The notes beneath the pieces were generated by a model that was given only the letters and a program-made list of their open reading frames with translations, did not search any database and was not told the origin of the DNA. Position numbers and translations under genes: made by a program. A stretch of DNA of 64,000 bases, from contig NZ_ATXI01000005.1 in the NCBI RefSeq assembly GCF_000421605.1, forward strand, positions 1 to 64,000, written 5' to 3'. Shown one piece after another: positions 1 through 64,000 of the stretch (within the stretch, counting starts at the first letter, position 1; each line of letters starts with the position of its first letter). This stretch comes from Thermodesulfobacterium thermophilum DSM 1276 (GTDB taxonomy: Bacteria > Desulfobacterota > Thermodesulfobacteria > Thermodesulfobacteriales > Thermodesulfobacteriaceae).

Positions 1-487
1 ATCTGAATTCAGACCTGCTATTCTTCCTCCTGAATGGCAAAAAGCTGATGAATCCTTCCAGGACTTTATCCTTAACCTCGTTCTCCAAAGCTACTCCCCC
101 AATAAAATCAAAGCCCTCTTGCAATCTATGAAACTCCCCTACTCCCCAGAACAAATAGAAGAAATTAAAGAAGAATTGTATAACCAAGCCAAAGAATTAA
201 AAACCAAAGAATTGCCAGAAAATTTGTTTGCTATGTTTATAGACGCTTATCATACTCAGATAAAAGATACCGAAGCCAACAGAATCAGAAAAGCAGTTAT
301 TTATAATATCATCGGAATAGATATGGAGGGAAGAAAAAATTTACTTTCTTATTACATTTATTTTGGTTCAGAGACGAAGGAGGACTGGCTCCAGATACTT
401 AATGATTTGATAAAGAGGGGAGTTAAAAGAGGGTTATGGTAATGGTGAGTGATGATTTCCCTGGCCTTACTCAAGCCATAAAAGCCC
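1..487 (+). pseudogene. IS256-family (mutator-type) transposase remnant, 5' part
   Basis: An open frame enters from the left edge and runs to a stop at 442; the reading then continues one frame over from about 436 to 487. The translation ends in a block typical of IS256 transposases: a GIDMEGRK stretch, an ETKEDW stretch, RGVKRG, then SDDFPGLTQAIKALF in the shifted frame. SDDFPGL carries one of the family's catalytic acidic positions. The frame breaks once near 430-440, and the protein stops matching the family after AIKALF, where the sequence passes directly into photolyase sequence. The catalytic Glu and the whole C-terminal half are absent. I see no terminal inverted repeat in the part shown. 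It is a dead fragment whose 5' end lies outside the window. Confidence 0.85.
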
Positions 488-1293
488 TTTTTTTCCTGAG
501 ACAGATGAGACACTTTGGTTTTAACGAAGAACATCCAAAAGAGGTCGAAGAACTAATCAAGAGATTAAATATAGATAAAAGCGTAGAAGAAGTAAGCAAA
601 CATTTTCGTGGGGGAGAGGAGGAAGCTTTTAATAGATTAGAAACTTTTATAAGAGAAAGGCTTCACAGGTATAAGGCCCTTCGATCAAACCCTGGTTATA
701 ACTATCAATCAGACTTAAGCCCATACTTGCATTTTGGACAAATATCTCCAGTTAGGGTTGTTTTAGAAGTTCTTAAGTTTTATGACAAAAGGGATGAAAA
801 TGTAGAGGCTTTTTTTTAACGAACTGATAGTGTGGAGAGAACTTGCACGCAACTTTTGCTATTACAACCCCTTGTACAACGAGTTTGAAGGAATCCCCAA
901 TTGGGCCAGACAGACTTTAGAAGAACACTTAAACGACAGGCGAGAATATTTATATAGCCTAAAGGATTTAGAAGAAGCCAACACCCATGATAGTTATTGG
1001 AATGCTGCACAAAAGGAACTTCTGAAGACTGGGAAAATGCATAACTACATGAGAATGTATTGGTGTAAAAAGTTGATCGAGTGGGCAGCTCACCCTAAAG
1101 AAGCCTTTAACATAGCCTGTTATTTAAGTACTCCTTAGATGGAAAGGACCCAAATGGATATTTGGGAATATCTTGGTGTTTTGGAACTTGCGACCATCCT
1201 TGGCCAGAAAGAAAAATTTTTGGAAAAATCAGATACAGACTTAGGAGAAAGTTTGATATGGACAAGTATTTACAAAGAATAAGCCAACTTTAG
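488..1293 (+). pseudogene. phrB: class II CPD photolyase remnant (5'-truncated, frameshifted)
   Basis: From about 495 the translation resembles the C-terminal half of class II deoxyribodipyrimidine photolyases: RLHRYKALRSNP, then LSPYLHFGQISP, VWRELARNFC, ANTHDSYWNAAQKEL, MHNYMRMYWCKK, and in a further frame DPNGYLGISWCFG and a C-terminal KYLQRISQL. Three pieces are needed: up to 819, 820-1118, and 1119-1293. The first break is an extra T in a T8 tract (809-816 region); the second looks like a small deletion near 1115. The N-terminal half is missing and replaced by IS256 transposase sequence. The intact enzyme uses light and FAD to split cyclobutane dimers; this copy cannot make a whole enzyme. 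A single sequencing error could explain the T8 shift, but not the truncation. Confidence 0.85.
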
Positions 1294-1382
1294 ATAAAGT
1301 TAGATAAAGTCAACTCAAGGAACTAAACAATTGTCAATTCTTTAAAGTTTTTTATTAGTAGTTAAAAAGATATAGAAGAAAA

Positions 1383-1460
1383 TGGCGGGGCTGACGGGAC
1401 TTGAACCCGCGGCCTCCTGCGTGACAGGCAGGCGCTCTAACCGTGCTGAGCTACAGCCCC
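1383..1460 (-). tRNA. tRNA-Asp (GTC)
   Basis: The reverse complement folds as a tRNA. The acceptor stem pairs GGGGCTG with CAGCCCC, the D arm is GCTC...GAGC, and the anticodon stem CCTGC/GCAGG encloses the loop CTGTCAC with anticodon GTC. The T arm has the GTTCAAG loop. The discriminator base is G, and a 3' CCA is encoded at 1385-1383. The Asp assignment follows from the GTC anticodon. A T-rich stretch without a hairpin follows its 3' end. Confidence 0.96.
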
Positions 1461-1474
1461 ACGTTATAAACATA

Positions 1475-1502
1475 AAGATAACATATATTTCTAAAAATGC
1501 AA
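1475..1502 (-). promoter_or_regulatory. promoter of tRNA-Asp
   Basis: On the minus strand, TTGCAT (1502-1497) and TATCTT (1480-1475) are separated by 16 bp, which puts the start of transcription just before the tRNA 5' end at 1460. This is a pattern match only. Confidence 0.5.
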
Positions 1503-1683
1503 CCCTCAACGTGTAGAGGTCTAAAAAATTTTATTCTCTTTTTTGATTTTCTGACATAAAAAATTTTGTATATAGCAGAAGTTACCATAGATCAAAGAGC
1601 TGTAAGGTAAAACTAAGGGCTAAGAAATAGTCAGTCCTTTTGTATTAGAACGATAAAGTATTTTTGGATGCCCTCTGATTGGC

Positions 1684-1712
1684 TTGACAAATCGTTCTTT
1701 TTTCTTAAAATA
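1684..1712 (+). promoter_or_regulatory. sigma-70-type promoter for the pgi operon
   Basis: A consensus TTGACA (1684-1689) and TAAAAT (1707-1712) are separated by exactly 17 bp. An AAAGGAG ribosome site follows at about 1732-1738, before the ATG at 1744. The rest of the gap from 1461 to 1683, between tRNA-Asp and this promoter, contains nothing I recognise. Confidence 0.8.
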
Positions 1713-1743
1713 CTTGGATAAATCAACCCAAAAGGAGTTTTAA

Positions 1744-3462
1744 ATGTCTCAACCTCCCAAGATTGTTAAAACTTATCGAGATTTTGGACACATCAAACGT
1801 CCGAGAACCCTGTCTAACGAACAAAAGCAAGAACTTTTACAAAGGTTGTTTCAAAAAGATGCCTCTCTTTTTAGTTCTGACCCAGCAATTCAAGAAAAGA
1901 TAAAAAAACGTTTAGATTGGATAGACGGAGTTACTCCTATTTTACCCAAAATAAAAGATTATCAGGCTTTTGCTGAAGAGGTAAAAAGTGAGTTTTCTCA
2001 CATAGTTTGGTGTGGGATGGGTGGTTCTGCTCTTTTTCCGTTGGTGTTAGCTCAGATGTTTGGTCCTCAGCCAGGCTATCCTCAATTTTTGGTGGTTGAT
2101 ACCAACGACCCAGAGATTATTAAGCAAGTAGAAAACTTACCGTTAGAAAGAACCTTATTTTTTATCGTTTCTAAATCGGGGACTACGTTAGAGACCCTTT
2201 CTCATTTAAAGTATTTTTGGCAGAAATTAGAAGAAAAGGGCTTAAACCCTGGTAATCATTTTGTAGCTCTAACCGATCAGGGCTCTCCTCTTGAAGAACT
2301 GGCTAAAGAGCTTGGTTTTAGAAAGGTTTTCCCCCATCCTCTTTGTATAGGTGGAAGATATGCCGCTCTTTCTGAAATTGGTTTTTTACCTGCTGCTTTG
2401 ATGGGTCTTGATCTGAATAAAGCCTTAAGCTATGCCCAAAAGATGTATGAGGCTTGTCATGCAGACATTCCTTGGGGATATAACTTGGCTGCCTCTTTGG
2501 CTGAGTTTTTGGTAGAGGCTTATGTGCAGGGGCAGGATAAAATTTCTTTTATTACTGATCCATTGCTTAAGCCCTTTGCCTTATGGTTAGAACAACTCTT
2601 AGCGGAAAGTTTAGGGAAGAACTTAACAGGATTAGTTCCCATAGTAGGAGAATCTCCAGGGTCTCCTACTGTTTATGGAAATGATAGAACTTTTATCTAT
2701 CTTACCCTTAAAGGTAGAGAAAAGATTTATCAGAGGTTGATTTCAGACCTTACAGAAGAAGGTTTCAGGGTAAAAACCTATGTTTTGGATGAAAGATACG
2801 AAATTTTTGCTGAAGTTTTTCGCTGGATGTTAGCCACCGCCCTTTGTGGTTATTTTCTTACTTTAAATCCCTTTGATGAACCAGATGTGGTGCTTACCAA
2901 AGAAAAAACCAGAGAATTTTTAGAAAAGTTCAAACAAGAGAGGGATTTCGGCATAGAACTTTATTTAGACGAATCTACGGGTATTAGTTTCTATTATGAA
3001 GACACCATATCGATCGAATTTCCTAAATTTTCAGCCTTACTTAAAAAGTTCTTTAAGGATTTTTCTCCTTGGACTTATGTGGGATTTTTGGCTTATCTTC
3101 CCCCAACTTCTGAGATCGAAGACATTTTTAGGGATTTTAGGACCCTTGTTCGTGAAAGAAAGAATTGTAGCACCGTTTTTGGTTTTGGACCAAGGTATTT
3201 GCATTCTACAGGACAGATGCATAAAGGGGGTCCTATTCTTTCAAGGTTTATGATTTTTACCAGAAAAGGTAGAAACCCTGAGCAGATAATCTCAGGGGAA
3301 GGATATACCTTTTGGGACCAACAGTTTGCTCAGGCCTGTGCAGATTTTAAGGCCCTGGTAGAAAGGAAAAAGCCTGTTATCCTTATCCATCTTACAGAAA
3401 ATTATAAGGAAGATTTGAAGACTTTTTATCATCTATTAGAAAAAGCCTTGACTTTTGAATAG
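1744..3462 (+). CDS. pgi: glucose-6-phosphate isomerase
   Basis: This enzyme interconverts glucose 6-phosphate and fructose 6-phosphate in the cytoplasm. The 572-residue protein has the SIS-type sugar-isomerase fold: GMGGSALFP near residue 91, SKSGTT at 143-148 (phosphate binding), and [16 protein letters not shown] in the middle. The C-terminal [19 protein letters not shown] near 479-495 resembles the isomerase half of transaldolase-Pgi fusion proteins, but there is no transaldolase domain here. The ATG is preceded by a good AAAGGAG site. It heads an operon with hemB, rlpA, rnc, a DUF1284 gene and era. In an anaerobe with pyk and apgM in the same window it likely serves glycolysis or gluconeogenesis. 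Confidence 0.95.
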
Positions 3463-3470
3463 GAGGAAAG

Positions 3471-4448
3471 ATGTTTTTCCCAGAGTATAGACCAAGAAGA
3501 CTAAGAAAAAACGAAAGCATCCGTTCCTTGGTAAGAGAAACCATTCTTACGGTAGATGATTTGATCTATCCTCTTTTTGTGTGTGAAGGTAAAGGGGTAA
3601 AACAGGAAATAAAATCTATGCCAGAGGTTTATCGGTTTTCTTTAGACCAGCTTATAGATGAAGTAAAGCAGGTAGTGGAATTAGGGATTAAAGCGGTTCT
3701 TCTTTTTGGCATACCTGATAGAAAAGATGAAGTAGGTAGTTCAGCCTATGCTAAAGAGGGTATAGTCCAAAAAGCTGTTAGAACTTTAAAAGAAAAATTT
3801 CCTGACCTTGTGGTTATTACAGACGTCTGTCTTTGTGAATACACTTCTCATGGACATTGTGGAATAATCAAAAATCATACGGTGGATAATGATGCCACCT
3901 TAGAGCAACTTGCTAAGATTGCTGTTTCTCATGCCAAGGCAGGTGCTGACATAGTTGCTCCTTCGGACATGATGGACGGAAGGGTAGGGCGGATTAGAGA
4001 AGCTCTTGATGAAGCAGGCTTCACTGACGTAGCTATCATGAGCTATGCAGTTAAATATTGTTCGGCTTTTTATGGGCCTTTTAGGGAGGCTGCTGAGTCA
4101 GCCCCTAAGTTTGGTGACCGCAGGTCATATCAGATGGATCCTGCTAACATAAGAGAGGCTTTAAGAGAGGCTTATTTAGACGTTCAAGAAGGTGCAGACA
4201 TTTTGATGGTTAAGCCTGCTATGCCCTATTTAGATGTAATAAAAACAATAAGACAAGAATTTAACCATCCGTTAGCTGCTTATCAGGTTAGCGGAGAGTA
4301 TGCTATGATAAAAGCTGCTTCTAAGTTAGGATGGCTTGATGAAGAAAAGATCATGTTTGAAAGTTTGATAGCCATTAAAAGAGCAGGAGCAGACCTTATC
4401 ATCACCTATTTTGCCAAAAAGTTTGCTCAGACCTTAGCTAAGAGATAG
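3471..4448 (+). CDS. hemB: porphobilinogen synthase (delta-aminolevulinate dehydratase)
   Basis: The enzyme condenses two 5-aminolevulinate molecules to porphobilinogen, an early step toward haem, sirohaem and cobamides. The 325 residues match the usual family length. The cysteine-rich metal site [13 protein letters not shown] lies near residues 118-130, and the Schiff-base lysines lie in [11 protein letters not shown] (about 193) and [10 protein letters not shown] (about 247). The presence of the Cys cluster points to the zinc-dependent type. GGAGG precedes the ATG, and pgi ends 9 bp upstream, so the two are co-transcribed. The demand for tetrapyrroles fits the c-type and bd cytochromes elsewhere in the window. 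Confidence 0.96.
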
Positions 4449-4451
4449 TTT

Positions 4452-5213
4452 ATGGTAAGAAGATTAGCCTGGGTGCTGGGTTTTTGTTTGTTTCTTACCG
4501 GATGTGCTAAACCTCCTAAACCAGTAGTTTTAAATGACGAATACAGTCGCTCAGTCCCCTCTTCAACCCTACCAGGCTGGTTAAAACCTTATACCATTAA
4601 TGGGAAAACTTACTATCCTTTGCCTTCAGCCAAAGAATATGAAGAGGTTTGTGTGGCTTCCTGGTATGGGCCTGGTTTTCACGGTGAGTTTGCCGCAAGT
4701 GGAGAAATATACAACATGTATGATTATACCGCAGCCCATAAGATACTTCCTATGGGGACCTATCTTCTGGTTACCAACCTTGAAAACGGAAAGCAGGTAG
4801 TGGTAAGGGTTAATGATAGAGGTCCTTTTGTAGGAGAAAGATGTCTTGACCTTAGCTATGCTGCAGCTAAAGAGTTGGGACTTATCGGTAAAGGAACAGC
4901 TAAGGTTAAAATCATAGCTCTGGGAGAAGGAGAAATCAAGGACAATCAAATGGTATATACCTCTATTCCTGATTTTAATAAAGGAGAGTTTTATCTTCAG
5001 GTAGGATCTTTTAAACAAAGAGAAAATGCCTTACAATTTAAGAGACAATTGGAAAAAGAGTCCTTTAAGGTAGAGATAGAACCTTTTATCAAAGGAGACT
5101 GTATCTTTTATAGAGTACAAGTTTATCTTAGCAATGATTTACAACAGGCCTTAGCTCTTTCACAGACTCTTAAAAAACAAAGGTTTAAGCATGCCTTTCT
5201 GGTTGCTCGCTAA
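4452..5213 (+). CDS. rlpA: RlpA family septal lytic transglycosylase lipoprotein
   Basis: The N-terminus is a lipoprotein signal with LTGC (Cys18), so the protein should be lipid-anchored in the periplasm. A double-psi beta-barrel domain spans about 66-157 and contains ASWYGPGFHGEFAASGE and VRVNDRGPF, including the conserved acid of the RlpA family. A SPOR peptidoglycan-binding domain begins at FYLQVGSFKQRENA, about 180-253. In studied bacteria RlpA cleaves glycan strands stripped of peptides at the septum. The gene starts 3 bp after the hemB stop, which suggests translational coupling. Confidence 0.93.
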   Translation: MVRRLAWVLGFCLFLTGCAKPPKPVVLNDEYSRSVPSSTLPGWLKPYTINGKTYYPLPSAKEYEEVCVASWYGPGFHGEFAASGEIYNMYDYTAAHKILPMGTYLLVTNLENGKQVVVRVNDRGPFVGERCLDLSYAAAKELGLIGKGTAKVKIIALGEGEIKDNQMVYTSIPDFNKGEFYLQVGSFKQRENALQFKRQLEKESFKVEIEPFIKGDCIFYRVQVYLSNDLQQALALSQTLKKQRFKHAFLVAR

Positions 5214-5225
5214 CGGTGTTAATCT

Positions 5226-5930
5226 ATGGAAAAAGATCTGGAAGAACTGGAAAAAATCATAGAATTTCGATTTCATAATAAAGACCTGTTGAAGAGTGCT
5301 TTAACTCATAAGTCTTATAAAATAAGTCATAAAGAACTATCTTTAGAAGATAATGAAAGACTTGAGTTTTTGGGAGATGCTGTGTTAAATCTTTGCATTT
5401 CTCAGTGGATTTTTCATAAATACCAAAAAGATCAGGAAGGTGTACTTACTAAAAAAAGGGCATACCTTGTGTGTAAAGCAACCTTGATAAAGGTAGCCAA
5501 AAAATTAAATCTTTTAGACTATCTTTATTTAGGTAAAAGAGAGCAATACCTCGATTTGAAGAGTAAAGAAAATATAGCTGCCAGAGCTTTAGAGGCCCTT
5601 ATAGGGGCTATATTTTTAGAAGGTGGACTTGAAGTTGCCTGTGAAAAGGTGAAAACATGGTTTAAACCTTACTTAGTAAATTTTCCGAAAGTTATAGGAT
5701 ATGATTACAAAACAGAATTGCAGGAGTTTTTACAAAGTAGATATCATGAAAGACCTGAGTATGAGGTGGTTTCTGTTTCTGGACCTCCTCATAACCCTAA
5801 GTTTGAGGTGGTGGTAAAAATGAACGGAAAAATCTTAGGTAAAGCCAAAGGTCCTTCTAAAAAAGAGGCAGAAAACCTTGCAGCCAAAAAAGCCTTAAAA
5901 CAGCTGAAGACTGAGGAAAAAGGGGAGTAA
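5226..5930 (+). CDS. rnc: ribonuclease III
   Basis: This is a double-strand-specific endoribonuclease for rRNA and mRNA processing. The 234 residues have the family's two-domain layout. The catalytic domain carries the signature DNERLEFLGDAV at 42-53 and a second acidic site around ALEALIGAIFLEGG (about 122-135). A double-stranded RNA-binding domain covers about 160-230, ending in GPSKKEAENLAAKKAL. It lies 12 bp after rlpA and close to era, a common arrangement in bacteria. Confidence 0.96.
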   Translation: MEKDLEELEKIIEFRFHNKDLLKSALTHKSYKISHKELSLEDNERLEFLGDAVLNLCISQWIFHKYQKDQEGVLTKKRAYLVCKATLIKVAKKLNLLDYLYLGKREQYLDLKSKENIAARALEALIGAIFLEGGLEVACEKVKTWFKPYLVNFPKVIGYDYKTELQEFLQSRYHERPEYEVVSVSGPPHNPKFEVVVKMNGKILGKAKGPSKKEAENLAAKKALKQLKTEEKGE

Positions 5931-5933
5931 AAG

Positions 5934-6290
5934 GTGGAGGGTCTTAGAGGGCATCATCTAATTTGTTTACAATTCTATAAAGGTTTGGGGTATAATAAAG
6001 CTTTTGTAGAAAACCTAAACAAGGTGGTTGAGGCTTGGGAAAAATCTCCTGTGGTTATCGTTGAAGGCCCTGACATGGTTTGTAAAGCCTGCCCTTATCT
6101 TGAAGGCCAAGTTTGCAAACTAACCGATAAGATACCTCAAAAAGATCGTTTAGCCTTAGAGCTTCTTAAGTTAAAACCAGGTTTTTTGGTAGAAAAAGCA
6201 GAGGTAAAGGATAAGCTTCCTAAGGTATGGGATAGATGGAAAAATGAGGCTTGTATAGACTGTTTGTGGAAAGAGGTTTGTTTTAAATAG
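5934..6290 (+). CDS. DUF1284 family cysteine-rich protein
   Basis: This 118-residue protein begins with the family signature RGHHLICLQFYKGLGYN. It has two cysteine groups, CKACPYLEGQVC near residues 46-57 and CIDCLWKEVC at the C-terminus. Four or more such cysteines suggest a metal or iron-sulfur site, but this is inference and the biochemical role is unknown. The start is a GTG preceded by AAGGGGAG that overlaps the end of rnc, so translation is probably coupled. It sits between rnc and era. Confidence 0.8.
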   Translation: MEGLRGHHLICLQFYKGLGYNKAFVENLNKVVEAWEKSPVVIVEGPDMVCKACPYLEGQVCKLTDKIPQKDRLALELLKLKPGFLVEKAEVKDKLPKVWDRWKNEACIDCLWKEVCFK

Positions 6291-6319
6291 AAAAATTTTA
6301 AATACCGAGGTGTTTACAG

Positions 6320-7252
6320 ATGAGTATAGAAACTAAAAGTTTTGAGGAAAAAAAAGAGTCTAAAACCAGATCTGGGTTTGTGGCTATCGTAGGATTTCCT
6401 AATGTAGGTAAATCAACGTTATTAAACCGGATAATAGGCACTAAGGTTTCTATCGTAAGTCCAAAACCGCAAACTACCAGGTTTAACATAAAAGGTGTTC
6501 TTACCCAAGACAACTATCAGATAGTTTTCATAGATACCCCAGGGATCCATGACGCAAAATCTCTCTTTAATAAAATGATGATAGAAGAAGCTTTAGAGGC
6601 TTTAGAAGAAGTAGATATCATTTTATGGGTAGTAGATGTGACCCATAGGTTACCTGAAGAAGAACGACTTTTAGACATCATCAAAAAAGCCAACAAGCCT
6701 ACCATCTTGGTTTTAAATAAAATAGACCTTATCAAGAAAAGCGAACTTCTTCCTATGATAGACTATTTTTCTAAACTACATGACTTTAAGGCCATCATCC
6801 CAGTTTCTGCTTTGAAAAACGACGGAATCGAAAGAATAATCGATGAATTGGTGAAGCTTTTACCAGAAGGTCCTTTTTATTATGAACCAGAAAGGGTTAC
6901 CGATTTACCTTTAAGTCTTTTGGTGTCAGAGATCGTCAGAGAAAAAATTTTTCAACTAACCTATCAGGAAATACCCTATAGTACCGCGGTTAAAGTGGAA
7001 CAGATAAAAGAAGACGAAGAAAAGAACTTGCTTTATATCCAGGCAACGATATTTATCGAAAGAGATTCTCAAAAGGGTATCATCATAGGGAAACAAGGGC
7101 AGATGTTGAAAAAGATAGGCACCCTTGCAAGAGAAGAGTTAGAGTTCCTTTTAGGAAAGAGGATATACTTAGACCTTTGGGTAAAAACAATAAAAGACTG
7201 GAGAGAGAAAGAAACTCATATCAGAAACTTAGCCATCCCTTTTAGGGAGTAA
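6320..7252 (+). CDS. era: GTPase Era
   Basis: Era is a small GTPase that binds 16S rRNA and helps assemble the 30S subunit. The 310 residues include G1 GFPNVGKST (25-33), the Era-type switch PQTTRFNIKG, G3 DTPGIH, G4 NKID and a SAL motif. A C-terminal KH RNA-binding domain contains IIIGKQGQMLKKIG. The N-terminus is a little long (about 18 extra residues, Lys/Glu-rich). It is the last gene of the pgi operon and meets the oppositely transcribed chemoreceptor gene with only 2 bp between stop codons. Confidence 0.96.
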   Translation: MSIETKSFEEKKESKTRSGFVAIVGFPNVGKSTLLNRIIGTKVSIVSPKPQTTRFNIKGVLTQDNYQIVFIDTPGIHDAKSLFNKMMIEEALEALEEVDIILWVVDVTHRLPEEERLLDIIKKANKPTILVLNKIDLIKKSELLPMIDYFSKLHDFKAIIPVSALKNDGIERIIDELVKLLPEGPFYYEPERVTDLPLSLLVSEIVREKIFQLTYQEIPYSTAVKVEQIKEDEEKNLLYIQATIFIERDSQKGIIIGKQGQMLKKIGTLAREELEFLLGKRIYLDLWVKTIKDWREKETHIRNLAIPFRE

Positions 7253-7254
7253 TC

Positions 7255-9207
7255 TTAGGTTTTTTTAAGCTCTGATATATAAATTTCTTCCATTTTGTTT
7301 AATAAGTCTCGCAATTTTTGGCTATCTTGTTCAAGCTCTTTTTCTAAGGCCTGAAGTTTTTCCGTTTGTCCGGAGTCATAGGCTAAAACAAGTTCTTTAG
7401 CTAAGAGATGACAACGTTTATGAACCTCTTCAAACTCCTTAAATACAGGTATATTTCTGAATTTAGCCCCTTCCTCCCCATAATACCATTTACCTATGCC
7501 ACAGCCTTCGTAGTTTCCTATGAGTTCAGGGTTGAGTTTATCCCAACCTTTTAGATGAGCCTTAACTCTTAAAAACATCCTTTCATGATCTCCTTTAAAG
7601 ATATCAAAAAGACTTTCTTTTAGTTTTTGAGTAACCACAGAGGTTGCTGTATGCCTTAAATCAGATGAAATCAAAATTAGGTGATAGATAGATTGTCCTA
7701 ACTTTTCTATAAAACCATCTATTTCAGACGAAAGTTTGGCTACTTTTTCGATGTTTTTACTGATTTCTTCGCTGGCAACAGACTGTTGTTCTGTGGCAGC
7801 AGCGATTTGAGAGATAGCATCTTTAACGTTTTGAGAAGAGGTTACGATTTGGTTTAAAACCTGTTTTACTTTTTCTAAAGAGGCTAAGGCATTATCCACC
7901 TCTTTAGCGGTAGTTTCCATTTTGTTAAAGGCTTGGTGAGTATCCTGCTGGATGTTACCTATTTTTTCTGCGATTTCTTGGGTAGCCTTTAATGTTCTGT
8001 CGGCTAATTTTCTTATCTCATCAGCTACCACCGCAAAACCTTTTCCATGCTCCCCAGCACGGGCAGCCTCAATCGTTGCGTTAAGTGCAAGGAGATTGGT
8101 TTGGTCAGCTATATCTTTTATTAGCTGAACGATGTAATCGATTTCTTCAGCCCTTTGATTTAAGCTATCCATCACCTGCTTTAGGGCCATAGTTTCCTGA
8201 TTAGCTTTTAAAACAATCCTACCTGATTCTTCTGAAAGGGTTTTACCTTCAATCGCAATCTCTATGTTTTGAGAGGCTAAGTCTGACACAGAGGTTGCGT
8301 TTTTAGCAATGTCTCCGATGGTAGCTGTCATTTCCTCGATTGCTGCCGCTATTTGGGAGGCTTGAGTTGCTAACTGTTTTGCATTCTCAGAGGTTTTATC
8401 TACATATTTAAAGTTTTCGTCTGTTGCCTCAGCTAAGCGATGAGAATAGGAAAGAGTTTTTTCGTTAAGTTCGATAAAAGCGGTAAGTAGCTTGTGAATG
8501 CTTCTTGCTACCCTTCCTGTGATGTCTTTATAGTCTATATAAGGCACTTTTACCGTTAAATCCCCATCAGCCATTTTTTGTAACACCAAGGCTAAACGGT
8601 CTAAAGGTTTATGGGAGACGATGTAAGCTATATAAACCGCCAAGAAAGCTCCTATGATTCCTAAAAATCCAAGCACTCCGTATGTGATTTGAGTTTTAGT
8701 GATGATAGAAAATATATCATTATACGGGAGGGTTAACACCAGAGCCCCTAAAACCTCCCCTTCGTTTACCTTGTGGCAACTCAAGCATCTGTTTTCAGCT
8801 TTAAGAGGATAAATCCCTTTTAAGGTATCTTTTTCTTTGACGAAAAATTCTTTACCAGCCAATACCGCTTCTTTCTCTTTTGATGGTAAATCAAAAGAAC
8901 CTTCTTTATTTCCGCCAAATTGAGCCTCAATTTTGGGGCTTTTTAAAACTTTAACGTTACCCAGAGAATAGAGATAGTAATTTCTTAGTTCTTTATAATT
9001 AGGACTTGCCATATCTTTGATTAAGGCTTCTTTTACAGCCTTAGCATAATGGGGTAATGTTTTGGTTTTAGCTTGATAAAGATTTATATAGTATAGACTA
9101 TAACTGGTTACAAAAACAGTAATTGCAATTCCTATAAAAAGAACCAAAACCAAAGGTATGGTAAGCTTCCACCTTAATCTGAGGTTCTTGTTTAAACTAT
9201 CAAACAT
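7255..9207 (-). CDS. methyl-accepting chemotaxis protein with c-type haem motif and CZB domain
   Basis: The 650-residue chemoreceptor has TM1 (about 13-38), a periplasmic region of DUF3365/Tll0287 type carrying a CLSCH haem-attachment motif at 141-145, TM2 (about 176-198), HAMP, and a signalling domain. The signalling tip ([21 protein letters not shown]) is intact for CheA/CheW contact. After it comes a chemoreceptor zinc-binding (CZB) domain, about 535-630, with GCGIGKWYY and the EVHKRCH histidines. The periplasmic haem may sense redox potential or a gas ligand; the CZB domain binds zinc in studied proteins. The gene has its own promoter and a TTAGGAGGT ribosome site. Confidence 0.9.
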
Positions 9208-9245
9208 CCTATTACCTCCTAACTTTTAAAAGTTAATAAAAAATT

Positions 9246-9273
9246 TTTATATTTAAAAAATGATAAAAGTCAA
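9246..9273 (-). promoter_or_regulatory. promoter of the chemoreceptor gene
   Basis: On the minus strand TTGACT (9273-9268) and TATAAA (9251-9246) lie 16 bp apart, ahead of the AGGAGGT ribosome site and the ATG at 9207. The pattern is sigma-70-like. No sigma-28 signature of the flagellar type is visible, so this receptor may be expressed outside the flagellar cascade. Confidence 0.65.
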
Positions 9274-9351
9274 GGATAATTTGTTTGAAAAAAGAAAAAA
9301 TTTTTGAGAACTTCATAAAAACAAAAAAGAGGTATTTAAGAAAGATTGTTC

Positions 9352-9807
9352 TTACGATCTTTTGCAGTCCTTGCAAACACCGTAGGCTTGAATTTCTAAG
9401 GTTTCAACCTTAAAGTCAAAGTCTTTTTCTATCTTTTCGGTTAAATCCTTTAAAACCTGATATTCCTCAGAAGGCGTGTAGTTAATAATTTTACCACAAA
9501 CTTTGCATATAAGATGATGATGGTCTCTTTCTTCCTGTTTTATGAATTCAAAACGGGCTTTACCTTCTTGAAAGTCTAATTTTTTGATTATGCCAAGCTG
9601 GGTGAGAAGTTCTAAAGTTCGGTATACAGTAGCCAGACCTATACCAGGTAATACTTCTTTTAGCTTCCAGAAAATTTCTTCGGCTGTAAGATGGCCTTCT
9701 GTTTGACTGAGAAGTTTAATTAAGGCTTCTCTTGCCTGGGTTTTTCTTAAACCACATTCTTTAAACCCATGTTTTTTCCAACACCATCCACCATGTCTCA
9801 TAATCAT
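9352..9807 (-). CDS. fur: Fur family metal/peroxide-responsive regulator
   Basis: This 151-residue regulator has a winged-helix domain (about 20-100: LTAEEIFWKLKE, LATVYRTLELL) and the metal-binding HHHLICKVCGK motif, followed by a CKDC pair at the C-terminus. The two CxxC pairs form the structural zinc site of Fur/PerR proteins. The sequence alone does not separate Fur, PerR and Zur. It is the last gene of the radical SAM-moaD-thiF group, 19 bp after thiF. Confidence 0.9.
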   Translation of the reverse strand: MIMRHGGWCWKKHGFKECGLRKTQAREALIKLLSQTEGHLTAEEIFWKLKEVLPGIGLATVYRTLELLTQLGIIKKLDFQEGKARFEFIKQEERDHHHLICKVCGKIINYTPSEEYQVLKDLTEKIEKDFDFKVETLEIQAYGVCKDCKRS

Positions 9808-9826
9808 TTAATTAAACAAAACTTTC

Positions 9827-10513
9827 TTAAAAATGCAACTCTATTTTCTGATATTCTTGATTAAGTAAATCTATGTATAAAAGTTTCTTGGAAAGAGGCT
9901 CTCCTTTGTTTAAGATTACCTTTAATACCTCACACACCTGAATACCAGCTACCACAGCAGGAGAAAAAGAAGGAGTCCCTAATTCTTTTTCTATCCCTTC
10001 TTTATGATTTTTGTAGACCATAGATAAAGTCCTATCTCCTGGCAAAACGGTTGTAACCTGACCATACCATCCTGCTACCGCACCATGGATCAGAGGTATT
10101 TTTAGTTCTTCACACACTTTTTCAAGAAGAATTCTATGGGGGATGCTATCAAGGGCATCTACCACCACCTCATGACCAGCAACAACCTCTTTTGCGTTTT
10201 TTTCCTCTATTCTGGTTAAAATAGGGTTTACTACTACATCAGGATTAACCTCTAAAATTCGTTCTTTAGCTACCAAAGCCTTTTTTTTCCCAAGAGTATT
10301 AACTGTACTAAAAAGCTGTCTATTTAGGTTGGTTTCTTCAAAGACCTCATCATCAACCACAGTTATCCATCCTATACCAAGTCTTGCAAGCATTTCAACC
10401 ACATATCCACCAAGGCCTCCACATCCAGCAACCAACACCTTAGTTTTTTTTAATCTTTCTTGATCCTCTAAAGAAAGCATCTTAAAGTTTCTTAAATATC
10501 TTTTTGCTATCAA
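9827..10513 (-). CDS. MoeB/ThiF/HesA family ubiquitin-like protein activating enzyme
   Basis: The 228-residue protein has the ATP-binding GCGGLGGYVVEMLARLGIG motif and the adenylation region DDEVFEETNLNRQLF, with the conserved Asp and Arg residues. Such enzymes adenylate the C-terminal Gly-Gly of a MoaD- or ThiS-type sulfur carrier. The zinc CxxC pairs of MoeB/ThiF are missing, as in shorter HesA-like members. The MoaD-like gene ends 3 bp upstream, which makes it the likely partner. Given the aldehyde:ferredoxin oxidoreductase beyond it, I infer a role in tungsto- or molybdopterin synthesis. Confidence 0.88.
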   Translation of the reverse strand: MIAKRYLRNFKMLSLEDQERLKKTKVLVAGCGGLGGYVVEMLARLGIGWITVVDDEVFEETNLNRQLFSTVNTLGKKKALVAKERILEVNPDVVVNPILTRIEEKNAKEVVAGHEVVVDALDSIPHRILLEKVCEELKIPLIHGAVAGWYGQVTTVLPGDRTLSMVYKNHKEGIEKELGTPSFSPAVVAGIQVCEVLKVILNKGEPLSKKLLYIDLLNQEYQKIELHF

Positions 10514-10516
10514 GGG

Positions 10517-10738
10517 CTAACCTCCTCCAACCGGTGGAAAAATGGCAATAACATCACCGTCTGAGAGAGGTTCGTCTAAGGAGTAATCTCTTCCGTTGAC
10601 CAAAAATATGGCTACCTGTTTCTCTGGTATGGCAAGCTTTTCAAGAATAAACCTTCCATTTATCCCTGGGAAAAACTCAAAATCAATTTCATTTTCTCTA
10701 CCTTCTCTTAAGGTGGCAAAAAGTTTGACCTTTATCAT
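10517..10738 (-). CDS. MoaD/ThiS family sulfur carrier protein
   Basis: This 73-residue beta-grasp protein starts MIKVKLFATLREGRE, typical of MoaD, and ends in ...PPVGGG. The terminal Gly-Gly is the site that is adenylated and thiocarboxylated. It would donate sulfur to the dithiolene of the pterin cofactor. It lies between the tungsten-type radical SAM gene and the ThiF-like activating enzyme. Confidence 0.9.
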   Translation of the reverse strand: MIKVKLFATLREGRENEIDFEFFPGINGRFILEKLAIPEKQVAIFLVNGRDYSLDEPLSDGDVIAIFPPVGGG

Positions 10739-10757
10739 GTCTTAACCTCCTGCAGTT

Positions 10758-11795
10758 TTAAGGACATAGAGCAAAACCTCTGCTCCACAAACAGTCTCCA
10801 CAGGAAGGCATTAAAGCATAACAGTCACACTCAGAAGTTTTTACCAGTTCACAGCCATCTACCAGGTCACAATCGATACAAGAAGGATATCTGTTTGCAT
10901 AGATCCGGTAGTAAAAATCTCTATATTGAGGACTTCCAAAAATTTCTGTTAAACTTTTTTCCCTTAAGTCTCCAAAGGGATGTTTGTATATACGTTTTTT
11001 TCTACCAAAAACATATTCTATCATATTATGAGAAAACCGGTAGCAAGGATAAACCTTGCCGTCTGACCCTACTACCAAAGCTTTTTCCTCGATAAAAGGA
11101 CAATATCTTTCAGTCTTAAGCTCAACCTTAGGTAAAACCAGTTTTAACCCACTTCTTAAAGCATAAAGCTTAACCTTTTCAAACAGATCCTTGAGTTCTT
11201 GGTTAAGGTACTTTTTATAGAGTATATTATCTTTATTGCTTTCTACCTGAGGCACAAGCTGAGAAATGATAAGTTGATAGGCTTTTATTTCATTGCAAAG
11301 GTCTATCATCTTAAGAAGTTCTTCTTGGTTTTCTTTGGATAGCACAAATTCTACCAATAAAAGAGGATGTTCAGACTTAAGTTTTTGTTTAATTTCACTC
11401 AAGGTTTTAAGATTTTCTATCAGATTGGTTAAGGGATATCCTCGTATCTTTTCGTAAACTTCAAAACTACCATCAATAGAGACCACCAATTTTTTTATTT
11501 TAGTAGCAACTATTTCTAACAGGTCATCTTTTAACAGACTTCCGTTGGTAGTTAGGGTAAGATTAAACTTAGAAAACAGTTTTATCGTTTCCTTTATGTA
11601 CGGATAAAAAAGAGGCTCTCCTATACCCCCTAAAACTATTTCTTTTAAATCTAAGTGTTTTATTTCCCGATAAATTTTTTCTAAAAGAGAAAACTCTATA
11701 TCTTGTAAGGTCTCTTCCCAGCCGTGACGATAACAGATTTTGCAGTTAAAGTTACATTTGTTGGTAAGTTCTAAGTATAATTTTTCAAAAATCAA
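10758..11795 (-). CDS. radical SAM/SPASM protein, probable tungsten oxidoreductase maturase
   Basis: The 345-residue protein starts with the radical SAM cluster motif CNFNCKICYRHGW near residues 14-26 and GGIGEPLFYP. The C-terminal region is a cysteine-rich SPASM-type segment (CPFIEEKALVVG, CIDCDLVDGC, CDCYALMPSCGDCLW), which should hold auxiliary Fe-S clusters. This layout and its position directly after aldehyde:ferredoxin oxidoreductase match the family named tungsten cofactor oxidoreductase radical SAM maturase. The exact reaction of that family is, to my knowledge, not established. The start is TTG, chosen because AGGAGG lies 8 bp upstream of it. Confidence 0.85.
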   Translation of the reverse strand: MIFEKLYLELTNKCNFNCKICYRHGWEETLQDIEFSLLEKIYREIKHLDLKEIVLGGIGEPLFYPYIKETIKLFSKFNLTLTTNGSLLKDDLLEIVATKIKKLVVSIDGSFEVYEKIRGYPLTNLIENLKTLSEIKQKLKSEHPLLLVEFVLSKENQEELLKMIDLCNEIKAYQLIISQLVPQVESNKDNILYKKYLNQELKDLFEKVKLYALRSGLKLVLPKVELKTERYCPFIEEKALVVGSDGKVYPCYRFSHNMIEYVFGRKKRIYKHPFGDLREKSLTEIFGSPQYRDFYYRIYANRYPSCIDCDLVDGCELVKTSECDCYALMPSCGDCLWSRGFALCP

Positions 11796-11844
11796 GAAAT
11801 ACCTCCTATATAAGAAATGTTGAAAAGGATCGATCGTTAAAAAA

Positions 11845-11878
11845 GGGCTTCGGTAAAATTTACCGAAGCCCTTTTTTT
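11845..11878 (-). terminator. bidirectional-looking intrinsic terminator after aldehyde:ferredoxin oxidoreductase
   Basis: Perfect 13-bp arms (11845-11857 and 11859-11871, GGGCTTCGGTAAA) form a hairpin whose effective loop is about 3-5 nt once the innermost pairs open. T runs flank it on both strands. It follows the stop codon of the minus-strand oxidoreductase by about 26 bp and separates it from the radical SAM gene. Partial read-through would couple the two. Confidence 0.9.
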
Positions 11879-11903
11879 ATTCTACAGCTAACTCTTTTAA
11901 TTC

Positions 11904-13703
11904 TTAGATTTCTAATCTTTTTAGGGTTTCTTCCTTAGGATAACCTTTTTCGTCCCAACCTCTTACCTCGTAGTATTTAGGCAAAAGGTCTGAAAGTTTA
12001 TGTACTACACCTTTGGAAGGGCCTTCAGGGATTGGTTCTTCAAGCAACCTCTTGGGAAGGGTATCTTGAGATGGGTCTATACCGGCTTTTAAGTTAAACA
12101 GTCTTTCTAAATTATAGATTCTTTCTCCTGCGGCAAGAAGGGTTTCTTCTGTGTAGTCGGTACCACAAACGGCATTCATCAGGTCTACATAGTCTTTAAG
12201 CCCTAAAGCAAAGGAGGTGAAAAGGCACATTCCAAGAGAATCTATAACCGCGGTTAGGTCTTGGAAAATTTTTGCCCATTCAGCCTTGCCTTCTGTAGAG
12301 AACCTGTCAAGCTTTTGAGGAATACCCGAGATTTCAGCAGAGATAAGATATCCTCTCACATGGCATCCACCCCTGTTGGCTGTGGCATAAACTAAACCAT
12401 GTCCTTGGACCCCTCTTGGGTCATAAGCAGGTAATTCTTGTTTTTTGACACTCATAGAAAGGTCGGGAGCACCGTAGGCCTCGCATAACCTGTAAGAACC
12501 TTCTGCCATCTTATCTCCTAAGCCTTCTCTTTTTCCTATTTTTATCGTCCAGCCTACTATTGCCTCAGGGTCTCCAAACTTAAGAGATAATCCATCTTTA
12601 GCTATCTCATCGTCTTTGATGTATCCTTTTTGATAAAGTTCCATAGCAGCTGCTATGGTAGCACCTGTAGAGATGGTGTCTAATCCATACTGATTACACC
12701 AGTAGTTAGCTTCAGAAATGGCATTTAAGTCATAAACCTCACAGTTGGCTCCATAAGACCATACAGTTTCATACTCAGGTCCACCAACCTCTTTTCCATC
12801 TTTTAACCTTACCACCCTTCCACAGGCTATAGGACATCTAAAGCAGGCATGTTTTTTGGTTAAAATAGTTTTAGCCATGGTTTCTCCACTTATCTTATCA
12901 GCCTCAGGGGTATAGGCTTTTTGAAAGTTAGCCACAGGGAAGATACCATGCTCGTTTATTATGTTTACCAAAATGGCTGTTCCGTATGCAGGAAGTCCTT
13001 CCCCAGTTACAGGGTTTTCACGAATGATTTTTATCTTGCTTGCTACTACATCTTTTACTTTTTGTTCGTCAGCCACAGAAACACCCTTACTACCTTTGGC
13101 TACTATAGCTTTTACGTTTTTAGACCCCATAACAGCACCCACTCCAGACCTTCCTGCTGCTCTATCATAATCGTTCATCACCGCAGCGATCCTTACTAAT
13201 TTTTCCCCTGCTGGTCCTATCGCAAGGACTTTGGCTTTATCTCCGTATTCTTGTTTTAAAAGGTCGGTGGTTTCATAAACTAACTTTCCCCAGAGATGGG
13301 TAGCATCCTTTATTTCAACCTTATCGTCTTCTATGGCGATATAGACTGGTTTGGGAGCTTTACCTTCAAGGATTATCATGTCATAACCAGCAGCTTTAAG
13401 TTCAGCACCAAAAAAACCTCCGGAGTTAGAACAAGCTATGGCCCCTGTCAGAGGAGATTTAGTAACTACCATATATCTTCCACCTGTAGGGACAGAGGTA
13501 CCGGTAAGAGGACCTGTGGTAATTATCAACTTATTTTCGGGGCTAAAGGGTTCTACTTTTGGGTTTATTTCCTCATATAAATACTTACTCGCAAGCCCTC
13601 TTCCTCCAATATACTTCTTAGCCCATTCAGCATTTAAATCTTCAACCTTAATGGTTTGATTGGTGAGGTTAATTCTTAAAATTTTTCCTGCATACCCGTA
13701 CAT
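11904..13703 (-). CDS. aor: aldehyde:ferredoxin oxidoreductase (tungsten/molybdenum bis-pterin enzyme)
   Basis: The 599-residue protein is full length for the AOR family. It oxidises aldehydes to carboxylic acids with ferredoxin as acceptor, or runs in reverse. The N-terminal domain has GKILRINLT, GGRGLASKYLYEE and TGPLTGT, typical pterin-binding parts. The [4Fe-4S] cluster ligands are in HACFRCPIACG (about residue 290) and the later SLGMCLF cysteine. It has a strong promoter of its own and a terminator, so it is likely a separate abundant transcript. Substrate and metal (W or Mo) cannot be read from sequence; the neighbouring maturase points to tungsten. Confidence 0.93.
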   Translation of the reverse strand: MYGYAGKILRINLTNQTIKVEDLNAEWAKKYIGGRGLASKYLYEEINPKVEPFSPENKLIITTGPLTGTSVPTGGRYMVVTKSPLTGAIACSNSGGFFGAELKAAGYDMIILEGKAPKPVYIAIEDDKVEIKDATHLWGKLVYETTDLLKQEYGDKAKVLAIGPAGEKLVRIAAVMNDYDRAAGRSGVGAVMGSKNVKAIVAKGSKGVSVADEQKVKDVVASKIKIIRENPVTGEGLPAYGTAILVNIINEHGIFPVANFQKAYTPEADKISGETMAKTILTKKHACFRCPIACGRVVRLKDGKEVGGPEYETVWSYGANCEVYDLNAISEANYWCNQYGLDTISTGATIAAAMELYQKGYIKDDEIAKDGLSLKFGDPEAIVGWTIKIGKREGLGDKMAEGSYRLCEAYGAPDLSMSVKKQELPAYDPRGVQGHGLVYATANRGGCHVRGYLISAEISGIPQKLDRFSTEGKAEWAKIFQDLTAVIDSLGMCLFTSFALGLKDYVDLMNAVCGTDYTEETLLAAGERIYNLERLFNLKAGIDPSQDTLPKRLLEEPIPEGPSKGVVHKLSDLLPKYYEVRGWDEKGYPKEETLKRLEI

Positions 13704-13751
13704 AGTACACCTCCTATTTTTGATATGTTTGTACTTACTTACTTCTTTTTC

Positions 13752-13779
13752 TTTATATAAAAATTTTTTAAAAAGTCAA
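13752..13779 (-). promoter_or_regulatory. promoter of aldehyde:ferredoxin oxidoreductase
   Basis: On the minus strand TTGACT (13779-13774) and TATAAA (13757-13752) are 16 bp apart. A TAGGAGGTG ribosome site follows shortly before the ATG at 13703. Confidence 0.7.
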
Positions 13780-13850
13780 GTTTAATCCTGGGTTGTATAT
13801 AAGATAGGACTTAACTCTTGGAATAACGGTAATACCTTATTAGGTTAGGA

Positions 13851-13881
13851 AGAGGGAGGCAATTTAAAACTGCCTCCCTCT
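13851..13881 (-). terminator. GC-rich hairpin after cydB
   Basis: Perfect 11-bp arms (13851-13861, AGAGGGAGGCA; 13871-13881) enclose a 9-nt loop. It starts 8 bp after the cydB stop codon on the minus strand. There is no T run on that side, so it may be a weak terminator or an mRNA 3'-end stabiliser rather than a classical intrinsic terminator. Confidence 0.6.
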
Positions 13882-13889
13882 CATGAAAA

Positions 13890-14909
13890 CTAATTTTCTT
13901 TAGAGGTAACTTTAAAACTAAAGGTTTTATAAGCCCAAAAAGTATAAGCCAGAACTATAGGGACAAAAATCAGGGCTACCGCTGTCATGATTTGAAGGGT
14001 GAGAAGGCTTGAAGAGCTGTTATAGATGGTTAGGTTCCAGGCAGGATTAAGAGAAGAGGGGAGCATGTTGGGGAAAAGGCCTACAAAACCCCAGGCAGAA
14101 AAACCTAATATTCCTACAGCTGAGGCTAAAAAAGCCCCTAAAAAGTTTTTCCTGATTAAAAAGGGAAATACCATCAAGAAACCTATTACCGAGATTAAAG
14201 GTATAATCAAAAGTAAAGGACACTTAAAATAGTTTTCCCAAAGATTGGTAGAAAGATAAGCACCAAAGAAGAAAAGCCCAGCTAACACAAGTGTGATGGC
14301 CGTAAATTTTTTAGAAAGAGTAGCTGCTCTTTCTGATAGCTCTCCGTTTGTTTTAAAAGCTATCCAATTACAACCATGAGCAGCAAAACAAAACACAAAA
14401 AGAATTCCTCCTAAAATTCCAAAAGGATTAAGTAAGGTAAAGAGAGAGCCGTGATATATACCCTTTTCATCTATAGGTATACCCTGAAAAATGTTGGCAA
14501 AGGCTACCCCAAGAAGAAAAGGTGGCAATATACTTCCCAAGAAAAACCCTAAATCCCATAAGGTTTTCCAGAGAGGTTTGTCGTATTTATTGCGGTATTC
14601 TATAGAAACACCTCTAAGGATAAGAGAAAATAGCAATAAAAGTAGGGCTGAATAAAGGGAGCTAAACATAACGGCATAGGTTTTAGGAAAGGCTGCAAAG
14701 GTAGCCCCTCCTGCGGTGATTAACCAGACTTCATTCCCGTCCCAAAAAGGACCAAGGGCCTGGTAAATAGCCTTTTTTTCTTCTTCTTTCTTACCGAGAA
14801 GATAGAAGGCTGAGCCTGCTCCAAGGTCAAATCCGTCTAAAACAAAATATCCTGTCCAAAGTACAGCCCAGAGAACAAACCATATTATTTGGTAAATGTT
14901 GCCTTCCAT
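13890..14909 (-). CDS. cydB: cytochrome bd oxidase subunit II
   Basis: The 339-residue membrane protein has multiple hydrophobic segments and the CydB N-terminal signature LWTGYFVLDGFDLGAG, followed by GPFWDGNEVWLITAGGATFAAFP. It partners CydA in the quinol-oxidising, oxygen-reducing bd complex of the inner membrane, which contributes to proton motive force and oxygen removal. It follows cydA by 30 bp with a GGGGTGAAA ribosome site. In an anaerobe the likely task is oxygen defence. Confidence 0.95.
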   Translation of the reverse strand: MEGNIYQIIWFVLWAVLWTGYFVLDGFDLGAGSAFYLLGKKEEEKKAIYQALGPFWDGNEVWLITAGGATFAAFPKTYAVMFSSLYSALLLLLFSLILRGVSIEYRNKYDKPLWKTLWDLGFFLGSILPPFLLGVAFANIFQGIPIDEKGIYHGSLFTLLNPFGILGGILFVFCFAAHGCNWIAFKTNGELSERAATLSKKFTAITLVLAGLFFFGAYLSTNLWENYFKCPLLLIIPLISVIGFLMVFPFLIRKNFLGAFLASAVGILGFSAWGFVGLFPNMLPSSLNPAWNLTIYNSSSSLLTLQIMTAVALIFVPIVLAYTFWAYKTFSFKVTSKEN

Positions 14910-14939
14910 TTTTTCACCCCCTTATTTTAAATTTTTATT

Positions 14940-16265
14940 TTAATATCCCAAGGTTTTTACCGCTTCTTTTTCAGGTCCTTTAATCGCAGTTTTAATGATT
15001 AACCAAAAACACACAAAGCCTAAAATTCCATACACTATGATAAAGGCCGGAAAAGAAATAGCTACCTGACTGACAGAAAGAGGGGATACTGCATCTTTAG
15101 TTTTCATAAGCCCATAAACTATCCAGGGTTGTCTTCCTACCTCAGCTACAATCCATCCAAGCTGACAAGCGATATAAGGTAAGGGTATGTTTACTATAAG
15201 TAGTCTTAAAAGGAGAGGGCAGTTTTCTGGACTGTTTCTTCTTATACAAGCCCATAGACCAAGAAAGAGAAAGAGAAAACCAAGGCCAACCATAAGCCTA
15301 AAACTCCAGAAGTTTAGGGCTACAGGAGGTCTTTCTTCTTTAGGCCATTCCTTAAGGCCTTTTACCTCTGCGTTAAAGTTGTGATAAGCAAGTAAACTTA
15401 CCATCCCTGGAATTTTAAAAGTTTCTACCACGTTTCGTTCATTTTTTTCATCAGGTATAAGTAAAAGCGCAAAATCAGCACCTTTTTTGGTTTCCCAAAG
15501 AGCTTCCATCGCCGCTAATTTGGTAGGCTGAGTTTTAGCTACTATAGCCCCATGATGATGCCCAAGCACCACCACTATAATAGCCCAAACTAAAGTCCAA
15601 ATAGCTGCTATTCTAAAAGATTTTTTAAAGAAGGTTACCTCTCTTTTCTTAAGAAGGTGATAACCACACACACCTAAAACAAAAAAGCCGCCAAGGGTAA
15701 AACTTGCTGGGACTACATGGAAAAACTGAGACCAGCCAAAGGGATTAGTTAAAAGGGCCCAAAAGTCAGTAAGTTCTGCCCTTCCATTTCTTATCTCAAA
15801 ACCTACAGGGTTTTGCATCCAGCCGTTGGCAAGTAAAATCCAAAGCGCGGAAATGGTTGAGGCGATAGCTGTTAACCAAATGGCAGTGGTGGTAACCTTA
15901 GGACTAAGCCTATCCCAGCCAAACCACCACACCGCGATAAAAGTAGACTCAAGGAAAAAAGCTAAGGTAGCCTCTATAGCCAAAAGAGGTCCAAAAACAT
16001 CCCCTACGTATTCAGAATAATAACGCCAGTTGGTTCCAAACTGAAACTCAAGGGTTATTCCTGTAACTACACCTAACCCAAAGTTGATTAGAAAGATTTT
16101 ACCCCAGAACCTGGCAGCCCGCTTAAAATCTTCATCTCCAGTCTTAAGCCATAGGGTTTGATAGATAGCAGTCAAAAAAGAAAGACCTAACGTAAGGGGT
16201 ACAAACAAAAAATGAAAAATGGCTGCTGCTGCAAACTGAAGCCTTGACAACCATAATACATCCAT
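14940..16265 (-). CDS. cydA: cytochrome bd oxidase subunit I
   Basis: The 441-residue protein is of the short CydA type without the long Q-loop insertion. Haem-ligand candidates are the His in AAIFHFLFVPLTLG (about 18) and in FFHVVPASFTLGGF (about 185). The quinol-site region AKTQPTKLAAMEALWE is conserved. It contains about nine membrane segments and oxidises quinol. It lies 25 bp after the Rrf2 regulator gene and shares its operon and operator. Confidence 0.96.
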   Translation of the reverse strand: MDVLWLSRLQFAAAAIFHFLFVPLTLGLSFLTAIYQTLWLKTGDEDFKRAARFWGKIFLINFGLGVVTGITLEFQFGTNWRYYSEYVGDVFGPLLAIEATLAFFLESTFIAVWWFGWDRLSPKVTTTAIWLTAIASTISALWILLANGWMQNPVGFEIRNGRAELTDFWALLTNPFGWSQFFHVVPASFTLGGFFVLGVCGYHLLKKREVTFFKKSFRIAAIWTLVWAIIVVVLGHHHGAIVAKTQPTKLAAMEALWETKKGADFALLLIPDEKNERNVVETFKIPGMVSLLAYHNFNAEVKGLKEWPKEERPPVALNFWSFRLMVGLGFLFLFLGLWACIRRNSPENCPLLLRLLIVNIPLPYIACQLGWIVAEVGRQPWIVYGLMKTKDAVSPLSVSQVAISFPAFIIVYGILGFVCFWLIIKTAIKGPEKEAVKTLGY

Positions 16266-16290
16266 AAAGCCCCCCCTTTAGTTTTTATGT

Positions 16291-16725
16291 TTACTCTTTT
16301 TTAAGGGCTAATATTTCTGCCTCTGCAAGTTTATCAAAGGTGTAAGAAGAAAGTTTTTCTCTAAAACACTCGTTTATATCATGCAGTACCTTGTTTACCG
16401 GACAAAATTCGATTCTTTTACACTGTTCCTTTTTGATAAAACATCGGGTAAAGGTAATAGGGCCTTCAAACGCTTCGACTACCTCTAACAAAGAAATCTG
16501 TGAAGGTTTTTTTAACAACTGATACCCACCGGTTTTACCTCTTTTTATGGTTAAAATTCCTGCCTTTTCTAAAAACTGAGCAATCTTAGCTAAAAAGGCT
16601 TTGGGTATGTCCATCGCTTGACAAATTTCTTCTCGAGAAGCGATTTTTTTCCCTTGATATAAATAGATACAGGACAGATAAAGAACCATCCTTATCGCAT
16701 AGTCCTGTGCGGCTGTAAACTCCAC
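16291..16725 (-). CDS. Rrf2 family transcriptional regulator of the cyd operon
   Basis: The 144-residue protein has the Rrf2 winged helix: EFTAAQDYAIRMVLYLS at the start and a recognition region IPKAFLAKIAQFLEKAG. Three cysteines (CFIKKEQCKRIEFC, about 94-107) match the Fe-S ligand positions of IscR/NsrR/RsrR relatives. This suggests it senses oxygen, nitric oxide or redox through an Fe-S cluster. It is the first gene of an operon with cydA and cydB, and a perfect palindrome covers its own start of transcription, so autoregulation and control of cytochrome bd are likely. Confidence 0.9.
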   Translation of the reverse strand: MEFTAAQDYAIRMVLYLSCIYLYQGKKIASREEICQAMDIPKAFLAKIAQFLEKAGILTIKRGKTGGYQLLKKPSQISLLEVVEAFEGPITFTRCFIKKEQCKRIEFCPVNKVLHDINECFREKLSSYTFDKLAEAEILALKKE

Positions 16726-16735
16726 AATTCCCCTC

Positions 16736-16762
16736 TTAAGTAGATGTTTTTGGTCTACTTAA
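16736..16762 (-). promoter_or_regulatory. palindromic operator, probable Rrf2 site
   Basis: Perfect 9-bp arms TTAAGTAGA (16736-16744) and TCTACTTAA (16754-16762) are separated by 9 bp. The site lies immediately downstream of the -10 box of the rrf2-cydAB promoter, over the expected start of transcription. Rrf2 proteins bind inverted repeats of about this size. It could also act as an mRNA hairpin. Confidence 0.65.
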
Positions 16763-16767
16763 ATTTT

Positions 16768-16795
16768 ATTTTAAAAAAAATTTTTTTGACGTCAA
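16768..16795 (-). promoter_or_regulatory. promoter of rrf2-cydA-cydB
   Basis: On the minus strand TTGACG (16795-16790) and TAAAAT (16773-16768) are 16 bp apart. Confidence 0.65.
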
Positions 16796-16832
16796 TACTA
16801 ATTTTAAAAATTTTATCAAAAACTTGGTTAGG

Positions 16833-16861
16833 TTGTTTACATGGGAAAATTATGTTAAAAT
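16833..16861 (+). promoter_or_regulatory. promoter of the c-di-GMP sensor gene
   Basis: TTGTTT (16833-16838) and TAAAAT (16856-16861) are separated by 17 bp, 27 bp before the ATG at 16888. No good ribosome site is visible (AGGTGTT only). Confidence 0.55.
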
Positions 16862-16887
16862 ACTTTTAAAAAATTTTTTTAGGTGTT

Positions 16888-18471
16888 ATGGAAAATTTCT
16901 TAACTTTTGCGGTTTGTAATTGCCAAAAGGATAGGTCTTTAGTTTGGGAAGAATTTGTTGATGGAATTGTAAAGAAAACAGGGTTAAAGATTGAGCTAAA
17001 AATCTCCAGAGATCTGGAAGAGGAGCTTAGGTATTTAGATTCTTTTCTTCCAGATATCTATTTTTCCTCTTTTGTTAACTGTTGTGCTCTTGTTAAAAAG
17101 GGCTTTATCCCTGTAGCTAAGGTGAAAGGTTTAGGTCATTCCAACTTTTGTTTGATAAGCAGAAAGGATTTTTTAGAGTTTAATCACAAAGAAAAAGAAT
17201 TTTTAAAATTAGGACTTTTAAAAAATCCTTGTCTGATAAACTTGCTCTTAGTATTATATCAAGATTTCCCTATTTCTTTAAATAGAGTTTTGCCTATCTT
17301 GTTTTCCTCTCAAAAGGAGATTAAAGATTCTTTTTTAAAAAAACACATAGACCTTGCTTTACTATCAGCTGATTTTTTAAAAAATAATCAAGAAATATTT
17401 AGATCTAACTTCTGGTTACCCATATCTTACCATGATATACATTTTTTCATGCTCAACCCAGGTTCTCCTTATTTTTTATGGTTAAGAGACTTTTTTCTAA
17501 ACCCCTTTACTTTAAAGGGATTAGAGGTTGATCTTGTCTCCCAAGAAGAACAGTTTATAAAAACCTTTGCTATACTGCCAGAACTTTTGTCAACCCTATG
17601 GGAAAAGGCCTTGATTTATGAACTTTTTTATAAATCTTCATATTTAGGTATGTTAATCTACCGAGATGACCAGGTTTTATTGGCTAATGAATATGTCCTA
17701 AAACGACTAAACTATGAACCTCAAGATTTTAAAGACTATAAAATGGAAGATCTCTTTTTTGAGGAAAAGATTAAAGAGGTGGTAAAAGAAAACATAAAAA
17801 GAAGATGCACAGGAGAGTTTTTTCCCACTGTTTACTATGAAATACCTGTAAAAACTAAACAAGGCAGAAAAAGGTGGTTTAACGTTTATGAAGATACCAT
17901 AGTTTTTCAAGGAGATTTTGGGGGCTTATCTTTAGTAATAGACATAACCTCAGAGGTAAGGTATAAAAAGCTCATCGAAGTGTTAAAAGAGATTAATCAT
18001 TTAATGATAGAAAGTTATTCTGAAGAGGAGTTGTTTGATAAAGTTGTGAAAACCTTGGTCAAGGTCCTGGAATTAAAAGGAACTTGGATAGGAGAGATAG
18101 ATGAACTAACCAGAAGAGTTAAGTCTATTCTGTATTATCCAGAAACCCTAAGCTTTATAAATAGGCTTGATCCTTATCTTTTTTCTTTAGAAAATCAAAC
18201 CCTCAGTTTTTATAAAGCTTTTCACGAAAAAAAAATAAACATAATACCTGATGTGGAAAAGTATCATTACCTTAAAGATGTTTCTGAGATCTTAAAGGCT
18301 TTAAACGTAAGATCGGTTTGCAGTGTTCCTATAATGAAAGGAAAACGGGTTTCTCATGTGTTGGTGCTTTGGGCGGATGAGCCCAACTTTTTTACAGAAG
18401 ACTACTTAGAGCTTTTAGAAGAGCTCAAAAACAACCTTTCTTTTGCTCTAAAAAAATTAGACTTTTTTTAA
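16888..18471 (+). CDS. SBP-like / PAS / GAF sensor protein, probably the N-terminal part of a split c-di-GMP enzyme
   Basis: The 527-residue protein has three parts. Residues 1-240 look like a type 2 periplasmic binding-protein fold (phrases PDIYFSSFVNCCALVKKG, IDLALLSADFLK), but without a signal peptide or membrane segment. A PAS domain (about 250-355) has LLANEYVLKRLNYEP and LSLVIDITSE. A GAF domain (about 365-525) ends in VRSVCSVPIMKGKRVSHVLVLW. The frame ends at TAA right after a T7 tract (18463-18469). One extra T would join it in frame to the downstream PAS-GGDEF-EAL gene, giving one protein of about 1060 residues. I therefore infer a cytoplasmic sensor. Ligand unknown. Confidence 0.75.
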   Translation: MENFLTFAVCNCQKDRSLVWEEFVDGIVKKTGLKIELKISRDLEEELRYLDSFLPDIYFSSFVNCCALVKKGFIPVAKVKGLGHSNFCLISRKDFLEFNHKEKEFLKLGLLKNPCLINLLLVLYQDFPISLNRVLPILFSSQKEIKDSFLKKHIDLALLSADFLKNNQEIFRSNFWLPISYHDIHFFMLNPGSPYFLWLRDFFLNPFTLKGLEVDLVSQEEQFIKTFAILPELLSTLWEKALIYELFYKSSYLGMLIYRDDQVLLANEYVLKRLNYEPQDFKDYKMEDLFFEEKIKEVVKENIKRRCTGEFFPTVYYEIPVKTKQGRKRWFNVYEDTIVFQGDFGGLSLVIDITSEVRYKKLIEVLKEINHLMIESYSEEELFDKVVKTLVKVLELKGTWIGEIDELTRRVKSILYYPETLSFINRLDPYLFSLENQTLSFYKAFHEKKINIIPDVEKYHYLKDVSEILKALNVRSVCSVPIMKGKRVSHVLVLWADEPNFFTEDYLELLEELKNNLSFALKKLDFF

Positions 18472-18512
18472 GGATACAAGTTTTTAACGACTTTATCAAA
18501 CAAAGTGAAGAC

Positions 18513-20075
18513 ATGTTAATCATTGCTGATGTAGACGGAAAGTTAGAATACTTAAATCCGGTTGCCTTCCATGAACTTGAGTTTGAGGAAGACCCTTTTG
18601 AAGTTAACATATTTAAGTTATTAGGTATTACCTCTGAAGAAATAAATCAGGTTTTAAAGGGTTTAAATACTATAAAAAAGATTATTTCTCTTTCTTCAAC
18701 CAAAAAACGAAGTTTTTTAGAAATAAAATTAACTTTAGTTAAGTTTGCCGATTATAAGAAAGTTATCATCTTAGGTAAAAACCTCACCAAAGAAATAATT
18801 TTTGAAATAGAAAAGCAAAAGATGTTAACTCAGGACCTGCTTACAGGTTTGTTAAACTACCAGGGATTTGCTCAAAAAACAACCGACCTGTTGCAGGTGG
18901 TGAAAGAAGGTATCCTTGTGTTGTTAGATATATACAACTTTTCTTACATAAACCATTTTTACGGACTTGAGGCAGGAGATAAAGTTTTGACAACCGTTGC
19001 TCAGAGGTTGAAAGAGTCTTTTCCTAATGCGTTAATCTCTCGTCCGGTAGGAGATAGTTTTTCTTTATTTTTGATAGATTATGAAAAAAAAGATACTTAT
19101 AGTTTGATAAAAAAAATTCACGAAATTTTTACCCTACCTATTGAAGTAAAAGAAGGAGAAAGGGTATTTTTAGAGTTTCAAGGAGGTATTGTTTTTTATC
19201 CAGAAGATGGGAATACTTTTATTGAACTTTGGAGAAAGGCTAATGTTTTATTAAGTGAGGTGAAAAAAAAGGGACCTAATCTGATAGAAGTTTTTAATCC
19301 TTATGTAGAAAAACACGTAGAAAACATATTTTTTGTAGAAAATCTGGTTAAAAAGGCTATTCAGGAACATCTCTTTGTTTTTTACTATCAACCTTATTTT
19401 TCGTCTGACCTTGAGGTTGCAGGGCTTGAGGCCCTGGTTAGGATAAAAGCGGATGGAAAAGTTTTTAACCCAGGAGATTTTATAGATTACTTAGAAAACA
19501 GCCCTTACTTGAAGGATTTTGAAGAAATAAGCATAGATAAAAATTTAGAAACCTTGGTAAACATTCAAAAACCTGTTTCAATCAACATTTCTTCTAAAAG
19601 CTTAGAATCTATGCACATTTTTGAAATACTCTCTAAAAAAACAGACCTGTTAAAAAACATACCTTGTTGCTTGGGGATTGAAATAACAGAACATGCTTTA
19701 GCTACTAATTTAGAAAAAGTAAACAAACTCTTGAAAATGCTCAAGTTTTATCGAATCAACATCTTGATAGATGATTTTGGGACAGGTTATTCCTCTTTAC
19801 ATTATCTAAAAGATTTACCGATAGACTTTATAAAAATAGACCAAAGTTTTGTCAGAGATTTCTTAAGAGACAAGAAAACTTTTTTTATCTTAGAAACCAT
19901 AATAAAACTGGCTAAAAAACTTAACATTAAAACCATAGCTGAAGGAGTGGAAAACAAAGAACAATTTAAGGTTTTAAAGGAGTTAGGTTGTAACTATTTT
20001 CAAGGATTTTGGTTTGCCAAACCTATGCCAAAAGAAGAATGTTTCGCATACTTAAAAAAGCTTAGCAAAACCTAA
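18513..20075 (+). CDS. PAS-GGDEF-EAL c-di-GMP phosphodiesterase (C-terminal part of split sensor)
   Basis: The 520-residue protein has an N-terminal PAS segment (LIIADVDGKLEYLNPVAF), a degenerate GGDEF domain (about 115-255), and an EAL domain (about 270-515). The GGDEF signature reads VGDSF, so cyclase activity is unlikely. The EAL domain keeps EALVR, the Asn of SINISSKSL, GIEITEHA, LIDDFGTGYSSLHYL, IKIDQSF and IAEGVE, so it should hydrolyse c-di-GMP. The frame is open upstream of this ATG back to the T7 tract at 18463 and encodes a plausible linker (FNDFIKQSEDM), which supports fusion with the preceding gene. No ribosome site precedes the ATG. Confidence 0.88.
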   Translation: MLIIADVDGKLEYLNPVAFHELEFEEDPFEVNIFKLLGITSEEINQVLKGLNTIKKIISLSSTKKRSFLEIKLTLVKFADYKKVIILGKNLTKEIIFEIEKQKMLTQDLLTGLLNYQGFAQKTTDLLQVVKEGILVLLDIYNFSYINHFYGLEAGDKVLTTVAQRLKESFPNALISRPVGDSFSLFLIDYEKKDTYSLIKKIHEIFTLPIEVKEGERVFLEFQGGIVFYPEDGNTFIELWRKANVLLSEVKKKGPNLIEVFNPYVEKHVENIFFVENLVKKAIQEHLFVFYYQPYFSSDLEVAGLEALVRIKADGKVFNPGDFIDYLENSPYLKDFEEISIDKNLETLVNIQKPVSINISSKSLESMHIFEILSKKTDLLKNIPCCLGIEITEHALATNLEKVNKLLKMLKFYRINILIDDFGTGYSSLHYLKDLPIDFIKIDQSFVRDFLRDKKTFFILETIIKLAKKLNIKTIAEGVENKEQFKVLKELGCNYFQGFWFAKPMPKEECFAYLKKLSKT

Positions 20076-20078
20076 CTT

Positions 20079-21515
20079 ATGAAAAAAATAAAGATAGTAG
20101 CCACTATAGGTCCCAAGACTCAAGATCTTTCTTTGATAAAAAAGTTGATAAAGGCTGGGGTCGATGTTTTTAGGTTAAACTTTTCTCATGGAGACCATGA
20201 ATACCATAAGCAAAGTATAAAACTTATAAGAAGGGCTTCGGCAGAGTTAAAACTTCCGGTAGGTATTTTACAAGACCTTTCAGGCCCTAAAATACGGATA
20301 GGAGAAGTTAAAAAACCCTTTTTAGTCCATGCAGGAGAGATTCTGGAACTACATAAAACCAAGATTTTGGGAGAAAAGACAGGAGATTGTTCTAAGGTTT
20401 CTGTAGAGTATCCCGAAATCCTTGAAGACCTAAAAGAGAAAGACCTTATCTATGTAGCAGACGGTTTAATTAAGTTAAGAGTGGTTAAAGTTTTAGAGGA
20501 TAAAGTTATTACTGAGGTATTGCAGGGAGGGGTTATTTCCTCTAAAAAAGGTCTTAATTTCCCTGGTATTTCTCTTTCCATACCAGCTTTTACTACTAAA
20601 GATAAAGAAGACCTATTGTTTGGACTCCAGAATGAAATAGATTTTGTGGCCCTTTCTTTTGTAAATAGAAAAGAAGACGTTTTAGCTTGTAAAGAGGTGA
20701 TAGAGAAATTTGGTAAAGGTCAACCTGTGTTTGCCAAGGTAGAAACACAAACTGCTCTTGAAAACATAGAAGAAATTTTAGAGGTAGCTGACGGACTTAT
20801 GGTGGCAAGGGGAGACCTTGGGGTAGAGGTTCCTATTGAAAAAGTTCCTGTGGTGCAAAAAATTTTAGTTGAAAAAGCCAATAAAAAGGGTAAACCTGTC
20901 ATCATCGCCACCCAGATGTTAACCTCTATGATCAATTCTACCATGCCTACTCGAGCTGATGTTTCAGACATAGCCAATGCGGTTTTAGACGGGGCTGATG
21001 CTTTGATGCTTTCAGACGAGACAGCCATAGGCAACTTCCCTGTAGAGTGTGTAAAAATGATGGTTAAAATCATCAAAGAAACTGAAAAGCTATATCCTTA
21101 CTTAGAAGAAACTTATCAGGAAGTGTCTTCAGATTTTGCCATTGCCTACAGTAGTTGTGTGTTAGCTTCTGAGGTTAAAGCCAAAGCTATCGTAGTTTTT
21201 ACTAAATCTGGCAGTTCTGCCATGCGGATAGCTAAGTTTAGACCTAAGGAGTTGATTTTAGCCAACGTCCATGACGAAGAAATCTTAAGACGTCTTACGA
21301 TAGTTTGGGGGGTTTATCCTTGTTTTGTGCTTTCTGAGGTAAAAACGGTAGACGGGATGGTAAAAGAATTTTTGGTAAGGGCCTATCAAAAAGGGCTTAT
21401 TAAGAAAAAAGATACGTTAGTTTTAACCATGGGGTATCCTGTAGGAAAGGTTGGGTCTACCAACCTGATAAGGTTGGTTAAACCAGAACAAATCCAAGCT
21501 CTCTTAAAAAGCTAA
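20079..21515 (+). CDS. pyk: pyruvate kinase
   Basis: It transfers phosphate from phosphoenolpyruvate to ADP. The 478-residue protein contains the N-terminal ATIGP and RLNFSHG, the metal and substrate site around FAKVETQTALEN, the signature MVARGDLGVEVP, and ATQMLTSMINSTMPTRAD(V). The C-terminal allosteric domain is complete. It begins 3 bp after the c-di-GMP gene stop, with no good ribosome site, so its translation may depend on the upstream gene. Confidence 0.96.
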   Translation: MKKIKIVATIGPKTQDLSLIKKLIKAGVDVFRLNFSHGDHEYHKQSIKLIRRASAELKLPVGILQDLSGPKIRIGEVKKPFLVHAGEILELHKTKILGEKTGDCSKVSVEYPEILEDLKEKDLIYVADGLIKLRVVKVLEDKVITEVLQGGVISSKKGLNFPGISLSIPAFTTKDKEDLLFGLQNEIDFVALSFVNRKEDVLACKEVIEKFGKGQPVFAKVETQTALENIEEILEVADGLMVARGDLGVEVPIEKVPVVQKILVEKANKKGKPVIIATQMLTSMINSTMPTRADVSDIANAVLDGADALMLSDETAIGNFPVECVKMMVKIIKETEKLYPYLEETYQEVSSDFAIAYSSCVLASEVKAKAIVVFTKSGSSAMRIAKFRPKELILANVHDEEILRRLTIVWGVYPCFVLSEVKTVDGMVKEFLVRAYQKGLIKKKDTLVLTMGYPVGKVGSTNLIRLVKPEQIQALLKS

Positions 21516-21522
21516 ATTTGTT

Positions 21523-22593
21523 ATGCCAGTTTTAACCTTTTCAAAGGTTTTAGAACTTGCCAAACAAAAACGGATTGCTCCGGTTTATATTTTTATAGGA
21601 GAGCCACAACTTTGTAAAGAAAAAGCAAAAGAAATCTATAATATTTTACAGGACAAAGGTTCTACCATAGAAGTTTATAACCTAAACGATAAAGAAGATA
21701 AAAAGACTTTTTCTAAGATAAAAGGATATCAGGAAGGACTTTTTGGTTTGAGAAAAGTTTATTTAATCTTAGGAGGAGAAAACATAGAACTTTCTAAAGA
21801 GGAAGAGATAATAAAAAGCTTAGAAAAAGAAACCTCTGTTTTTACCTGGTTTATCATAGCAGAAAAATTTGAGGAAAATAGACCTTTATATCAATTTGCC
21901 TTGCAAAAAGGGGCGATAGTCTTTTTTAACTTTAAAAAAGAGGAGGATTTCTTAGAAACAGAGCTTATCCTCAAACTTAAAGAAACTGGAAAAACTATGG
22001 ACAGAAAAACCACCGAACTTTTTTTGTCCTTGGTAGGAAAAGATTATCATCATTTTTTAAATGAGCTTGATAAACTTTTGCTATATACTGAAGAAAGAGC
22101 TGTGATTACAGAAGAAGATGTATGGAGCGTAACCATCCCTCTCGAAGAGGAAGTGCTTTTTATGGTGGAAGAAAGTCTTTTTCAGTCTGGCCCAGAGAAA
22201 GCCTACAGGATAGTTGCACAACTTTTGGACCATAAAGAAGAACCTCATAGAATTTTAAGTTATCTGTATAAATCTTTTAAGATTTTTCAGATATTAGCAG
22301 AATTTTTGGAAAAACACCCTGAATTGAAAAAAGAAGAAAGGTTTAGTCAATTTTCCAAAAAATGGGAGGAGATCAAAACCGACCCTATAGTAGAAATTCC
22401 TAAAGTGTTAACTGAACGGCATCCCTACCGAATCTTTAACCTTAAAAAGCATTTAGAAAAAATAAAAAATCTTCCTCAAGTGTTTGAGGAACTATATAAG
22501 GCAGACCTTTCTTTAAAAAGAGATTTTAAAAACCCTTATCAGGTTTTTAAAGAACTTTTCATCAACCTCTGGCAAAAGACCTTACAACCCTAA
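21523..22593 (+). CDS. holA: DNA polymerase III subunit delta
   Basis: The 356-residue protein fits HolA. The N-terminal domain has APVYIFIGEPQLCKEKAKEIY, where the degenerate nucleotide-binding region of the clamp-loader wrench lies. Later segments (LVGKDYHHFLNELDKLLLYT, and the C-terminal helical collar domain) follow the family order. Delta opens the sliding clamp during loading. It is 7 bp after pyk and converges on the ParB-like gene, with only 5 bp between stop codons. Confidence 0.9.
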   Translation: MPVLTFSKVLELAKQKRIAPVYIFIGEPQLCKEKAKEIYNILQDKGSTIEVYNLNDKEDKKTFSKIKGYQEGLFGLRKVYLILGGENIELSKEEEIIKSLEKETSVFTWFIIAEKFEENRPLYQFALQKGAIVFFNFKKEEDFLETELILKLKETGKTMDRKTTELFLSLVGKDYHHFLNELDKLLLYTEERAVITEEDVWSVTIPLEEEVLFMVEESLFQSGPEKAYRIVAQLLDHKEEPHRILSYLYKSFKIFQILAEFLEKHPELKKEERFSQFSKKWEEIKTDPIVEIPKVLTERHPYRIFNLKKHLEKIKNLPQVFEELYKADLSLKRDFKNPYQVFKELFINLWQKTLQP

Positions 22594-22598
22594 AGTTT

Positions 22599-23534
22599 TT
22601 AGATTGTTTCTAAAATTTTCTTGATAACTTCTTCATTTTGAGTTAAAAACTCAATTTTTTGAGAGAATTCTTGACTATCTTTAACCTTAAAAATAAGTTC
22701 TATTTCTTTTTTTTCTAAGTAAGGAGATAGTTTTACGTTTATCTGTTTTTTTTGTAATTTCTCAATATAGGGTTTTAAAGTCATCATTTTTGCGGATAAG
22801 TTAGGGTAATAAAGCTCTTTTAGTCTTTCAAAAAAAGTTTTTCTTCTCTGGTTAAACTCCTCATAGTTTAAGGCATCTTTTAGCTCCTCAGGTAATAAGG
22901 AAGTTAACCTTAAACGGCGCTTTAGGTCTAAAAGTTTTTCCAACACCTCTCGTTGTTCGCTAAAACTTAGATTGAGCCGAGTTATCACCAACAAAAACTC
23001 TTTTTTTTCTGTTTCATTTAAAAATTTAAAAAATTGCAAAATATGAAGGTTTAGTTTATCATTAATGATTAAATTTTTAAATTCAATGTCTAATTTATTT
23101 ATTTCAAGTAAAATTTTAAGCCATATATTATTAGGAGGAAGATTAATTTTTTTCATCAGAATAAGGATTTCGTCTAAGGTGAAAAGAGGTATGGCTTTGT
23201 TTAGAAATTCAGCTTTTTCTACTAAATTCAGATTTCGGAAAAGATTGCTTTCTAAAGAAATAAGTAAGAGCTCTTTGGGAGAGAGGTTTTTTAAAACCAG
23301 AGCTTTAATCTCTTTAAATCCAATGGTTTTACAGGCTAAAACTCTACCTTCTCCGCAAATTATCTGAAAGGCTCCTTCTTTTGGAAGATAAAGGATAGGG
23401 GGTTGTAATAACCCCCAATTTTTGATACTTTCAATCAAAAAAATGTCTCTTTTAGGAAAAGAAAAAAGATAGGACCTATCTTCTGTCGACACAGAAGATA
23501 GGTCTATGGTTTTACATGTTATTGGGCCTAACAC
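22599..23534 (-). CDS. orphan ParB N-terminal domain (ParB/Srx fold) protein
   Basis: The 311-residue protein has a ParB-type CTPase fold in its N-terminal third. LIESIKNWGLLQPPILY, then GEGRVLACKTIGF corresponds to the GERRxxA motif, and LESNLFRNLNLVEKAEF to ENxxRxxLxPxE. The C-terminal 200 residues are Lys/Glu/Leu-rich and have no strong HTH that I can name. No parA and no parS-like repeat lie next to it, so a partition role is not supported. It starts with GTG overlapping the purC stop (TAGTG), so the two are translationally coupled. Confidence 0.7.
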   Translation of the reverse strand: MLGPITCKTIDLSSVSTEDRSYLFSFPKRDIFLIESIKNWGLLQPPILYLPKEGAFQIICGEGRVLACKTIGFKEIKALVLKNLSPKELLLISLESNLFRNLNLVEKAEFLNKAIPLFTLDEILILMKKINLPPNNIWLKILLEINKLDIEFKNLIINDKLNLHILQFFKFLNETEKKEFLLVITRLNLSFSEQREVLEKLLDLKRRLRLTSLLPEELKDALNYEEFNQRRKTFFERLKELYYPNLSAKMMTLKPYIEKLQKKQINVKLSPYLEKKEIELIFKVKDSQEFSQKIEFLTQNEEVIKKILETI

Positions 23535-24421
23535 TACAAGGTCTTTCCTGTAAGCCTGTAGAGGGCTTCTAAATATTTTTCTCTGGTTTTTAACACGATG
23601 TCCTCAGGAATGGTAGGGGGATTTTGGGGGTCCCAAGAAATAGATTTTAACCAATCTCTTATAAACTGTTTATCAAAACTTTTCTGAGTTTTCCCAGGTT
23701 GATACTCATCTTTGGGCCAAAAACGTGATGAATCTGGGGTTAAAACTTCATCTACCAAGATAATCTTATCTTCGTAAATACCAAACTCAAACTTGGTATC
23801 TGCTATGATAATCCCTCTGCTTTCTGCATACTCAGAAGCTTTTTTATAAATCTTTAAAGAGGTTTCTTTTAAAAATTGAGCGACCTCACTGCCTACTAAT
23901 TTTTCCATTTCTTGATAAGTGATGTTGACATCATGCTCTCCTATTTCTGCTTTGGTTGAGGGGGTAAAAATAGGTTCAGGTAGCTTATCAGCTTCTTTTA
24001 AGCCAGGTGGTAAAGGTATTCCACAAACTTGCCCTGTTTTTTGATATTCTTTCATGGCAGACCCGGTGATGTATCCCCGGACGATACATTCTACAGGTAA
24101 AACCTTAGCTTTTTTAACCAACATACTGCGTTGAGCTAATGTTTCTTTATATTCTTTTAAAACCTCAGGATACTCCTCGAGGTTTGCGGTAATAAGATGG
24201 TTGTCTACGATGTCTTTTAAAAAGTCAAACCAGAAAAGGCTCATCTGGGTTAAAATTTTACCTTTATATGGAATAGGAGTGGGAAGAACTACGTCAAAGG
24301 CTGAAATCCTGTCGGTAGCTACGATAAGAAGTTTATCCCCCAAGTCATAAATGTCTCTAACCTTTCCTCTTTTCAGAAGAGGTACTTTTTCTAGATTTGT
24401 TTCCCAAACAGGAAGACTCAT
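23534..24421 (-). CDS. purC: phosphoribosylaminoimidazole-succinocarboxamide synthase
   Basis: The 295-residue enzyme attaches aspartate to CAIR in purine synthesis. It has KRGKVRDIYDLGDKLLIVATDRISAFD at the N-terminus, MLVKKAKVLPVECIVRGYITGSA, and the late LVDEVLTPDSSRFW motif, all typical. Length and motifs match the longer PurC class (about 290-300 residues). The small SAP/Rho-N gene ends 12 bp upstream. Confidence 0.96.
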   Translation of the reverse strand: MSLPVWETNLEKVPLLKRGKVRDIYDLGDKLLIVATDRISAFDVVLPTPIPYKGKILTQMSLFWFDFLKDIVDNHLITANLEEYPEVLKEYKETLAQRSMLVKKAKVLPVECIVRGYITGSAMKEYQKTGQVCGIPLPPGLKEADKLPEPIFTPSTKAEIGEHDVNITYQEMEKLVGSEVAQFLKETSLKIYKKASEYAESRGIIIADTKFEFGIYEDKIILVDEVLTPDSSRFWPKDEYQPGKTQKSFDKQFIRDWLKSISWDPQNPPTIPEDIVLKTREKYLEALYRLTGKTL

Positions 24422-24433
24422 TTTTTCCTCCGA

Positions 24434-24787
24434 TTAAGCCATAGTTTTAGCAAGTTTCCTTGTTCTTTTCTTAAATTTAGCCGCCAATTTTCTGTATCTT
24501 TCATATTTTGTCCAGTCTTTATTTTTTTTAGCTTCTTCAGCTAAGGCCTTAAACTTTTTAACCTTAGCCTTGATTTCCCTCATAGAGGCACCAACTTTTT
24601 TAGGTTCTTCTTTTATACCATAAACTTTTTTAAGAGCAGAAATAAGTTCTTCTTTGTTCATTCCGTGAACACCTGAAATTTCTGGTATTTGTAAGGCAAT
24701 TTCCCTTAATTCTTTGATGGTCATCTTCTCAAGTTTTTTCTCCAACTTAGGAAGTTCTTTGGTTTCTTCCTGTTTTACCTCATCCAT
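24434..24787 (-). CDS. small basic protein with SAP/Rho-N-like helix-extension-helix
   Basis: The 117-residue protein has an acidic first 25 residues, then MTIKELREIALQIPEI...MNKEELISALKKVYGI, which resembles the Rho N-terminal/SAP nucleic-acid-binding fold. The C-terminal half is strongly basic and helical (KAKVKKFKALAEEAKK, KFKKRTRKLAKTMA). A nucleic-acid-binding role is inferred; I know no defined function. It has an AAGGAGGTT ribosome site and lies directly upstream of purC. Confidence 0.7.
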   Translation of the reverse strand: MDEVKQEETKELPKLEKKLEKMTIKELREIALQIPEISGVHGMNKEELISALKKVYGIKEEPKKVGASMREIKAKVKKFKALAEEAKKNKDWTKYERYRKLAAKFKKRTRKLAKTMA

Positions 24788-24892
24788 AGTCTTTAACCTC
24801 CTTGTTGAGAGATAGTTTTAAACCCTAAAATCTCTTTTAAGTTATCATAAAATTAAAAGAAATCAATAAACTAACCCAAGAGTGTAATTATC

Positions 24893-26170
24893 TTAAACTT
24901 CTTTTTCAAAATTTTCTAATACTTTGAAAACTTCGGCCACAAAATAAATAGACCCAGTAACCAGAATTTTGGAGATAGGTTCGTTCAAAGCTGCTCTTAG
25001 AGCTTCTTGTGGTGAGGGAAAAAAGACAACTTCTTCTTGGGTATAATTTTTAATAGCTTTCTTCCATTCAGAAAGGGTTACTATTTTTCTGTGGGAGGAA
25101 AATTCACATAAAAAGGTTTTACGACTAATTTGGCTTAGCTTAAGAAACATATCTAAGAAAGGTTTTTGTCCGTCTTCATTGGTCACCCCAAAAATAACTA
25201 AAAATGCTTTATCACACCCTTTAGCCAAAAGGTCCTTTACCAAGGCTTCTACCCCGTCAGGGTTATGGGCTACATCAATTAAAATTTCCTTTTCTCTTAT
25301 TTTTATTTTTTCGTATCGCCCTTTCCATCTTACCTCATTTAAAGCTTTTTTTACTGTCTCAGGGTCTATAGATAAGAGATTAAGGTTTTCAAGTATTTCG
25401 AGAGTTTTTAGTGCACAACCTAAGTTTTCTCCTTGATATTTTCCTGAAAGACTTAGAGAAAGATCTTTAAAGGTTTTTTCTCCGTAATAATTCCAGAGAC
25501 CATGATCCTCGACTACAAAAAAATCTTTGTTTAAGAAATAACCTTTTGTTTTTAGCTGTGATAGTTTATGATAAAAAACTGGTAAAGCCTGAGGCTTAAT
25601 GTTTCCAAATATGCATGGCACCTTTCTCTTTATGATACCTGCTTTTTCATAGGCTATTTTTTCTAAAGTATTTCCTAAGTATTTGGTATGATCAAAACCT
25701 ACGTTAGTAATGATGGTTACTTTAGGAAAGACTACGTTTGTAGCATCAAGTCTTCCTCCCATACCACACTCAATTACCGCAAAGTCTACTTCTGTTTGAC
25801 TAAAATAAAGAAAAGCAACGGCAGTGGTAACCTCAAAAAAGGTTAGATTGAAAGCTTGAGCCAGAGGTTTTACCTCAGAAATTAGAGCTTCAAGGGTTTC
25901 ATCTGGTATGTCTTGTCCGTTTATCTTAAACCTTTCGTTGAGTTTAAAAAGATGAGGGGAGGTATAAAGCCCTACTTTAAACTCATGTTGTTTTAAAAGT
26001 TCAGCTAAGATAGCAGCGGTTGAGCCCTTACCGTTGGTACCGGCGATATGTATAATTTTAAGTTTTCTTTGAGGATTCCCCAGTCTGGTTAAAACTTGAG
26101 TAATTCTTGCTAAACCAGGTTTTATCCGGTGAAACCCTAATTGGTATAACCACTCTAAAGAAGAAGACAT
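24893..26170 (-). CDS. folC: bifunctional folylpolyglutamate/dihydrofolate synthase
   Basis: The 425-residue Mur-ligase-type enzyme adds glutamate to dihydropteroate and folates. The nucleotide loop HIAGTNGKGSTAAILAELL lies near residues 41-59. VIECGMGGRLDATNV and ITNVGFDHTKYLG follow in the central domain, and the carbamylated Lys region is near YEKAGIIK. DVAHNPDGVEAL marks the C-terminal domain. It is the last gene of the operon led by the BCAM0308-family gene, 5 bp after the exchanger. Confidence 0.94.
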   Translation of the reverse strand: MSSSLEWLYQLGFHRIKPGLARITQVLTRLGNPQRKLKIIHIAGTNGKGSTAAILAELLKQHEFKVGLYTSPHLFKLNERFKINGQDIPDETLEALISEVKPLAQAFNLTFFEVTTAVAFLYFSQTEVDFAVIECGMGGRLDATNVVFPKVTIITNVGFDHTKYLGNTLEKIAYEKAGIIKRKVPCIFGNIKPQALPVFYHKLSQLKTKGYFLNKDFFVVEDHGLWNYYGEKTFKDLSLSLSGKYQGENLGCALKTLEILENLNLLSIDPETVKKALNEVRWKGRYEKIKIREKEILIDVAHNPDGVEALVKDLLAKGCDKAFLVIFGVTNEDGQKPFLDMFLKLSQISRKTFLCEFSSHRKIVTLSEWKKAIKNYTQEEVVFFPSPQEALRAALNEPISKILVTGSIYFVAEVFKVLENFEKEV

Positions 26171-26175
26171 AAACT

Positions 26176-27198
26176 TTAATTATTGAAACTCTGGACTACT
26201 AAATAACCATACACTAAATAACAGATCCCTGAAATTATAAAAAGATAAACAGGAATTTTTTTAAAAAGGTTTAAAAAGAGGACATAGAGAATCCCTAAGG
26301 ATATGGCAATTATCGCTGAAGTCAAAGCTAATCCTTCTACTATCCAATCGGTGAAAAGAAGACCTACGCTTACAGGAAAGGTTGACTGAAAAACCATAGC
26401 TCCGGTCATGTTTCCCAGAGCTAAAACGTCTCTCCCTCTTAAAGTCCAAATCAGGCTGTTAAATTTTTCAGGAAGTTCAGTAGCGATAGGAGCTACTAAA
26501 AGGGCAAAAAGAAGAGGGTCTAATCCCCAAGAATGAGATAAAACCTCTAATTTTTCTACGAAAAGATGTGCACCCTTTACCATCAGGATAAGGGCTAAAA
26601 CTACCTGAACTGACGAAAAAAACACCACATTACCCTTGGTAGGGTTTTTAATCTTTAGTATTTTTTCTAAATACAGTTTTTCTTCTGATTCAACTTCCAA
26701 ACTTTCTGCCCGAAAGGTAAAGAAAAGATAGATAAAATAGTTAATCAACAGTAATAAACCGATGATGTAATGCATAAAACGGGTGTTTTCAAAGAAAAAG
26801 GGAAAAAAGATAGCCAAGGAATAACTAATTAGAAAGAAAGTAAAATCTCTTTTAAAAGTTTTAGGTTCAAGATACACCTGTAAAACCTTTCTTCTTTTTA
26901 AAAGATAGCTCAAAAAAACCCCTATACCTACGAGAAACAATCCAGCAGTAACTAACATAAAAGGAGCTCCTAAAATCGCTCCTATGCCTATAGAAGAACC
27001 TCCTTCTCCTTTGTACATAAGGATGGCTACTAAGGGAATAATGGTTTCTGGAAGAGCTGTCCCTACGGCTGCAAGTACACTGCCTACCACTGCTTGGGAT
27101 AAAGAAAGGGCTTTGCCTAAATTTTCAACCCCGTTAGTAAAGATCTCTGCACAAAACAATATGATTAAAAGTGATAACACTAACAAAATTATGTCCAT
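26176..27198 (-). CDS. CaCA superfamily sodium/calcium-type exchanger
   Basis: The 340-residue inner-membrane protein has about ten hydrophobic segments. Two inverted alpha-repeats are visible: VGSVLAAVGTALPETIIPLVA near residues 38-58 and LFALLVAPIATELPEKFNSLI near 230-250, both carrying the conserved ...LPE... motif. A hydrophilic loop with ESEEKLYLEK sits between the halves. The ion pair cannot be assigned from sequence. It lies between a universal stress gene and folC in a tight operon. Confidence 0.85.
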   Translation of the reverse strand: MDIILLVLSLLIILFCAEIFTNGVENLGKALSLSQAVVGSVLAAVGTALPETIIPLVAILMYKGEGGSSIGIGAILGAPFMLVTAGLFLVGIGVFLSYLLKRRKVLQVYLEPKTFKRDFTFFLISYSLAIFFPFFFENTRFMHYIIGLLLLINYFIYLFFTFRAESLEVESEEKLYLEKILKIKNPTKGNVVFFSSVQVVLALILMVKGAHLFVEKLEVLSHSWGLDPLLFALLVAPIATELPEKFNSLIWTLRGRDVLALGNMTGAMVFQSTFPVSVGLLFTDWIVEGLALTSAIIAISLGILYVLFLNLFKKIPVYLFIISGICYLVYGYLVVQSFNN

Positions 27199-27213
27199 AT
27201 TCCAAGACCCTTT

Positions 27214-28074
27214 CTATAAAACTTGATCCACTATTAAAATAGGTACTTCAACCTTTCTTACCACCTCTCGGGCAATAGAACCTAAACCTTTTTTAACCAT
27301 TTTACCTTTTTTTCCCATGATTAACAGGTCGATTGGTTGTTTTTTGACAAACTCTTCTATTTTTTCAAGCCTGTTACCTACCATTATTTCAAACTTTATT
27401 TTTTGGACAAAATCTTTTTCATCACTAAAGTTTGCTATGAGTGTTTTCCATAAAGCATATTTTTGTTCTCTTTCTTCTTTAATAAAATCTGAGGTTAATA
27501 CAGGTTTTTTTAGAAAATCAGGAGGTTGTATTACATTTAGGCATGATATTTCTAACACGTCTTTTTTGCTTAAAAGAGAAGCCATTTTTAGACAAGATTC
27601 ACTTGTTTCAGAAAAATCTATAAGACAACCTAATCTTTGGATCTTGGTAAGAGGATTTTCTTTAACCACTAAGAAATTACAGTTAAGCCTTTCGATCATT
27701 TTCTCCGCGGTAGGAACTTTTAGAAAATGAGGTACATACCCTAAAACTACTACAAAGGGTTTGACCTGCTCGATAAAATTGGTAAGGGAATACCAAAAGT
27801 TACCTAAAATGACTTTAGTCTGAAAAGTAAATCGTTTTTTGAATTTTTCGTCTAAATAGGAACTAACAAGTTCCTTTAAATCTTGGTCTAACTTTTGTTT
27901 TTCCTTTTCTAAATAAGGTTGAAGGTAGGCAGGAGGAGTTAGAAAGTATTCGATGGCATGAAAAAGTATGATGTTAGAAACCTCTGGCAAATGGTCAGCC
28001 AAGAAAAGGCCAGAGGTTATCACATTTGGGGTTAACTTTTTAAAGTCTATGGCTAAAGCTATGGTTAAACTCAT
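27214..28074 (-). CDS. universal stress protein (tandem UspA-like)
   Basis: The 286-residue protein looks like two UspA domains. The C-terminal domain (about 145-286) keeps LGCLIDFSETSESCLKMA and the nucleotide-binding tail MGKKGKMVKKGLGSIAREV, matching Gx2Gx9G(S/T), so ATP binding is plausible. The N-terminal domain is diverged. It lies 15 bp from the exchanger gene and 18 bp from the BCAM0308-family gene, in one operon. Confidence 0.85.
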   Translation of the reverse strand: MSLTIALAIDFKKLTPNVITSGLFLADHLPEVSNIILFHAIEYFLTPPAYLQPYLEKEKQKLDQDLKELVSSYLDEKFKKRFTFQTKVILGNFWYSLTNFIEQVKPFVVVLGYVPHFLKVPTAEKMIERLNCNFLVVKENPLTKIQRLGCLIDFSETSESCLKMASLLSKKDVLEISCLNVIQPPDFLKKPVLTSDFIKEEREQKYALWKTLIANFSDEKDFVQKIKFEIMVGNRLEKIEEFVKKQPIDLLIMGKKGKMVKKGLGSIAREVVRKVEVPILIVDQVL

Positions 28075-28092
28075 GACTTTTTGTCCTAAAAT

Positions 28093-28605
28093 TTATTTGT
28101 CTCTGTGCCAGTAAACTCTTACCAATTTATCACCTTTGGACCATTTAAATTCTAAATTTCCTTTATAGGCTCTGTAAAGAGCCCTTCCAAGTCTTTGAGC
28201 TAAATGGTCGGTGGTGGTCTCTATGACAGTTGTTCCGTCTTCTTCGTTTATGTTGATAATTTGATGGAGGGGATTAATGTTGCGAGCTCTTTCATACTCA
28301 TTGTTTAACAATTTCATGATATCCCCTCTATGAGATTCCCAAAAACCACCTGAAATATAAAGGTATCCCATAGCATACTGTTCTATAGCCTTTTTACAAC
28401 CTGGGCATATAAGCTGCGGAACTGTATCAATTTCTTTTAATTCTTCGTATAAATCTTCATCTATAACCCACCTTTTATCTTTAAACACCGCTTTACATCT
28501 GGGACAGATGGCCTCCCCTGCAGGAGCCTCTTTCATTGCGTAAGGGTCTTCAGTGGTCTCAAAAACATGCGTATGTTTTATCCATTTATCCCCTTTTTTA
28601 CTCAT
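28093..28605 (-). CDS. BCAM0308 family zinc-ribbon protein
   Basis: The 170-residue protein carries two CxxC pairs, ICPRCKAVFKDKRW (about 34-47) and ICPGCKKAIEQYAMGYL (about 68-84), followed by a HRGDIMKLLNNEYERA segment and a C-terminal TTTDHLAQRLGRALYRAYKG. This order fits the BCAM0308 family, whose members have two zinc ribbons and no settled function. It is first in an operon with a universal stress protein, which suggests stress-linked expression. It has a consensus promoter and a GGGAGGG ribosome site. Confidence 0.8.
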   Translation of the reverse strand: MSKKGDKWIKHTHVFETTEDPYAMKEAPAGEAICPRCKAVFKDKRWVIDEDLYEELKEIDTVPQLICPGCKKAIEQYAMGYLYISGGFWESHRGDIMKLLNNEYERARNINPLHQIININEEDGTTVIETTTDHLAQRLGRALYRAYKGNLEFKWSKGDKLVRVYWHRDK

Positions 28606-28642
28606 ATACCCTCCCTTTTTTTGAAATTTCTTCCCTTTTAAA

Positions 28643-28671
28643 ATTATAAGTTCTTATAAAGACATTGTCAA
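28643..28671 (-). promoter_or_regulatory. consensus promoter of the BCAM0308-usp-exchanger-folC operon
   Basis: On the minus strand TTGACA (28671-28666) and TATAAT (28648-28643) are separated by exactly 17 bp. This is the best sigma-70 match in the window. Confidence 0.85.
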
Positions 28672-28808
28672 CAAAATATTTTTCAGCAAACAACATGGTT
28701 TAAAAACTATGGATAGTGGTAGTGTTTCATTAGTTGTGTTTAAATTTTAGGGGTAAGGGCTTCCTTTCCTGGTAAAAAGGATAAAGGTAAAAATGATAAA
28801 TCTAAATT

Positions 28809-28958
28809 CAAATCAATTTAGAGAGGCTAATGAAGGATATCTCGATGAGAGCTAAGGTAATAGAGGTATTTTCAGGGGTGGATTCAGTTTATAAGGTGGT
28901 ATATTGGGTATGGTTGGATGTTGGAGGATATATAACTTACCAATTTAAAAAACTATGA
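28809..28958 (+). pseudogene. IS256-family transposase remnant, extreme C-terminus
   Basis: An open stretch ends at TGA 28956-28958 and reads NLERLMKDISMRAKVIEVF, then SVDS-like GVDSVYKVVYWVWLDV. This matches the C-terminal end of IS256 transposases (LER...KxI..R.KVIxxFP...S..KL.Y). Only about 45 residues remain. There is no start region or DDE part. The fragment has the same orientation as the 5' transposase piece at 1-487, but I cannot show they came from one element. The rest of the gap (28672-28808) shows nothing else that I recognise. Confidence 0.6.
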
Positions 28959-28986
28959 TTGACTTTTAAACTTTATCTATTAAATT
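28959..28986 (+). promoter_or_regulatory. possible promoter of the 29051 gene
   Basis: TTGACT (28959-28964) and TAAATT (28981-28986) are 16 bp apart. If used, transcription would start close to 28993, which makes the 28994-29050 segment a short 5' leader. Confidence 0.45.
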
Positions 28987-28995
28987 TACTGTTAT

Positions 28996-29034
28996 GGCTT
29001 ATCGATGGCTCCCACCATCGAAAAATCATAAGCC
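28996..29034 (+). promoter_or_regulatory. nested hairpin in the leader of the 29051 gene
   Basis: Outer arms GGCTTAT (28996-29002) and ATAAGCC (29028-29034) enclose inner arms CGATGG (29003-29008) and CCATCG (29015-29020), with a 6-nt loop. It ends 6 bp before the GGAGGG ribosome site at 29041-29046. Possible roles are translational control or mRNA stability. It could instead encode 19 extra residues if translation starts at the ATG at 28994, which has no ribosome site. Confidence 0.4.
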
Positions 29035-29050
29035 GTTATGGGAGGGAAAA

Positions 29051-29482
29051 ATGGTTGATAGGATAGAGCTTGAAAATGGGTTAACTTTAGAAATATGGGA
29101 TTATTCAAGACGACTGGCTGGGGATAGATGGTTGGTAGGGCTTTTAATCCAGGTAGGGGTTTCTCCTGAAAAGGAAGACTTTGCTAACGAAACTTATTAT
29201 AAACTTTTTATGGAAAAAACCGACGGAAAGGTATACTACCGCTACAGAAAAGAAAGACATTTCGTACCTGAGGACCAAATTAATCAACTTTTTTCAACGA
29301 TGAAAGAAGGATTTTTAAACGTAGCCCTTCCTTACCTTTCTCATCCAGAATTCAAAGAAAGATTGATAAAACATGAGGTAGACCTTTTTCAGAAAAAGAT
29401 GGATTGGGAAAGGTCGATACAGGAAAAAGACGCAGAAACAGAACGTTTAGAAGAGATTTGGAAAGAAAAAGACATATACTAA
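29051..29482 (+). CDS. hypothetical protein, soluble, 143 residues
   Basis: I do not recognise a named family. The protein starts MVDRIELENGLTLEIWDYSRR, has a mixed alpha/beta middle (AGDRWLVGLLIQVGV, YYRYRKERHFV) and ends in a charged coiled-coil-like helix (DWERSIQEKDAETERLEEIWKEK). No signal peptide or membrane segment is present. I chose ATG 29051 because GGAGGG lies 4 bp upstream. An in-frame ATG at 28994 would add 19 residues but lacks a ribosome site and falls in a hairpin. The 3' end overlaps the end of the convergent mtgA by 4 bp. Confidence 0.7.
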   Translation: MVDRIELENGLTLEIWDYSRRLAGDRWLVGLLIQVGVSPEKEDFANETYYKLFMEKTDGKVYYRYRKERHFVPEDQINQLFSTMKEGFLNVALPYLSHPEFKERLIKHEVDLFQKKMDWERSIQEKDAETERLEEIWKEKDIY

Positions 29483-30357
29483 GGATTTTCCGTCTTTTTT
29501 TCTTCTGTATTAGAATCTGGCTGAGGGATTTCTCTTAAAGGAGATTGTTCAGACCCAGGCGTTAAGGTAGGTCTATTAGGCGTGTCCTCAGGTTTTTCAG
29601 GTTGATTAGGTGTAGGCTCAGGTTCGGTAATGTCTTCTGTGTCTTTTTCTACGTCTTGATATTCCTCTTTGATGATACCTCTTTTTTTCATGATAAAGTA
29701 GATCAATCTACTTCTTTTTTCGACATATGGTTGATGCTTTAAAGGGTTATATTTTAAAGGATTAGGAAGCACAGCCACCAACCTGGCTGCTTCCCAAGGA
29801 GTAAGATATTTAGCACTTTTTCCGTAGTAATGTCTGGCTGCTGCTTCGGCTCCAAAGATACCCTCTCCCCATTCAGCTACATTTAGATAAAGTTCTAAAA
29901 TGCGTTTTTTAGATAAAGTGTTTTCAAGCCTTATGGTAAGGATGGCTTCTTGAATTTTTCTTATAGGATTTTTAGAAGGACTTAGGTAAAGATTTTTAGC
30001 AAGCTGCTGAGAGATGGTACTTCCTCCATATTTAAGCTTTCCCTCTTTTAGGTTTTTCTCCAAGGCCTTTTTTATACCATCAAAATCAAAACCTTCATGT
30101 TTATAAAATTTGTCATCTTCTCCGATTAACACAGCTTTGACTAAGTAAGGAGAGATGTGGTTTAAAGGAACTCAAATCTGTTTTATTTGAACCTTTTTTC
30201 CTTCTTTTTCCCATTGTTTCATGCGGTATTTCATCATAGCGGTAAGCTTAGGATTTTGGGTTTTTAGAGAAGACACATCAACCAAAAGAGGATATCCTAT
30301 CAGATAAAATAAAAAGGCTGCAACAAATACAAAAAAGATAAGTTTTAAGGTTTTCAT
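29479..30357 (-). pseudogene. mtgA: monofunctional peptidoglycan glycosyltransferase interrupted by in-frame TGA
   Basis: The reading frame is continuous from ATG 30357 to 29479 except for one TGA at 30174-30172. Residues 1-61 carry a membrane anchor (about 5-26) and the family's N-terminal region. The family expects Trp (TGG) at the stop position, before VPLNHISPYLVKAV. After it the GT51 domain is complete: IGEDDKFYKHEGFDF with the catalytic Glu, then GGSTISQQLAKNLYL, ELYLNVAEWG and GAEAAARHYYG. The C-terminus has an unusual Pro/Glu-rich tail of about 60 residues. A TGG-to-TGA change or a sequencing error explains it; a GTG restart at 30132 would give a protein without its membrane anchor. 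Confidence 0.85.
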
Positions 30358-30408
30358 GGTTTTATAATTATATGATAAAATGGTAAAAAAAACAAAAGGG
30401 AGGGCAAG

Positions 30409-31632
30409 ATGGAGTTGGTTGAAAAACTAATCAAAAAGGGAGATGCTAAGATCGTAAAAGTGGTACTTGACGGAATAGGAGATTTGCCTGTGAAAGACGG
30501 AAAAACCCCTTTAGAGTTAGCTTATACCCCTAATCTTGACCAGTTGGCTAAAAAATCAGCCACAGGCCTTCATATTCCTGTAGATTATGGGATTACCCCA
30601 GGTAGTGGTCCAGGACATCTTGGGATTTTTGGTTATGACCCCTCTCAAGTTACTATAGGAAGAGGTGTATTAGAAGCTTTAGGTGTAGGAATAGAATTAA
30701 AAGATATAGATGTAGCTGTTAGAGGTAATTTCGCTACGGTGGAGTATCAAAACCAAAATCCTATCGTAATAGATAGAAGGGCAGGGAGGATTCCTACTGA
30801 GGAGAATCAAAGGTTAATTGCCAAACTTTCCGAAAAAATAAAAAACATAGATGGTGTTGAGGTAATTTTAAAATCAGGAATGGAACACCGATTTGTGGTG
30901 GTTTTTAGGTTTCAAGAAAAGCTTTCAGATTTGGTAAATAAACTAAACGATACAGACCCTCAAGTTTTAGGAAAACCTCCTATCCCGGTTTCTTCTCCTT
31001 ATCCAGAGCTTAAAAAAGTAGTAGAGGTTGTCTCTAAGTTTATCGATCAAGCCTCTGAAATCTTAAAAGATGAACCTAAGGCCAATTACGTCTTGCTGAG
31101 AGGTTTTTCTGTAAAACCTGACCTTCCAACCTTACAACAAAGGTTTGGTATAAACCCATGTTGTATAGCAACCTATCCTATGTATAAAGGACTTGCAAGC
31201 CTTGTAGGTATGAAAGTAGTTCCTGTTAAAGGGACAGACCTGAAAGATGAAATCCAAGCTTTGAAAGAAGTTTGGGAAACTTACGACTACTTCTTTGTCC
31301 ATATAAAAAAGACTGATTCTTACGGAGAAGATGGAAACGCTGAGGCAAAAATTAAAACTATAGAGTCTTTTGATCAATACCTTCCCGAAATTTTAGACTT
31401 AAATCCCCAAGTACTTTGTATCACAGGAGACCACTCTACTCCATGTATTATGAAAGCCCATTCTTGGCATTCTGTACCTACCCTTATTTGGTCTCCCTAT
31501 GTCTTAGGGAATACCTCTGAAAGGTTTACAGAAAGAGAATGTCTGAAGGGAGAATTAGGTATATTTTATGCTTATAAACTGATGCCTCTGCTTTTGGCTC
31601 ACGCTGGGCGGCTAAAAAAATTTGGGGCCTAA
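30409..31632 (+). CDS. apgM: 2,3-bisphosphoglycerate-independent phosphoglycerate mutase, archaeal type
   Basis: The 407-residue alkaline-phosphatase-superfamily enzyme interconverts 3- and 2-phosphoglycerate. KVVLDGIGDLP near residues 18-28 gives the first metal aspartate. TPGSGPGHLGIFGYDP near 63-78 contains the phosphate-accepting Ser region. The late CITGDHSTPCIMKAHSWHSVP supplies the remaining Asp/His metal ligands. It is distinct from the bacterial GpmI type and is common in archaea and some deep-branching bacteria. It has GGGAGGG before its ATG, and only 51 bp separate it from the divergent mtgA. Confidence 0.94.
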   Translation: MELVEKLIKKGDAKIVKVVLDGIGDLPVKDGKTPLELAYTPNLDQLAKKSATGLHIPVDYGITPGSGPGHLGIFGYDPSQVTIGRGVLEALGVGIELKDIDVAVRGNFATVEYQNQNPIVIDRRAGRIPTEENQRLIAKLSEKIKNIDGVEVILKSGMEHRFVVVFRFQEKLSDLVNKLNDTDPQVLGKPPIPVSSPYPELKKVVEVVSKFIDQASEILKDEPKANYVLLRGFSVKPDLPTLQQRFGINPCCIATYPMYKGLASLVGMKVVPVKGTDLKDEIQALKEVWETYDYFFVHIKKTDSYGEDGNAEAKIKTIESFDQYLPEILDLNPQVLCITGDHSTPCIMKAHSWHSVPTLIWSPYVLGNTSERFTERECLKGELGIFYAYKLMPLLLAHAGRLKKFGA

Positions 31633-31645
31633 TTATTAAAATGAT

Positions 31646-31673
31646 ATTGACAAATGTAGAATCAGGGTTATAT
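31646..31673 (+). promoter_or_regulatory. possible promoter of the nickel ECF operon
   Basis: A TTGACA begins near 31648 and a TATATC box lies about 16 bp further on, ahead of the AAAAGGAGG ribosome site before ATG 31715. No NikR-like palindrome and no cobalamin riboswitch are visible in this 80-bp gap. Confidence 0.5.
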
Positions 31674-31714
31674 CTATCCATTGTAGTTACTAATTTAAAA
31701 AAAGGAGGTTTAAA

Positions 31715-32512
31715 ATGCTAAAATTTTTAAAAAATGTAATTTTAAGCACATCTATTGTAATGCTAAGTGCTACTTTTTCATCTGCTCATTTTGTGGTGTT
31801 AAAGCCCGATACAGACAACGTGGTTGATAAGAAGAAGCCAGTTAGAGTTGAAGCCTTGTTTACCCATCCTATGGAAGGTGGGCCTCACATGGATTTTAAG
31901 ATTAAAAAAAGTGAACTTTTTGAAGAAGGCAAAAGATACCCTGTGGAATGGAAGGTAGAGTATATTCCTTCTTCTAAGGGAAGTAACAAAAAAGTACCTA
32001 AATATGTAACCAACTTAGGCCTTAACAAACCAGGTCTATATCAGTTATACGTAGATCCAGAGCCTTATTTTGAACCAGCAGAAGGTAAATATATTCAACA
32101 AATCACCAAAGTAGTTTTTTCCGCTTTTGGAAAAGAAAAAGGATGGGATGAACCTATTGGCCTAAAAACTGAGATCATCCCTCTGGTTAAACCTTTTGCC
32201 TTATGGGAGGGTAACTTGTTTAAAGGAAGGGTGTTGGTTGACGGAAAACCTGCAGCTAATGTAGAGGTTGAGGTGGAATATTTAAATACTCAAGGATTTA
32301 AAGCCCCTTATGACAGTTTGATTACCCAGGTAGTAAAAACCGACGAAAACGGTTATTTTGAGTATACACTGCCTTGGGAAGGATGGTGGGGTTTTTCCGC
32401 AATTACTGATGGAGGTACGATAAAAGGAGATGACGGAAAGGAATATCCTTTAGAATTGGATGCGGTTATTTGGGTAAAGGCCTATCCTAAGCCTAAGAAA
32501 GGTGGTAAATAA
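31715..32512 (+). CDS. nikK: DUF4198 periplasmic protein, NikK-like component of a nickel ECF importer
   Basis: The 265-residue protein has a Sec signal ending near [15 protein letters not shown]. The family is DUF4198, whose members are associated with nickel and cobalt transport. The mature N-terminus begins with His (AHFVV), and other conserved stretches include [14 protein letters not shown] and a C-terminal Ig-like carboxypeptidase-regulatory fold ([33 protein letters not shown]). It is directly followed by nikM (stop and start adjacent). A role in periplasmic nickel capture is inferred from context. Confidence 0.85.
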
Positions 32513-33118
32513 ATGCATATTTCAGAGGGGGTTCTTTCCCCTCCTGTTTTGATAACAGGGTGGGGCTTAACGTTAATAGGTTTAACCATAGCCCTAAAAA
32601 AGCTTTCTCACAGAAAAATCTCAGAAGTAGCCGTGCTTTCAAGTGCCTTTTTTATCGCTTCTCTTATTCATGTGCCTATAGGGCCTTCAGCTGCACATTT
32701 AGTACTAAATGGGATGGTAGGGATACTCCTTGGCTGGAATTCTTTTGTGGCCATTTTTTTAGGTTTACTTCTTCAAGCCCTTTTTTTTCAATTCGGAGGT
32801 TTCACCACCTTAGGTATAAACACCTTTAATATGGCTTTCCCTGGTGTGATCTCTTACTACCTTTTAAAAAGATTTATCAGAGGAGAAAACCAAAAACTAT
32901 CTTTTATCTCTGGGTTCTTAGCTGGCTTTCTAAGTATGTTAGGAGCAGGATTTTTTACAGCGCTCTCTCTTTATCTCACAGAAAAAAAGTTTTTGATACT
33001 CTGTGAAACCCTTATCATAGCCCATATACCTATTGCCGTGGTAGAAGGTTTGGTAACAGGTTTTATCGTGGTTTATCTGTTAAAAATAAAACCAGAGGTG
33101 TTTAAAGATGAGGTTTAG
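32513..33118 (+). CDS. nikM: nickel/cobalt ECF transporter S-component
   Basis: The 201-residue CbiM/NikM-type membrane protein begins MHISEGVLSPP. The N-terminal amine and His2 bind the metal in characterised NikM/CbiM structures. Further signatures are HVPIGPSAAHLVLNGMVGILLGW and FGGFTTLGINTFNMAFPGV. About six membrane segments are present. The gene starts right after the nikK stop. The neighbouring DUF4198 and NikL-like genes favour nickel over cobalt. Confidence 0.93.
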   Translation: MHISEGVLSPPVLITGWGLTLIGLTIALKKLSHRKISEVAVLSSAFFIASLIHVPIGPSAAHLVLNGMVGILLGWNSFVAIFLGLLLQALFFQFGGFTTLGINTFNMAFPGVISYYLLKRFIRGENQKLSFISGFLAGFLSMLGAGFFTALSLYLTEKKFLILCETLIIAHIPIAVVEGLVTGFIVVYLLKIKPEVFKDEV

Positions 33119-33731
33119 ACTTATCTTGGGATTACTTTCTTTTTGGGTGTTATTTTTGTATAGCTATGGTTTCGCCCACAAGGTGAACCTATTTGTCTTT
33201 AGAGAAGGGGAAAAGGTTTCTGGAGAAGGATATTTTGCAAACGGTGCTCCCTGTATGAAATGTGCCATAGAAGTTTATACCCTGAAAGGTAAAAAATTAA
33301 CTCAGACCACAACCGATGAAAAGGGTAGGTTTGAAGTTAAGATAAAAGAAAAAGAACCTTTGTTGGTAAGGTTGATAGCAGGAGAAGGACATTTAGCAGA
33401 GGAAAAATTAGAAGGTTCTATAGAGGTAGCTTCAAATGATAAAACAAAAGAAAATTTAACAAAAAAAGAGAGGGTTGATCTACAAAACAAAAAAGATGTA
33501 GAGAACATAAAAATAAATAATTCAAAAAATGTAGAAATCGATAGAGAAATGTTAAAAGTGGTGGTTAAAGAGGTTCTATCTGAGGAGTTAAGTTCTTTTA
33601 AAGGAAATTTTTTGGAGTTGAAAAAGGACTTAAACAGAGTTAGGTTTCAGGACATCATCGGAGGTATAGGTTATATAATAGGGGTTTTAGGTTTGTTAGC
33701 TATGTTAAAAGCCAGAAAAGAGAAGGCTTAG
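33108..33731 (+). CDS. nikL: NikL/CbiN-like accessory membrane protein of the nickel ECF importer
   Basis: The 207-residue protein has a signal-type segment (about 5-24), a small periplasmic beta domain (HKVNLFVFREGEKVSGEGYF, then GAPCMKCAIEVY and TDEKGRFEV), a Lys/Asn-rich helical linker (about 105-165), and a C-terminal membrane helix (IIGGIGYIIGVLGLLAML). This is the NikL layout. The 11-bp overlap with nikM suggests coupled translation. NikL is needed together with NikM in studied systems. Confidence 0.82.
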   Translation: MRFRLILGLLSFWVLFLYSYGFAHKVNLFVFREGEKVSGEGYFANGAPCMKCAIEVYTLKGKKLTQTTTDEKGRFEVKIKEKEPLLVRLIAGEGHLAEEKLEGSIEVASNDKTKENLTKKERVDLQNKKDVENIKINNSKNVEIDREMLKVVVKEVLSEELSSFKGNFLELKKDLNRVRFQDIIGGIGYIIGVLGLLAMLKARKEKA

Positions 33732-33738
33732 ATTAAAA

Positions 33739-34482
33739 ATGCATTTAGAGGTTTTTGCAGAGGGAAGGTCTCTTTTACATATCCTTGACCCAAGGGTTAA
33801 AATCGTAAGTTTCACAGTTTTTGTAATCTTTTGTGTAGGTGCTAAGGGTTTTCTACCCCCCTTCGTTTATTTTCTTATTGGTTTTGGGCTTGTGTTTTTG
33901 GCAAAGCTTGAATTTAAAAAGGTATTAGCCCGTTTACTTCCGGCCAATGTTTTTTTGGTGTTCTTTTGGGTTTTACTTCCTTTTATGTATAAGTCAAACC
34001 CTTACCTTATAGAGACTCCTTATCTGAAGATTAGTGCTGAAGGGGTATATCAGGCTTTACTTATTACTTTAAAGTGTAATGCTATCTTGATGGCTACGAT
34101 TGCGTTACTTGGCACTTCAAATGTTTTTATGTTGGCTCACGCCATGCTTCATTTCAAGGTTCCTGCAAAACTTGTGACTGTATTTTTTGTTTTTTACCGA
34201 TATATCACCGTGCTGCACGAGGAGTATCTTAAAATCAAGAGGGCAGCATTAGCCAGAGGTTTTGTACCTAAAAACAGTCTTCAAACTTACAAAACCTATG
34301 GTTATCTGGTAGCTTTTCTTTTGATCAAAAGTTTTGAGAGGTCCGAAGAGGTTTACCGAGCGATGCTAGCTCGCGGATTTAAAGGTTTTTTCCCTGTTTT
34401 AAACCATTTTTATCTAAAACCTTTAGACCTGTTTTTTGGGTTCTTTTTTTTAACAGTTATCTTTTTAATTTTCTTTTTTTAA
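33739..34482 (+). CDS. nikQ: ECF transporter T-component
   Basis: The 247-residue CbiQ/NikQ-type transmembrane protein begins HLEVFAEGRSLLHILDPRVKIV and has five to six membrane helices. The two coupling motifs of the Ala-Arg-Gly type are present: AALARGF near residue 174 and AMLARGFKG near 213. These contact the ATPase. It follows nikL by 7 bp. Confidence 0.92.
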   Translation: MHLEVFAEGRSLLHILDPRVKIVSFTVFVIFCVGAKGFLPPFVYFLIGFGLVFLAKLEFKKVLARLLPANVFLVFFWVLLPFMYKSNPYLIETPYLKISAEGVYQALLITLKCNAILMATIALLGTSNVFMLAHAMLHFKVPAKLVTVFFVFYRYITVLHEEYLKIKRAALARGFVPKNSLQTYKTYGYLVAFLLIKSFERSEEVYRAMLARGFKGFFPVLNHFYLKPLDLFFGFFFLTVIFLIFFF

Positions 34483-34498
34483 GTATAATACCTTCTCT

Positions 34499-35149
34499 AT
34501 GGAAAAAATTATAGACATAAAAGGTCTGGTTTTTAAGTATAACGACCGTGTGGTTCTTGATGATTTAGAGTTAGAGGTTAGGGTAGGGGATAGAATAGGT
34601 CTTATAGGTCCTAACGGAGCAGGTAAAACCACCCTTCTTTACATTATCATGGGGTTCCTTAAACCTTTAAAAGGAAAGATAATTATTTTAGAAAAAGAAA
34701 GAAAAGAAGAGAAAGACTTTATAGAGGTTAGACAAAAAATAGGGCTTTTATTCCAAGATTCAGACTCTCAACTTTTTTGTCCCACGGTTAAAGAAGACAT
34801 AGCCTTTGGTCCTCTTAACTTGGGAAAAAGTCATGAAGAAGTTAAAGAGATAATAGATAAAGTAGCCCACTTTTTTGGAATAACCCATCTCTTGGAACGT
34901 CCAGTTTATAAACTTTCAGGTGGGGAAAAGAGGTTGGTGGCTTTAGCAGGGATTTTTGCGATGAACCCAATATGTTACCTTCTGGACGAACCTTCTGCAG
35001 GACTTGATGAACAAAGCAAAACCAAACTCATAGAATTTTTAAAAACACAATCTACCTATCTTATCGTTTCTCATGAGAAAGATTTTCTTAAAGAGGTTAG
35101 CAATAAAATCTTTAAGTTAGAAAAGGGTAAACTCTTTCAGTTACTTTGA
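34499..35149 (+). CDS. nikO: ECF transporter ATPase
   Basis: The 216-residue ABC ATPase has Walker A GPNGAGKTTL (about 38-47), a Q-loop (LFQDSDSQLFCPTV), the signature LSGGEKRLVALAG, and Walker B YLLDEPSAGLD. It is somewhat short for a CbiO (usually 250-280), ending soon after the switch His (IVSHEKDF). No ribosome site precedes the ATG, so it may be translated from nikQ. Its end overlaps the convergent thioredoxin-like gene by 9 bp. Confidence 0.94.
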   Translation: MEKIIDIKGLVFKYNDRVVLDDLELEVRVGDRIGLIGPNGAGKTTLLYIIMGFLKPLKGKIIILEKERKEEKDFIEVRQKIGLLFQDSDSQLFCPTVKEDIAFGPLNLGKSHEEVKEIIDKVAHFFGITHLLERPVYKLSGGEKRLVALAGIFAMNPICYLLDEPSAGLDEQSKTKLIEFLKTQSTYLIVSHEKDFLKEVSNKIFKLEKGKLFQLL

Positions 35150-35380
35150 GAGTAGTTTTTTAATATCTTCTACAGACAATAACTCCCCCTGAGAAACTAA
35201 CTGTCCGTCTATCCACAAGCCAGGTGTTTTTAACACACCAAAAAGTGCCATTTGTTTGATGTCTTGAACCTTTTCTATAAAAACCTCTATTCCTAATTCT
35301 TGAGCAGCTTTTTTAACGTTTTTATAAAGGGTTTCACATTTTAAACAACCTGGTCCAAAAACTTTTACAAACCTCTGCAT
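35141..35380 (-). CDS. thioredoxin-like small redox-active disulfide protein
   Basis: The 79-residue protein has FGPGCLKCETLY near residue 10, a CxxC redox site in a short thioredoxin fold, followed by KTPGLWIDGQLVSQG with the cis-Pro region. It belongs to the group often annotated as redox-active disulfide protein 2 and found next to permeases of the kind upstream here. I chose ATG 35380 because a GGGGGG ribosome site lies about 7 bp upstream; a TTG two codons earlier is also possible. Confidence 0.88.
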   Translation of the reverse strand: MQRFVKVFGPGCLKCETLYKNVKKAAQELGIEVFIEKVQDIKQMALFGVLKTPGLWIDGQLVSQGELLSVEDIKKLLSK

Positions 35381-35411
35381 AACCAACCCCCCTAACTATT
35401 TTTAAAGTTTT

Positions 35412-36689
35412 TTAAGAGTTTATCATCCCAAAAATATATCCAGAAATAGTCCCTAAAAAGATTACTATAGCTGCATAAGTTAAAGTTTTTTTAACACCCC
35501 AGATACTTTTTAAGACTAAAAGGCTTGGTAAACTTACACTTGGACCGGCAAGCAAAAGAGCAAGGGCAGGGCCATATCCCATACCAGACCCTAAAAGCCC
35601 CTGGATGATCGGAACTTCGGTTAAAGTAGCAAAATACATCAAAACTCCCACTATACTGGCAAAAAAGTTGGCTAAAAGGGAGTTACCTCCTACTAAATAG
35701 TTGACATAGAAAGAAGGTATAAAGGCTTCATGTCCTGGTCTTCCTAAAAAGAATCCTGCTACAAAAACTCCAGCCAAAAGCAACGGTAAAATTTGTTTAC
35801 CTAAAAGATAGGTACTTTGAAACCATTTTTCCATGTCTCCTTTTGTCTTATAAAGAGCGTAGCTAAAACCTACTAAACCTACAAGAAAGGATATCTCCTT
35901 TTCATGCAGCAACACTTGCGTTAAAACTACAAAAAACCCAGTAAATATTAAATAAATAGCTGAAACTTTAAACCAAAAAACCACTTGTATTCCAATTAAT
36001 ATGGCTAAAAAACAGACAAGATACCATTTTATAGAAAAGATAAATCCTGCGAAACCTTCTTTAGCACCCCAGGTAGCAAAAATAAGAATACCAACCAAAG
36101 CTGAGAGCAATCCAACTTTTTGGTAAAAAGGTATGGTTTCTGAGGTTTTAGGAATTTCTATTTCACCTAACCTTTTAGTTTCATCTTTTCTAAAAAGATA
36201 GGCCATAAGTAATCCTACTATGATACTTCCTGCTATAGCCCCTACGGCTCTTGCCACTCCTATGTGGATACCTAAAATTTTCCCTGTAAGCACTATGGCT
36301 AATACGTTGATAGCAGGACCAGAATAAAGAAAGGTAGTAGCAGGACCAATGCCTGCTCCTCTAAAATAAATCCCCGCAAAAATAGGAAGGACGGTGCAAG
36401 AACAAACAGCAAGAATGGTTCCTGAAACACTGGCTACGCTATAGGAAACAACTTTTGGAGCCTGTGCTCCTAAATATTTCATCACAGAAGCCTCTGAGAG
36501 AAAAGTGGAAATAGCGCCTGCTATAAAAAGTGCTGGTAATAAACAAAAAATTACGTGTTCTCTTGCATATTCGTGAGTTAAATAGACAGCTTCTTTTAAA
36601 CCCTCTATAACCCTTTGTTCAGCAGGTAAAAAATAAAAAAACAAAAAAACAAACGCCGCAATCAACAAAAACTTTAGTTCTTTCAACAT
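35412..36689 (-). CDS. DUF318/ArsP-type two-domain permease
   Basis: The 425-residue membrane protein has about ten hydrophobic helices in two halves. The first carries VASVSGTILAVCSCTVLPIFAGIYFRG with the CSC pair typical of this permease family; the second has FATLTEVPIIQGLLGSGMGYGPALALLLAGPSVSLPS. The ArsP branch exports organoarsenicals, but other members have unknown substrates. The ArsR regulator upstream and thioredoxin-like protein downstream complete a frequent three-gene set. Metalloid export is an inference. Confidence 0.85.
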   Translation of the reverse strand: MLKELKFLLIAAFVFLFFYFLPAEQRVIEGLKEAVYLTHEYAREHVIFCLLPALFIAGAISTFLSEASVMKYLGAQAPKVVSYSVASVSGTILAVCSCTVLPIFAGIYFRGAGIGPATTFLYSGPAINVLAIVLTGKILGIHIGVARAVGAIAGSIIVGLLMAYLFRKDETKRLGEIEIPKTSETIPFYQKVGLLSALVGILIFATWGAKEGFAGFIFSIKWYLVCFLAILIGIQVVFWFKVSAIYLIFTGFFVVLTQVLLHEKEISFLVGLVGFSYALYKTKGDMEKWFQSTYLLGKQILPLLLAGVFVAGFFLGRPGHEAFIPSFYVNYLVGGNSLLANFFASIVGVLMYFATLTEVPIIQGLLGSGMGYGPALALLLAGPSVSLPSLLVLKSIWGVKKTLTYAAIVIFLGTISGYIFGMINS

Positions 36690-36716
36690 TAAAAATAGTC
36701 CTCCTGTTATCAGGTT

Positions 36717-37064
36717 TTATCTGTTTGTTTTTACGAAATCAGACTCAAGAGTAGTTTTAGCGGATAAACTGGTGTATAAAGATTGCTTTTTCATTTCTTC
36801 AAGCAACTCCTTTATGACTTTGGCTACAAAATCATCTTTTGGTGAAAGTTTATATATAATAAAAGCCTTACTTTTTTGATAAGAGGTTATTCCTGCCTCG
36901 GTTAATACTTGTAGATGTCGTGAAACGGTGGGTTGAGAAGACCCTATAAGGTTTACTAACTCACATACACAATGAGGTCTTATCGATAAATAAACGATGA
37001 TTTCAAGTCTGGTTGGGTCTGAAAGGGCTTTAAATAACTTGGAGAATTGATACATTTTATTCAT
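36717..37064 (-). CDS. arsR: ArsR family repressor
   Basis: The 115-residue winged-helix regulator has FKALSDPTRLEIIVYL, then PHCVCELVNLIGSSQPTVSRHLQVL. The CVCEL motif corresponds to the ELCVCDL metal site of ArsR-type As(III) sensors. I set the start at ATG 37064 because AGGGA precedes it and because the upstream alternative at 37121 lies inside the promoter's -35 box. It heads the permease operon, which it likely represses. Confidence 0.9.
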   Translation of the reverse strand: MNKMYQFSKLFKALSDPTRLEIIVYLSIRPHCVCELVNLIGSSQPTVSRHLQVLTEAGITSYQKSKAFIIYKLSPKDDFVAKVIKELLEEMKKQSLYTSLSAKTTLESDFVKTNR

Positions 37065-37093
37065 GTTATAAAATCCCTTTAGGTATAAATTTA

Positions 37094-37121
37094 AAAATAT
37101 AGCAAAATAGCTATATGTCAA
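37094..37121 (-). promoter_or_regulatory. promoter with embedded ArsR operator
   Basis: On the minus strand TTGACA (37121-37116) and TATTTT (37099-37094) are 16 bp apart. An inverted repeat ATATAGC (37097-37103) / GCTATAT (37110-37116) with a 6-bp centre fills the spacer. A bound repressor would block RNA polymerase. ArsR family proteins bind such AT-rich imperfect palindromes, so autoregulation is likely. Confidence 0.7.
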
Positions 37122-37176
37122 GATGTATTTTTAAAATTTAAAAAGTGGAAGGATTATCGTTTTTTGGGATAAGAGA

Positions 37177-38115
37177 TTAATTAGTTTTTTCTCTAAGTTT
37201 TACCAGAAGGGTAATAAACTTGTTAACCGGAGTTTCTAATCCTTTTTGCTCTGCAAGGTTTACGATGGCACCGTTTAAAGCGTCTATTTCTGTCTTTTTA
37301 CCGTTTTTGAGGTCATAATACATAGAGGGATAATGGCCGGCTGTAGGAGGAATAAGTCTTTGATAGAAGTGCTCTTTATATTCCTCAGAGGACTTCCATC
37401 TTATCTCGATGTTGTATGCCTTTAAAACTTCAAATATTTCCTCTATAACCTTATCCATGAGAAATTTTGTTTCGTAGCTTTTGGCAAGCTCTCCGTAGGT
37501 TCTTTCTAAAAGGGCACCCAAAGGGTTTAAGGCTGAGTTGTAGATGATTTTCTCCCAGAGTATGGCATATACATCTTCCGAGACCCTGGTAGGTATACCT
37601 GCCTGGGTAAAGATTTGGGCTAATTCTTCTAAAGTTTCCGTAGGGATGGCTTTTTCTGGTTGGCCTATAACTACGTCATCTCCAAAAACGGTTACTTCTG
37701 CCATTCCTGGTGAGATTACCTTAGCTCCAAAGATAATCCTTGAAAGGATTACCTGATTTTTAGGAATAAGTTTTATAGCTTTTTCGTAGTTTCCATAGCC
37801 ATTTTGAGCTATTAAAAGTAGTGTATTAGGTTTAATAAATTTTTTTATCTGAAAAAGAGCATTTTCGGTGTCAAAGGCTTTTACAGTAAGGATTATCAAA
37901 TCAAGGTCTAACAAGGTTAAATTTTCTGGGTTGGTAAAATATTGGTCTATATAAGCTTGTTTATCACCAAAAAGTCCGGTTATTTGAAGAGGTTTATTTT
38001 TTAGCTGATCAAGATACTTTTCTTTGACAAAGGTATAGACAGTGTGCCCAGCATTCTTTAGAGAAACAGCAAAAACCGTTCCTAAAGCACCTAAGCCAAA
38101 GATTAATATTTTCAT
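37177..38115 (-). CDS. panE: 2-dehydropantoate 2-reductase
   Basis: The 312-residue enzyme reduces ketopantoate with NADPH in pantothenate synthesis. MKILIFGLGALGTVFA gives the dinucleotide-binding GxGxxG at the N-terminus. ILTVKAFDTENAL and LIAQNGYGN carry the catalytic-domain residues, including the Lys in TVKAFD. The central KIIYNSALNPLGALL includes the second catalytic Lys and the substrate region. Related ketopantoate reductase-like proteins of unknown substrate exist. Confidence 0.9.
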   Translation of the reverse strand: MKILIFGLGALGTVFAVSLKNAGHTVYTFVKEKYLDQLKNKPLQITGLFGDKQAYIDQYFTNPENLTLLDLDLIILTVKAFDTENALFQIKKFIKPNTLLLIAQNGYGNYEKAIKLIPKNQVILSRIIFGAKVISPGMAEVTVFGDDVVIGQPEKAIPTETLEELAQIFTQAGIPTRVSEDVYAILWEKIIYNSALNPLGALLERTYGELAKSYETKFLMDKVIEEIFEVLKAYNIEIRWKSSEEYKEHFYQRLIPPTAGHYPSMYYDLKNGKKTEIDALNGAIVNLAEQKGLETPVNKFITLLVKLREKTN

Positions 38116-38117
38116 CT

Positions 38118-38498
38118 TTACACCTCTATACCTCTTTTTCTCAATTCCTCAAGTTTACGTTCTCTACAGGTGGGACATCTGAATTCAGGTTCAGGGTCGT
38201 TGAGACGATCATAGTTTTTGGCTTTTACTACTCTATAACCTTCACCAACAGTCCCGCAATCAGCGCACTTTACGTTTTTTTCTATCTGCCAGAGAGTAAT
38301 ATGTGGAATACTAAAATAACCTTTAAAGATGGCTTTATCTATAAACCAGAATACATTAGCTAAGATGAATTGGTTGAGTAAAAAAGCGGGTATGGTATGG
38401 ATTTTTAACATATCACTCAATAGATACTGCATCAAGGCCCCAGCTATTCCAGAAAGTAATATCCATCTCCCAAATACATAAATAATCCAGGACTTCAA
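38118..38498 (-). CDS. small membrane protein with C-terminal zinc ribbon
   Basis: This 126-residue protein has no family name I recognise. It has two membrane helices (SWIIYVFGRWILLSGIAG and PAFLLNQFILANVFWFI), then a cytoplasmic CADCGTVGEGY...FRCPTCRERK zinc ribbon. A TTG start at 38498 is chosen because a perfect AAGGAGG ribosome site lies 6 bp upstream. An ATG at 38612 is open but lacks such a site. It lies 2 bp before panE and is probably co-transcribed. Confidence 0.75.
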   Translation of the reverse strand: MKSWIIYVFGRWILLSGIAGALMQYLLSDMLKIHTIPAFLLNQFILANVFWFIDKAIFKGYFSIPHITLWQIEKNVKCADCGTVGEGYRVVKAKNYDRLNDPEPEFRCPTCRERKLEELRKRGIEV

Positions 38499-38661
38499 GT
38501 TAAACCTCCTTGATAAGTAGTCTTTGGTGGTAATTATAACATCTTCCTTTATTTTATAAAGCTGCATTTCTTGTATTTTAAAAGAGTAGACGAAGTTTTC
38601 TTGTCTTATCATATGTTTTTAATTAAAATAAAATTAAAAACAAAAACAGGAGGTAGACTTT

Positions 38662-39516
38662 ATGAAGATAGGTTTTATAGGGCTTGGTACCTTAGGTATA
38701 GAGATAGCTAAAAGATTAATTTCGCAAGGTGTTGGGTTAATCGTTTGGAATAGGTCTAAAGAAAAAGCTAAACAGTTGGGACTTGACTTGGTAGAAACAC
38801 CCAAAGATTTGATTTCTATGGTAGATAAAGTTTTTATTATAGTTTCTGACAGTGAGGCTTCCAAAAAGATTATTTTTGGAAAAGACGGTCTTGTCGAGGG
38901 TGATATTCAGGGGAAGACCATCATAGATTTAACTACCAACCATTATCGATATGTGGTTGAAGCCGAAAAAGAGTTAAAACAAAAAGGGGCGTATTATTTA
39001 GAAGCTCCTCTGCTTGGTTCTGTTATCCCGGCACAAAGGGGTGAGTTAACTGTTTTGGTTGGTGGTGATCGAAATAAGTTTGAGGAAACAAAAGGTATTT
39101 TTGAAAAATTTTGTCGTAATATGATTTACTTAGGTGAAATAGGAAAAGCTACTAAACTTAAACTTATAAATAACATAGTATTAGGTGGTTACATGGCAGT
39201 TCTTGCTGAAGCTATGGCCATAGGAGAAAAGGCTGGTTTAGAAAAGGAACTTCTTTTAGAGGTGCTTTCTAAGGGTGCAGGACGGTCTTATGTTCTTGAA
39301 GTAAAAAAACAAAAGCTTCTTGAAGGGAAATTTGAACCGCATTTTTCTGTTGAGTTGATGTATAAAGACCTTCACTATGCTCAGGACTTATTCAAAGATT
39401 TTAAAGCCTTTAGCATGGTTCTGCAGAACGTAAAAGAGGTTTACGGTTTTGCCAGAAGCAAAGATTTAGGTCATCTAGACTTTTCTGTGGTGTATAAGAT
39501 TTTTAAGACTGAGTAG
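38662..39516 (+). CDS. beta-hydroxyacid dehydrogenase family NAD(P)-dependent oxidoreductase
   Basis: The 284-residue protein starts KIGFIGLGTLGIEIAKRL (GxGxxG nucleotide site). It has YLEAPLLGSVIPAQRGELTVLVGG, the substrate-binding segment of this family, and GKATKLKLINNIVLGG with the catalytic Lys. Family members reduce succinic semialdehyde or glyoxylate, or oxidise 3-hydroxyisobutyrate; the sequence does not decide which. CAGGAGG precedes its ATG. Confidence 0.9.
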   Translation: MKIGFIGLGTLGIEIAKRLISQGVGLIVWNRSKEKAKQLGLDLVETPKDLISMVDKVFIIVSDSEASKKIIFGKDGLVEGDIQGKTIIDLTTNHYRYVVEAEKELKQKGAYYLEAPLLGSVIPAQRGELTVLVGGDRNKFEETKGIFEKFCRNMIYLGEIGKATKLKLINNIVLGGYMAVLAEAMAIGEKAGLEKELLLEVLSKGAGRSYVLEVKKQKLLEGKFEPHFSVELMYKDLHYAQDLFKDFKAFSMVLQNVKEVYGFARSKDLGHLDFSVVYKIFKTE

Positions 39517-39588
39517 TCTTTAAGCTTGGTTACAAAATTATTTTATATCGTCATATTTTGTTATAAAAATTATTGCAGGAGGAAAAAA

Positions 39589-40410
39589 ATGATAAGTAAA
39601 ATTGCAGAAGCTTTAAAAATGCAATTTAATCCAGTTGCTGTAATATGGTCGGATGTAAAACCTGAAAATGCTTTACAATTTAAAGAAGGAAGATGGGGAT
39701 GTGTAATGTGGCTTTTTGTAAATGTAGCAAAAGGAAAAACAGCTGTTTTTGACAGAAAAACTTATGGATGTTGGGGTGGAGGAGTGGGGTTAGGTTTTGG
39801 AAATAAATATCTTGATTTCCCAGGAGGGATTGAGTGTTTTTATTATTTTCTTTCTTCAGGAAATAAAAACTGGGAGAAGGGTAAAATTGTAGCAGAAAAT
39901 CTAAAACCGTATGTAACTAAAGAATTTCTTGAAGAATTTTTAGAAGGAGAAAGGTATTTGAAAACTCCTGAACAGGTAAAAAAGTTTGTAGAAGAGTTAC
40001 CTATGATAGAAGTTCCGACAAAATATGTAGTATTTAAACCTTTAAAAGATGTAGACATTCATGAAGAAAGACCTGTTGTAATTGTCTTTCCTGTTAACCC
40101 TCATCAACTTTCTGCTCTTGTTGTTCTTGCAAACTATGGGAGAAACAGTTTTTTGGATAGTGTAATCATTCCCTGGGGTGCAGGGTGTCAGGCAATTGGT
40201 ATCTATGCGTATAAACAAAGAGAATCAGTTCCACAAAAAGCAGTAGTTGGATTGACAGACCTTTCAGCAAGAAAAAACGTTAGAAAACACCTTGGGGATA
40301 ACCTTTTTACTTTTGCTGTTCCTTATGAAATGTTTTTAGAAATGGAAGAAAATGTAGAAGGTAGTTTTTTCGAAAGGAATGTTTGGAAAAGTCTTTCTAA
40401 ATTTTTATAA
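39589..40410 (+). CDS. DUF169 family protein
   Basis: The 273-residue protein belongs to DUF169, whose function is unknown. It carries conserved features of the family: an early NPVAVIWSDVKPENA, RWGCVMWLF, YGCWGGGVGLGFG, GIECFYYFLSSG and GAGCQAIGIYAY. The repeated Gly-Cys segments suggest a metal or cofactor site. An upstream in-frame start (39526) is possible, but ATG 39589 follows AGGAGGA closely and is preferred. It is the last gene before the dif-like site. Confidence 0.85.
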   Translation: MISKIAEALKMQFNPVAVIWSDVKPENALQFKEGRWGCVMWLFVNVAKGKTAVFDRKTYGCWGGGVGLGFGNKYLDFPGGIECFYYFLSSGNKNWEKGKIVAENLKPYVTKEFLEEFLEGERYLKTPEQVKKFVEELPMIEVPTKYVVFKPLKDVDIHEERPVVIVFPVNPHQLSALVVLANYGRNSFLDSVIIPWGAGCQAIGIYAYKQRESVPQKAVVGLTDLSARKNVRKHLGDNLFTFAVPYEMFLEMEENVEGSFFERNVWKSLSKFL

Positions 40411-40449
40411 TCTGTCTGTATAATTTACATCTGTAGTTCCTTAAAAACA

Positions 40450-40477
40450 ACTTCCGATAATGTATATTATGTAAAAT
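40450..40477 (+). other. dif: dif-like chromosome dimer resolution site (XerC/XerD)
   Basis: The 28-bp site reads as an 11-bp XerC arm (ACTTCCGATAA), a 6-bp centre (TGTATA) and an 11-bp XerD arm (TTATGTAAAAT). Against E. coli dif, 22 of 28 positions match by eye; the centre is identical and the XerD arm differs at one position. The XerC arm is the more variable in all bacteria. It lies in the 223-bp gene-free gap between the DUF169 gene and the MetE-like gene. Single copy per chromosome is expected. Confidence 0.88.
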
Positions 40478-40494
40478 AAAGTTTCTGATTTTAA

Positions 40495-40515
40495 GAACCC
40501 TATAGGAACCCTGTA
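40495..40515 (+). repeat. short tandem direct repeat beside dif
   Basis: GAACCCTATA (40495-40504) is followed by GAACCCTGTA (40506-40515), two near-identical 10-bp units with an 11-bp period, starting 18 bp after the dif-like site. It is short enough to be chance. Confidence 0.35.
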
Positions 40516-40547
40516 TAAAAATCTTGGAAAAAACTCTTTGTTCTGTC

Positions 40548-40576
40548 TTGCCTTTATCTAAATTTTTAGTTAAAGT
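40548..40576 (+). promoter_or_regulatory. promoter of the MetE-like gene
   Basis: TTGCCT (40548-40553) and TAAAGT (40571-40576) are 17 bp apart. TAAGGAGG at 40616-40623 precedes the ATG at 40634. Confidence 0.6.
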
Positions 40577-40633
40577 TATAAAAACTTTCTTGAAGTTTTT
40601 GGTAATCTATCAAGATTAAGGAGGTTTTATCTT

Positions 40634-41683
40634 ATGGAGGCTATCGTTCAAAACTTAAAAACCACTCATATAGGAAGTCTTCCTTTTTCTGACCCTGAAA
40701 AAGCGGTAAAAATGGTTTTTGAATACTTAGACATACCTGCTTGGCCTCAACTATCTAAACGTAAAAACGAAGGAATGCTCGTTCAGTTTAACGAAGGCCT
40801 TCCAGGGTTTAACTGGGAAAAAGAAGTCTTAGACATATCTTCTTCTGATTTTGAAGAACAGATGATAATCTTTTATGAAAGCTATCTAAAAATCATCGAA
40901 GAAAATCAGTTGTCTGAGTTGGCTAACTTTGAACTCACAGAATCTACCGCCCTTGGTTTTAAGTTTTTTTTAGAAATAGCCTCTCAAGTTAAACCTGAGG
41001 TTGTAAAAGGCCAAATCACAGGCCCTTTTACCTTAGCCTCAAGCTTGAAACTTTCTACCGGAGAAAGTCCTATTTTTAGGGAAGACCTTAAAGACCTTAT
41101 CGTCAAGTTTGTACTGATTAAAGCCTTGGCCCAAGGATTAAAACTTAAAGAGATCTCCCCTAACGTAATTCTATTTTTCGATGAACCAGGTCTTGCAGGT
41201 TTTGGCTCATCATCTTTTATTACCGTTACCAAAGAAGAAGTTCTAAAAATGTTAAATGAGGTGATCTCAGGATTAAAGAACTTTAACTGTACGACGGGCA
41301 TTCATATCTGTGCTAATACTTCCTGGGATCTTCCCTTAAGTTCTGAAATAGATATCTTAAGTTTTGACAGTTTTAATTTTTACGAAAAATTAAGTATTTA
41401 TGCTGAAGAACTTAGAAATTTTCTTGAAAAAGAGAATAAGTATTTAGCCTGGGGAGTTGTGCCAACAGATAGCACGCAGTTAAAAGAGACAAGTTTTGAA
41501 GAGGTTTTGAAAAAGTTTGAGACTCAGTTGAAGGATCTTGCTGTAAAGCTCGGATTTTCTGAAGAAGAGCTGTTAAAAAAGAGTTTGTTTACTCCTGCCT
41601 GTGGTTTAGGAAGTCTTTCTGAAGACTTAGCTTTAAAAGCCTTGGAATGGCTTAAACGATTTAAACAAACCCTTAACTTATAA
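40634..41683 (+). CDS. core MetE-like methionine synthase / UROD-MetE superfamily protein
   Basis: The 349-residue protein corresponds to a single UROD/MetE barrel: TTHIGSLPFSDPEKAV at the N-terminus and KGQITGPFTLASSL in the middle. The zinc-ligand pattern of the MetE C-terminal domain is visible: GIHICANTSWD (His and Cys) and FTPACGLGSL (late Cys). It lacks the N-terminal half of classical MetE. In archaea and some anaerobes such core MetE proteins take methyl groups from corrinoid proteins. Methionine synthesis is inferred; another methyltransferase role is possible. Confidence 0.75.
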   Translation: MEAIVQNLKTTHIGSLPFSDPEKAVKMVFEYLDIPAWPQLSKRKNEGMLVQFNEGLPGFNWEKEVLDISSSDFEEQMIIFYESYLKIIEENQLSELANFELTESTALGFKFFLEIASQVKPEVVKGQITGPFTLASSLKLSTGESPIFREDLKDLIVKFVLIKALAQGLKLKEISPNVILFFDEPGLAGFGSSSFITVTKEEVLKMLNEVISGLKNFNCTTGIHICANTSWDLPLSSEIDILSFDSFNFYEKLSIYAEELRNFLEKENKYLAWGVVPTDSTQLKETSFEEVLKKFETQLKDLAVKLGFSEEELLKKSLFTPACGLGSLSEDLALKALEWLKRFKQTLNL

Positions 41684-41696
41684 TAAATGAAAAAAA

Positions 41697-42296
41697 ATGA
41701 AAAAATCGCTTTTAAACGAAAAGGTTTTAGTTTTAAACAAGTATTACCAGGCAATACAGATAACTACGGCACAGAAGGCTATATGCCATTTGGTTAAAGG
41801 TACCGCAAAGGTAATAACCCCAGATTGGACTACCCACACGTTTGAGGAATGGATAAAGGTAAGCAAGTTTTATGAAAATGGAGCTCAACTGATTAATAGT
41901 CCTTCTATCTCTATCCTTATACCTGAGGCTATCTATTTACCTTTTTATGAAAGACTTCCTAAAACCGAAGTTATTTTTTCCAGACAGAATTTGTTTTTAC
42001 GTGATCGTTTTACCTGTCAGTATTGTGGAAAATTTTTAAAAAATCCTAAGGATAGAACTATAGATCATATAATCCCTAAAAGCCAGGGAGGAAAAACTGT
42101 TTGGACTAATGTAGTCCTCTGTTGTAAAAAATGTAACCTTAAAAAAGGTAACAAAACCCCTGAAGAGGCAGGACTAAAACTTTTAAAAACCCCAAAACCA
42201 CCTAAATGGCAATCTCTTATTCTGGAAGAGTTCCCAAAACATAAAAAGGAAGTATGGAAGGTGTTTTTAGACTTTGCTGGGATAATAGAAGATTAA
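41697..42296 (+). CDS. HNH endonuclease family protein
   Basis: The 199-residue protein has an HNH domain in its C-terminal half: RDRFTCQYCGKFL, then TIDHIIPKSQGG, NVVLCCKKCNLKKGN. These supply two zinc CxxC pairs and the DH...N catalytic residues. The N-terminal half (VLNKYYQAIQITTAQKAICHL) is typical of a widespread standalone bacterial family, not of introns or phage terminases. The function is unknown. Its 3' end overlaps the convergent DnaJ-like gene by 4 bp. Confidence 0.88.
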   Translation: MKKSLLNEKVLVLNKYYQAIQITTAQKAICHLVKGTAKVITPDWTTHTFEEWIKVSKFYENGAQLINSPSISILIPEAIYLPFYERLPKTEVIFSRQNLFLRDRFTCQYCGKFLKNPKDRTIDHIIPKSQGGKTVWTNVVLCCKKCNLKKGNKTPEEAGLKLLKTPKPPKWQSLILEEFPKHKKEVWKVFLDFAGIIED

Positions 42297-43192
42297 ACCT
42301 TCTCTTCTTCTATCAACTCTACTACTTTTTTGAGTAAGTCTTTTGCTTTTGTAGTAAGTTTTTTAGGTAGATGAATATGGTAATCAACGATTAAATCCCC
42401 TCTTTTTCCGTTGGAAAGAAAAGGACCTCTACCTTTAAGGATTACAGGGTGGCCTTCTGTAAAAAGGGAAGAAGAAACTACCTCCTCCCCTTCTAAGGTT
42501 TTGATGGTGATGAAATCGTTTAACAGAATCTCCCAAAAGGGAATTTGACAGCGATATTTTAGGTTTCCATCTACCAAAGAAAAATAAGGATGTGGTTTAA
42601 TGATTACTTCTAAGTAAAGATCGTAATCAACTCCAAGGATTTCTTTTTCTACATAAAGATAATCTCCTTCTTTTAATCCTAAGGGTATTTCTAACCAAAA
42701 CTCATTAAGTATTTTAACGTATCCTTTACCTTTGCATTCTTCACACTTTTCAGTTAGTATAAACCCTTGACCTCTACAATAAGGACAGGTAAGATAAGAA
42801 ATCATCTCTTTCCTTTGGTCATAAGTTTCTACAAAACCACTCCCTTTACAGAAACCGCATTGAGAAAGTGGACCGTCTTTTTTCTTACCTAATCCTTCAC
42901 ATTTTGGACAGATCTTCTCTTCTCCAGGAATGGTAATTTTCTTTTTTCCTCCAAGGGCTACCTCTTCTACCGTTAACTCTAAAACAGAAAAAAAATAATT
43001 TCCTTTTAAAACAGGATTTTTTAAAACTTTAACTTTAGAAGCCGTCTGATAAGATTGAAAAAACTCCTCATAACTTTTTAAAAACTCTAAAAATGCTTCT
43101 TTATCTCCTCCTCTATCAGGATGAAGTTTCTTAACCGTTTCTCTAAAAAATCTTTTAGCTTCTTCAAAGGAGTTAAATTGTCTAAAGTCCAT
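42293..43192 (-). CDS. DnaJ-like cochaperone with short J domain and zinc finger
   Basis: The 299-residue protein begins with a short J domain holding HPDRGG (about residues 23-28), the Hsp70-stimulating motif. There is no Gly/Phe linker. A substrate-binding domain interrupted by four CxxCxGxG units follows: CPKCEGLG, CGFCKGSG, CPYCRGQG, CEECKGKG. It is shorter than DnaJ (about 375 residues). No dnaK or grpE is adjacent. It is the last gene of the flagellar/chemotaxis run, so a link to that machinery is possible but unproven. Confidence 0.85.
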   Translation of the reverse strand: MDFRQFNSFEEAKRFFRETVKKLHPDRGGDKEAFLEFLKSYEEFFQSYQTASKVKVLKNPVLKGNYFFSVLELTVEEVALGGKKKITIPGEEKICPKCEGLGKKKDGPLSQCGFCKGSGFVETYDQRKEMISYLTCPYCRGQGFILTEKCEECKGKGYVKILNEFWLEIPLGLKEGDYLYVEKEILGVDYDLYLEVIIKPHPYFSLVDGNLKYRCQIPFWEILLNDFITIKTLEGEEVVSSSLFTEGHPVILKGRGPFLSNGKRGDLIVDYHIHLPKKLTTKAKDLLKKVVELIEEEKV

Positions 43193-43210
43193 AGGCTAAG
43201 TTTTTTAAAG

Positions 43211-44032
43211 TTAATCTTTTTTATAATAACAGACGGTTTTTCCTAAGATTTTCTTTTCCATATCTGGGAAAGAAACTGGAGCTATCTCTGTAGCTCCTAA
43301 AATTAAATAACCACCAGGTTTTAAAGCATTCCACAAATCTCTAAAAACTTTTTGTTTTGTTTCTTGGGCAAAATATATCAGGACATAACGACAAAAAATA
43401 ATATCAAATTTAGTCTTTACTTTTTGCGAGACTTCAAGAAGGTTTAAAATCTCAAAACGGACCATATTTTTTAGGTTATCGTTTATTTTCCAGTGAGCTC
43501 CTTCTTGTTTAAAATACTTGACCAAAAAAACCACAGGTAATCCTCTGTTGACCTCTATTTGGTTGTAAACTCCAGTTTTAGCCTTTTCGATGCTTTTTTT
43601 GGAGATATCTGTAGCATAGATATCTATTTGATAAGTCTTTAAATAAGGTTGGAAGTATTCGTGAAGGAGTAAAGCAATGCTATAAGGCTCTTGCCCAGTT
43701 GAACAAGCAGCAGACCAGATAGATAGTTTCTTTTCTTTTTCTCTTTTTTGAAATAATTCAGGAAAAATTTGATTTTTTAAAGTATCAAAGGGATGTTGAT
43801 CCCTAAAAAAATAAGTCTCGTTGGTAGTAAGAGAATCTACAATCTCGTTTATTAATTTATAGTCAGGTCTTGATTTTACTAATTTATAAAGTTCTTCTAC
43901 ATTGCTATATCCCAACGTTAGAGCAAGCTCGTTTAACCTGCTCTCTATCAAGTATTCTTTACCTTCTTTATAGGAAATACCACTTATTTTTTCAACCAGA
44001 GTTGTAAAAAACTCAAATATCTCTCTTTGCAT
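43211..44032 (-). CDS. cheR: chemotaxis protein methyltransferase CheR
   Basis: The 273-residue enzyme methylates glutamates of chemoreceptors with S-adenosylmethionine. The N-terminal helical domain ends in SLTTNETYFFRDQHPFD. The SAM site is WSAACSTGQEPYSIALLL, and DIYATDISKKSIEKAKTGVYN and FDIIFCRYVLIYF follow. It is complete for the short CheR type. It is 4 bp from cheB, which encodes the opposing enzyme. Confidence 0.95.
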   Translation of the reverse strand: MQREIFEFFTTLVEKISGISYKEGKEYLIESRLNELALTLGYSNVEELYKLVKSRPDYKLINEIVDSLTTNETYFFRDQHPFDTLKNQIFPELFQKREKEKKLSIWSAACSTGQEPYSIALLLHEYFQPYLKTYQIDIYATDISKKSIEKAKTGVYNQIEVNRGLPVVFLVKYFKQEGAHWKINDNLKNMVRFEILNLLEVSQKVKTKFDIIFCRYVLIYFAQETKQKVFRDLWNALKPGGYLILGATEIAPVSFPDMEKKILGKTVCYYKKD

Positions 44033-44036
44033 TTTC

Positions 44037-45065
44037 TTACACCTTAAAAATTTCTTTTAACCTTTGAGGGATCTGCTCTAAACTTAAAACCTCATCTGCT
44101 AATCCTGCTTCTATCACCACCCTTGGCATTCCAAAAACAACCGAAGTTTCAGCATCTTGCGCTAAAATTACCCCACCCTGTTCTTTTATCTTTTTAGCCC
44201 CCTCTTTACCATCGCTACCCATACCTGTCAAAATAAGTCCTACCGAACTTCCATCATAGGTCTCGGCTATAGATTCAAACAGTTCATCTACCGCAGGACG
44301 GCAGAAATTTCTGGGTGGTCCTTGATGAAGACGAATTTTATGTATTTCGTTCTCTTTTTTAACTACCATATGAAAATCTCCAGGGGCTATGTAAACCACC
44401 CCGGATTTAACAGGTTCTCCTTGCTCTCCTTCTTTTACTTTAAGTTGCGAAAGACTATCAAGTCGTTCTGCAAGTTGCTTAGTAAAAATAGGAGGCATGT
44501 GCTGAACAATAAGGATAGGAACAGGGAAATTTTTTGGTAGTTTGGGGATGATCTGCATCAAGGTTTGTGGTCCCCCTGTAGAAACACCTATACCTAAAAC
44601 TTTAAAATCTTCTCTCTTGAACGCCTTTTTTACCGTAGAAGGACGATAGATAGGTTGTATTCTTTTTAAAGGAACAACGCTTTTTATTTTAGGGATGAGT
44701 TGATCTTTAATTTGTTTTACACTTTCTAAAAAAGATTTGGTAGAAGGTTTAGGGACAAAGTCATAGGCTCCTATGGAAAGGGCATCAATGGTTGCTTTGG
44801 CCCCTTCTTGGGTTAAAGAAGAGAACATAATAACCTTAGAAGATGGTACTTCCTTTTTGAGGACCTTTAATGCCTCAAGTCCATCCATCTCAGGCATTTC
44901 GATGTCTAACGTGATAACATCAGGTTTTAAAGCTTTAGCCTTTTCTATCGCTTCACGACCATTTTTGGCGGTATCAACCACCTCTATATCTTTTTCTTCT
45001 TTCAAGATATCTACTATCAATTTTCTCATGATAGCAGAATCATCAACCACAAGGACACGGATCAT
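44037..45065 (-). CDS. cheB: chemotaxis response regulator methylesterase CheB
   Basis: The 342-residue protein has an N-terminal receiver domain (VLVVDDSAIMRKL; phospho-acceptor in VITLDIEMPEMDG) and a C-terminal methylesterase. The catalytic triad is visible as Ser in GVSTGGPQTL, His in VQHMPP and Asp in GMGSDGKEGA. It removes methyl groups from chemoreceptors. It is the gene before cheR on the same strand. Confidence 0.96.
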   Translation of the reverse strand: MIRVLVVDDSAIMRKLIVDILKEEKDIEVVDTAKNGREAIEKAKALKPDVITLDIEMPEMDGLEALKVLKKEVPSSKVIMFSSLTQEGAKATIDALSIGAYDFVPKPSTKSFLESVKQIKDQLIPKIKSVVPLKRIQPIYRPSTVKKAFKREDFKVLGIGVSTGGPQTLMQIIPKLPKNFPVPILIVQHMPPIFTKQLAERLDSLSQLKVKEGEQGEPVKSGVVYIAPGDFHMVVKKENEIHKIRLHQGPPRNFCRPAVDELFESIAETYDGSSVGLILTGMGSDGKEGAKKIKEQGGVILAQDAETSVVFGMPRVVIEAGLADEVLSLEQIPQRLKEIFKV

Positions 45066-45069
45066 AAGT

Positions 45070-45441
45070 TTAGAACCCCTCTAAAAGAAATTTAATTTTC
45101 GTTTCAAGCATCTCTTTATCAAAGGGTTTCATCAAGTATTCATTAGCCCCTGCTAGAATAGCATCTATTACGCTTTTTTGCTGATTCTCTGTGGTAACCA
45201 TCATTACCTTAATATTAGACCACTTAGGGTTGGAACGAAGTTTTACTAAAAATTCATAGCCATTCATTACTGGCATATGCCAGTCAAGTAAAATAAGTTG
45301 AACGTCCGGATGCTCGTTAAGAACCTTTAAGGCTTCTTCGCCGTTCTCCGCCTCTAATACTTCAAACCCCATCTCTTCTAAATACTTTCGCTCTATCTGC
45401 CTTATAGCATTAGAATCATCTACTACCATCGCTTTTTTCAT
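45070..45441 (-). CDS. cheY: CheY-type response regulator
   Basis: The 123-residue single receiver domain has the acidic pair MVVDDSNAIR, phospho-acceptor LLDWHMPVMNG, the switch Thr in MMVTTENQQ, and Lys in YLMKPFD. ATG 45441 is preferred because AGAGGT is then spaced 10 bp upstream; an ATG three codons earlier abuts that site. It is 4 bp upstream of cheB. Two CheY proteins occur in this operon; either could bind FliM. Confidence 0.93.
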   Translation of the reverse strand: MKKAMVVDDSNAIRQIERKYLEEMGFEVLEAENGEEALKVLNEHPDVQLILLDWHMPVMNGYEFLVKLRSNPKWSNIKVMMVTTENQQKSVIDAILAGANEYLMKPFDKEMLETKIKFLLEGF

Positions 45442-45465
45442 TCTTATCATACCTCTTTTAAACTT

Positions 45466-46266
45466 TTAAACACGTTTTTCTAATATAGACCCCGGTAAAC
45501 TTTCTTCATAATATGTTTTAATTATAACCTGATTTTGACTGAAAATAAAGAGGTTTTTTAGATTTTTATGTTCTATCTTAGCAAGTTCATAGGCCTCTTT
45601 GTTATAAAAATAGAGCTCTAACAAAATTTCTTTTTCGTCATAACTTATGAAACATTCAACCAGTCCTAAGTATTCTCCATAAAACTTAAGGTAAAAAAGC
45701 TTGATTTTTCCCTTTCTTTCTCGAGGAGGCCCTAATTCTATGTATCCCCAAGAACGTTCATCATTAAACAGAAAGGGGATAAAAAAACTATCTTCCTGGT
45801 AAAAAAGAGTTGCAGCTTTAACTTTGTCACCTAAAAGTTCTTTGATGCCTTCTTCTAAGGATTTACTTTTTTTGTCTTTTTTGATAAAAAGATCTGTCAA
45901 TAAATTAGAAAGGAGTTTTAACTCTTCTTTTACGTAAGGAATGTTAACTTCTTCTTTTTTACCCGCTTGAGAAAGAAGATATAAAATCTTTAAATCATTA
46001 CTGGTTTTTTCTCCAGAAACAACCTGAAGTACCACCGGGTTTCCTGTTTGCAAAACTTTTACCCTGATATTTTCTCCGACCTTAAAATCCTCTGGATTTA
46101 CTGTCCCAGCTATCCTTGCTTGAAATTTTTCTCCTCCTAACTCGAGATTTAAGGTTTTACCCTCTATTCCTACAACCCTGATAACTAACTCTCTACCCGG
46201 TCGACTAAAAAGAAACCAAAGGTTTTCTGGAAGATAAAGTATCGGTGCAGGGGCTGTTATTTGCAT
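45466..46266 (-). CDS. flagellar-operon protein, possibly FliK-like
   Basis: The 266-residue protein is not clearly named by its sequence. The N-terminal 85 residues look like a small beta-barrel (ELVIRVVGIEGKTLNLELGGEKFQ, NIRVKVLQTGNPVVLQV). The C-terminal part (SWGYIELGPPRERKGKIKLFYLKF, LGLVECFISYDEKEILLELYF) resembles the C-terminal domain of hook-length control proteins or their relatives. It has no signal peptide or membrane helix. Its position between a DUF2802 gene and cheY supports a flagellar role. Confidence 0.5.
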   Translation of the reverse strand: MQITAPAPILYLPENLWFLFSRPGRELVIRVVGIEGKTLNLELGGEKFQARIAGTVNPEDFKVGENIRVKVLQTGNPVVLQVVSGEKTSNDLKILYLLSQAGKKEEVNIPYVKEELKLLSNLLTDLFIKKDKKSKSLEEGIKELLGDKVKAATLFYQEDSFFIPFLFNDERSWGYIELGPPRERKGKIKLFYLKFYGEYLGLVECFISYDEKEILLELYFYNKEAYELAKIEHKNLKNLFIFSQNQVIIKTYYEESLPGSILEKRV

Positions 46267-46281
46267 GGGTTTATCTTATTT

Positions 46282-46623
46282 TTACCTTAATTTTTTAGAG
46301 GATAAAATAACCTCTACCTCTGCTTCACTTATTTTAAGCTGCTTAGCTATTTCTTTAGGGCTTAAACCTCTTTCTGAAAGATAAAAAACCTGGTCTTTAA
46401 CCGACCTATCTTTACTCCTTCCTTCTGCTAAAGGTTTTGATGCCTTTTGAAGTTTTTCTAATTTTTTTACCAACTCTTGAGCCCTTTCTATACTTTCTTT
46501 GATTTCTTCCCATGGAAGGTCAAACACCTTTTTAAATTTTAGATAAAAAAACACAAACCCTGCTATCATCAGAAGATCTACCATCACGAGAATGATCAAA
46601 AAAGTAATAGTCAAATCACCCAT
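46282..46623 (-). CDS. DUF2802-type membrane protein with C-terminal HTH
   Basis: The 113-residue protein has one N-terminal membrane helix (LTITFLIILVMVDLLMIAGFVFFYL), a helical linker and a C-terminal HTH-like segment (VFYLSERGLSPKEIAKQLKISEAEVEVIL). DUF2802 proteins of this layout occur beside flhF-flhG-fliA-che genes in other proteobacteria-like genomes, as here. Their function is not established. Confidence 0.7.
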   Translation of the reverse strand: MGDLTITFLIILVMVDLLMIAGFVFFYLKFKKVFDLPWEEIKESIERAQELVKKLEKLQKASKPLAEGRSKDRSVKDQVFYLSERGLSPKEIAKQLKISEAEVEVILSSKKLR

Positions 46624-46625
46624 CC

Positions 46626-47414
46626 TTAACCCCTAAACACCACTCCCTCTATTTCTATTTTCTGGGGCACAGGAGTTATTCCCTTTTTTTTGATTTCTTC
46701 TTTTAAATTTTCTTCTAATTCCTTTTTCTTGTTTACATCAAACCAAACAGATAAAGGTACTTTTTGTAACTTTTCATAGATAAATTCTCGATAAGCTGTT
46801 TCTGAATTGACGATTTCTTTCATCGTAGTGCTATTATCAAAATAAAATACCAAATCTACGTTTAAATAGTCTTTGTTTCCTACAGGGATTAAAAGTTCTT
46901 TCATTTCAAGCTTATAGGGATAGTATGTGTCTTTTTGCTCTATTTGAGATATGATGATTTTAGAGACCTTGGAAGTTTCAGTGGCGTTTACAGGTGTTTT
47001 TTTCTCAACTGAAGATTCGGTTATTTCAGAAGGAGGCTCAACCTTAGAAGTTTGTTGCGGTTCTTTAAAAAAAAAGATTTTAAATACTAAAAAGATACCT
47101 GCCAAAAGAAGTACTGTAGAACCTAATATACCCCATATCCATGGATTTTTAAATTTTTCTAAATAACTTATTTTAGAGGGTTTAGGTGTCTCTTCTGAAG
47201 GTATTTCTTTAGAAACAGACTCTTCAGGTTTTTCTATCAATTCTTCTACTAATGTAGAGGCTTTTTCAGGAGGAAGAACTTCTTCCTTGGTTTCCTGTTC
47301 GACTTTTACCTCCTCTTGCTTTTCAGATTGAGATGGTTCTTTTATTTCTTCTGAAGAAGTTTGTTCTAAATCTTTTTTGATCTCTTCTAAGTCCTTTTTT
47401 AGTTCTTCTTCCAA
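46626..47414 (-). CDS. membrane-anchored protein with FliL-like C-terminus
   Basis: The 262-residue protein has a Glu/Lys-rich, disordered N-terminal 80 residues, one membrane helix (WIWGILGSTVLLLAGIFLVF, about 92-112), and a C-terminal domain (about 165-262: MKELLIPVGNKDYLNVDLVFYF, then SETAYREFIYEKL) reminiscent of FliL or SPFH-like domains. A true fliL lies at the other end of the operon. I cannot assign a function, but co-location suggests a motor-associated protein. Confidence 0.5.
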   Translation of the reverse strand: MEEELKKDLEEIKKDLEQTSSEEIKEPSQSEKQEEVKVEQETKEEVLPPEKASTLVEELIEKPEESVSKEIPSEETPKPSKISYLEKFKNPWIWGILGSTVLLLAGIFLVFKIFFFKEPQQTSKVEPPSEITESSVEKKTPVNATETSKVSKIIISQIEQKDTYYPYKLEMKELLIPVGNKDYLNVDLVFYFDNSTTMKEIVNSETAYREFIYEKLQKVPLSVWFDVNKKKELEENLKEEIKKKGITPVPQKIEIEGVVFRG

Positions 47415-47415
47415 A

Positions 47416-47799
47416 CTATCCTCCTAAAACTTTTTCTAATTTTTCCTTTAAAGTTTCAGGGGTAAAAGGTTTAACTATATATTGATTAACCCCGTGTTTT
47501 ATAGCCTCTATAACGTTGTCTTTTTGTGCCTCAGCTGTTACCATTACAAAGAGAATATCTTTAAAATTGGGGTCGTTTCTTACTGCTTTTAAAAGATCAA
47601 GACCACTCATCTTAGGCATGTTCCAGTCAGAAATGATAAGGTCTATTTTTTCTTTTTTTAATAGTTCTAATGCAGAACTTCCGTCGTCTGCTTCAAAGAT
47701 GTTTTTAAAACCCAACTGGGTTAAGATGTTTTTTATGATCTTTCTCATCGTAGCAAAGTCGTCTACTACCAGTATCTTTAAATCAGTATTTAGAGCCAT
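47416..47799 (-). CDS. cheY: CheY-type response regulator adjacent to fliA
   Basis: The 127-residue receiver domain closely follows classical CheY: LVVDDFATMRKII, LIISDWNMPKMSG (phospho-acceptor), VMVTAEAQKDN and YIVKPFTPETL. It resembles enteric CheY more than the second copy at 45070-45441 does, so it is the best candidate for motor switching through FliM. It lies 5 bp downstream of fliA, the common position in deltaproteobacteria-like genomes. Confidence 0.94.
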   Translation of the reverse strand: MALNTDLKILVVDDFATMRKIIKNILTQLGFKNIFEADDGSSALELLKKEKIDLIISDWNMPKMSGLDLLKAVRNDPNFKDILFVMVTAEAQKDNVIEAIKHGVNQYIVKPFTPETLKEKLEKVLGG

Positions 47800-47804
47800 A
47801 CCCC

Positions 47805-48554
47805 CTATCCTCCTCTCTTAGACTGATTTAAAACACTTCTAAGTTTTATGATAGCTTGGTTATGAAGTTGAGAAACTCTACTTTCTGTACACTCCAAAAC
47901 TTTTGCAATCTCTTTCATGGTAAGTCCTTCATAGTAATAAAGAGCCAGAACTAAACGCTCTTTTTCGGTAAGATGTTCTAAAGCCTTTTCAAGCTTCTCC
48001 TGTAGCTCCTTTAAAGAGTATTTTTCAAAGGGATCTTCTTTGGTATCTCCTATAAACTCAAAAATGTCTTCTTCTTCTAACTCTGGGATTCTTTGTTTAA
48101 AGCTTTGAATGTCTATAAAAGTAATCCCTTTAATGTTTTCTAAAAGCCTGTGATATTCGTCTAAACTTAAATTCATAGCCTTAGCAATCTCTGTTTCTTC
48201 TGGCATTCTTCCTAAATCTTTATATAAATCTTTTACTTTATTTTCTAATTCAGAAATTTTATCTCTTATACTTCTTGGTATTATATCTATTTTTCGAATT
48301 TCATCAAGCATCGCTCCTTTAATTCTAAACTCAGCAAAGGTTCTAAATTTGACTTTTTTGGTAGGATCATATCGATGATAAGCCTCTATTAAACCTATAA
48401 CTCCTGCAGACACCAAATCTTCTTTACTAATTACAGGCTGCCCTTGAAAAGAATATCTATTAGCCCAGTAGTTGATAGTTGGTAAAAACTCTTCTATCAC
48501 CTTTTCTAAAGGAGGCTTTTGAAAAAGTACTTTATTAATAATCTTAGTAACCAT
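47805..48554 (-). CDS. fliA: RNA polymerase sigma-28 factor
   Basis: The 249-residue sigma factor has region 2 (DLVSAGVIGLIEAYHRYDP, FRTFAEFRIKGAMLDEIRKIDIIPRSIRDK) and region 4 (LTEKERLVLALYYYEGLTMKEIAKVLECTESRVSQLH). It directs late flagellar and chemotaxis transcription. No flgM anti-sigma gene lies in the window. Confidence 0.95.
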   Translation of the reverse strand: MVTKIINKVLFQKPPLEKVIEEFLPTINYWANRYSFQGQPVISKEDLVSAGVIGLIEAYHRYDPTKKVKFRTFAEFRIKGAMLDEIRKIDIIPRSIRDKISELENKVKDLYKDLGRMPEETEIAKAMNLSLDEYHRLLENIKGITFIDIQSFKQRIPELEEEDIFEFIGDTKEDPFEKYSLKELQEKLEKALEHLTEKERLVLALYYYEGLTMKEIAKVLECTESRVSQLHNQAIIKLRSVLNQSKRGG

Positions 48555-48581
48555 ACACTATCCTTTTTCGAGAAAGTTTTA

Positions 48582-49373
48582 TCATAAAGACACTACCCTC
48601 TCTAAAAAAGCCTCTAACCCTTGAGAAGCTTGAGGATTGTATTTCATAAGTTTGTAGGCTATTTCTTTAATTTTTAAACTGCAAGGTTTATCTGGACACA
48701 ATAAAAGATAAGGAACTTGCGAACGGATGGCTTTTTTTATACATTCATCATATGGAATTCCTCCGAGATAGGAAAGCTTTATCTCAGGTAAAAATTTTTC
48801 TTGTACATAAAGTAGTTGCTGATAGATTTTTTTTCCATCTTCTTCTTGATTTATCATATTTACTACTAAATAAAAATCTTTAATACGATGTTTTTTATAG
48901 GCTACTTTTATCAAGGCATAAGCATCGGCTATAGAGGTAGGTTCAGGGGTACAGATTACTATCCTTTCCCCCCCTAATAAAAAGAAAAACAACACGTTTT
49001 CTGAAATACCGGCTGAAGCATCAAAGATTAAGTAATCATAATTTTTAAAAGCCTCTTCCATTTGCTCTTTTAGAAGAAGTTTTTGCATAGAAGTTAGATG
49101 GGTAAGCTCTACTACTCCAGATCCTGCAGGTATGATGTCGATATTATAATCTGTAGAATAGATAATATCCTTAAGGCTCATTTCACCGTTTAACACATAT
49201 CTTATATCATATTTCGGAGAAATACCTAACATAACATCCACATTTGCCAATCCTAAGTCTGCGTCAAAAATCAGTACCTTTTGTTGTAGTTGAGTAAGGG
49301 CTAACGAAAGGTTTATCACAAAGCTTGTCTTACCTACCCCACCCTTTCCACTAGCCACAGCTATGCTTCTCAT
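48582..49373 (-). CDS. flhG: flagellar number regulator FlhG (MinD-like ATPase)
   Basis: The 263-residue deviant-Walker ATPase begins RSIAVASGKGGVGKTSFVINLSLAL. LIFDADLGLANVDVMLG is the second conserved segment. It partners FlhF in setting flagellar number and position. Directly upstream of it is flhF, as in many polar flagellates. Confidence 0.94.
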   Translation of the reverse strand: MRSIAVASGKGGVGKTSFVINLSLALTQLQQKVLIFDADLGLANVDVMLGISPKYDIRYVLNGEMSLKDIIYSTDYNIDIIPAGSGVVELTHLTSMQKLLLKEQMEEAFKNYDYLIFDASAGISENVLFFFLLGGERIVICTPEPTSIADAYALIKVAYKKHRIKDFYLVVNMINQEEDGKKIYQQLLYVQEKFLPEIKLSYLGGIPYDECIKKAIRSQVPYLLLCPDKPCSLKIKEIAYKLMKYNPQASQGLEAFLERVVSL

Positions 49374-49404
49374 AAAACCTCCTGCTTTTTTATTTTCAAA
49401 TTAT

Positions 49405-50400
49405 TTATTCAAAACCCCTTAAAAAAAGTTTTATCAAGACATCTTCCTCAGCCTTTAACAAATCTTCAGGCACTCTCTCTCCGTTAGAGATAAAGGTGAG
49501 AGGAGGAAGATTACTTTCTAACAACCAAAGTATAGGTAAACTATTTTTTATCTTATCTGTAAAGGTCAAAAATACACCCTCTACCGGAAGTTTTTCTATC
49601 TTTTCCCACAACCGTAAACCAAACTCAAAATGTTCTGTAGCCTTAACTACCCACTGGAACCTTAAAAACGGTAGCCTTTGCGCAAGTTCCTCTAAATCGT
49701 GGGTGCTAAACTTTTTGTTGAGCCCTGGTGTGTCTACTAAAATATAATCATATTTATTTAAACTTTGGGCTATTTCTTTAAAATCTTCTATGTCTACTAT
49801 GTCAAAATCTATCTCCAAAAGTTCTGCTAACCTTTTTGTCTGGAAAGCGCCTCCTATTTTATAAGTGTCTAAACTTAAAACCAACACCTTAGCTTCATAT
49901 TTATATTTATACCAAACAGCTATTTTAAAAATATTTGTGGTCTTCCCTACTCCACCCTCTCCTATAAAAATTTGGTATTTAGAATGAGGAACCACTCCTT
50001 TTTCTTTTATTTTAACAGAAATATACTCGGGAAGGTCCAGTTTTTTTTCAACCATTTCTTTAGCTATAAAAGCTGGTACTCCTTTTTCTAAGTATTTTAA
50101 GTAAGTGATATCTCTTAACTGGGGATGTAAAACCTTTTTTAAAAGCTCTTTGATTTCTTCTAAATCTTTCTTTAACTCTTGGTCAAGGGTATAAGAAAAG
50201 TTTTTAGACTTTTTGTCTTCGAGAGTCGGAGAGACAACAGGGACCTCTGTTTCTTCGATGGCTGCGGTAATCTCAAAAAAATCTCCTTCTGCGGTTTTTA
50301 CTTTTTCTGAGTTCAAAATAACTGCATCTTCCCCAAATTCCTTTTTAACCTGATTTAAAGCCTCTAAAATCGTTCTACCTCTAAACTTTTTGATCTTCAT
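49405..50400 (-). CDS. flhF: flagellar biosynthesis GTPase FlhF
   Basis: The 331-residue SRP-type GTPase has an N-terminal FRGRTILEALNQVKKEFGEDAVIL domain and an NG domain. The P-loop reads GEGGVGKTT rather than the usual GPTGVGKTT, and G3 is LVDTPGLN. The usual TKxD guanine-specificity motif appears as FTDKIKNS, so nucleotide specificity may be altered. FlhF recruits the first flagellar components to the cell pole in other bacteria. Confidence 0.9.
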   Translation of the reverse strand: MKIKKFRGRTILEALNQVKKEFGEDAVILNSEKVKTAEGDFFEITAAIEETEVPVVSPTLEDKKSKNFSYTLDQELKKDLEEIKELLKKVLHPQLRDITYLKYLEKGVPAFIAKEMVEKKLDLPEYISVKIKEKGVVPHSKYQIFIGEGGVGKTTNIFKIAVWYKYKYEAKVLVLSLDTYKIGGAFQTKRLAELLEIDFDIVDIEDFKEIAQSLNKYDYILVDTPGLNKKFSTHDLEELAQRLPFLRFQWVVKATEHFEFGLRLWEKIEKLPVEGVFLTFTDKIKNSLPILWLLESNLPPLTFISNGERVPEDLLKAEEDVLIKLFLRGFE

Positions 50401-50408
50401 CTTTTATC

Positions 50409-52478
50409 CTACTCTCTCACTATCTTTACTACTTCTAATACCTCAATGTTAACCTCAAAGGGTATTTCTGCTTGCGAAACTACCGGAACATAATAAAGAC
50501 TTCTTTCTATTAATTTTCTAAGATGTCTTCTTATAGTAGGACTACAGATAATAACAGGGACTATGTTTTTTTGCCCTGCCCTTTCTACTGCTTGGGTTAA
50601 GGCTGCTACTATTTTGCTTCCTATCTTAGGGTCTATCATCAGAAAAACTCCTTGCTCTGTTCTTTGAAGTGATTTTCTTAAGGTTTCTTCTATATCATCT
50701 CCTACTACTAATGCAGGAAGCTTTCCGTCGATTAAATATGGTTTTACTATATACCTGTTTAACTTTTGTCTTACATATTCAGTAAGTACGTCAGGATCTT
50801 TTATAGAGGGAGCATAGTCGCTTATGGTTTCAAAAATGGTGACATAATCTTTCAACGGAATACCCTCTTTTATTAAGTTTTGTAATACCTTTTGGATTAA
50901 AGTTAAATTAGCATTGTTTAAGCATTCTTCAACTATTTTAGGATAATATTTACTCACACTGTCTAAGATCCTTTGAACTTCTTGTTTAGTCAAGAATTCG
51001 TCTGCATGTTTTTTTACCACCTCAGAAAGATGAGTAGTTATAACGGTAGAAAGGGTAACTACGGTAAAACCTGTCATTTCTGCTTCTTCCTTTTGGTCTT
51101 CAGGAATAAAATAGGCTGTCATACCAAAGGTAGGCTCTTTAGTAGGAATGGCTCCAGAAGGAGGAGAGAGGTCAGGGGTTGAGGGAAGAGCCATAAGATA
51201 GTTTGGCATAAGCTCTCCCTTAGCTATTTCGACTCCTTTTATCAGTATCACATATTCTCCAGGTTTGAGACTTAAATTATCTCTTACATGAACAGAAGGG
51301 ATCCTTATCCCTAACTCTTGGGCAAGATGTTTCCTTAAGTTTTTAATCCTTTCAAGTAAATCTCCTCCTCTGTTTTCGTCAGCAAGATAAATCAAAGCAT
51401 ATCCTAACTCTAAGGCCAGAAGTTCTACAGGTCTTATTTCTTCTAATTCAGGTGGAGCTTGTGGAGCCTCTTCTTTAGTTACCTCTTCAGCCTCTACCTT
51501 TTGCTGATTTTTATAGGCTACATATCCTAAAGAAAAAAGGATTACGCTAAAAATAAAGAGAGGTAAAAAGGGAATTCCTGGTATCAAAGCTATAGCTAAA
51601 ACTATACCACTTGCCAACCAAAGTACCTCTGGTTTTTGGGCAAATTGCATTACCAAATCTTTACCAAGCCCTGCTTCTGCTGCAGCCCTACTAACCAAAA
51701 TACCTGCTGAAGTAGAAACAATCAAAGCTGGAATCTGGGAGACTAATCCGTCTCCTATGGTAAGGATGGTATAAGTTTTGGCTGAGGTCGCAAGGTCTAA
51801 ACCTTTTTGTAAAGTTCCGATAAGAATCCCTCCTATAATGTTAATAGAAGTGATAATAAGCCCTGCGATAGCTTCCCCTCTTATAAACTTAGAGGCACCA
51901 TCCATCGCCCCGTAAAAATCAGCTTCCTTAGCGATTTCTTCGCGTCTTCTTTTGGCCTCTTTTTCATCTATTAGACCTGCGTTTAAGTCCGCATCGATAG
52001 CCATCTGTTTCCCTGGCATGGCATCGAGTGTAAACCTGGCTGCTACTTCAGCAATCCTGCCAGCTCCTTTGGTAATAACCACAAAATTTATCAACACCAG
52101 GATTAAAAACACGATAAAACCAACTATATAATTGCCCCCTACCACTACTTCTCCAAAACTTTTAATGATATAACCGGCTGCTACCGTCCCTTCATGACCT
52201 TTAAGAAGGATAACCCTGGTAGTAGCTATGTTCATCGCTAATCTAAAAAGTGTGGTTAAAAGTAAAAGAGCTGGGAAACCTGTAAAATCAAGGGGTTTGT
52301 TAACTTGCATGGTCATGATTAGAATTAACACAGAAACAGAAAGATTAAGGCTTAAGGTAAGATCGATAAGATAAGGAGGAAGAGGAAAAAGCATGATCGC
52401 AAAAAGAACTACTATACCTAAAACAGCAAATATACTATAACGATCTGGAATGTATTTAACTATTAAACTTTTTTCCAT
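50409..52478 (-). CDS. flhA: flagellar export gate protein FlhA
   Basis: The 689-residue protein has about eight N-terminal membrane helices with the FHIPEP-family signature region (GHEGTVAAGYIIKSFGEVVVGG, then DLNAGLIDEKEAKRRR) and a C-terminal cytoplasmic domain ending in VNIEVLEVVKIV. It forms the nonameric ring of the export gate. The length is normal. It overlaps nothing and is 4 bp from flhB. Confidence 0.96.
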   Translation of the reverse strand: MEKSLIVKYIPDRYSIFAVLGIVVLFAIMLFPLPPYLIDLTLSLNLSVSVLILIMTMQVNKPLDFTGFPALLLLTTLFRLAMNIATTRVILLKGHEGTVAAGYIIKSFGEVVVGGNYIVGFIVFLILVLINFVVITKGAGRIAEVAARFTLDAMPGKQMAIDADLNAGLIDEKEAKRRREEIAKEADFYGAMDGASKFIRGEAIAGLIITSINIIGGILIGTLQKGLDLATSAKTYTILTIGDGLVSQIPALIVSTSAGILVSRAAAEAGLGKDLVMQFAQKPEVLWLASGIVLAIALIPGIPFLPLFIFSVILFSLGYVAYKNQQKVEAEEVTKEEAPQAPPELEEIRPVELLALELGYALIYLADENRGGDLLERIKNLRKHLAQELGIRIPSVHVRDNLSLKPGEYVILIKGVEIAKGELMPNYLMALPSTPDLSPPSGAIPTKEPTFGMTAYFIPEDQKEEAEMTGFTVVTLSTVITTHLSEVVKKHADEFLTKQEVQRILDSVSKYYPKIVEECLNNANLTLIQKVLQNLIKEGIPLKDYVTIFETISDYAPSIKDPDVLTEYVRQKLNRYIVKPYLIDGKLPALVVGDDIEETLRKSLQRTEQGVFLMIDPKIGSKIVAALTQAVERAGQKNIVPVIICSPTIRRHLRKLIERSLYYVPVVSQAEIPFEVNIEVLEVVKIVRE

Positions 52479-52482
52479 CTGT

Positions 52483-53553
52483 TTACATCACCTTTTTGTT
52501 TTTTAGTTTATATACATAAGCCAAAACCTTGGCTACTACCTGATAAAGGTCTTGAGGAATATATTCTCCTAAATCTACTTTTTCATAAAGAAGCCTGGCT
52601 AAAGGTGGGTCTTCATAGATAGGTACTTTATGTTCTTTAGCGATTTCCTTTATTTTTTGAGCAAGAAAATCTTTACCTTTAGCTACTACCTGTGGAGCCG
52701 GATCTTTACCTATTTCATATTTAAGAGCTACAGCATAGTGGGTGGGGTTGGTAATAACCACATCTGCCTTGGGTACCTCGGCAAGCATCCTTCTTCTTGC
52801 CATCTCTCTTTGCTTTTGTCTTATCTTAGCCTTAACTAACGGGTCTCCTTCAGTCTGTTTAATCTCTTCTTTTAACTCTTTCCTGGTAAGTCTTAATTTT
52901 TTATCTAAATCCCAACGAGCATAAAGCCAATCAAGAATTCCTAAAAAAACAAGAAGTACCAAAAGCTTAGAAATAAAATCTTTTAAAAATACCTTAAAAC
53001 TAAACGCTAAATAATTAGGAGAAACTCCAAAGAGTTTTAAGATATAAGGAAGATATTTTGCTATTATAAAATAAGAAACACCTGTGATGATGGCGAGTTT
53101 AACGATAACCTTTAATAGTTCAAACACAGCGGTAAGAGAAAAAAATCTTTTAAACCCAGAAACTGGGTTAATTCTGTCAAAATTTAACCCGATGGCTTGA
53201 GAAGCCAAAACTCCACCTCCGGTTTGCAAAAGGTAAACCAAAATCACCACAAAACAAAGTATAAAAAAGAAAGGTAAAAGAACCTTTCCTAAGGTTTTAA
53301 GCAAAAAATGTGCCAAATATATTAAAAAGGAGAGATTTAAGTCTGTGTAGTAACTGTTTATGCAGTGATAAAAAATTAGGTAAAACTGCTGAAAAAACAA
53401 AAAACTTAACAACATAAAGCCAAAAAAGCCGGTACCTAATACTGCTACTGAGGAAAGTTCACGGCTCTTGACAATCTGTCCTCTTTTTCTGGCTTCCTCT
53501 CGCCGTCGAGGTGTAGGCTCTTCTGTCCTTTCCTCAAAAGGCTCTTCTGGCAT
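52483..53553 (-). CDS. flhB: flagellar export switch protein FlhB
   Basis: The 356-residue protein has an N-terminal EERTEEPTPRRREEARKRGQ, four membrane helices, and the autocleavage motif NPTHYAVALKY (cut between Asn and Pro). Cleavage switches export from rod/hook to filament substrates. It follows fliR with 14 bp. Confidence 0.96.
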   Translation of the reverse strand: MPEEPFEERTEEPTPRRREEARKRGQIVKSRELSSVAVLGTGFFGFMLLSFLFFQQFYLIFYHCINSYYTDLNLSFLIYLAHFLLKTLGKVLLPFFFILCFVVILVYLLQTGGGVLASQAIGLNFDRINPVSGFKRFFSLTAVFELLKVIVKLAIITGVSYFIIAKYLPYILKLFGVSPNYLAFSFKVFLKDFISKLLVLLVFLGILDWLYARWDLDKKLRLTRKELKEEIKQTEGDPLVKAKIRQKQREMARRRMLAEVPKADVVITNPTHYAVALKYEIGKDPAPQVVAKGKDFLAQKIKEIAKEHKVPIYEDPPLARLLYEKVDLGEYIPQDLYQVVAKVLAYVYKLKNKKVM

Positions 53554-53567
53554 ATGTTTCTACCTCT

Positions 53568-54344
53568 TTACCTAAAATATACTAAAATGCCATGTAACAG
53601 GTTAAAATAATTTTTAAGGCTTGGTACCATTATTTTAGGCAATAAGACCAACATAAGTCCAAAAAAGATTAAACCTATACCTATGGTTAGAGGAAAACTT
53701 ACAAACATGATATTTATCTGGGGTAGTAACCTACCCACTATAGCCAAGCTTATGTAAACTAACATCATAAGCACCATCAATGGAGCAAGAAACCTTATTC
53801 CTAGATCAAACATCAATCGGCTTTTTTTTACCACCAAAAGCCCAAGATTGTTGTCTAACCAAAAACTTCCAGGAGGAATTTTTTCAAAACTATAATAGAT
53901 AAAACTTATCAGATAGTGGTGAAAGTCAAACGTAAAAAACACAAGAAGAAAGATGATGTAGACAAACTGAGAGATTACAGGTAAGCTAAAGCCTGAAAGA
54001 GGGTCTATGGTTTGGGTAATACCAAATCCCATCTGATATCCTACCAGTTCGCCTCCTACCTGAATCCCAGCTAAGATAATCCTAAAAAGCAAAGATACCA
54101 TAAAGATAAACAGAAAATCCGACACAAGCCATAAAAAGAGTTGATAGACGTTAAAAGACGAAGGGATGTTTATCTTAAGCACCGGGGTTAAAACCAATCC
54201 CAAAACTAAAGAAAGGGCTATCCTATTTTTAGTAGGAAAATAAACTGCCCCAAACACAGGAAAAAGCACAAAAAGAAGGAGGATTCTATAAAAAACCAAA
54301 AAAAACAGAAAAACCTGATTGTTAATCAATTCTAAAAGCTCCAT
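53568..54344 (-). CDS. fliR: flagellar export protein FliR
   Basis: The 258-residue membrane protein has about six helices. ILAGIQVGGELVGYQMGFG and IDPLSGFSLPVISQFVYI are family-typical. It is part of the FliPQR export channel core. It is 7 bp from fliQ. Confidence 0.94.
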   Translation of the reverse strand: MELLELINNQVFLFFLVFYRILLLFVLFPVFGAVYFPTKNRIALSLVLGLVLTPVLKINIPSSFNVYQLFLWLVSDFLFIFMVSLLFRIILAGIQVGGELVGYQMGFGITQTIDPLSGFSLPVISQFVYIIFLLVFFTFDFHHYLISFIYYSFEKIPPGSFWLDNNLGLLVVKKSRLMFDLGIRFLAPLMVLMMLVYISLAIVGRLLPQINIMFVSFPLTIGIGLIFFGLMLVLLPKIMVPSLKNYFNLLHGILVYFR

Positions 54345-54351
54345 CCTATCT

Positions 54352-54621
54352 TCAACTAATAAAATTTGGAATGTTTAAAATTAGATTTTCAGTAAAGGAA
54401 GTCAGTTTCTTTAATAACCAAGGCAAGGTTAACACAAACACAACAATAAGCGCCAAAATTTTGGGAACAAAAGTAAGGGTCATTTCTTGGATTTGGGTTA
54501 CTGCCTGTAAGATACTGATGACCAAACCAACGATCAAAGCAGTAAGCAAAAAGGGGCCAGAAACCAAAATACAAAGTTTAATAGATTCTTTAGCTAATGT
54601 CAAAATGGTGGCATCTGTCAT
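54352..54621 (-). CDS. fliQ: flagellar export protein FliQ
   Basis: The 89-residue protein has two membrane helices, with LILTLAKESI-like ILTLAKESIKLCILVSGP and LQAVTQIQEMTLTFVPKI, the FliQ signature. I set the start at ATG 54621, where family length is matched and AAAGGAGG is about 11 bp upstream. Longer readings to 54681 run into fliP. Confidence 0.94.
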   Translation of the reverse strand: MTDATILTLAKESIKLCILVSGPFLLTALIVGLVISILQAVTQIQEMTLTFVPKILALIVVFVLTLPWLLKKLTSFTENLILNIPNFIS

Positions 54622-54638
54622 TTTGTCAACATCCTCCT

Positions 54639-55337
54639 TTAATGAAAACTTTTTACTAAAGACATTACGAGCAAATTCCATCCATCAACCAGCACAAACA
54701 ACAAAAGTTTTACTGGAAGAGAGATCATCATAGGTGGGAGCATCAAGACTCCCATGGAAATTAACACACTTGAAATCACCACATCTATTATCAAAAAGGG
54801 TATGTATAATAAAAATCCTATCTGAAAGGCGGTTTTTAACTCACTTATCATAAAGGCTGGTACCAAAGTAAAAAAAGATACGTCATCAGGTGTTCTTGGA
54901 CGCTCCTCTTGTCTGAGTTTAATAAAAAGTGCTAAGTCTTTTTCTCTGGTATTTTTTAACATAAAGTCTTTAAAAGGTTTTTGAGCTCTTTCCAGAAACT
55001 CTTTATCTCCTATCTGTTTATTAAGGTAAGGTATAAAAGCCTGTTCATAGACAGCTTTAAAGGTAGGGGTCATGATAAAAAAGGTGAGAAAAAGGGCTAA
55101 AGAAATTAAAACCTGGTTAGGAGGAGTTTGTTGGGTACCTATGGCGTGTCTTAAGATCGAAAAAACCACCACCAATCGGGTAAAAGAGGTTAGCATCAAA
55201 AGAAGGGCTGGAGCTATAGATAAAACAGTAAGTAAAATAAGTACTTGTACGATAGTAGAAAACTGTTCTGGGGTTTTAGCAGTTTCAACCCCTATCTTAA
55301 CTGTAGGTAAAGCAATGGCCAAAAAACTAACCATCAT
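54639..55337 (-). CDS. fliP: flagellar export protein FliP
   Basis: The 232-residue protein has SIAPALLLMLTSFTRLVVVFSILRHAIG and IGFLLYIPFLIIDVVISSVLISMGVLMLPP, the two FliP signatures. The N-terminal signal segment is shorter than in E. coli. The gene overlaps the end of fliO by 11 bp. Confidence 0.95.
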   Translation of the reverse strand: MMVSFLAIALPTVKIGVETAKTPEQFSTIVQVLILLTVLSIAPALLLMLTSFTRLVVVFSILRHAIGTQQTPPNQVLISLALFLTFFIMTPTFKAVYEQAFIPYLNKQIGDKEFLERAQKPFKDFMLKNTREKDLALFIKLRQEERPRTPDDVSFFTLVPAFMISELKTAFQIGFLLYIPFLIIDVVISSVLISMGVLMLPPMMISLPVKLLLFVLVDGWNLLVMSLVKSFH

Positions 55338-55578
55338 GCTTTATCTCCCCTAAAAGGTTAAACCCTTTATCTGAATATCCTACCAAAAATTTTTTACCTT
55401 CAACCTCTATTAGCAAAATTTGTGCCTTATAACTTATAGGTTTAACCGCTAAAACTTTGATCGGGCTTTCTGACATATTTTTGACAGTATATTTTTTGTA
55501 AAAATGGAGGGCTATAGGAAATAGGCTTAAAATAAGCAGTAAGATTCCTATACTTTGTAAATAATAAAACCATTCCAT
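55327..55578 (-). CDS. fliO: flagellar protein FliO
   Basis: The 83-residue protein has one N-terminal membrane helix (LLILSLFPIALHFY) and a small cytoplasmic beta domain (IKVLAVKPISYKAQILLIEVEGKKFLVGYS) that matches the FliO core. FliO helps assemble FliP. It lies between fliN and fliP in the normal gene order, which supports the call. Confidence 0.85.
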   Translation of the reverse strand: MEWFYYLQSIGILLLILSLFPIALHFYKKYTVKNMSESPIKVLAVKPISYKAQILLIEVEGKKFLVGYSDKGFNLLGEIKHDG

Positions 55579-55581
55579 AGG

Positions 55582-56103
55582 CTAAGACCCCAGTTTTTTA
55601 ATCCTATCTTGAGCGCTTATGATCTCAGTAATTCTTACCCCGAACCTATCGTTTACTACCACTACCTCTCCTTTTGCCATCAGTTTGCCGTTTACATAGA
55701 CCTCTACAGGTTCTCCGGCAAACTTTTCTAACTCGATGATAGAACCTTGGTTGAGTTTTAGCAGATCTCTTATTAGCATTTTGTTTCTACCTATTTCTAC
55801 CGAAATCTCTAAGGGTATGTCTAAAATAAACTCTAAGTCTGGATGTAAACCTCCTTTTTGGGTTGGGCTAAGTTCCTCAAAGCTGGCTGGCTGTGTAGGA
55901 GGTCTTTCTTTAACTGAGGGTTCTTTAGGTTGAAAAAGGTCGTGGGATGGATCTTTAGAAACGGTTTGAACGCTTTCTTCTTGAGTTTCTGGAGTTCCAG
56001 CTTGAGCCTCTTTTAAAGCCTCTTCCCACATGGCCATCAAATCTTCAGGACTAAGGGATGTTTTTTCTTGGGTTTGTCCGTTAATCTTTTCTTCTTCAGC
56101 CAT
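55582..56103 (-). CDS. fliN: flagellar motor switch protein FliN
   Basis: The 173-residue protein has an acidic, disordered N-terminal 85 residues and a C-terminal SpoA domain: LEFILDIPLEISVEIGRNKMLIRDLLKLNQGSI. It builds the C-ring with FliM. It follows fliM with 19 bp. Confidence 0.95.
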   Translation of the reverse strand: MAEEEKINGQTQEKTSLSPEDLMAMWEEALKEAQAGTPETQEESVQTVSKDPSHDLFQPKEPSVKERPPTQPASFEELSPTQKGGLHPDLEFILDIPLEISVEIGRNKMLIRDLLKLNQGSIIELEKFAGEPVEVYVNGKLMAKGEVVVVNDRFGVRITEIISAQDRIKKLGS

Positions 56104-56122
56104 TTATGTTCCCCCTGATTTC

Positions 56123-57112
56123 TTATTTTTCTATATCTTCTGGATTTTCTGAAGACAAAAATTTGTCTACCTGAATAGCAAGGTGGTTTTTAAAAACCCC
56201 TAATTTGCCTAAAATTTTAGGAACCCCTTCTATATAAACCTCTATAGGTTCTTCTACTTTTTTATCAAGGATTACCACATCTCCTACCTCAAGGTTGACT
56301 AAATCTTCTAAAGTAATGGTGCCTTTTCCTAAAAGGGCTTTTAACTGAACACTACTGTTAAGAATATAGGTTTCTAAGTTCTTTTTCCAGGTTAAGTCTA
56401 CATATTCTTCTAACTGATAAGGGGAATAAAGCTTATCTTTTATTGGTTGTAAGGTGCTTAGAGAATAACAAAAGAGTATCTTTCCGCTGATAGATTCAAG
56501 CTCTAACGTGTAACCAGTAACTACCACAGTTTCTTCAGGCATAAGTACCCTTGCAAACTGTGGGTTTACTTCACCTCTAATATATTTAGGTTTTACAGGA
56601 TAGAAGTTTTTCCAAGCCTTTTCTAACTCGTTAAAAATAAGATCCACCACTTTTTTCAAAAGTCTTTGTTCTATTGGTGTAAATTCTCTTCCCTCAACCT
56701 TGGTGTGTTTTCTTTCTCCCCCTAAAAACCTTTCTATAAACAGAAAGGCCAAAGTAGCATCGATAATAAGAAGGGATTGCCCTTTAAGAGGTTCTAATTT
56801 AAAGATATGGATGGAGGTAGGTACAGGAATTTTGTTTAAAAAATCTTTGAACCTTTCCATCTGAAGGGGTAAATTCGAGATGTCTAACATTTCCCTTAAA
56901 AAGGTAGAAAGCTGTATCCTTAAGCTTCGAGCAAGTTGTTCATTGATAACCTCAAGGCCTGGGATCTTAAGACGGGTAGATATGGTATAGTTTCTAAAGT
57001 CAAAAGACTTAGCCTTAACCTCTTCTTTAACCTCTGGGGTAGTATCTATCTTGCCTTCAGAAAGTCCAGAAAGTAACGCATCTATTTCATCTTGGCTGAG
57101 TATTTTTTCCAT
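56123..57112 (-). CDS. fliM: flagellar motor switch protein FliM
   Basis: The 329-residue protein starts with LSQDEIDALLSGL, the CheY-P-binding peptide. The middle CheC-like domain has RLKIPGLEVINEQLARSLR, and a SpoA domain ends the protein. It links chemotaxis signalling to rotation direction. It is 2 bp after fliL. Confidence 0.96.
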   Translation of the reverse strand: MEKILSQDEIDALLSGLSEGKIDTTPEVKEEVKAKSFDFRNYTISTRLKIPGLEVINEQLARSLRIQLSTFLREMLDISNLPLQMERFKDFLNKIPVPTSIHIFKLEPLKGQSLLIIDATLAFLFIERFLGGERKHTKVEGREFTPIEQRLLKKVVDLIFNELEKAWKNFYPVKPKYIRGEVNPQFARVLMPEETVVVTGYTLELESISGKILFCYSLSTLQPIKDKLYSPYQLEEYVDLTWKKNLETYILNSSVQLKALLGKGTITLEDLVNLEVGDVVILDKKVEEPIEVYIEGVPKILGKLGVFKNHLAIQVDKFLSSENPEDIEK

Positions 57113-57114
57113 AA

Positions 57115-57612
57115 CTACTCCACTATGTATTGGGTTATGTAAACGGCTTGTAAAATTTCATCTCCTAAAGCTTCGTTGATCTTCATCAAAAGATCTTTTT
57201 TTATCGTCTCTTTAGCCTCTGGCTGAATTACCTCTTCTGGAGTTTTACTACTAAGATAGGTGATGATTACGTCTCTTATCATCGGTTCTTTTGTTTTAAT
57301 CTCTTCTTCTGCCTTTTTATCCGCTACCCCTAAGGCTAACCTTACTTGAAGATATCGTTTACCTGTAGGGTCCAAGAGATTTACCACCACTGGTTCCATA
57401 GGATAGATAACCTTAACTTCAACCTTTTCTTTTTTAGCTCCTTTTTTTCCTTCTCCCTTTTCTTCTCCTTTTTTCCCCATCAAAAATAAAATCACCCCAG
57501 AAGCCAGAGCTATTACCAAAACACCCAACAACAACAATAATAAAAATTTCTTTTTTCCTCCTTTTTTCTCAGATGCCTGCTTCTCCGCCCCTTCTTTGAC
57601 CTCTTCTGCCAT
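57115..57612 (-). CDS. fliL: flagellar basal body-associated protein FliL
   Basis: The 165-residue protein has a Lys/Glu-rich N-terminus, one membrane helix (FLLLLLLGVLVIALASGVILFLM) and a periplasmic domain (YPMEPVVVNLLDPTGKRYLQVRLALGV). It associates with the stator and is needed for strong torque. It is first in the flagellar run and has an AGGAGGGAG ribosome site. Confidence 0.94.
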   Translation of the reverse strand: MAEEVKEGAEKQASEKKGGKKKFLLLLLLGVLVIALASGVILFLMGKKGEEKGEGKKGAKKEKVEVKVIYPMEPVVVNLLDPTGKRYLQVRLALGVADKKAEEEIKTKEPMIRDVIITYLSSKTPEEVIQPEAKETIKKDLLMKINEALGDEILQAVYITQYIVE

Positions 57613-57640
57613 AACTCCCTCCTAACTTTTTAGAAGTTTT

Positions 57641-57657
57641 ATCAAAAATTATGCCAA
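57641..57657 (-). promoter_or_regulatory. possible sigma-54 promoter for the fliL operon
   Basis: On the minus strand TTGGCAT (57657-57651) and TTGAT (57645-57641) are spaced like the sigma-54 -24/-12 elements (TTGGCA...TTGCW). The normally invariant C in the -12 element is A here, so this is one step off consensus. No clear sigma-70 promoter is closer to fliL. Confidence 0.45.
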
Positions 57658-57709
57658 GTTTTTTAGGGGTTGAATTTTGCTAAAAACATTCGGGTTTTTC
57701 TTTTTTTCC

Positions 57710-57741
57710 TGTCAAAAAATTAACATAATTGTCAAAAAATT
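57710..57741 (-). repeat. 12-bp direct repeat upstream of the flagellar operon
   Basis: TGTCAAAAAATT occurs at 57710-57721 and again at 57730-57741, a 20-bp period (about two helical turns), 100-130 bp upstream of fliL. It could be an activator-binding site or hold two -35-like TTGACA boxes on the minus strand. The rest of the gap from 57613 to 57827 shows nothing else. Confidence 0.5.
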
Positions 57742-57827
57742 TATAAAACAAGAGTTTTTAAATAAAAAGATAGTGAGTTTATTAAATATGACAAGTGATT
57801 TTATGAGATAGTGGTGAAAAAAAAAGA

Positions 57828-57921
57828 TGGCGGAGGGGGCGGGATTCGAACCCGCGGTACGGGTTTTAGCCCGTACATGCGATTTCCAGTCGCACCCCTT
57901 CGTCCACTCGGGCACCCCTCC
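57828..57921 (-). tRNA. tRNA-Ser (GGA)
   Basis: The reverse complement folds as a class II tRNA. The acceptor is GGAGGGG with CCCCCTCC, the anticodon stem GCGAC/ATCGC with loop TGGAAAT gives anticodon GGA, and a long variable arm (TGTACGGGCT...AGCCCGTAC) is typical of tRNA-Ser. The discriminator is G, and CCA is encoded at 57830-57828. A T9 run follows at once and may end transcription. Confidence 0.97.
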
Positions 57922-57934
57922 AAAACTCGTTTAC

Positions 57935-57963
57935 ATTTTAAAGCCTAATCAAGGTTTTGACAA
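57935..57963 (-). promoter_or_regulatory. promoter of tRNA-Ser
   Basis: On the minus strand TTGTCA (57963-57958) and TAAAAT (57940-57935) are 17 bp apart and place the start just before the tRNA. It lies in the gap after bioY. Confidence 0.65.
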
Positions 57964-57970
57964 GAGGTTT

Positions 57971-58555
57971 TTAGAACTTTTTAAAAATAAACTTTAAGAG
58001 AGAAACTACTAAAAAGATTTTTAACAGGTCTCCGTAGATAAAGGGTAGACTTCCTATATTCAATAAAACCTTTAAGTCAGAAATTTTTAAAACCCAGCCT
58101 AACCAAACCAGTCCCAAAAGATGAATAATCCCAAAATTTACTAAGGTTAAAAGCAAAACAACTCCTGAAAAACTCTTAGCCCATTGAAATCTATGATATA
58201 TCAAGCTAACTATCAAACTTGCAGGAAGAAAACTTAATAGATAACCTCCTGTAGGTCCCAAAAATGTTAAAAAACCACCAGTTAACCCTGCAAACCAGGG
58301 AAACCCTACCCCACCTAAAAACAAATAGAAAAAATTAGCTAAACCACATCTAAAGGGAGAAAATAAAAGAGCAGTCATAAAAACTCCAAAGGTCTGAAAG
58401 GTTACCGGTACAGGAGAAAAAGGAAGATAAAACTTAAGGTTAGAACAAATACCTATCAAAAGAGCTCCAATTAGTCCCCAAAAAATTTCTACCTTAATAT
58501 TACTTTGTTTAAAAACTTCTGAACTTAAAACTGACATCTCTAAAGTCCTTTTCAT
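57971..58555 (-). CDS. bioY: biotin transporter BioY
   Basis: The 194-residue membrane protein has about six helices. The family signatures LPFSPVPVTFQTFGVFMTALL and FLGGVGFPWFAGLTGGFLTFLGPTGGYLLSF are both present. BioY is the biotin-binding S-component of ECF importers, which can use a shared ATPase module; no bioMN genes are adjacent. A CAGGAGGG ribosome site precedes the ATG, and a BirA-like operator lies just upstream. Confidence 0.95.
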   Translation of the reverse strand: MKRTLEMSVLSSEVFKQSNIKVEIFWGLIGALLIGICSNLKFYLPFSPVPVTFQTFGVFMTALLFSPFRCGLANFFYLFLGGVGFPWFAGLTGGFLTFLGPTGGYLLSFLPASLIVSLIYHRFQWAKSFSGVVLLLTLVNFGIIHLLGLVWLGWVLKISDLKVLLNIGSLPFIYGDLLKIFLVVSLLKFIFKKF

Positions 58556-58586
58556 AGTAGCCCTCCTGGTTGTAAGATAGGATTTT

Positions 58587-58616
58587 AGTTAACTTAATAT
58601 TATATCCTGGTTAACC
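58587..58616 (-). promoter_or_regulatory. BirA-like operator over the bioY promoter
   Basis: On the minus strand GGTTAACC (58616-58609) and AGTTAACT (58594-58587) are separated by 14 bp. The spacing and half-site core agree with BirA operators (TTAACC, 14-16 bp, GGTTAA), with one mismatched base in the second half. A TATAAT -10 box (58604-58599) lies between the halves. Bound BirA would block bioY when biotin is plentiful. No birA gene is in the window. Confidence 0.65.
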
Positions 58617-58621
58617 AAAAA

Positions 58622-59875
58622 TTAAAGATATTTTTCCAATAAATTTAAAATTTTTTCTGTAGCTCCTGTTTTAGAAAGATATATTTGGTAGGCTTTTTCA
58701 GATAAGGTCTTAAGTTTTTCAGGATTTTTAAGAAGATGATGTAAGGTTTCAGATAAATTTTCTGGTTTAGTTTGAATACAGGCCTCTTTTTCCAAAAATT
58801 CTTGGATAAAAGGAAAGTTTCCCATAGAAGGCCCCATTACCACAGGTTTTTTCCAGTAAAATGCTTCTAAAGGGTTTTGCCCTCCATGGGGGATAAAACT
58901 TCCTCCTATGATGGCTAAGTCTCCTATTCTGTAAAGACTACCTAAGATACCTATCTGGTCTATAAGAAGGACACATCTTTTTGCTTCTTTCAAGTCTGAA
59001 AATTCCTTAGATAAAGCGCTTAGGCGATAAAGTTTTACATCTTCCAAATTATCTAACATCAGGTTTAATCGTGAAAACACCTCGTCAAACCGTTCGGGAT
59101 GTCTTGGCACTATAAGCAAGGTACCTTGGTTTACTGCTGAAAGAAAAGCCTTGGTTATAAGTTCTTCTTCAGGATGGTGTGTACTTCCAGCAATAACAAC
59201 CGGTTTTTTTACCCAACTTTCCCAAAAAAATTCCACGTAAGGAATTTCAAGGTCAAATTTGGTATTACCTGTTACTACAATTTTTTCTTCTTTTACCCCC
59301 AAGGCTCTAAACCTTTCCTGATAAATGTTGTCTTGCACCACAACCAGAGAAAGCCTATCAAGAACTTTTTTGATAAAAAACCTTACTTTTTGGTAGTTTT
59401 TAAAGGATTTTTCACTAAGACGTGCGTTTACTAAAAAAACTGGAATTTTTTTAGCTGAGGTATGAATAAGGTTAGGCCAGATTTCTGTTTCAGCAATGAT
59501 TAAAGCCTTAGGATTAAAAGCCTTTAAAGTTCTTTTTATCGCGAAAGGACAGTCTAAAGGGAGATAGATAGTCTCTACCGGTAATCCTTTAAACCGGTCT
59601 TTAGCCACTTTTTGTCCGGTGTCGGTAATCGTGCTTAAAAGGATGTTATAGTTTTTAGAAAGTTTTTTAATAAGAGTAGAAAGGGCGATAACCTCCCCTA
59701 CAGACACACAATGGACCCAGATAAAAGAACGAGAAGAATGGGTGACTTTTTGTTTAAAAATAGCAAATTTATCTCTTAACCATTTTAATCTTAGATTTCG
59801 TGGACGTTTTAAAAACTCTCTTGGTAAAATAAGGCCTGCTATCAGATAATAGATAAATGTATAAACCCAAAGCAT
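58622..59875 (-). CDS. kdtA: 3-deoxy-D-manno-octulosonic acid transferase
   Basis: The 417-residue inner-membrane GT-B glycosyltransferase adds Kdo to lipid A. An N-terminal hydrophobic anchor (LWVYTFIYYLIAGLILP) is followed by WVHCVSVGEVIAL, IIAETEIWPNLIHTS (donor region), GSTHHPEEELI, and GGSFIPHGGQNPLEAFYWKKPVVMGP. It is proof of a Gram-negative outer membrane. It is 3 bp from pgeF. Confidence 0.94.
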   Translation of the reverse strand: MLWVYTFIYYLIAGLILPREFLKRPRNLRLKWLRDKFAIFKQKVTHSSRSFIWVHCVSVGEVIALSTLIKKLSKNYNILLSTITDTGQKVAKDRFKGLPVETIYLPLDCPFAIKRTLKAFNPKALIIAETEIWPNLIHTSAKKIPVFLVNARLSEKSFKNYQKVRFFIKKVLDRLSLVVVQDNIYQERFRALGVKEEKIVVTGNTKFDLEIPYVEFFWESWVKKPVVIAGSTHHPEEELITKAFLSAVNQGTLLIVPRHPERFDEVFSRLNLMLDNLEDVKLYRLSALSKEFSDLKEAKRCVLLIDQIGILGSLYRIGDLAIIGGSFIPHGGQNPLEAFYWKKPVVMGPSMGNFPFIQEFLEKEACIQTKPENLSETLHHLLKNPEKLKTLSEKAYQIYLSKTGATEKILNLLEKYL

Positions 59876-59878
59876 AAT

Positions 59879-60607
59879 TTAAGGTTTTCCTATAAAAGCT
59901 ATTTGTACTCCTCGATCCTTTCCATGATAACGATGGGACCAATAAACCTTATGCAAACATCTTGTACAATCCTTTGACACCCAAACATTTTCCTCAGGAA
60001 TACCCAAACATAAAGCTTGATAAAAATTGGCTTTTTCTAAATCCAAATAGACTTTACCTTGGTTATGTTGAATAACCTCGTCATAAAAAGGCAATTTTAT
60101 CCTCAAAGCACTTAAAACTTCATCTTTGATTTCGTAGCAACAGACTTTGATATGTGGACCTATGGCCAAAAGAATTTCCTCAGGTTTATACCCTAAGCCA
60201 AGTACCTCTCTAAGGGCTTTTTCTAAGATTTTAGACACAGTGCCTTTCCATCCAGCATGAATAGCACCTACTATTCTACAGTCTTTGGTTGCTAAAAGCA
60301 CCGGGACACAATCTGCTGTTTTAACCCCAACAAAAAGCCTTTCTTGGTCTGTAAGCACTCCGTCACCTTCTAAAGAAAAAATCTCTGGAACCGAAGACCC
60401 ATTCCAAAGGGTTATGAAAATGTCGCTATGTACTTGTTTTGGTAAAAACCAACGATAATTACTGATTTTTTTTAAATAAGTAAAGTTAAATTCTTTAGAA
60501 AGTTTTTTAGAAAATGCAGCCAAGATGTTGATATTAAGAAAATTTTCTGGAAAAATAAGATCAGTTTTTAAATGATTGACAAGTTCTAAGATTATTTGTT
60601 TTGACAT
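59879..60607 (-). CDS. pgeF: peptidoglycan editing factor PgeF (YfiH family, multicopper-like)
   Basis: The 242-residue protein has the family core GVKTADCVPVLLA and GAIHAGWKGTVSKILEKAL, with Cys and His residues that bind the active-site metal, and GPHIKVCCYEI. In E. coli PgeF removes L-Ser from cell wall precursors; some homologues act as purine nucleoside enzymes. It overlaps rdgB by 16 bp. Confidence 0.92.
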   Translation of the reverse strand: MSKQIILELVNHLKTDLIFPENFLNINILAAFSKKLSKEFNFTYLKKISNYRWFLPKQVHSDIFITLWNGSSVPEIFSLEGDGVLTDQERLFVGVKTADCVPVLLATKDCRIVGAIHAGWKGTVSKILEKALREVLGLGYKPEEILLAIGPHIKVCCYEIKDEVLSALRIKLPFYDEVIQHNQGKVYLDLEKANFYQALCLGIPEENVWVSKDCTRCLHKVYWSHRYHGKDRGVQIAFIGKP

Positions 60608-61239
60608 TGTTCAAGGTCTTTTAAGAATGATAAAAGTTGTTTTTTTAAGTTTTGGATAGCCTTACCTCTATGGCTTAAACGATTTTTTTCTTCTGAAGGA
60701 AGTTCTGCTGCAGTTTTTTGAAATTGGTATTCAGCTACTAAAAAAATAGGGTCGTATCCAAAACCATAAGAGCCTTTAGGTTTAAAACCTATTCTGCCTT
60801 CCCATACCCCTTCTGAAACCAGATATTTTCCGCAAGGATGATAAAGAACCAAGACACACTTAAACCTTGCGGTTCTTTTTTCTGGAGGCACATCAGCTAA
60901 CTCTTGAAGAAGCTTTTGGTTGTTCTTTTCATCATTTGCGTCTTCTCCAGCATAGCGAGAAGAATACACCCCAGGTGCACCGTTTAAGGCATCTACTTCA
61001 AGTCCAGAATCGTCTGCAAGACACAAACATCCGGTTTTTTCAGCGTAATACTTAGCTTTAATCAAAGCGTTTTCTAAAAAAGTTTTTCCTGTTTCTTCAG
61101 GAGGGGTGATTTCAGAAAAATCTTTAAGACTTTTTACTTCTAAGTTAATTTCAGACTTTAGATCTTCAAGGGCTTTTTCTATTTCTCTAACCTTACCTAA
61201 ATTAGAAGTAGCTATAACTAAGATTATTTTTTGGCTCAT
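60592..61239 (-). CDS. rdgB: non-canonical purine NTP pyrophosphatase
   Basis: The 215-residue enzyme hydrolyses XTP/ITP/dITP to keep them out of nucleic acids. ATSNLGKVREIEKAL, CLADDSGLEVDALNGAPGVYSSRYAGE and GSYGFGYDPIF are RdgB signatures. It overlaps rph by 4 bp on the upstream side, forming rph-rdgB, a common pair. Confidence 0.95.
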   Translation of the reverse strand: MSQKIILVIATSNLGKVREIEKALEDLKSEINLEVKSLKDFSEITPPEETGKTFLENALIKAKYYAEKTGCLCLADDSGLEVDALNGAPGVYSSRYAGEDANDEKNNQKLLQELADVPPEKRTARFKCVLVLYHPCGKYLVSEGVWEGRIGFKPKGSYGFGYDPIFLVAEYQFQKTAAELPSEEKNRLSHRGKAIQNLKKQLLSFLKDLEQCQNK

Positions 61240-61949
61240 ATTCCTAACACCTCTTTTTGTTTGTTAATCAGTTCTTGAATGCCTTTAAAGGCAAGGTTTT
61301 TCATCTGCTCTAAGTCTTCCCAGGTAAACAAACTTTTTTCAGCACTTGCCTGAATTTCTACTATTTTCCCAGACTCAGTCATAAAAAAATTAGCATCTAC
61401 CTCAGCAATTATATCTTCTTGATAATCAAGGTCTAAAAGAAAGTTTTCTCCTATCTTACCTACACTAACCCCCGCTAAGAATTCTAAAACCGGAGAGGTG
61501 GAGAGAACTCCTTTTTCTATAAGCTTTTTAACCGCTAGGGTTAAGGCTAAGAAAGCGCCTGTAACTGAGGCAGTCCTTGTTCCTCCGTCTGCGTTTAAAA
61601 CTTCGCAGTCTATCCAGAGGGTTCTTTCTCCTAATTTTGATAGGTCTACCACCCCTCTTAAAACCCTGCCTATAAGCCTCTGTATTTCCATAGACCTACC
61701 TTTTCGCCCCATCGTTTCTCTGGGGGTTCTTTCTAAAGTAGCCCCAGGAATAAAGGCATACTCTGCGGTAATCCAACCTGTTCCTGTACCCTTAAGAAAA
61801 GGGGGGACCTTTTCCTCTAAACTTACTGTACAAAGTACCTTAGTGTTGCCAAACTCAATCAATACAGAGCTTAAGGGATTTTTTAAAAAGTCTATAGTAA
61901 ACTTTACCTCTCTAAGTTGGTCAAAAGCTCTTCCATCATATCGCATCAA
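61236..61949 (-). CDS. rph: ribonuclease PH
   Basis: The 237-residue phosphorolytic 3' exonuclease processes tRNA ends. Motifs include GNTKVLCTVSLE near residue 34, the phosphate-binding RTPRETMGRKGRSMEIQRLIGR region, and DCEVLNADGGTRTASVTGAF. The normal length of about 240 is complete. It overlaps the cytochrome gene by 4 bp. Confidence 0.96.
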   Translation of the reverse strand: MMRYDGRAFDQLREVKFTIDFLKNPLSSVLIEFGNTKVLCTVSLEEKVPPFLKGTGTGWITAEYAFIPGATLERTPRETMGRKGRSMEIQRLIGRVLRGVVDLSKLGERTLWIDCEVLNADGGTRTASVTGAFLALTLAVKKLIEKGVLSTSPVLEFLAGVSVGKIGENFLLDLDYQEDIIAEVDANFFMTESGKIVEIQASAEKSLFTWEDLEQMKNLAFKGIQELINKQKEVLGI

Positions 61950-63193
61950 AACCCTCCTGTGTTAAAAAGGTTACCTTTCCCTATGGAATGAGGAGATATA
62001 CATTTTTCTAAACTACCTTCCAACTCTAAACTTTCATGATAGATGGTTATTTTCTTTTTTCTTAAGACACACATTTTACCATATAAATCCCTTCCTAAAA
62101 ACAGTTTTTCAAAAGTTCTCTCTCCTAAACCACATAACCATAATCCTTCTTTTAACCTACCAGTAAGTTTATCTTTCATCAGAGGTTGGGCTAACTTTGG
62201 CGATTTGGTTAATAAATCGAAAAACTTTTCAACCTCAGAGGATTCCTGGACAGTCAAACCGTACCAATCATCTAAAGAGGGATTAAACTCAAGACTACAA
62301 GAAAGCTTACCATCAAGATTGACAAAGTTTGCATGACAGACTTCACATCGGTATTTTGAAAGGGTTTTCTGATTATGCGTTTTTTTACTGAGATTTTGAT
62401 GACAATCTAAACATTTTATTTTATTACGACCAAACATTACTTCTTCTTTTTTATGACAGTCTGTACACACCAATCCTTTTTCGTAGTGTATACTTTTTAA
62501 AAGTTGATAGGCTTCAATTCCGTAAGGCCTTTCAGGTGGTTTTCCTTTAACAAAAGGTGAACGATAGTCCTCATACCAATTATGAGGGGAATATCCTAAG
62601 TAATCCCAACCTATGTAACTGCTATAATGACAGGATAGACAATGGTTTATGGTAGGTTTAACAATGGAGTGATTTAATAGGTCGAAATGACAGGCTAAAC
62701 AACCTTTACCTCTTCGGGTGTTTTTATAGTCTTCTCCTTCATAATCAACGTGACAGAGCAAACATCTTCTACGTAAAAAATCTACAACCAACGAGGTTTT
62801 ATCAAAAGGTTTTTCATAATTAAAGGTTTTAAGTTCTTGTAAATTAAGGTTTTTAGAGATCCCAAAGGCCTTTAGGGTATTTGAGATCATCTTTTTGTAG
62901 GTGTAATGTAAAGAATTTTTAAACCGGTCTACCTCAAGTTTATGACATTCGGAGCAAACCTTATAGACCATCCAAGAATCTGGGTGTTTTAAAAGATTTT
63001 GGTGAGCTTCCTCTTTAGAAAAAGGCTTGCTGTTACCTTGATGACATTTGGTACAATCTATTTGTTGATGAAGTTTATCAAAAGATATTTGGTTATGACA
63101 ATCTGTACATCGTTTGATTTTAGGTTGGTTAATACAACCAAAAAGGAAAAAACTCAAAAATATGTATAAAAAAAACTGTTTTATGACAAACAC
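61946..63193 (-). CDS. nine-haem cytochrome c lipoprotein
   Basis: The 415-residue protein starts with a lipoprotein signal (FLSFFLFGC, Cys20). Nine CxxCH sites follow within residues 29-about 290: CTDCH, CTKCH, CSECH, CLLCH, CLACH, CLSCH, CTDCH, CLDCH and CEVCH. Extra His residues between them can be sixth ligands. The last 125 residues have no haem site but four Cys. It is probably an outer-surface or periplasmic electron carrier, perhaps linked to sulfur or extracellular metal reduction; I cannot name its partner. No ccm genes are in the window. It overlaps both neighbours by a few bases. Confidence 0.85.
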   Translation of the reverse strand: MFVIKQFFLYIFLSFFLFGCINQPKIKRCTDCHNQISFDKLHQQIDCTKCHQGNSKPFSKEEAHQNLLKHPDSWMVYKVCSECHKLEVDRFKNSLHYTYKKMISNTLKAFGISKNLNLQELKTFNYEKPFDKTSLVVDFLRRRCLLCHVDYEGEDYKNTRRGKGCLACHFDLLNHSIVKPTINHCLSCHYSSYIGWDYLGYSPHNWYEDYRSPFVKGKPPERPYGIEAYQLLKSIHYEKGLVCTDCHKKEEVMFGRNKIKCLDCHQNLSKKTHNQKTLSKYRCEVCHANFVNLDGKLSCSLEFNPSLDDWYGLTVQESSEVEKFFDLLTKSPKLAQPLMKDKLTGRLKEGLWLCGLGERTFEKLFLGRDLYGKMCVLRKKKITIYHESLELEGSLEKCISPHSIGKGNLFNTGGF

Positions 63194-64000
63194 AGTCTAT
63201 AAGCCACTTGGTCAAGTAGCTGACAAACTTGGTTAGAACTTTTAAAAGATTTTCCTAAAACTTCTTCCCAAACCCTTTCGCCTTCCATGCAAAAATAAAA
63301 GGTTATTTTATCTTCTACTTCTTTTATGATTTTGGCCAAACTTTGATAAAGTTTCTTTCTGAGGTCTATAAAATATCTCTTTTTTAAATCAAGGCCTTCG
63401 ATAAACTCATAGGCATAGATTGAGGTTTGAGGGAATCTTTCTTCTGCGATGTATTTTAGCTCTTTGGGGTATCTTAAGGCTCCTAAACTTATCCAGGCAA
63501 TCTTTTCCCATGGTATTGCGTTTAAAACCTTTTCTAAAACTTGAGGATATTCAGACTCTGCGTTTTCATAAAAAATGATTGGGTCGAAGTGAAAGGCTAC
63601 TGTAAACCCATGTTTTATCGCATATCTTGCGCTTTCAATTCTCTGTTCCAATGAAGAGGTTCCGTGTTCTTCGGTGTTTATAATAAATGGGGTATTTAAG
63701 GACCAAGCAAAAATAATTTTAGGGTCAGATTTAAATTTTTTAAAATAATCTTCTTTAATAAAAGCCTTAGTTTTTAATTCAAGTACAGCAAAAGGATTTA
63801 ACGTTTCCCAAAAGTTGATTAATTTTTCAGAAACACCCCCAAAGGGTTCCAAAACCATACTATCTGCAAACTCTCCAGTCCCTATCCTTAAGATTTTTTT
63901 TTCTTTTTTAGCTTCGTTAAGAACTTTTTCTAATTCTGGAAACCCATCTTCCACGACATTAGCCCAGAGCTTTATCCCCGGGCGGTTTAAATAAAGCTGA
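63181..64000 (-). CDS. spore photoproduct lyase-like radical SAM protein (partial)
   Basis: The frame is open to the window edge (63181-64000), so the N-terminus with the CxxxCxxC cluster is outside. The visible part has LRIGTGEFADSMVLEP, ELKTKAFI, FAWSLNTPFIINTEEHGTSSLEQRI and GFTVAFHFDPII, which follow the SPL family (SplB-like radical SAM). Outside spore formers this family has no agreed role. It overlaps the cytochrome gene by 13 bp. A GTG at 63954 is only an internal codon. Confidence 0.8.
   Translation of the reverse strand, partial: QLYLNRPGIKLWANVVEDGFPELEKVLNEAKKEKKILRIGTGEFADSMVLEPFGGVSEKLINFWETLNPFAVLELKTKAFIKEDYFKKFKSDPKIIFAWSLNTPFIINTEEHGTSSLEQRIESARYAIKHGFTVAFHFDPIIFYENAESEYPQVLEKVLNAIPWEKIAWISLGALRYPKELKYIAEERFPQTSIYAYEFIEGLDLKKRYFIDLRKKLYQSLAKIIKEVEDKITFYFCMEGERVWEEVLGKSFKSSNQVCQLLDQVAYRLCLS

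Follow-up and report, generated by a model that had tools for sequence, protein, structure and literature searches.

The dif site of Escherichia coli consists of 28 bp in an 11-6-11 layout, with a XerC arm, the centre TGTATA and a XerD arm (GGTGCGCATAA-TGTATA-TTATGTTAAAT), and the FtsK-orienting (KOPS) motif of the same organism is GGGNAGGG. Closer to the lineage studied here, delta-proteobacterial dif sites are known from Geobacter sulfurreducens (ACGTCCCATAAGATATATTATGTAAAGT) and Anaeromyxobacter (ACGTCCGATAATATGGATTATGGTAACT), and the work describing them reports that dif there likewise has a spacing of 6 bp and varies at position 13 (Carnoy and Roten 2009, PMC2731167). The main text of Kono et al. 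(2011, PMC3025954) gives dif predictions for 641 organisms of 16 phyla and contains no word starting with "Thermodesulf".

The site described below, from a Thermodesulfobacterium genome, has the length, the layout and the centre of E. coli dif and a XerD arm with one change, but its XerC arm carries five mismatches. Its genome also shares with the E. coli XerCD-dif-FtsK system the motif GGGNAGGG, two Xer recombinases and a FtsK gamma domain. It differs from E. coli in that the host belongs to a thermophile lineage and in that dnaA appears to lie near the terminus rather than at oriC. With the sites of Geobacter sulfurreducens and Anaeromyxobacter it has in common a TCC(C/G)ATAA-type XerC arm and the XerD arm TTATG(T/G)(A/T)AA, whereas the centre and the outer bases are different.

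The dif site and its conservation

The 64,000 nucleotides analysed (hereafter the window) form the beginning of contig C5, which is 112,319 bp long and belongs to a 1.79-Mb draft genome of 46 contigs with an estimated completeness of 100%. Positions 40450-40477 read ACTTCCGATAATGTATATTATGTAAAAT on the plus strand, that is, ACTTCCGATAA-TGTATA-TTATGTAAAAT from XerC arm to XerD arm. Direct comparison with E. coli dif confirmed what the original prediction had claimed: 22 of the 28 positions match, the 6-bp centre is the same and the XerD arm has a single mismatch. By homology, the predicted XerC-binding arm ACTTCCGATAA occupies 40450-40460, the central hexamer, or strand-exchange region, 40461-40466, and the predicted XerD-binding arm TTATGTAAAAT 40467-40477 (all on the plus strand), and the arms and the centre fit the dif family consensus. 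The setting is gene-free, as had been stated: the list of open reading frames places the site in a 223-bp intergenic gap (40411-40633) between a DUF169 gene (PF02596; 39589-40410, plus strand), which ends at 40410, and a gene that starts at 40634. The latter (40634-41683, plus strand) encodes 349 amino acids that look MetE-like by eye and give no Pfam hit.

From base composition, matches to E. coli dif at 22 or more of 28 positions are expected 0.004 times per window and 0.10 times per genome, a rate that gives some room to a chance AT-rich near-palindrome that merely resembles dif. The match by itself is suggestive, and it is the conservation of dif that settles the identity of the site. The possibility of several copies was not borne out by a search of the whole 46-contig draft with up to three mismatches, which found the 28-mer once and gave no control hits. 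A second, looser match at C8:100303 (GATAATTTAGGTTATGGAAAAT) was set aside as probably coding, with the in-frame reading DNLGYGK; it recurs in the genomes G001, G006 and G010, where no more than one base is different.

A pattern search allowing two mismatches identified exactly one site in 11 of the 12 other Thermodesulfobacterium genomes that are at least 80% complete, and none in G003 (93% complete, 110 contigs) or in G011 (70% complete). The related sites in other Thermodesulfobacterium (loci L106, L122 and L154) include that of T. hveragerdense DSM 12571, and further sites were seen by pattern search across the family, the order and the phylum. When 32 sites were aligned, positions 4, 5 and 7-11 of the XerC arm and 10 of the 11 XerD-arm positions proved invariant, and the XerD arm is identical to ours in 30 of the 32; this invariance is partly built in, as the search pattern used to gather the sites already specifies the inner arms. 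What is informative is therefore that the centre is free, that the 6-bp spacing is exact at one place per genome, and that the sequences flanking the 28 bp have diverged beyond close relatives. Ten different hexamers occur at the centre, among them TGTATA, GATATA, TGGATA, TGAACA, TATATA and TAAATA. Fixed arms at a fixed spacing around a free centre are expected of dif, because the centre need only match itself.

Single copies in relatives, with diverged flanks, already contradict a chance resemblance, as does the coincidence of the site with a skew peak and a flip of the KOPS motif (see below), and we regard this explanation as vanishingly improbable. We conclude that 40450-40477 is almost certainly the chromosomal dif of a Thermodesulfobacterium species.

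Another genus of the same family provides a separate observation. The genome G019 has its own dif with the centre TGGATA and two further dif-like sites (L277:7602 on its contig C4 and L278:7829 on its contig C5), in which the arms are intact and the centre is TAAATC. These two lie on contigs other than that of dif, with unrelated flanks, and are possibly plasmid or mobile-element sites.

Gene turnover at the left edge of dif

The genome G006 is collinear with the one studied here at 93-95%, apart from the segment that holds the DUF169 gene. Here and in G013, the closest complete genome (collinear with C5 at ~95% identity), a segment of 923 bp (window 39526-40448) separates the preceding gene from dif; in G006 the corresponding distance is 36 bp and the DUF169 gene is not at this position. 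The break of the segment is flush with the XerC arm. As the same DUF169 gene is also found near dif in G008, G004 and G012, both a loss in G006 and a gain here are possible. The gene at 38662-39516, with 3-hydroxyisobutyrate dehydrogenase-like domains, is missing from this place in G010. Judged by these comparisons, gene content turns over at the left flank of dif; Xer recombination as the cause would be conjecture.

Since one gene with its flanks ends flush with the XerC arm here and in G013 and is missing from G006, the left edge of the site is a junction, and the 28 bp could be taken for the Xer attachment site of an integrated mobile element (an IMEX, phage or plasmid module) instead of a chromosomal dif. 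We consider this very unlikely. Paired sites flanking mobile-element genes, as in IMEX or pdif arrangements, were not found: at up to three mismatches the genome holds one site, with no second attachment site and no element genes beside it. Moreover, the right-hand flank of dif is the same in G006, which lacks the gene there, and the site is single-copy across the genus.

For the chromosomal dif, we speculate that the turnover of its central hexamer (ten forms in 32 sites, with fixed arms) might be driven by selection to escape mobile elements that hijack the Xer system, traces of which would be the TAAATC pair in G019 and, in the genome studied here, the gene-sized junction flush against dif. 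We think this unlikely to be the case.

Xer recombinases, FtsK and orienting motifs

The genome encodes three tyrosine recombinases. The first, XerD, scores above the TIGR02225 cut-off and has the XerD structure 1a0p as its nearest PDB entry (E=9e-73). The second is a Xer protein whose best model is that of XerC (TIGR02224); at 326.7 bits it falls ~8 bits short of the cut-off of 335.15. The third, an integrase of 399 aa, fits neither XerC nor XerD. The recombinase genes looked for after the original prediction are thus present in the genome as xerD and a xerC-like gene, the product of the latter below the TIGR02224 cut-off. We also identified FtsK, with the 4TM, alpha, motor and gamma domains in Pfam. 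When aligned with the crystal entries 2j5o and 2ve8/2ve9, its gamma domain is seen to retain the helix (R/K)IGYNRAAR (RIGYNRAAR here, KIGYNRAAR in 2ve8/2ve9).

Motifs that could orient this FtsK converge on dif. On the left side of the site, the window contains GGGNAGGG on the plus strand at 3982-3989, 12054-12061, 30779-30786, 34581-34588 and 35564-35571, and on the right side it contains minus-strand copies at 50574-50581 and 58304-58311, so that all seven are directed towards dif. For the whole of C5, the motif is forward in five of five cases to the left and reversed in nine of ten to the right, a ratio of 14:1 towards dif (Fisher p=0.002). In the regions near dif of nine genomes, which are not independent because our genome, G013 and G006 are close relatives, 82 copies point towards the site and 15 away from it.

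General strand bias dominated a blind octamer scan for orienting motifs, and GGGNAGGG was instead compared with motifs of the same composition. Near dif, GGGNAGGG is the most polar of 56 motifs made of the same letters (5.1, compared with 3.4 for the runner-up and a pooled ratio of 1.5 for the 56). In the stretches sampled from three genomes it also ranks first of the 56 (127:48), with a modest margin over the second (2.59 vs 2.48). This first rank indicates that the polarity is not merely a product of leading-strand G-richness. The change of direction of an FtsK-orienting motif at this point, proposed as a check on the site, is therefore observed for GGGNAGGG.

By analogy with E. coli, an odd number of crossovers would fuse sister chromosomes into a dimer, and FtsK at the septum would be steered to dif by the GGGNAGGG motifs. 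Its gamma domain would there switch on XerD, and strand exchange around the central 6 bp, first by XerD and then by XerC, would yield two monomers.

The replication terminus and the position of dnaA

On C5, the cumulative G-C count has its maximum at 41,883, 1.4 kb from dif, and declines rightwards from there. In the complete relatives, skew was followed in sampled stretches of ~20 kb, 40 of them in G013 and 20 each in G010 and G004. The sampled maximum of G013 lies at 481,150, next to dif at 481,243. With the coarser sampling of 20 stretches, maximum and dif are 227 kb apart in G010 (730 kb and 957 kb) and ~104 kb apart in G004 (1,350 kb and 1,246 kb), and in both genomes they fall on the same side of the chromosome. 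The site is thus at or near the junction of the replichores, with an extremum of GC skew at dif on C5 and in G013 and a looser agreement in G010 and G004.

Genes directed towards dif also have a higher GC3 skew than those directed away from it; this skew was taken at third positions on the coding strand and is independent of the number of genes per strand. The values are 0.163 vs -0.046 in G013 (p=2.7e-39), 0.141 vs -0.038 in G010 (p=4e-15) and 0.209 vs 0.064 in G004 (p=3e-9). The 16S rRNA gene and rpoB are directed towards dif in all three genomes. The complete genome G018, from another genus of the family, has a dif-like site and, unlike Thermodesulfobacterium, hardly any bias along the chromosome in GC skew or in gene strand; the position of dif therefore gave no information there.

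The original prediction drew on the strand of the genes for its view that the site marks the probable replication terminus. It is correct that every gene from 42293 to the window end is on the minus strand (26 minus and 0 plus among those of at least 90 aa). However, the run extends for just ~23 kb, plus-strand genes returning at 65,424 on C5, and open reading frames to the left of dif are mixed in strand (22 plus, 20 minus), so that this argument is weaker than was stated. The terminus itself is supported by the skew peak, the GC3 skew and the KOPS flip, and we place it here because of skew and motif polarity, not because of the minus-strand run.

A gene that is commonly taken to mark the other end of the replichores lies unexpectedly close to the site in some of these genomes: in a paper that uses the coverage tool GRiD, dnaA is the usual marker of the origin and dif that of the terminus for quality control (PMC8579995). 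Each complete genome tested has a single dnaA. It lies at 429,574 in G013, 52 kb from dif, at C1:1055897 in G010, 99 kb from dif, and at C1:334 in G004, 388 kb from dif, and in all three it is away from the sampled skew minimum. In the genome studied here, dnaA is on contig C25 (L281:4634-5995, minus strand), which is collinear with G013 at 425-435 kb, and by this synteny it probably lies ~50 kb to the left of dif.

This proximity, seen in G013 and suggested by the collinearity of C25, would also suit a replication origin with inverted skew at this location, the likeness to dif being incidental. Such an origin is extremely unlikely. If dnaA is treated as the origin, the GC3 difference changes sign in G013 and G010, so that leading-strand genes have a lower GC3 skew than lagging-strand genes, and leading-strand genes become a minority in G013 and G004. 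In addition, the rRNA genes, rpoB and GGGNAGGG are all directed towards dif, not away from it. We conclude that dnaA misleads as a marker of the origin in Thermodesulfobacterium, since two of the three closed genomes carry it close to the terminus and the third has it off the skew minimum.

ParB was tried as another origin marker and rejected; its main copy is at 792 kb in G013 and at 642 kb in G010, off the skew minimum. Separately, the window has a ParB_N domain at 23241-23438 (minus strand), weak but above the cut-off, in a 334-aa open frame 17 kb from dif, and frames with this domain also occur near dif in G013 (463,927) and G010 (941,716). No DnaA-box pairs of the form TTATNCACA-N0-30-TTATNCACA were detected in eight genomes, and a scan of the sampled stretches for DnaA boxes with one mismatch revealed no cluster of more than three, so that oriC was not located.

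On the sequence evidence, the site is a genuine and ordinary example of a well-known type that marks the terminus region, with binding and recombination by XerC and XerD predicted. This dif provides a firm terminus landmark for Thermodesulfobacterium, which helps to orient draft genomes and helps in estimating growth rates from read coverage.
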